A stretch of 12,403 nt of DNA, from contig NZ_JADEXF010000016.1 in the NCBI RefSeq assembly GCF_015207245.1, positions 1-12,403 on the forward strand, read 5' to 3'. Shown here piece by piece: positions 1 through 12,403 of the stretch; positions within the stretch are counted from its first letter, which is position 1, and each line of letters starts with the position of its first letter. The notes under the pieces are model-generated. The model was not told where the DNA came from, did no database searches, and was given only the letters and a program-made list of their open reading frames with translations. Source of the stretch: Nostoc cf. edaphicum LEGE 07299. GTDB lineage: Bacteria; Cyanobacteriota; Cyanobacteriia; Cyanobacteriales; Nostocaceae. A program made the position numbers and the translations under genes.

Positions 1-473
1 GTACTACTCAGGCTAATATTTTTGCTGTTGGAGATTGCACTGACCGACCCCATTGGACTCCTGTCGCCATTGCCACAGGTCGTGCCTTTGCTGACACTGT
101 GTTTGGTAATCAGCCCCGAACTGTGAATTTAGAGTGCATTCCCTCAGCACTTTCTTCTAGACCGGAAGCGGCTACGGTTGGCTTGGCTGAAGCTAAAGCA
201 CGCGAAAAATTTGGAGAATCAATACGCTGCTATTCCCAAAGGTTTCAACCTCTTTTCGATGCCATTGCTGAACCGGAACAGAAAACTATGATTAAATTAG
301 TAGTTGATAACAAATCAGACAGGGTACTCGGCGCTCATATGGTCGGTGAATACGCTGCTGAGATTATTCAATGTCTTGGACTTGCTATTCGGACAGGTAT
401 CACTAAAAAAGATTTTGATGCAACAATTGGTATTCATCCTTCAGCTGCGGAAGAGTTTTTCACCTTGCGCTAA
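1..473 (+). CDS. gor: Glutathione reductase (pyridine nucleotide-disulfide oxidoreductase), C-terminal part, 5' end outside window
   Basis: The reading frame is open from base 3 and ends at the TAA at 471-473, giving about 156 residues, the last third of a protein that is normally about 450 aa. The first visible part contains GDCTDR and TPVAIATGRAFAD, the FAD-binding and central-domain signature of the family. The rest is the dimerisation domain, ending in HPSAAEEFFTLR; the His and Glu of this HPxxAEE motif form the catalytic acid/base pair of glutathione reductase. There is no C-terminal Cys pair, which argues against mercuric reductase. The enzyme would reduce oxidised glutathione with NADPH in the cytoplasm. 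The ending LR, and CTDRPHW where I expect VTDRxxL, differ from the usual cyanobacterial sequence as I remember it, so this may be a second, diverged copy. The active-site CxxxxC is outside the window, so another family member cannot be fully excluded. A short start at GTG 99 is not the true start. Confidence 0.85.
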   Translation, partial: TTQANIFAVGDCTDRPHWTPVAIATGRAFADTVFGNQPRTVNLECIPSALSSRPEAATVGLAEAKAREKFGESIRCYSQRFQPLFDAIAEPEQKTMIKLVVDNKSDRVLGAHMVGEYAAEIIQCLGLAIRTGITKKDFDATIGIHPSAAEEFFTLR

Positions 474-666
474 TTTTTGCTACTGACAAGAGTATATAGG
501 ATTTCTATTTGATTTCTGAAAATCCAGATTAGTCCAAAGCTCGGTTAACAAAGCCTAGAGGCTTAGTATACCTACCAAGATTCAAACCTGATTTTTATAT
601 CCAGCTAGTACTCCTTAATGAAAGACGCTTTTTAAGAAGTGGCTTGCTGTAAATTCAAAGGTAAAT
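474..666. other. Intergenic region before the DUF4396 operon
   Basis: This 193-bp gap contains a weak hairpin, AAGCC-TAGA-GGCTT (551-564), without a following T-run, so it is not a convincing terminator. GATTTCT occurs twice exactly 11 bp apart (500-506 and 511-517). That is the same period as the CopR-like boxes elsewhere in the window, but only TTTC of each TTTCAT half is kept. The DUF4396 gene has a ribosome binding site AAAGG at 657-661. Confidence 0.4.
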
Positions 667-1650
667 ATGCGCTCCAAATCAATTTTAAGGATAGTTTTAT
701 TGACACTAACTCTAGGATTAGTGCTAATAACGCCACGCTTGGGAGTAAGTCAAAAGTCACCTAATTCTATTGAGAGCATTCCCAATTCTATTGCTCAAAG
801 CCCCCCTGTATTTCAGCCTGCGATCAACTCAAATATGCCCAGCATGAATATGTCTGGCATGAATGAGGCAAACTTCAAAAGCTCTGCTTTGATTGATAGT
901 GTTTTGATTGTTTGGTTTAGTCTGACAGTCCTCTCAGTGGTCTATGTAGCCTGGGATGCGTTCACCAGTAATCCTGAACTAACTGTAATGAAGTGGGGAT
1001 GGCTATTAGTGACTCTCTACACAGGAGTAATTGGCGCAGCGCTGTACATTCTGTCTTGTAAGGAACCAGCTCCAATGCAGCATGAGGAATTTGTCAAACC
1101 ATTGTGGAAACAGACTGTTGGTTCGACAATTCACTGTTTAGCTGGTGATGCAACGGGAATTATCGTTGCTGCTGCAATTACCATGACCCTCGGACTACCC
1201 ATGTGGCTTGATGTAATTTCTGAGTATTTTTTCGGTTTTGCTTTTGGGCTGTTTGTTTTTCAATCTTTGTTTATGAAAGATATGCTGGGTGGTTCATATC
1301 TCAAAGCCGTCCGGCGTTCTTTTATGCCGGAATGGCTCTCAATGAATGCAGTGATGGCGGGAATGATTCCAGTGATGGTGATCCTGATGAGCCATGATAT
1401 GACAGCGGTGGAGGCAACCTCAATTCGGTTCTGGGGTGTGATGTCTTTGGCAACTGTAGTAGGATTTGTAGTTGCTTTTCCCGTCAATATGTGGCTCGTT
1501 GCTGTTGGTCTAAAACATGGGATGCGAACCGTCCGGGCATTAGGTAAAGGTGGTCACAGTTTAGCTGCTGAAAGAGAAGAAATTACAGCAACTTCCGATA
1601 AAGTACCTGCATCCCATGCTGACACAGACCAGGCTATGGAAGGAATGTAA
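667..1650 (+). CDS. DUF4396 domain-containing multi-pass membrane protein with Met-rich N-terminal segment
   Basis: 327 aa; ATG with AAAGG five bases upstream. Residues 7-21 are hydrophobic (signal or first membrane segment). A probably extracytoplasmic linker follows, with the Met-rich motif MPSMNMSGMN at 57-66. About six further membrane segments are visible near 75-97, 110-130, 157-177, 180-202, 226-242 and 257-282. The conserved DUF4396 core includes W147, HCLAGDATG (156-164), SMNAVMAGMIPVM (225-237) and FPVNMWLVAVGLKHGM (271-286). The tail is hydrophilic. The family has no established function. The multicopper oxidase gene starts 2 bases after the stop codon, so the two are almost certainly co-transcribed and translationally coupled, and the MPxMNM motif is shared with that oxidase. 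A role in copper handling, as membrane partner or metal conduit for the oxidase, is an inference from this context. The family call is firm; the function is not. Confidence 0.88.
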   Translation: MRSKSILRIVLLTLTLGLVLITPRLGVSQKSPNSIESIPNSIAQSPPVFQPAINSNMPSMNMSGMNEANFKSSALIDSVLIVWFSLTVLSVVYVAWDAFTSNPELTVMKWGWLLVTLYTGVIGAALYILSCKEPAPMQHEEFVKPLWKQTVGSTIHCLAGDATGIIVAAAITMTLGLPMWLDVISEYFFGFAFGLFVFQSLFMKDMLGGSYLKAVRRSFMPEWLSMNAVMAGMIPVMVILMSHDMTAVEATSIRFWGVMSLATVVGFVVAFPVNMWLVAVGLKHGMRTVRALGKGGHSLAAEREEITATSDKVPASHADTDQAMEGM

Positions 1651-1652
1651 CT

Positions 1653-2990
1653 ATGAAAACCCGTCGAAATATAGATATGAATTCTTCTGCTGCCGATTCG
1701 CACGCAAGTATGTCAATGAAACCCAAAGCAACGCGATCGCAACTTCTAGCAGTAACGCTGTTAACACTATTAGCCTTAGCATTTGGTGTTTTTATCGCCG
1801 CACTCTACGGCAACTTTACCATGAGTGCTAGGAATATGCAGCCTGAGTCCATGCCGGGAATGAATATGGGCAACCAATCCATGCCTGGGATGAATATGAA
1901 TAACGACAACAAGTCAATGCCTGGGACGAATATGAGTGGCACCAAATTTCCGACTCCAATATCATCGCTATCGCCTGCACCCATGAGTAGTGTCACTCAA
2001 ATGAATGGTTTAGTCATGCCCCCAGGAATGATTATGACCTCTGATATGAGTATGGAAGCAATGGCAGACATGGCAGCAGTAGACTTGACAAAGATAGCCT
2101 ACACTGCCCCTGTTGATGCACGGGGGGATCAGACTCTAACGCCTAAGCTAGAGAATGGTGTGAAGGTCTTTAACCTTGATGCTTCTTTGATCAAATGGAA
2201 TATTTTACCAAATGTTCAGGTAGCTGCTTATGCTTTCAACCGTCAAGTTCCGGGGCCGCAGATTCGAGTTACTGAAGGCGATCGTGTCCGGATTGTAGTC
2301 AAGAACAACTTACCAGAACCAACGACAGTACATTGGCATGGCATGATTTTACCTAACAATATGGACGGGCCAGCCGATGTTACCCAAAAGCCAATTGCAC
2401 CTGGTGCAAGCTATATCTACGAATTCACTGTTAAGCAAGCAGGCACTTACTTTTACCACTCTCACAAAGATGTAGACCGCCAGCAAACTTTAGGGATGTA
2501 CGGTGCATTAATTATCGATCCCAAGAATAAACCAGAAACTCCTACCTACGATCAAGACTTTGTGGTTCAGCTTCAAGAGTGGACAGTAAAGCAAGGCTAC
2601 ACCTTCCCAGCAATGCCGATGGAAGGGCTAATGCCTAACTTCTTCACGATTAATGGTAAAGCTTATCCCTCTACCCAAACTATAAACGCCAAAATTGGTC
2701 AAAAAATCCGCTTCCGCTTCATTGGCTCAAATAATGCCTTCATCCACCCAATGCATATTCATGGTGGCCCATTCAAAATTATTGAAACAGATGGCAATCT
2801 CCTACCGGCCACTGCCCAAATTGAAAAGGATACTATCAATGTAGCTCCCGGTGAACGCTACGACGTAATTTGGACAGCTCGTGAAAAGGGTAAATGGTTG
2901 CTACATTGCCACATTGCCCATCACGCAACAAACGATAACGTTGAGGTGGAAGGTGGGGGTGGCTTAACAATGATTATCAACGTTACCTAA
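1653..2990 (+). CDS. Membrane-anchored two-domain multicopper oxidase with Met-rich linker
   Basis: 445 aa; ATG with AGGA at 1641-1644 inside the end of the upstream gene. Residues 29-51 form one hydrophobic segment after a basic N-terminus, probably an uncleaved anchor. Residues 57-140 are a linker with 19 Met residues. The first cupredoxin domain (about 161-290) carries HWHG (227-230) and YHSH (268-271), ligands of type 2/3 copper. The second (about 298-445) carries HPMHIHG (365-371) and HCHIAHH (418-424), which supply the type 1 Cys419, His365 and His424 plus the remaining type 2/3 His. Only two cupredoxin domains are present, with type 1 copper in the second, as in two-domain laccase-like enzymes that assemble as trimers. 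The usual axial Met, five residues after His424, is Asn429 here. The enzyme should oxidise a substrate such as Cu(I) or phenols with reduction of O2 to water, outside the cytoplasmic membrane. The physiological substrate cannot be read from sequence. Confidence 0.94.
   Translation: MKTRRNIDMNSSAADSHASMSMKPKATRSQLLAVTLLTLLALAFGVFIAALYGNFTMSARNMQPESMPGMNMGNQSMPGMNMNNDNKSMPGTNMSGTKFPTPISSLSPAPMSSVTQMNGLVMPPGMIMTSDMSMEAMADMAAVDLTKIAYTAPVDARGDQTLTPKLENGVKVFNLDASLIKWNILPNVQVAAYAFNRQVPGPQIRVTEGDRVRIVVKNNLPEPTTVHWHGMILPNNMDGPADVTQKPIAPGASYIYEFTVKQAGTYFYHSHKDVDRQQTLGMYGALIIDPKNKPETPTYDQDFVVQLQEWTVKQGYTFPAMPMEGLMPNFFTINGKAYPSTQTINAKIGQKIRFRFIGSNNAFIHPMHIHGGPFKIIETDGNLLPATAQIEKDTINVAPGERYDVIWTAREKGKWLLHCHIAHHATNDNVEVEGGGGLTMIINVT
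1848..1934 (+). repeat. Three in-gene repeats coding SMPGMNM-like units
   Basis: Three related 21-base units at 1848-1868, 1878-1898 and 1914-1934 encode SMPGMNM, SMPGMNM and SMPGTNM. The spacers differ (9 and 15 bases). Closely spaced Met residues are typical of extracytoplasmic Cu(I)-binding segments. The third unit has Thr in place of the middle Met. Confidence 0.8.
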
Positions 2991-3057
2991 GTTAAATAAG
3001 CTTGAGTGAGAAGGCTAGTTCAGAACTGCGCCTGTTCAATGCGAGACTTTATACCTT

Positions 3058-3570
3058 TTATAAACCAAACTCTTGCTTAAGTTGAGCGACCCAAGCTTTA
3101 ATTCGTTCATTCGTTAAATCAGATTGATTATCCTCATCAAGCGCTAAACCTACAAATTTACCATCGCGGACGGCTTTAGATTCACTAAATTCATAACCAT
3201 CTATTGACCAATAGCCAACTGTTTCACCACCCTTTTCTGAAATTTTTTCTTCTATAATCCCTATTGCATCTTGAAAACTGTCAGGATAACCAACCTGATC
3301 GCCTGCTCCAAAATAAGCAACTTTTTTGCCACTAAAGTCAATGTTATCTAGCTCATCATAGAAATCTTCCCAATCACTTTGCAATTCACCAATATTCCAG
3401 GTAGGGCAACCGATGATGATATAACTGTAATCCTTAAAATCATTTGGTTCAGCTTGTGAAATGTCATTTAACGTTACTACGTCTTCTCCACCAAATTCCT
3501 TTTGAATTGTTTCCGCTTCAGTTTGAGTATTACCTGTTTGAGTGCCGAAAAATAAACCAATATTAGCCAT
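3058..3570 (-). CDS. isiB: Flavodoxin, long-chain (iron-stress type)
   Basis: 170 aa, the same length as Anabaena flavodoxin and very similar throughout as remembered (for example GCPTWNIGELQSDWE at 54-68). The FMN phosphate loop is TQTGNT (10-15); Trp58 and Tyr95 are the expected residues flanking the isoalloxazine ring. The segment around 120-140 is the extra loop of long-chain flavodoxins. It is a soluble one-electron carrier that replaces ferredoxin between photosystem I and FNR or other partners when iron is short. The start has an excellent ribosome binding site, AAGGAGG (3575-3581 on the plus strand), four bases away. It converges on the multicopper oxidase gene with only 67 bp between and no clear terminator. 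Known homologues are Fur-repressed; no convincing Fur box was found near the start. Its presence inside a metal-resistance cluster is unusual and may mean a copper-linked or second copy. Confidence 0.95.
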   Translation of the reverse strand: MANIGLFFGTQTGNTQTEAETIQKEFGGEDVVTLNDISQAEPNDFKDYSYIIIGCPTWNIGELQSDWEDFYDELDNIDFSGKKVAYFGAGDQVGYPDSFQDAIGIIEEKISEKGGETVGYWSIDGYEFSESKAVRDGKFVGLALDEDNQSDLTNERIKAWVAQLKQEFGL

Positions 3571-3591
3571 TCTCCCTCCTTAATTTTCCTT

Positions 3592-3629
3592 GTAGTGATT
3601 GTTTTGCGTTGTGTTTATGCGGTCACTAC
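3592..3629. repeat. Inverted repeat in the flavodoxin leader
   Basis: GTAGTGA (3592-3598) and TCACTAC (3623-3629) are perfect inverted 7-mers with 24 bases between them. They lie just upstream of the flavodoxin ribosome binding site and could form a leader hairpin or an operator. The half-sites differ by one base from those of the palindrome at 5019-5037. No function is proven. Confidence 0.4.
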
Positions 3630-3815
3630 TCTAGTTTGAAGCCGCTGTCGTATCTGCGTACTATCACCTTATACTAAGCAAAAGGGTAAATAATTTATGC
3701 TATCGCCATACACATCTGATGACAAAACTTTCTCGCCTCAACTTAAGAGGTTCCAAGGGTAAACTTCATCTCCCTAATGGCATGATTGTAATTTATTTCC
3801 AACGGCTGATAATTA

Positions 3816-3832
3816 TTTCATCTTAATTTCAT
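3816..3832 (+). promoter_or_regulatory. CopR-like direct repeat, orphan copy
   Basis: TTTCATCTTAATTTCAT: two TTTCAT hexamers with 5 bases between, an 11-bp period expected for tandem binding of an OmpR/PhoB-type response regulator. It differs by one base from the copies at 5086 and 6210. In this orientation it points toward the 3' end of the deacetylase gene, which is on the other strand, and no plus-strand gene follows. The flavodoxin start lies about 245 bp away in the other direction. Confidence 0.6.
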
Positions 3833-3972
3833 CTTGATATGTAAATATGGATGTTTGAGTATTTTCTTAAGAATGTTTAATCTAAATTTAGAAGTAAGTA
3901 ATTAAAACAAGATAATTTGTATAAAAAAAGAATACAGATAGCTTGCATCAGGTAAAGTAATGAGTTGATATT

Positions 3973-4875
3973 TTATGTACCTTTATTCCCTTTATGAAAC
4001 TGTGCTGTTGTTACCAACGGTGTTTTTTGTTCCTGTATTTCTAACAATTCTGGTATGGTTACAAACCGATAACCACGCTGTTTGAGTGAAGCGATAATTT
4101 GTGGTAAAGCCTTAACAGTGCGTGAGCGATCGCCACCACCATCATGCATCAGTACTATGCCACCAGGCTTTGCGTCCTTCAGCACATTATTGACGAGTCT
4201 GGATACTGGAGGACGGCGATAGTCGATCGAGTCATCTGACCACATGAGAACAGCGTAATTATTCTTTTGAGCGTAATCAGCTACACCATTGTTGAGGATG
4301 CCATAAGGCGGACGAAACAGAAAAGTTTTTACTCCCATAATTTGGTAAATAGCTGTTGCGGTGGACTCAATCTCACGCGCAGCAACAGACAGGTTCATAT
4401 GCCGATACCAGTGATGCCACGTATGATTACCAATCGCGTGGCCATCGGCTACCTCTAGCTTGGCAATTTGGGGAAAATAATGCACCATCTCTCCCACACA
4501 GAAGAACGTTGCTTTAATATTTTGTTGCTTCAGGATTTGCAACACTTGTTGCGTGTATTTAGGTGCGGGGCCATCATCAAAAGTCAGTGCAATAACTTTG
4601 TCTGGTTTACTCAGCTGTGCCTGCTGAATGATTTTTCCCTGAAACTCATTAGGGACTGTAAAGATGTAACTGTTCACTTGTGCAACAATAGCTTTATTAG
4701 ATGCCAAACTATGCTGATTGCTCACCGCGCTGGCACTGAGTTGTTCTGGTTTTTTGACTAATGTTTGATGGTCTGAGCGTTCTGAAAACCAAAATCTTCT
4801 GAAACCAAGGTCACATAAGACAGCGACTAGCGGGATGAGTACTATTCCTCCAATCAATAATTTTAGCTTTATCAT
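3973..4875 (-). CDS. Polysaccharide deacetylase, NodB domain (CE4), membrane-anchored or secreted
   Basis: 300 aa. The N-terminal hydrophobic stretch 5-22 is a signal or anchor, followed by a low-complexity spacer to about residue 90. The NodB domain spans about 93-280 and has all the expected motifs: TFDDGP (98-103, catalytic base D100 and metal-binding D101), HTWHH (151-155, metal-binding H151 and H155), RPPYG (188-192), MWSDDSIDY (211-219) and VLMHDG (241-246, His244). Such metal-dependent enzymes remove N-acetyl groups from peptidoglycan or exported polysaccharide in the periplasm; which substrate applies here is not readable from sequence. Length is normal for the family. No clear Shine-Dalgarno precedes the ATG. 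It is divergent from the CopM-like gene and shares its 389-bp control region. A palindrome at 5019-5037 overlaps a possible promoter for it. A link to metal stress through envelope remodelling is only an inference. Confidence 0.92.
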   Translation of the reverse strand: MIKLKLLIGGIVLIPLVAVLCDLGFRRFWFSERSDHQTLVKKPEQLSASAVSNQHSLASNKAIVAQVNSYIFTVPNEFQGKIIQQAQLSKPDKVIALTFDDGPAPKYTQQVLQILKQQNIKATFFCVGEMVHYFPQIAKLEVADGHAIGNHTWHHWYRHMNLSVAAREIESTATAIYQIMGVKTFLFRPPYGILNNGVADYAQKNNYAVLMWSDDSIDYRRPPVSRLVNNVLKDAKPGGIVLMHDGGGDRSRTVKALPQIIASLKQRGYRFVTIPELLEIQEQKTPLVTTAQFHKGNKGT

Positions 4876-5018
4876 ATTAGATTTACTTATGTTTACTATA
4901 AACGCAAATTATTTTAAATACGTTACTTCCATAACATAATTATTTGCCATATCTAAACTCTGGAGCTAAGGTCGGCAAATCAAAGCGAGGTGTCACAAAA
5001 GAATTAGAACTTTAGGTT

Positions 5019-5037
5019 TTGTAGTAATGTACTACAA
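5019..5037. promoter_or_regulatory. 19-bp perfect palindrome, BlaI/CopY-like operator candidate
   Basis: TTGTAGTAATGTACTACAA has 8-bp arms and a 3-bp centre. TGTAGTA/TACTACA half-sites resemble those of BlaI/CopY-family repressors, the family to which the cyanobacterial copper regulator PetR belongs. It overlaps possible -35 elements in both directions: TTGTAG-N17-TAAAGT on the minus strand (-10 at 5014-5009, toward the deacetylase) and TTGTAG-N16-TCTAAT on the plus strand (-10 at 5041-5046). The palindrome is directly visible; the regulator is inferred. Confidence 0.5.
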
Positions 5038-5085
5038 TCTTCTAATTTCTTGTAGCTAGTCTTTGCTGAGAGCAGGAACCTTTAA

Positions 5086-5102
5086 TTTCATCCTAATTTC
5101 AT
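5086..5102 (+). promoter_or_regulatory. CopR-like box upstream of the CopM-like gene
   Basis: TTTCATCCTAATTTCAT, identical over all 17 bases to the copy at 6210-6226. It matches the TTTCAT-N5-TTTCAT direct repeat that I recall for CopR of Synechocystis, which controls copM and copBAC. A possible -10 (TATCTA, 5118-5123) lies ten bases after the second 11-bp unit, the spacing expected for an activator occupying the -35 region. The start codon is about 160 bp downstream. Confidence 0.7.
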
Positions 5103-5204
5103 CTTCGGCTGTCAAACTATCTAGTAAGTACAACAGTTGCATTGTCAGCAATCAGTTACTTAGATGATTTTATTACTTAAGCAAAAAATAAATCACTTAA
5201 AGGG

Positions 5205-5236
5205 TTGACTCTCCAGTAAACTGGAGATTGCAAAAT
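5205..5236 (+). promoter_or_regulatory. MerR-family metal-responsive promoter/operator
   Basis: The -35 TTGACT (5205-5210) and a -10 CAAAAT (5231-5236, 4/6 matches) are separated by 20 bases, longer than the optimal 17. The spacer contains a perfect inverted repeat; including one flanking base it is TCTCCAGTAAACTGGAGA (5210-5227). An over-long spacer filled by a dyad is the hallmark of promoters controlled by MerR-type activators (CueR, ZntR, CadR). Predicted transcription would start about 20 bp before the ATG at 5265. The regulator gene is not in the window, and the metal cannot be told from the site. Confidence 0.75.
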
Positions 5237-5264
5237 GAAATCAGGAAACATTTAGATAATCACT

Positions 5265-5987
5265 ATGCAACTTTCTATTCTGAAAAACAGCTTTTTGTCA
5301 TTGACCTTAGTAGCGATCGCCTCTGTTCCCAGCGGCTTGTTAATAGCCTGTTCTACAACTACTTCCCAAAACCAAGCATCAAACCCTACTACCACCGCCA
5401 CTGATACTAGTAATAAGCAACCGATGAATCACGGCGGTGGCATGATGAATCATGGTGGTAGCACGATGAACCATAATATGGCAATGGATTTAGGATCAGC
5501 CGATGCTAATTATGATTTGCGGTTTATTGATGCGATGAATCCGCACCACCAAGGAGCAGTGGAGATGGCGAAGGTTGCACAGGAGAAATCGAAACGTCCT
5601 GAAATCAAAAAGTTGGTTTCGGAAATTATTAAAGATCAAGATAAAGAAATCGCTCAGTTGAAACAGTGGCGCACAGCTTGGTATCCCGAAGCAAGCAGTA
5701 CCCCGGTGGCTTATGATGCGAAAACAGGTAAAACAGTCGCAATGCGTGACGAACAAATGCAAGGCATGATGATGAATATGGATTTAGGAGCCGCCGATAC
5801 TGAGTTTGACTTGCGGTTCATAAATGCAATGATTCCCCATCATGAAAGTGCAATTACGATGGCTCAAGATGCAGTAAGTAAGTCTAAGCGTCCTGAAATC
5901 AAGAAATTGGCTCAAAGCATTATTGATTCACAGCAAGCAGAGATTAACGAAATGAAACAGTGGCGAAAAACTTGGTATAACCAGTAA
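5265..5987 (+). CDS. Tandem DUF305 Met/His-rich lipoprotein, CopM-like copper-binding protein
   Basis: 240 aa. The signal peptide ends in the lipobox LIAC (26-29), so Cys29 is probably lipidated. A Ser/Thr/Asn-rich spacer leads to a Met/His-rich stretch (54-74, MNHGG-type units). Two DUF305 repeats follow at about 75-140 and 173-238. Each has DLRFI, AMxPHH (His94/95 and His192/193), a following Met (101, 199) and a conserved C-terminal KQWRxxWY. A second Met cluster (165-172) links them. DUF305 proteins include CopM of Synechocystis, a periplasmic copper-binding protein needed for copper resistance. Full length and both repeats intact suggest a working metal binder on the periplasmic or thylakoid-lumen side. 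No good Shine-Dalgarno sits at the ATG; AGGA at 5243 is 18 bases away. The upstream region carries CopR-like and MerR-type sites. The adaptor and pump genes lie downstream under their own CopR-like box. Confidence 0.92.
   Translation: MQLSILKNSFLSLTLVAIASVPSGLLIACSTTTSQNQASNPTTTATDTSNKQPMNHGGGMMNHGGSTMNHNMAMDLGSADANYDLRFIDAMNPHHQGAVEMAKVAQEKSKRPEIKKLVSEIIKDQDKEIAQLKQWRTAWYPEASSTPVAYDAKTGKTVAMRDEQMQGMMMNMDLGAADTEFDLRFINAMIPHHESAITMAQDAVSKSKRPEIKKLAQSIIDSQQAEINEMKQWRKTWYNQ
5487..5978 (+). repeat. Internal duplication of the DUF305 unit
   Basis: The segments 5487-5684 and 5781-5978 code for 66-residue units that align without gaps at 40 identical positions (about 61%). Both begin DLG and end WY. 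They indicate a within-gene duplication, a layout also expected in CopM-type proteins. Confidence 0.85.
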
Positions 5988-6332
5988 GCAAAAGTATGTG
6001 TGTGAAGCATGAAGCGAGTATGCAGAGCCAATAGACAAGAAATATTTGCTGCCCTTACAGCGCTTCCGGCTATTATGCAATACAGTTTTTCTCCTTGCCC
6101 TCTCCTATCAAAGCTTTCAGATTTGGGGATGTACCTCATAGCTGCCGTAAGTGCTGTAAATTTTAGTAATGTTTAGAGCGATTTGATTTTAAGAGCGGTC
6201 AAAGCTCGATTTCATCCTAATTTCATTTCTGAATGAAAGACTAGTAGAAGAGTGTATTTCTAAAATTTAAAAGTACTTTTGACCGTTCGCAATTTCTTCT
6301 CTCCCATACATACTCAAGGATTTTTAGTAGCG
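5988..6332. other. 345-bp region between the CopM-like gene and the adaptor gene
   Basis: No gene is recognised. It carries an imperfect 11-bp inverted repeat (6055-6065 with 6149-6159, 10/11 matches, 83 bases between) of unknown meaning, and the CopR-like box at 6210-6226. No clear terminator for the CopM-like gene was found. The adaptor gene's ribosome binding site AAGGA is at 6316-6320. Confidence 0.5.
6210..6226 (+). promoter_or_regulatory. CopR-like box upstream of the adaptor-pump operon
   Basis: TTTCATCCTAATTTCAT, identical to the copy at 5086-5102. A possible -10 (TAGTAG, 6242-6247) has exactly the same spacing from the box. The second TTTCAT (6221-6226) also forms an inverted pair with ATGAAA at 6233-6238. 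Together these imply co-induction of the CopM-like gene and the efflux operon by one response regulator. Confidence 0.7.
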
Positions 6333-8018
6333 ATGTCTAACTCTCTGCTTTCCCAAACACCTACAGCTATTCGTTGTTTTTCTGGCACATTCCTGAGCCT
6401 GTTGTTATTAGCAAGTCCCGCAGTTGTTCTGGCTCATGGCGGACATGGAGACGAATTTCAAGGAGGAAGTGAAGCCACTTCAACTAATAATTCTATTCAG
6501 GTTGATGCCGACACAGCCAAACGGTTAGGGATTAAAGTCGAGCCAGTCCAACGTCAAAGGTTAGCTATTGGCATTAAAACTACTGGACAAATAGAGACTC
6601 TTCCTAACCAAAAAGTAGAAGTGACCACCCCAATTGAAGGGGCGAAAGTTATTGAATTGTTGGTGGAACCAGGTGCGTCAGTAAAGAAAGGTCAACCTGT
6701 TGCTGTTGTTACTAGTCCAGGCTTGGTGACGTTACGTGTGGAATCTCAGGACAAATTAGCACAAGGTCAAGCTGATTTACAACTGGCGGAAGCTGACTTA
6801 AGACTGGCTCAACAAAATTACCAAAGATATCAACAAATAGCTGACTCTGAAATTGCCCAAGCACAGAGTCAAGTTGACTTTGCTCAAGAAAAGTACAACA
6901 AAGACAAACAGTTAGCCACTGAAGGGGCTTTACCCCGACGCAATGCTTTAGAATCCCAGACCCAGCTAGCGCAGGCAAAAGCCGAACTTACTAAAGCTAA
7001 CAGCCGTCGGGACGTTATCGGGGCAGAAAATCAACTTAAACGCGCTCAAGCATCAGTTCAGCTAGCAAAGTCAAATATTAATCGCAGTAACACTAGTTAT
7101 CAAACTCGACTTGCTCAGCTGGAAAACCTTCCCAATGCTAAGGGACTAGTAACAGTAACCGCTCCCATCTCTGGTAAGGTTGCTGATAGAGAAGTTACTA
7201 TTGGTCAAACTTTTAATGATGCAGGTGGTAAATTGATGACGATTGCCAATGACAGTCGGCTTTTCGCCACAGCTAACATTTATGAAAAAGATTTAAGCAA
7301 GGTAAAAACTGGTCAAAGGGTGACTCTAAAAGTAGCTAGTGTGCCTGAGCGTACCTTTTCTGGACGAATTTCCCGAATTGGTACGGCGGTAGAAGGAGAA
7401 ACAAGAATTGTACCAGTACAAGCAGAAGTGAATAACTCTAGTGGGCAACTCAAACCAGGAATGTTCGCCGAGCTAGAAGTCTTAACAGACCAAACGTCCT
7501 CTACTATTTCAGCTATTCCTACCTCGGCAGTGGTTGACGCGAATGGTAAGAAAGTTGTTTACGTGCAAAATGGTAATGCTTACCAAACAGTTGAAGTGAC
7601 TTTAGGGCAAACCTCTGGAGATATGGTTGAGGTCAAGAGTGGCTTATTTGAGGGAGATATGATTGTCACTGTGCGCGCACCGCAACTTTATGCACAATCT
7701 CTGCGAGGTGATACCAAACCAAAAGAAGATGAGCATGGTGCAGTTCCCTCACAGACAACAGAGGTTAAAACGTTTAGCTTACCACTACCCTGGTGGATTG
7801 CAGCAGGAGGGGGAGCTACTCTAGCTACTCTAGCTTTTATGGCAGGTACTTTTTGGGCTGGTCGTCGCAGTAAGTCGCCTTTAATACTAATAAATAACTC
7901 AGAGTTAGACCCTCCTGTCTCTGAAACAGAGATTTATGACGACAACTCTAAGTCGCCAGTTTTATCTAGATCGACAGTTGTGCATGAGCAAAAAGACTCT
8001 CAGCATCCACAATCTTAG
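6333..8018 (+). CDS. RND efflux periplasmic adaptor (membrane fusion protein), CopB/CusB/CzcB-like, with C-terminal membrane segment
   Basis: 561 aa from ATG 6333, chosen because AAGGA lies 12 bases upstream and a normal signal peptide (hydrophobic core about 17-32, cleavage after VLA at 34) follows. A TTG at 6279 would add 18 unlikely residues. The mature protein begins HGGHGDEF (35-42), a possible metal-binding tip. Then come the first lipoyl half-domain (about 98-128), a long Ala/Gln-rich coiled-coil hairpin (about 133-270) with two separate helices, the second lipoyl half (about 272-305), a beta-barrel (about 310-385) and a membrane-proximal domain (to about 450). Residues 484-510 form a clear transmembrane segment with an Arg-Arg stop, followed by a 50-residue tail, which is unusual for the family. 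The pump gene starts 48 bases downstream, so the two form an operon behind a CopR-like box. It should link the inner-membrane pump to an outer-membrane channel not encoded here. Confidence 0.93.
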   Translation: MSNSLLSQTPTAIRCFSGTFLSLLLLASPAVVLAHGGHGDEFQGGSEATSTNNSIQVDADTAKRLGIKVEPVQRQRLAIGIKTTGQIETLPNQKVEVTTPIEGAKVIELLVEPGASVKKGQPVAVVTSPGLVTLRVESQDKLAQGQADLQLAEADLRLAQQNYQRYQQIADSEIAQAQSQVDFAQEKYNKDKQLATEGALPRRNALESQTQLAQAKAELTKANSRRDVIGAENQLKRAQASVQLAKSNINRSNTSYQTRLAQLENLPNAKGLVTVTAPISGKVADREVTIGQTFNDAGGKLMTIANDSRLFATANIYEKDLSKVKTGQRVTLKVASVPERTFSGRISRIGTAVEGETRIVPVQAEVNNSSGQLKPGMFAELEVLTDQTSSTISAIPTSAVVDANGKKVVYVQNGNAYQTVEVTLGQTSGDMVEVKSGLFEGDMIVTVRAPQLYAQSLRGDTKPKEDEHGAVPSQTTEVKTFSLPLPWWIAAGGGATLATLAFMAGTFWAGRRSKSPLILINNSELDPPVSETEIYDDNSKSPVLSRSTVVHEQKDSQHPQS

Positions 8019-8066
8019 TTGAACTCAACCTTGGCGTAATTTTATTGAACATTAATTGAACAAAAT

Positions 8067-11000
8067 ATGTTAAATGCTATCCTTAAGTGGTCAATTATCC
8101 AACGTTGGATAGTTGTGCTAGGAGCGATTGTAGTCACAATTTGGGGTACATATAACCTCACCCAGATGCCCCTAGATGTCTTTCCTGACTTTGCTCCGCC
8201 TCAAGTTGAAATTCAAACCGAAGCTCCAGGATTAGCACCAGAAGAAGTAGAAACACTAATTACCTTGCCGATTGAAAGTGCAGTGAATGGTACACCAGGG
8301 GTAGAAACAGTACGTTCTTCCTCTGCTGTCAGCATCTCCGTTGTCAAAGTCATTTTTAAATGGGGGACTGACGTTTATCAAGCTCGTCAACTAGTAACAG
8401 AACGATTGCAACAAGTACAGCAAAAATTACCAGAGGGCGTGGAAAATCCCCAAATTTCGCCTATTTCTTCCCCCATTGGCACAGTTCTACAATACGCCTT
8501 CACTGCTGAATCAACCCCACTTATGGAAGTGCGGCGCTTAGTTGACCGAGATGTCACCAATAGATTGCTAGCTGTACCGGGTATTTCCCAAGTAATTGCT
8601 TATGGTGGTGATATTCGCCAGTATCAGATATTGGTTAACCCAGCGAAATTAAAAGCTTTCAATGTCACCTTAGATGAAGTCACATCTGCGGCTAGAGGAG
8701 CTAACATCAATGCTGCGGGTGGGTTTTTAGTCAATCCAGACCAAGAGCTAATTATTCGTGGCTTGGGGCGCATCGAGTCAATTGAGCAACTGGGGAAGTC
8801 TGCAATAACGGCACGAAACGGAACGCCTGTACTACTACAAGATGTGGCAGATGTCAGCATTGGCGCAGCTTTAAAACGTGGTGATGGCAGTTTGGATGGT
8901 CAGCCAGCAATTGTGGTGATGGTCAACAAGCAGCCACAGAATGATACTCCCACGGTTACTAAAGCTGTGGAAAAGGCGATCGCCGAAATTAAAGCAGGTT
9001 TACCTAAAGATGTCAAAGTCATAGAAACCTTCCGTCAAGAAAACTTTATTGAAGCTGCTATTGAAAACGTTACCAGTTCTCTACGCGATGGCATTATCAT
9101 CGTTTCCATCATCTTGTTGATGTTTTTGATGAACTGGCGCACCGCGATTATTACCCTCAGCGCCATTCCCTTATCAGTCTTAATTGGCATGATGATTCTG
9201 GGCTTATTTGGCCAGGGTATCAACACGATGACGCTGGGTGGTCTGGCTGTCGCCATTGGTTCGGTGGTCGATGACTCGATTGTAGATATGGAAAACTGTT
9301 ATCGAGGTCTGCGGAAGAACCAAGTAGCAAGTAATCCGGTGCATCCCTTTAAGGTTGTTTATGATACTTCTGTAGAAGTTAGAGTTAGTGTGATTTTCTC
9401 AACGGTGATTATCGCCGTTGTCTTTGCACCAATTTTCATGCTTACAGGTGTGGAAGGTCGAATATTTGCGCCAATGGGTGTTGCTTATTTGATATCAATT
9501 TTTGCTTCTACATTAGTGGCAATGACTTTATCCCCTGCACTTTGTGCGATATTACTAGCAAATCGTCAATTACCCGCCGATGATACTTGGGTAAGTGCTT
9601 TATCACAACGCATTTATCGACCTCTTGTCAATTTTGCCATCCGTTTCCCCACAATTATTTTGGTAGTTGCGGGAGCATCATTAGTAGCTTCTTTGGTAAT
9701 TTTACCGAGTTTGGGAAGGGTATTTTTACCAGAGTTTCAAGAACCATCCTTAGTGAATACAGTTCTGCTTTATCCAGGAAGTTCTCTGGAGGCGACAAAC
9801 CAAGTTGGATTCGCGTTGGAAGATGCGCTGAAAGACGACAAGCGTTTTAAGACGGTGCAGTTACGAGCTGGACGCGCTGCTGGTGATGCGGATGCAGGGG
9901 GGGTGAATTTGGGACATTTAGATGTGGAATTGAGTGCAGAAGGATTAAAAGATCGAAAAGGGAGTATTGAGAAGCTGCGGGAGGAGTTTGGTAAGATTCC
10001 TGGAGTTGCTGCCAATATTGGCGGCTTTATCTCGCACCGCATGGATGAGGTATTATCTGGGGTAAGAAGTGCGATCGCAGTCAAAATCTTTGGCCCTGAT
10101 TTAGCCCAATTACGTCAAGTCGGATCTGAAGTTCAGTCGGCTATGACTGGAATTCTGGGACTAGTGGATTTACAACTCGAACCCCAAGTCCCCATTAGAC
10201 AGGTGCAAATTCAATTCAACCGAGAAGCAGCCGCTCGTTATGGTTTAACTGTTGGTAATCTGACTGAGATGGTAGAAACTGCGCTTAATGGACGAGTTGT
10301 ATCACAAGTTCTCAAAGACCAACAATTATTCGATTTGGTGGTTTGGTTACAGCTAGAATCACGCAATAATTTAGATATCATCCGCAATTTGTTAATAGAT
10401 ACACCTACAGGGCAAAAAATACCTCTAGCTCAGGTCGCCAGTATTGATTATGGAACTGGCCCTAACACAATTAATCGGGAAAATGTTTCTCGCTTGATTG
10501 TTGTTTCTGCGAATGTCTCCGGTCGAGATTTAGGCTCTGTGGTGGAGGAAATTCAAAACAAAGTCCGTCAGTCGATACAGTTACCTACAGGGTATTTTAT
10601 CCAATACGGCGGTCAGTTTGAATCAGAGCAACGAGCCACCCAAAATTTGCTAGTCTTTGGGGGATTAGCGTTGGTCATCATTGCAGTCTTAATGTACTTC
10701 GCAGTTAAATCTGTTGCTGCCATGCTGATGATCATGATTAACTTACCTTTGGCTTTGGTGGGAGGTATATTTTCTATTGCTTTGGGGGGCGGGATTATCT
10801 CTATCGCTTCCTTAGTAGGATTTATTACTCTATTTGGTGTAGCAACACGTAACGGACTACTGCTAGTAGATAACTACAACGGCAAGATTGCACAGGGAAT
10901 GCCTTTACAGCAAGTAATTTTTGAGGGTTCAACGGAGCGATTGGTCGCCATTTTGATGACGGCTCTCACTTCAGCTTTAGGAATGATACCTTTAGTAATT

Positions 11001-11204
11001 GGTACAGGTGCAGGGAAAGAAATATTACAGCCTTTAGCTGTAGTGGTTTTGGGCGGATTGTTTACTTCTACAGCATTAACTTTAATGGTCTTACCAGCTT
11101 TATATGCTAAGTTTGGTAAGTTCTTGTTGCCTAAACATACTATGTCAGTTGTAGAGGATGGCAAAGTACCAAAAGCAGTTTTTGAGAATCAATCAATATC
11201 ATAA
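8067..11204 (+). CDS. HME-family RND heavy-metal efflux permease, CopA/CusA/CzcA-like
   Basis: 1045 aa, normal full length. It has the two-fold RND layout: a membrane segment at 10-32, a periplasmic loop to about 335, segments between about 340 and 500, another segment at about 528-548, a second periplasmic loop to about 860, and the last segments at about 862-1015. QMPLDVFPDFAPPQVEIQT (33-51) is the usual HME start. TM4 carries IGSVVDDSIVDMEN (397-410) with D402, D403 and E409, the charged proton-relay residues expected in metal RND pumps. The motif resembles the broad VVDDAxVDVEN group more than the CusA AMVDAAIVMIEN form. Aligning FLPEFQEP with CusA places Thr565 where CusA has the copper ligand Met573, so copper specificity rests on context, not on this residue. 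The pump uses proton entry to export metal with the adaptor encoded just upstream. The ATG lacks a visible ribosome binding site. Confidence 0.94.
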   Translation: MLNAILKWSIIQRWIVVLGAIVVTIWGTYNLTQMPLDVFPDFAPPQVEIQTEAPGLAPEEVETLITLPIESAVNGTPGVETVRSSSAVSISVVKVIFKWGTDVYQARQLVTERLQQVQQKLPEGVENPQISPISSPIGTVLQYAFTAESTPLMEVRRLVDRDVTNRLLAVPGISQVIAYGGDIRQYQILVNPAKLKAFNVTLDEVTSAARGANINAAGGFLVNPDQELIIRGLGRIESIEQLGKSAITARNGTPVLLQDVADVSIGAALKRGDGSLDGQPAIVVMVNKQPQNDTPTVTKAVEKAIAEIKAGLPKDVKVIETFRQENFIEAAIENVTSSLRDGIIIVSIILLMFLMNWRTAIITLSAIPLSVLIGMMILGLFGQGINTMTLGGLAVAIGSVVDDSIVDMENCYRGLRKNQVASNPVHPFKVVYDTSVEVRVSVIFSTVIIAVVFAPIFMLTGVEGRIFAPMGVAYLISIFASTLVAMTLSPALCAILLANRQLPADDTWVSALSQRIYRPLVNFAIRFPTIILVVAGASLVASLVILPSLGRVFLPEFQEPSLVNTVLLYPGSSLEATNQVGFALEDALKDDKRFKTVQLRAGRAAGDADAGGVNLGHLDVELSAEGLKDRKGSIEKLREEFGKIPGVAANIGGFISHRMDEVLSGVRSAIAVKIFGPDLAQLRQVGSEVQSAMTGILGLVDLQLEPQVPIRQVQIQFNREAAARYGLTVGNLTEMVETALNGRVVSQVLKDQQLFDLVVWLQLESRNNLDIIRNLLIDTPTGQKIPLAQVASIDYGTGPNTINRENVSRLIVVSANVSGRDLGSVVEEIQNKVRQSIQLPTGYFIQYGGQFESEQRATQNLLVFGGLALVIIAVLMYFAVKSVAAMLMIMINLPLALVGGIFSIALGGGIISIASLVGFITLFGVATRNGLLLVDNYNGKIAQGMPLQQVIFEGSTERLVAILMTALTSALGMIPLVIGTGAGKEILQPLAVVVLGGLFTSTALTLMVLPALYAKFGKFLLPKHTMSVVEDGKVPKAVFENQSIS

Positions 11205-11413
11205 GTTGATACTAAGATGCTATTCAATTTTATTGCCGAAATTCTTGGAATTTAAGCATAACAAAGCCTTGAAGTAAGGGTAGTGTTGCAAGAGTTGAAT
11301 TTTACGGTTTGTTGCTACGTCGAGAGATAAAAACTAGACGTAGCACACCTCTAAAAGGTTCAGCTAGTAACACAGGGGTAAAGCACTTTCATGTATTACT
11401 ACACGTTAGTTAA
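11205..11413. other. Convergent intergenic region after the pump gene
   Basis: This 209-bp gap lies between the pump (plus) and the diverged DUF305 gene (minus). It has a small AAATTC-TTG-GAATTT hairpin (11239-11253) and the larger inverted repeat 11313-11345. Neither is followed by a T-run, so a classic terminator is not established. No CopC-like or outer-membrane factor gene is present. Confidence 0.5.
11313..11345. repeat. Inverted repeat with 9-bp perfect arms
   Basis: TGCTACGTC (11313-11321) and GACGTAGCA (11337-11345) are exact reverse complements with a 15-base A-rich loop. It sits between the convergent genes and could act as a bidirectional 3' hairpin, but lacks flanking T-runs. It may also be one copy of a dispersed repeat. 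Confidence 0.6.
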
Positions 11414-12088
11414 TTAATCTGAATGTGACTCTGGATAAAGAAGATTGTGTTCAGTGTTAGGGGGATCAACAGCCGAACCCGCAGCCGCTGCTCCAACATA
11501 GTCTATATTGTAGATTTTTTTGAGCCAGCTTCGCAGCTGATTGATTTCCCTTGTTTGCTGAGTGACAACATTGGCACCTAAGTTTACAAATTCTACATGA
11601 TAACTGCGGTCAATAATCTCTCCAGCAAATATAATGGCACCCCAGTGGTGTGAGGTCAAAGTCTTCATGAACATGATATTAAAATCGTCTCCACTCAACC
11701 TTGATAGCTGATTTATTACATTTTGACCAAATCTGTTCGATGTTGGTGAATACGAGATGCCATACCAGTTACTAAGCCACGACTGCATCGTTTGAATTTC
11801 TTGCTGTTGAGCGGTAATGACCTGACGACAAAGCGATTTCAATTCTTGAAGTGTAGCCCTCCGCAAACATACCTCCGACATTTCAATTGCAAAGTTGTGA
11901 CCGTCAATTAAATCCCGTAGAAGGCGAATTTCAAGTTGCGTGAGCCTGTTTCTTGGAGCGGGTTGGCTTGCTAGTATTGGCTCAATCGCAATAGTAAAAA
12001 CGCCAAGGGTGGGTGTCAGAGCTAGAAGCACTCGTAAAGCGATGCTAGCAGTTAAACATGGTAGTGAGCTTTTCCTATTATTCAACAT
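11414..12088 (-). CDS. Diverged DUF305 family protein, exported
   Basis: 224 aa; ATG with AGGA three bases upstream (12092-12095 on the plus strand). A hydrophobic stretch at about 14-38 ends before ILA-SQP (38-43), fitting a signal peptide or anchor. Two degenerate DUF305 units are seen. Unit one (about 52-109) has LIDGHNFAIEMSE where MxPHHxxAxxMA is expected, and ends in MQSWLSNWY. Unit two (about 135-192) keeps the His pair in TSHHWGAIIFA (145-155) but has lost the following Met, and ends in LRSWLKKIY. The Met/His-rich linker is missing. Two Cys (74 and 87) appear in unit one. The protein is therefore likely exported, but its ability to bind copper like CopM is doubtful. It points toward the pump gene from the opposite strand and appears to be separately transcribed. 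The family call rests on the HH motif, the paired helices and the W-rich repeat ends. Confidence 0.8.
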   Translation of the reverse strand: MLNNRKSSLPCLTASIALRVLLALTPTLGVFTIAIEPILASQPAPRNRLTQLEIRLLRDLIDGHNFAIEMSEVCLRRATLQELKSLCRQVITAQQQEIQTMQSWLSNWYGISYSPTSNRFGQNVINQLSRLSGDDFNIMFMKTLTSHHWGAIIFAGEIIDRSYHVEFVNLGANVVTQQTREINQLRSWLKKIYNIDYVGAAAAGSAVDPPNTEHNLLYPESHSD

Positions 12089-12403
12089 CTGTCCTAGTTG
12101 TTTTTAGATAGCTTGCTTGCCACGCTATCAAGGATGCCTTTCTCATCCTATAAAAGTAAATCAAATAGCAAGACTTACACATGAAATAGTTGCCCATCAG
12201 CAAATGTCATATTGCTTTTAAGGCAAATCCATTAAATTTCTATCAAGCTCATTTGAGCAGACCAAGTAGTAAAAAATTTTTATTGTTGCCGAAGCGCTTG
12301 ACCAAATTTTGGTTTCTACTGCGAGAACTGATGATACTTTAGGGGGTATGTAATGTAAAACACTTCTACCTAAAGACCTAATTGCTATTTATAACTAATT
12401 AAG
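12089..12403. other. Region upstream of the diverged DUF305 gene, to the window end
   Basis: No gene is seen in these 315 bp. GATAGC (12107-12112) and GCTATC (12124-12129) form a short hairpin in the presumed leader of the minus-strand gene. ACCAAATTTTGGT (12301-12313) is a 13-bp palindrome next to a TTGACC, without a good -10. No TTTCAT-N5-TTTCAT box was found here, unlike the other DUF305 gene. Confidence 0.45.

Follow-up and report, generated by a model that had tools for sequence, protein, structure and literature searches.

Which regulators act on the gene for a CopM-like protein in Nostoc cf. edaphicum LEGE 07299, and how many of them are concerned with copper? An initial annotation of the 12,403 nucleotides analysed here (the window) had placed three metal-regulator-type sites before this single gene, a BlaI/CopY-like palindrome, a CopR-like direct repeat and a MerR-type promoter, and all three are found in the sequence as claimed.

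Reviews describe copper resistance of cyanobacteria as running via CopRS and the plastocyanin switch via PetRP, and in the marine cyanobacteria sampled in one study no one-component copper regulators were reported (PMC10141476); these and the following publications are cited for the accessible portions of their text. In Anabaena 7120, northern blots showed copper induction of three copM homologues, one of which has copper ATPase and RND genes as neighbours, as in the window (PMC4335983). Synechocystis CoaR/CorR is a MerR homologue that drives a metal ATPase and serves cobalt resistance (PMC4284471). A bulk comparative study of MerR-family proteins and their sites took in Cyanobacteria, which are mentioned among its HMRTR correlations (PMC5045206). 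Outside the cyanobacteria, Salmonella cueP is jointly controlled by CueR and CpxR, the two pathways being termed additive and their logic AND-like (PMC13201067).

Results

The copM locus

The window carries a copper cluster of a multicopper oxidase, a flavodoxin, a divergent deacetylase, copM, an RND adaptor, a CusA-type pump and a second DUF305 gene. The genes that concern us here are the following.

3973..4875, minus strand: polysaccharide deacetylase, divergent from copM (PF01522, 115.7 bits, cut-off 23.1)
5265..5987, plus strand: copM, 240 aa, CopM/DUF305 domains
6333..8018, plus strand: CusB/HlyD-type RND adaptor (TIGR01730, 143 bits, cut-off 94.9, scanned over 6318-8015)
8067..11204, plus strand: CusA/CzcA-type heavy-metal RND pump (TIGR00914, 819 bits, cut-off 701)
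11414-12088, minus strand: second, diverged DUF305 gene at the cluster end

The adaptor reading frame is listed from 6279, its start at 6333 being inferred from relatives. The copM product exceeds the cut-offs of the CopM model NF049983 (130 bits, cut-off 90) and of the DUF305 model PF03713 (147 bits, cut-off 27). Judged by eye, it is rich in His and Met and has a lipoprotein-type signal, and it is predicted to be an exported copper-trapping protein. Nostoc sp. B(2019) (L001) has a CopM of identical sequence. The assembly of the window strain itself (G000:C319) is 73% complete.

The gap of 389 bp between the deacetylase gene and copM contains the palindrome, the direct repeat (P1) and the MerR-type promoter (P2). 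A second copy of the repeat lies further downstream.

5019..5037, no strand: perfect palindrome TTGTAGTA-ATG-TACTACAA
5050..5055, plus strand: TTGTAG half-site, the third, 31 bp beyond the first; several aligned loci retain it as CTTGTAGCT
5086..5102, plus strand: predicted P1 activator site of the CopR/RppA class, direct repeat TTTCAT-CCTAA-TTTCAT, that is TTTCATCCTAATTTCAT
5118..5123, plus strand: P1 -10-like box TATCTA, 15 nt past the repeat
5205..5236, plus strand: P2, MerR-type promoter, -35 TTGACT at 5205-5210, 20-bp spacer, -10 CAAAAT at 5231-5236
5211..5226, no strand: predicted MerR-family operator dyad CTCCAGT-AA-ACTGGAG within the P2 spacer
6210..6226, plus strand: second copy of this repeat, identical, ahead of the RND adaptor gene, with a -10-like TAGTAG at 6242-6247

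P1, a direct repeat of the response-regulator type

The P1 repeat has a period of 11 bp, its 10-nt copies lying at 5083-5092 and 5094-5103. When the 389-bp intergenic sequence was shuffled 300 times by dinucleotides, no 10-nt repeat with this period arose, and the repeat is not due to chance. Among 19 copM loci (the window and 18 fetched loci) it is found exactly, within 700 bp upstream, in 14; L004 has it with one mismatch, and in L018 two transposase genes stand between repeat and copM. In 81 repeats of the class, a copper-biased and related set drawn from the fetched loci, T at +24 and G at +25 occur in 73 each, at positions outside the search pattern, and T at +32 in 72, where it begins the -10-like box 15 nt beyond the repeat. 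A further TTTCAT-N5-TTTCAT is seen at 3816-3832, between the flavodoxin and deacetylase genes, with no obvious gene downstream on the same strand.

Before both copM and the RND adaptor the repeat reads TTCAT-N6-TTCAT, whereas the CopR motif published for Synechocystis has the shorter spacing TTCAT-N4-5-TTCAT (PMC4182526); in contrast to Synechocystis, moreover, no copRS pair lies within the window. Two response regulators from relatives' copper clusters pass the RppA model NF041734 (406.6 and 327.1 bits, cut-off 250) and fail TIGR01387, the heavy-metal CopR subfamily (184.3 and 153.1 bits, cut-off 279.2). Because of the N6 spacing and these scores, we call the P1 site CopR/RppA-class, which refines the earlier CopR-like label; the 11-bp period on which that label drew stands.

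P2, a MerR-type promoter with a shared operator

MerR/HMRTR sites of 22 bp have a spacer of 19-20 bp and a dyad centre 8 bp from the -35, against 7 bp for CueR (PMC5045206). P2 agrees with the former on both counts, with 20 bp between its hexamers and a dyad centred 8 bp from the 3' end of the -35, so that the claim of a MerR-type promoter with a dyad in a 20-bp spacer is borne out, its geometry being that of MerR/HMRTR and not of CueR. A generic promoter scan did not list P2, since it permits just 16-18 nt between hexamers.

A 22-base core of P2 is present upstream of copM without mismatch in nine of the 19 loci, with one to three mismatches in four and with four in one, and is absent from five. 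With up to three mismatches it is thus found in 13/19 copM upstreams, and likewise in 9/11 further ones. The operator is widely shared: allowing one mismatch, it occurs in 60 of the 147 genomes from the order that were searched, with 88 matches in all and none for the reversed pattern, an abundance far above chance, related genomes being non-independent samples in this count as in that of the pairs below. With two mismatches allowed, it turns up in 16 of 17 nearer genomes, at the cost of one control match. At least 45 of the 88 matches have a copA gene less than 800 bp downstream, and at least nine precede a gene of one MerR family, in both cases on the same strand, while 34 have neither assignment. 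A search of the window strain's own genome with three mismatches gave eight matches, including the window site and its reverse reading. The operator is also found there before two chaperone-copA operons, at three mismatches from the pattern and with one operon counted in both readings; three of the eight loose matches, one of whose loci was read, are without copper link.

We considered P2 as part of the deacetylase neighbourhood and dropped this reading, since P2 is kept in L005 and L012, where the deacetylase is absent. It is also highly improbable that the P2 dyad acts at the RNA level, as a hairpin in the P1 transcript leader, rather than as a MerR operator. Transcripts from P1 would indeed include this inverted repeat, but its arms do not covary over 52 distinct P2-type sites (fetched loci, at most one mismatch), where 51 have C in column 10 and 8 have A in the paired column 19, and on this ground the hairpin was rejected. 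Moreover, the spacing of the dyad to the -35 and -10 is fixed, and -10 positions A2 and T6, both outside the search pattern, are invariant in all 52 sites.

Candidate MerR regulators

Relatives' copper clusters encode a short MerR protein of 135-149 aa (type B1), and in 20 of 24 such genes a P2-type operator lies 43-72 bp upstream, a position that again argues against a hairpin. None of ten genes for a paralogue (B2), which adjoins copA or cupredoxin genes in several genomes, has such an operator. A B-family MerR is encoded (1e-15) in 58 of the 60 genomes with the operator versus 60 of the 87 others (Fisher p 1.4e-5); when weaker matches are dropped, the numbers are 56 versus 46.

The metal loop of CueR has two C-terminal cysteines, C112 and C120. 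In each of the 21 B1-type proteins checked, a PCxxI motif and an ICP tail contribute one Cys apiece; one protein has an extra N-terminal Cys, and the second C-terminal Cys of the CueR pair is absent from all 21. The single B1 protein scanned matches Pfam MerR domains but stays below every NCBIfam equivalog cut-off, reaching 100 of 151 bits with MerR; with CueR TIGR02044, B1 scores 89.4 and B2 82.4 bits, against a cut-off of 147.4. Lacking the CueR Cys pair and falling below these cut-offs, B1 could respond to a metal other than copper. P1 alone would then be linked to copper, P2 would serve another metal (Zn, Cd, Hg, Co) or thiol stress, and copM would be a general metal-stress gene. We consider this unlikely. 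It agrees with the Cys in LPCEH, which we take to be the C79-type position, as in divalent-metal sensors; with the best score of B1, which is to the Hg MerR model (100 bits, CueR 89); and with the nearest solved chain, 4ua1, listed as 'Regulatory protein' and presumably a Hg MerR. Against it, the genes behind P2-type operators are for the most part those of copper-type ATPases, copper chaperones and CopM, and the CopA of a relative scores above the cut-off of TIGR01511, the copper-ATPase subfamily model (671 bits, cut-off 397). From these neighbours, copper would be the metal acting at P2.

Judging from relatives, a B-family MerR is a candidate regulator of P2 in the window strain. The strain's own assembly gave two MerR-domain matches, neither of B type, and the genome nearest to the window (G001) gave five, including one B2 and one type A but no B1. 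Type A is a MerR of 162 aa with an N-terminal Cys pair, encoded in the same copper clusters (L062-L066), where its genes have an operator of their own, mostly TTGACTCTCTAGC-N-GACTATAGACTTTAAAGT, unlike that of P2. In L183, on a plasmid of Leptolyngbya boryana NIES-2135, a type-A-like MerR gene stands directly behind a copM having both promoters, so that another MerR type may serve P2 there. Two plasmids typed conjugative (L177, L181) have a MerR with its own operator, a cupredoxin, copA, a four-helix copper protein, copM and RND genes together.

The upstream palindrome

Whether the palindrome is a third copper operator is a separate question. Palindromes with 8-nt arms and a spacer of 0-6 nt appear in 7% of dinucleotide shuffles of the 389-bp region, which has two, namely the upstream palindrome and, if lengthened by one base, the P2 dyad; at this frequency, the palindrome alone is weak evidence. 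The core TGTAGT-N5-ACTACA occurs at chance level genome-wide (24 forward versus 21 control matches, in 18 genomes). It is found in six of ten copM loci with a whole or partial deacetylase gene and in none of nine without (Fisher p 0.011, an association inflated by the kinship of the loci). In 11 copM loci from named plasmids, added later, it is absent, also from the three with a deacetylase, which gives 6/30 copM loci in total, each having a deacetylase. L004 has another core, and in L018 the palindrome is 2.6 kb from copM. Conservation in relatives, which the initial annotation had proposed as a check on the three sites, thus favours the direct repeat and the MerR-type promoter and is weak for the palindrome. 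Its outer arms vary together between loci (window, L003, L008), being GATTGTAGTA/TACTACAATC or ACACTGTAGTA/TACTACAGTGT.

BlaI/CopY operators have half-sites in the order TACA...TGTA. The palindrome has the opposite order, TGTA...TACA, and the sole BlaI-family gene found in the window strain's genome, at 73% completeness, is PetR-like and lies beside a protease-like gene. Another palindrome, GACA-N3-TGTC, starts 63-79 bp ahead of the start codon in all ten petE upstreams examined (L146-L155) and is probably the PetR site. The BlaI/CopY-like assignment of the initial annotation is not supported by these observations, and a BlaI, CopY or PetR reading was rejected as unsupported. NtcA was rejected by eye as well: its site is GTA-N8-TAC, and the spacing here is 9 instead of 8.

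That the palindrome should nevertheless be a true third copper operator (BlaI/CopY or PetR), placing copM under three-way control, seems very improbable to us. Such a role would suit its perfect symmetry, the joint difference of the arms between L003 and L008, the identical 17-mer in five genomes and the PetR-PetP-like pair of the own genome, but half-site order, the petE palindromes and confinement to deacetylase loci all stand against it. A link of the palindrome with the divergent deacetylase is more likely than one with copM. Specifically, it could be a deacetylase operator for a dimeric regulator, beside the copper promoters by chance, a possibility to which we give slightly less than an even chance. 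It is favoured by the association with deacetylase loci and by L004, where the same half-sites flank another core about as far from the deacetylase start (129 versus 145 bp); on the other side, this distance is 227-230 bp in L003 and L008, and the three deacetylase loci of the later set are without the palindrome. The palindrome is outside the pair formed by P1 and P2.

Recurrence of the tandem pair

The pair was searched for in 388 genomes as the exact P1 repeat followed 61-120 bp on by TTGACWCTCCA. It occurs 18 times, in 16 of the 388 genomes, and the reversed control gave no match. The genes 3' of the 18 pairs are DUF305/copM in ten cases (all by domain scan, window included), a chaperone and/or copA in four (by sequence), and a DUF411 gene with a multicopper oxidase in two (DUF411 of L172 by scan, that of L173 and both oxidases by eye). 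Two pairs, L163 and L176, the latter with a poor dyad, have no clear copper gene 3'.

The 11 further copM loci on named plasmids have both sites in eight cases, P2 alone in one (L185) and a proximal repeat alone in two (L186, L187). One of the eight loci with both sites is from Leptolyngbya, which belongs to another order in the NCBI taxonomy. Where P2 is missing, in L009-L011 and L015, a repeat takes the proximal position instead, at -62 to -72; in L014 neither the P1 repeat nor P2 was found upstream of copM. Scytonema sp. NIES-4073 (L009, L012) has a plasmid copM with two CopR-type repeats and a chromosomal copM with two repeats and a MerR promoter. In Komarekiella delphini-convector (L145, G017:C128), two transposase genes separate P1 and the palindrome from P2 and copM. 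The copM reading frame of this locus is short (89 aa).

The suggestion that one gene stands under both a response-regulator-type and a MerR-type promoter is thus supported at the level of sequence architecture, which is kept in relatives and recurs elsewhere. This architecture, its conservation, the sharing of the operator and the recurrence of the pair are direct observations.

Discussion

We propose that copM probably has two tandem, independently switched copper promoters, with an envelope input at P1 and a cytosolic input at P2. As regards binding, start sites and regulatory logic, the following course of events may be envisaged. A kinase would sense copper in the periplasm or thylakoid lumen, and an OmpR-type regulator of the CopR/RppA class, once phosphorylated, would bind P1 and recruit RNA polymerase to the -10-like box at 5118, with transcription predicted to start near 5130. 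At P2, a MerR-family dimer on the spacer dyad would hold the promoter closed until cytosolic copper binds it, whereupon the DNA would be untwisted and polymerase could start near 5243. The same type of operator would also serve copA, its chaperone and, in relatives, the short MerR gene. CopM would accordingly rise when either compartment has excess copper, in a roughly additive OR. As transcripts from P1 cross P2, the apo-MerR could also hinder these.

Control of a periplasmic copper protein by a MerR protein together with a response regulator is already known from Salmonella cueP, and the cyanobacterial tandem pair would be a variant of it. In both cases, the gene of a periplasmic copper protein stands under a MerR-family cytosolic copper sensor and an OmpR-type regulator, both of them predicted at copM. 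The second input of cueP is Cpx envelope stress, whereas the copM repeat is of the CopR/RppA class and is found before copper genes. The copM case differs further in its cyanobacterial host and in that some 100 bp separate the P1 and P2 sites, which have one -10-like box each.

Compared with copMRS and copBAC of Synechocystis under CopRS, the window likewise has a TTCAT direct repeat before copM and before RND genes. P2, however, is a difference, as the accessible text on Synechocystis copM describes no MerR promoter (PMC4182526, PMC4335983). P2 shares the spacer and dyad geometry of the MerR/HMRTR sites of the bulk comparative study, the accessible text of which leaves copM and a tandem CopR site unmentioned (PMC5045206). 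CoaR has a precorrin-isomerase domain, in contrast to the B-family MerR of about 137 aa, which is without it. Our search of the literature, to which most subscription papers were closed, met with no description of a cyanobacterial MerR copper regulon or of the tandem pair.

On a wider reading we are almost evenly divided and put it forward tentatively. The short two-Cys MerR, with one C79-type and one C-terminal Cys, might be an undescribed cyanobacterial equivalent of CueR that responds to copper in the cytosol and controls copA, the chaperone, itself and copM. Its promoter would have been repeatedly paired with a CopR/RppA-type promoter, at copM, chaperone-copA and DUF411-oxidase genes, giving a two-compartment input, and the set would be mobile on conjugative plasmids.

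If true, the two-cysteine site of this regulator would be a metal site unlike that of CueR. Likewise, the conserved MerR-type promoter at copA and copM would, if true, add a cytosolic copper sensor in much of the order. The tandem pair may offer a way to test how cyanobacteria weigh thylakoid or periplasmic against cytosolic copper at a single gene.
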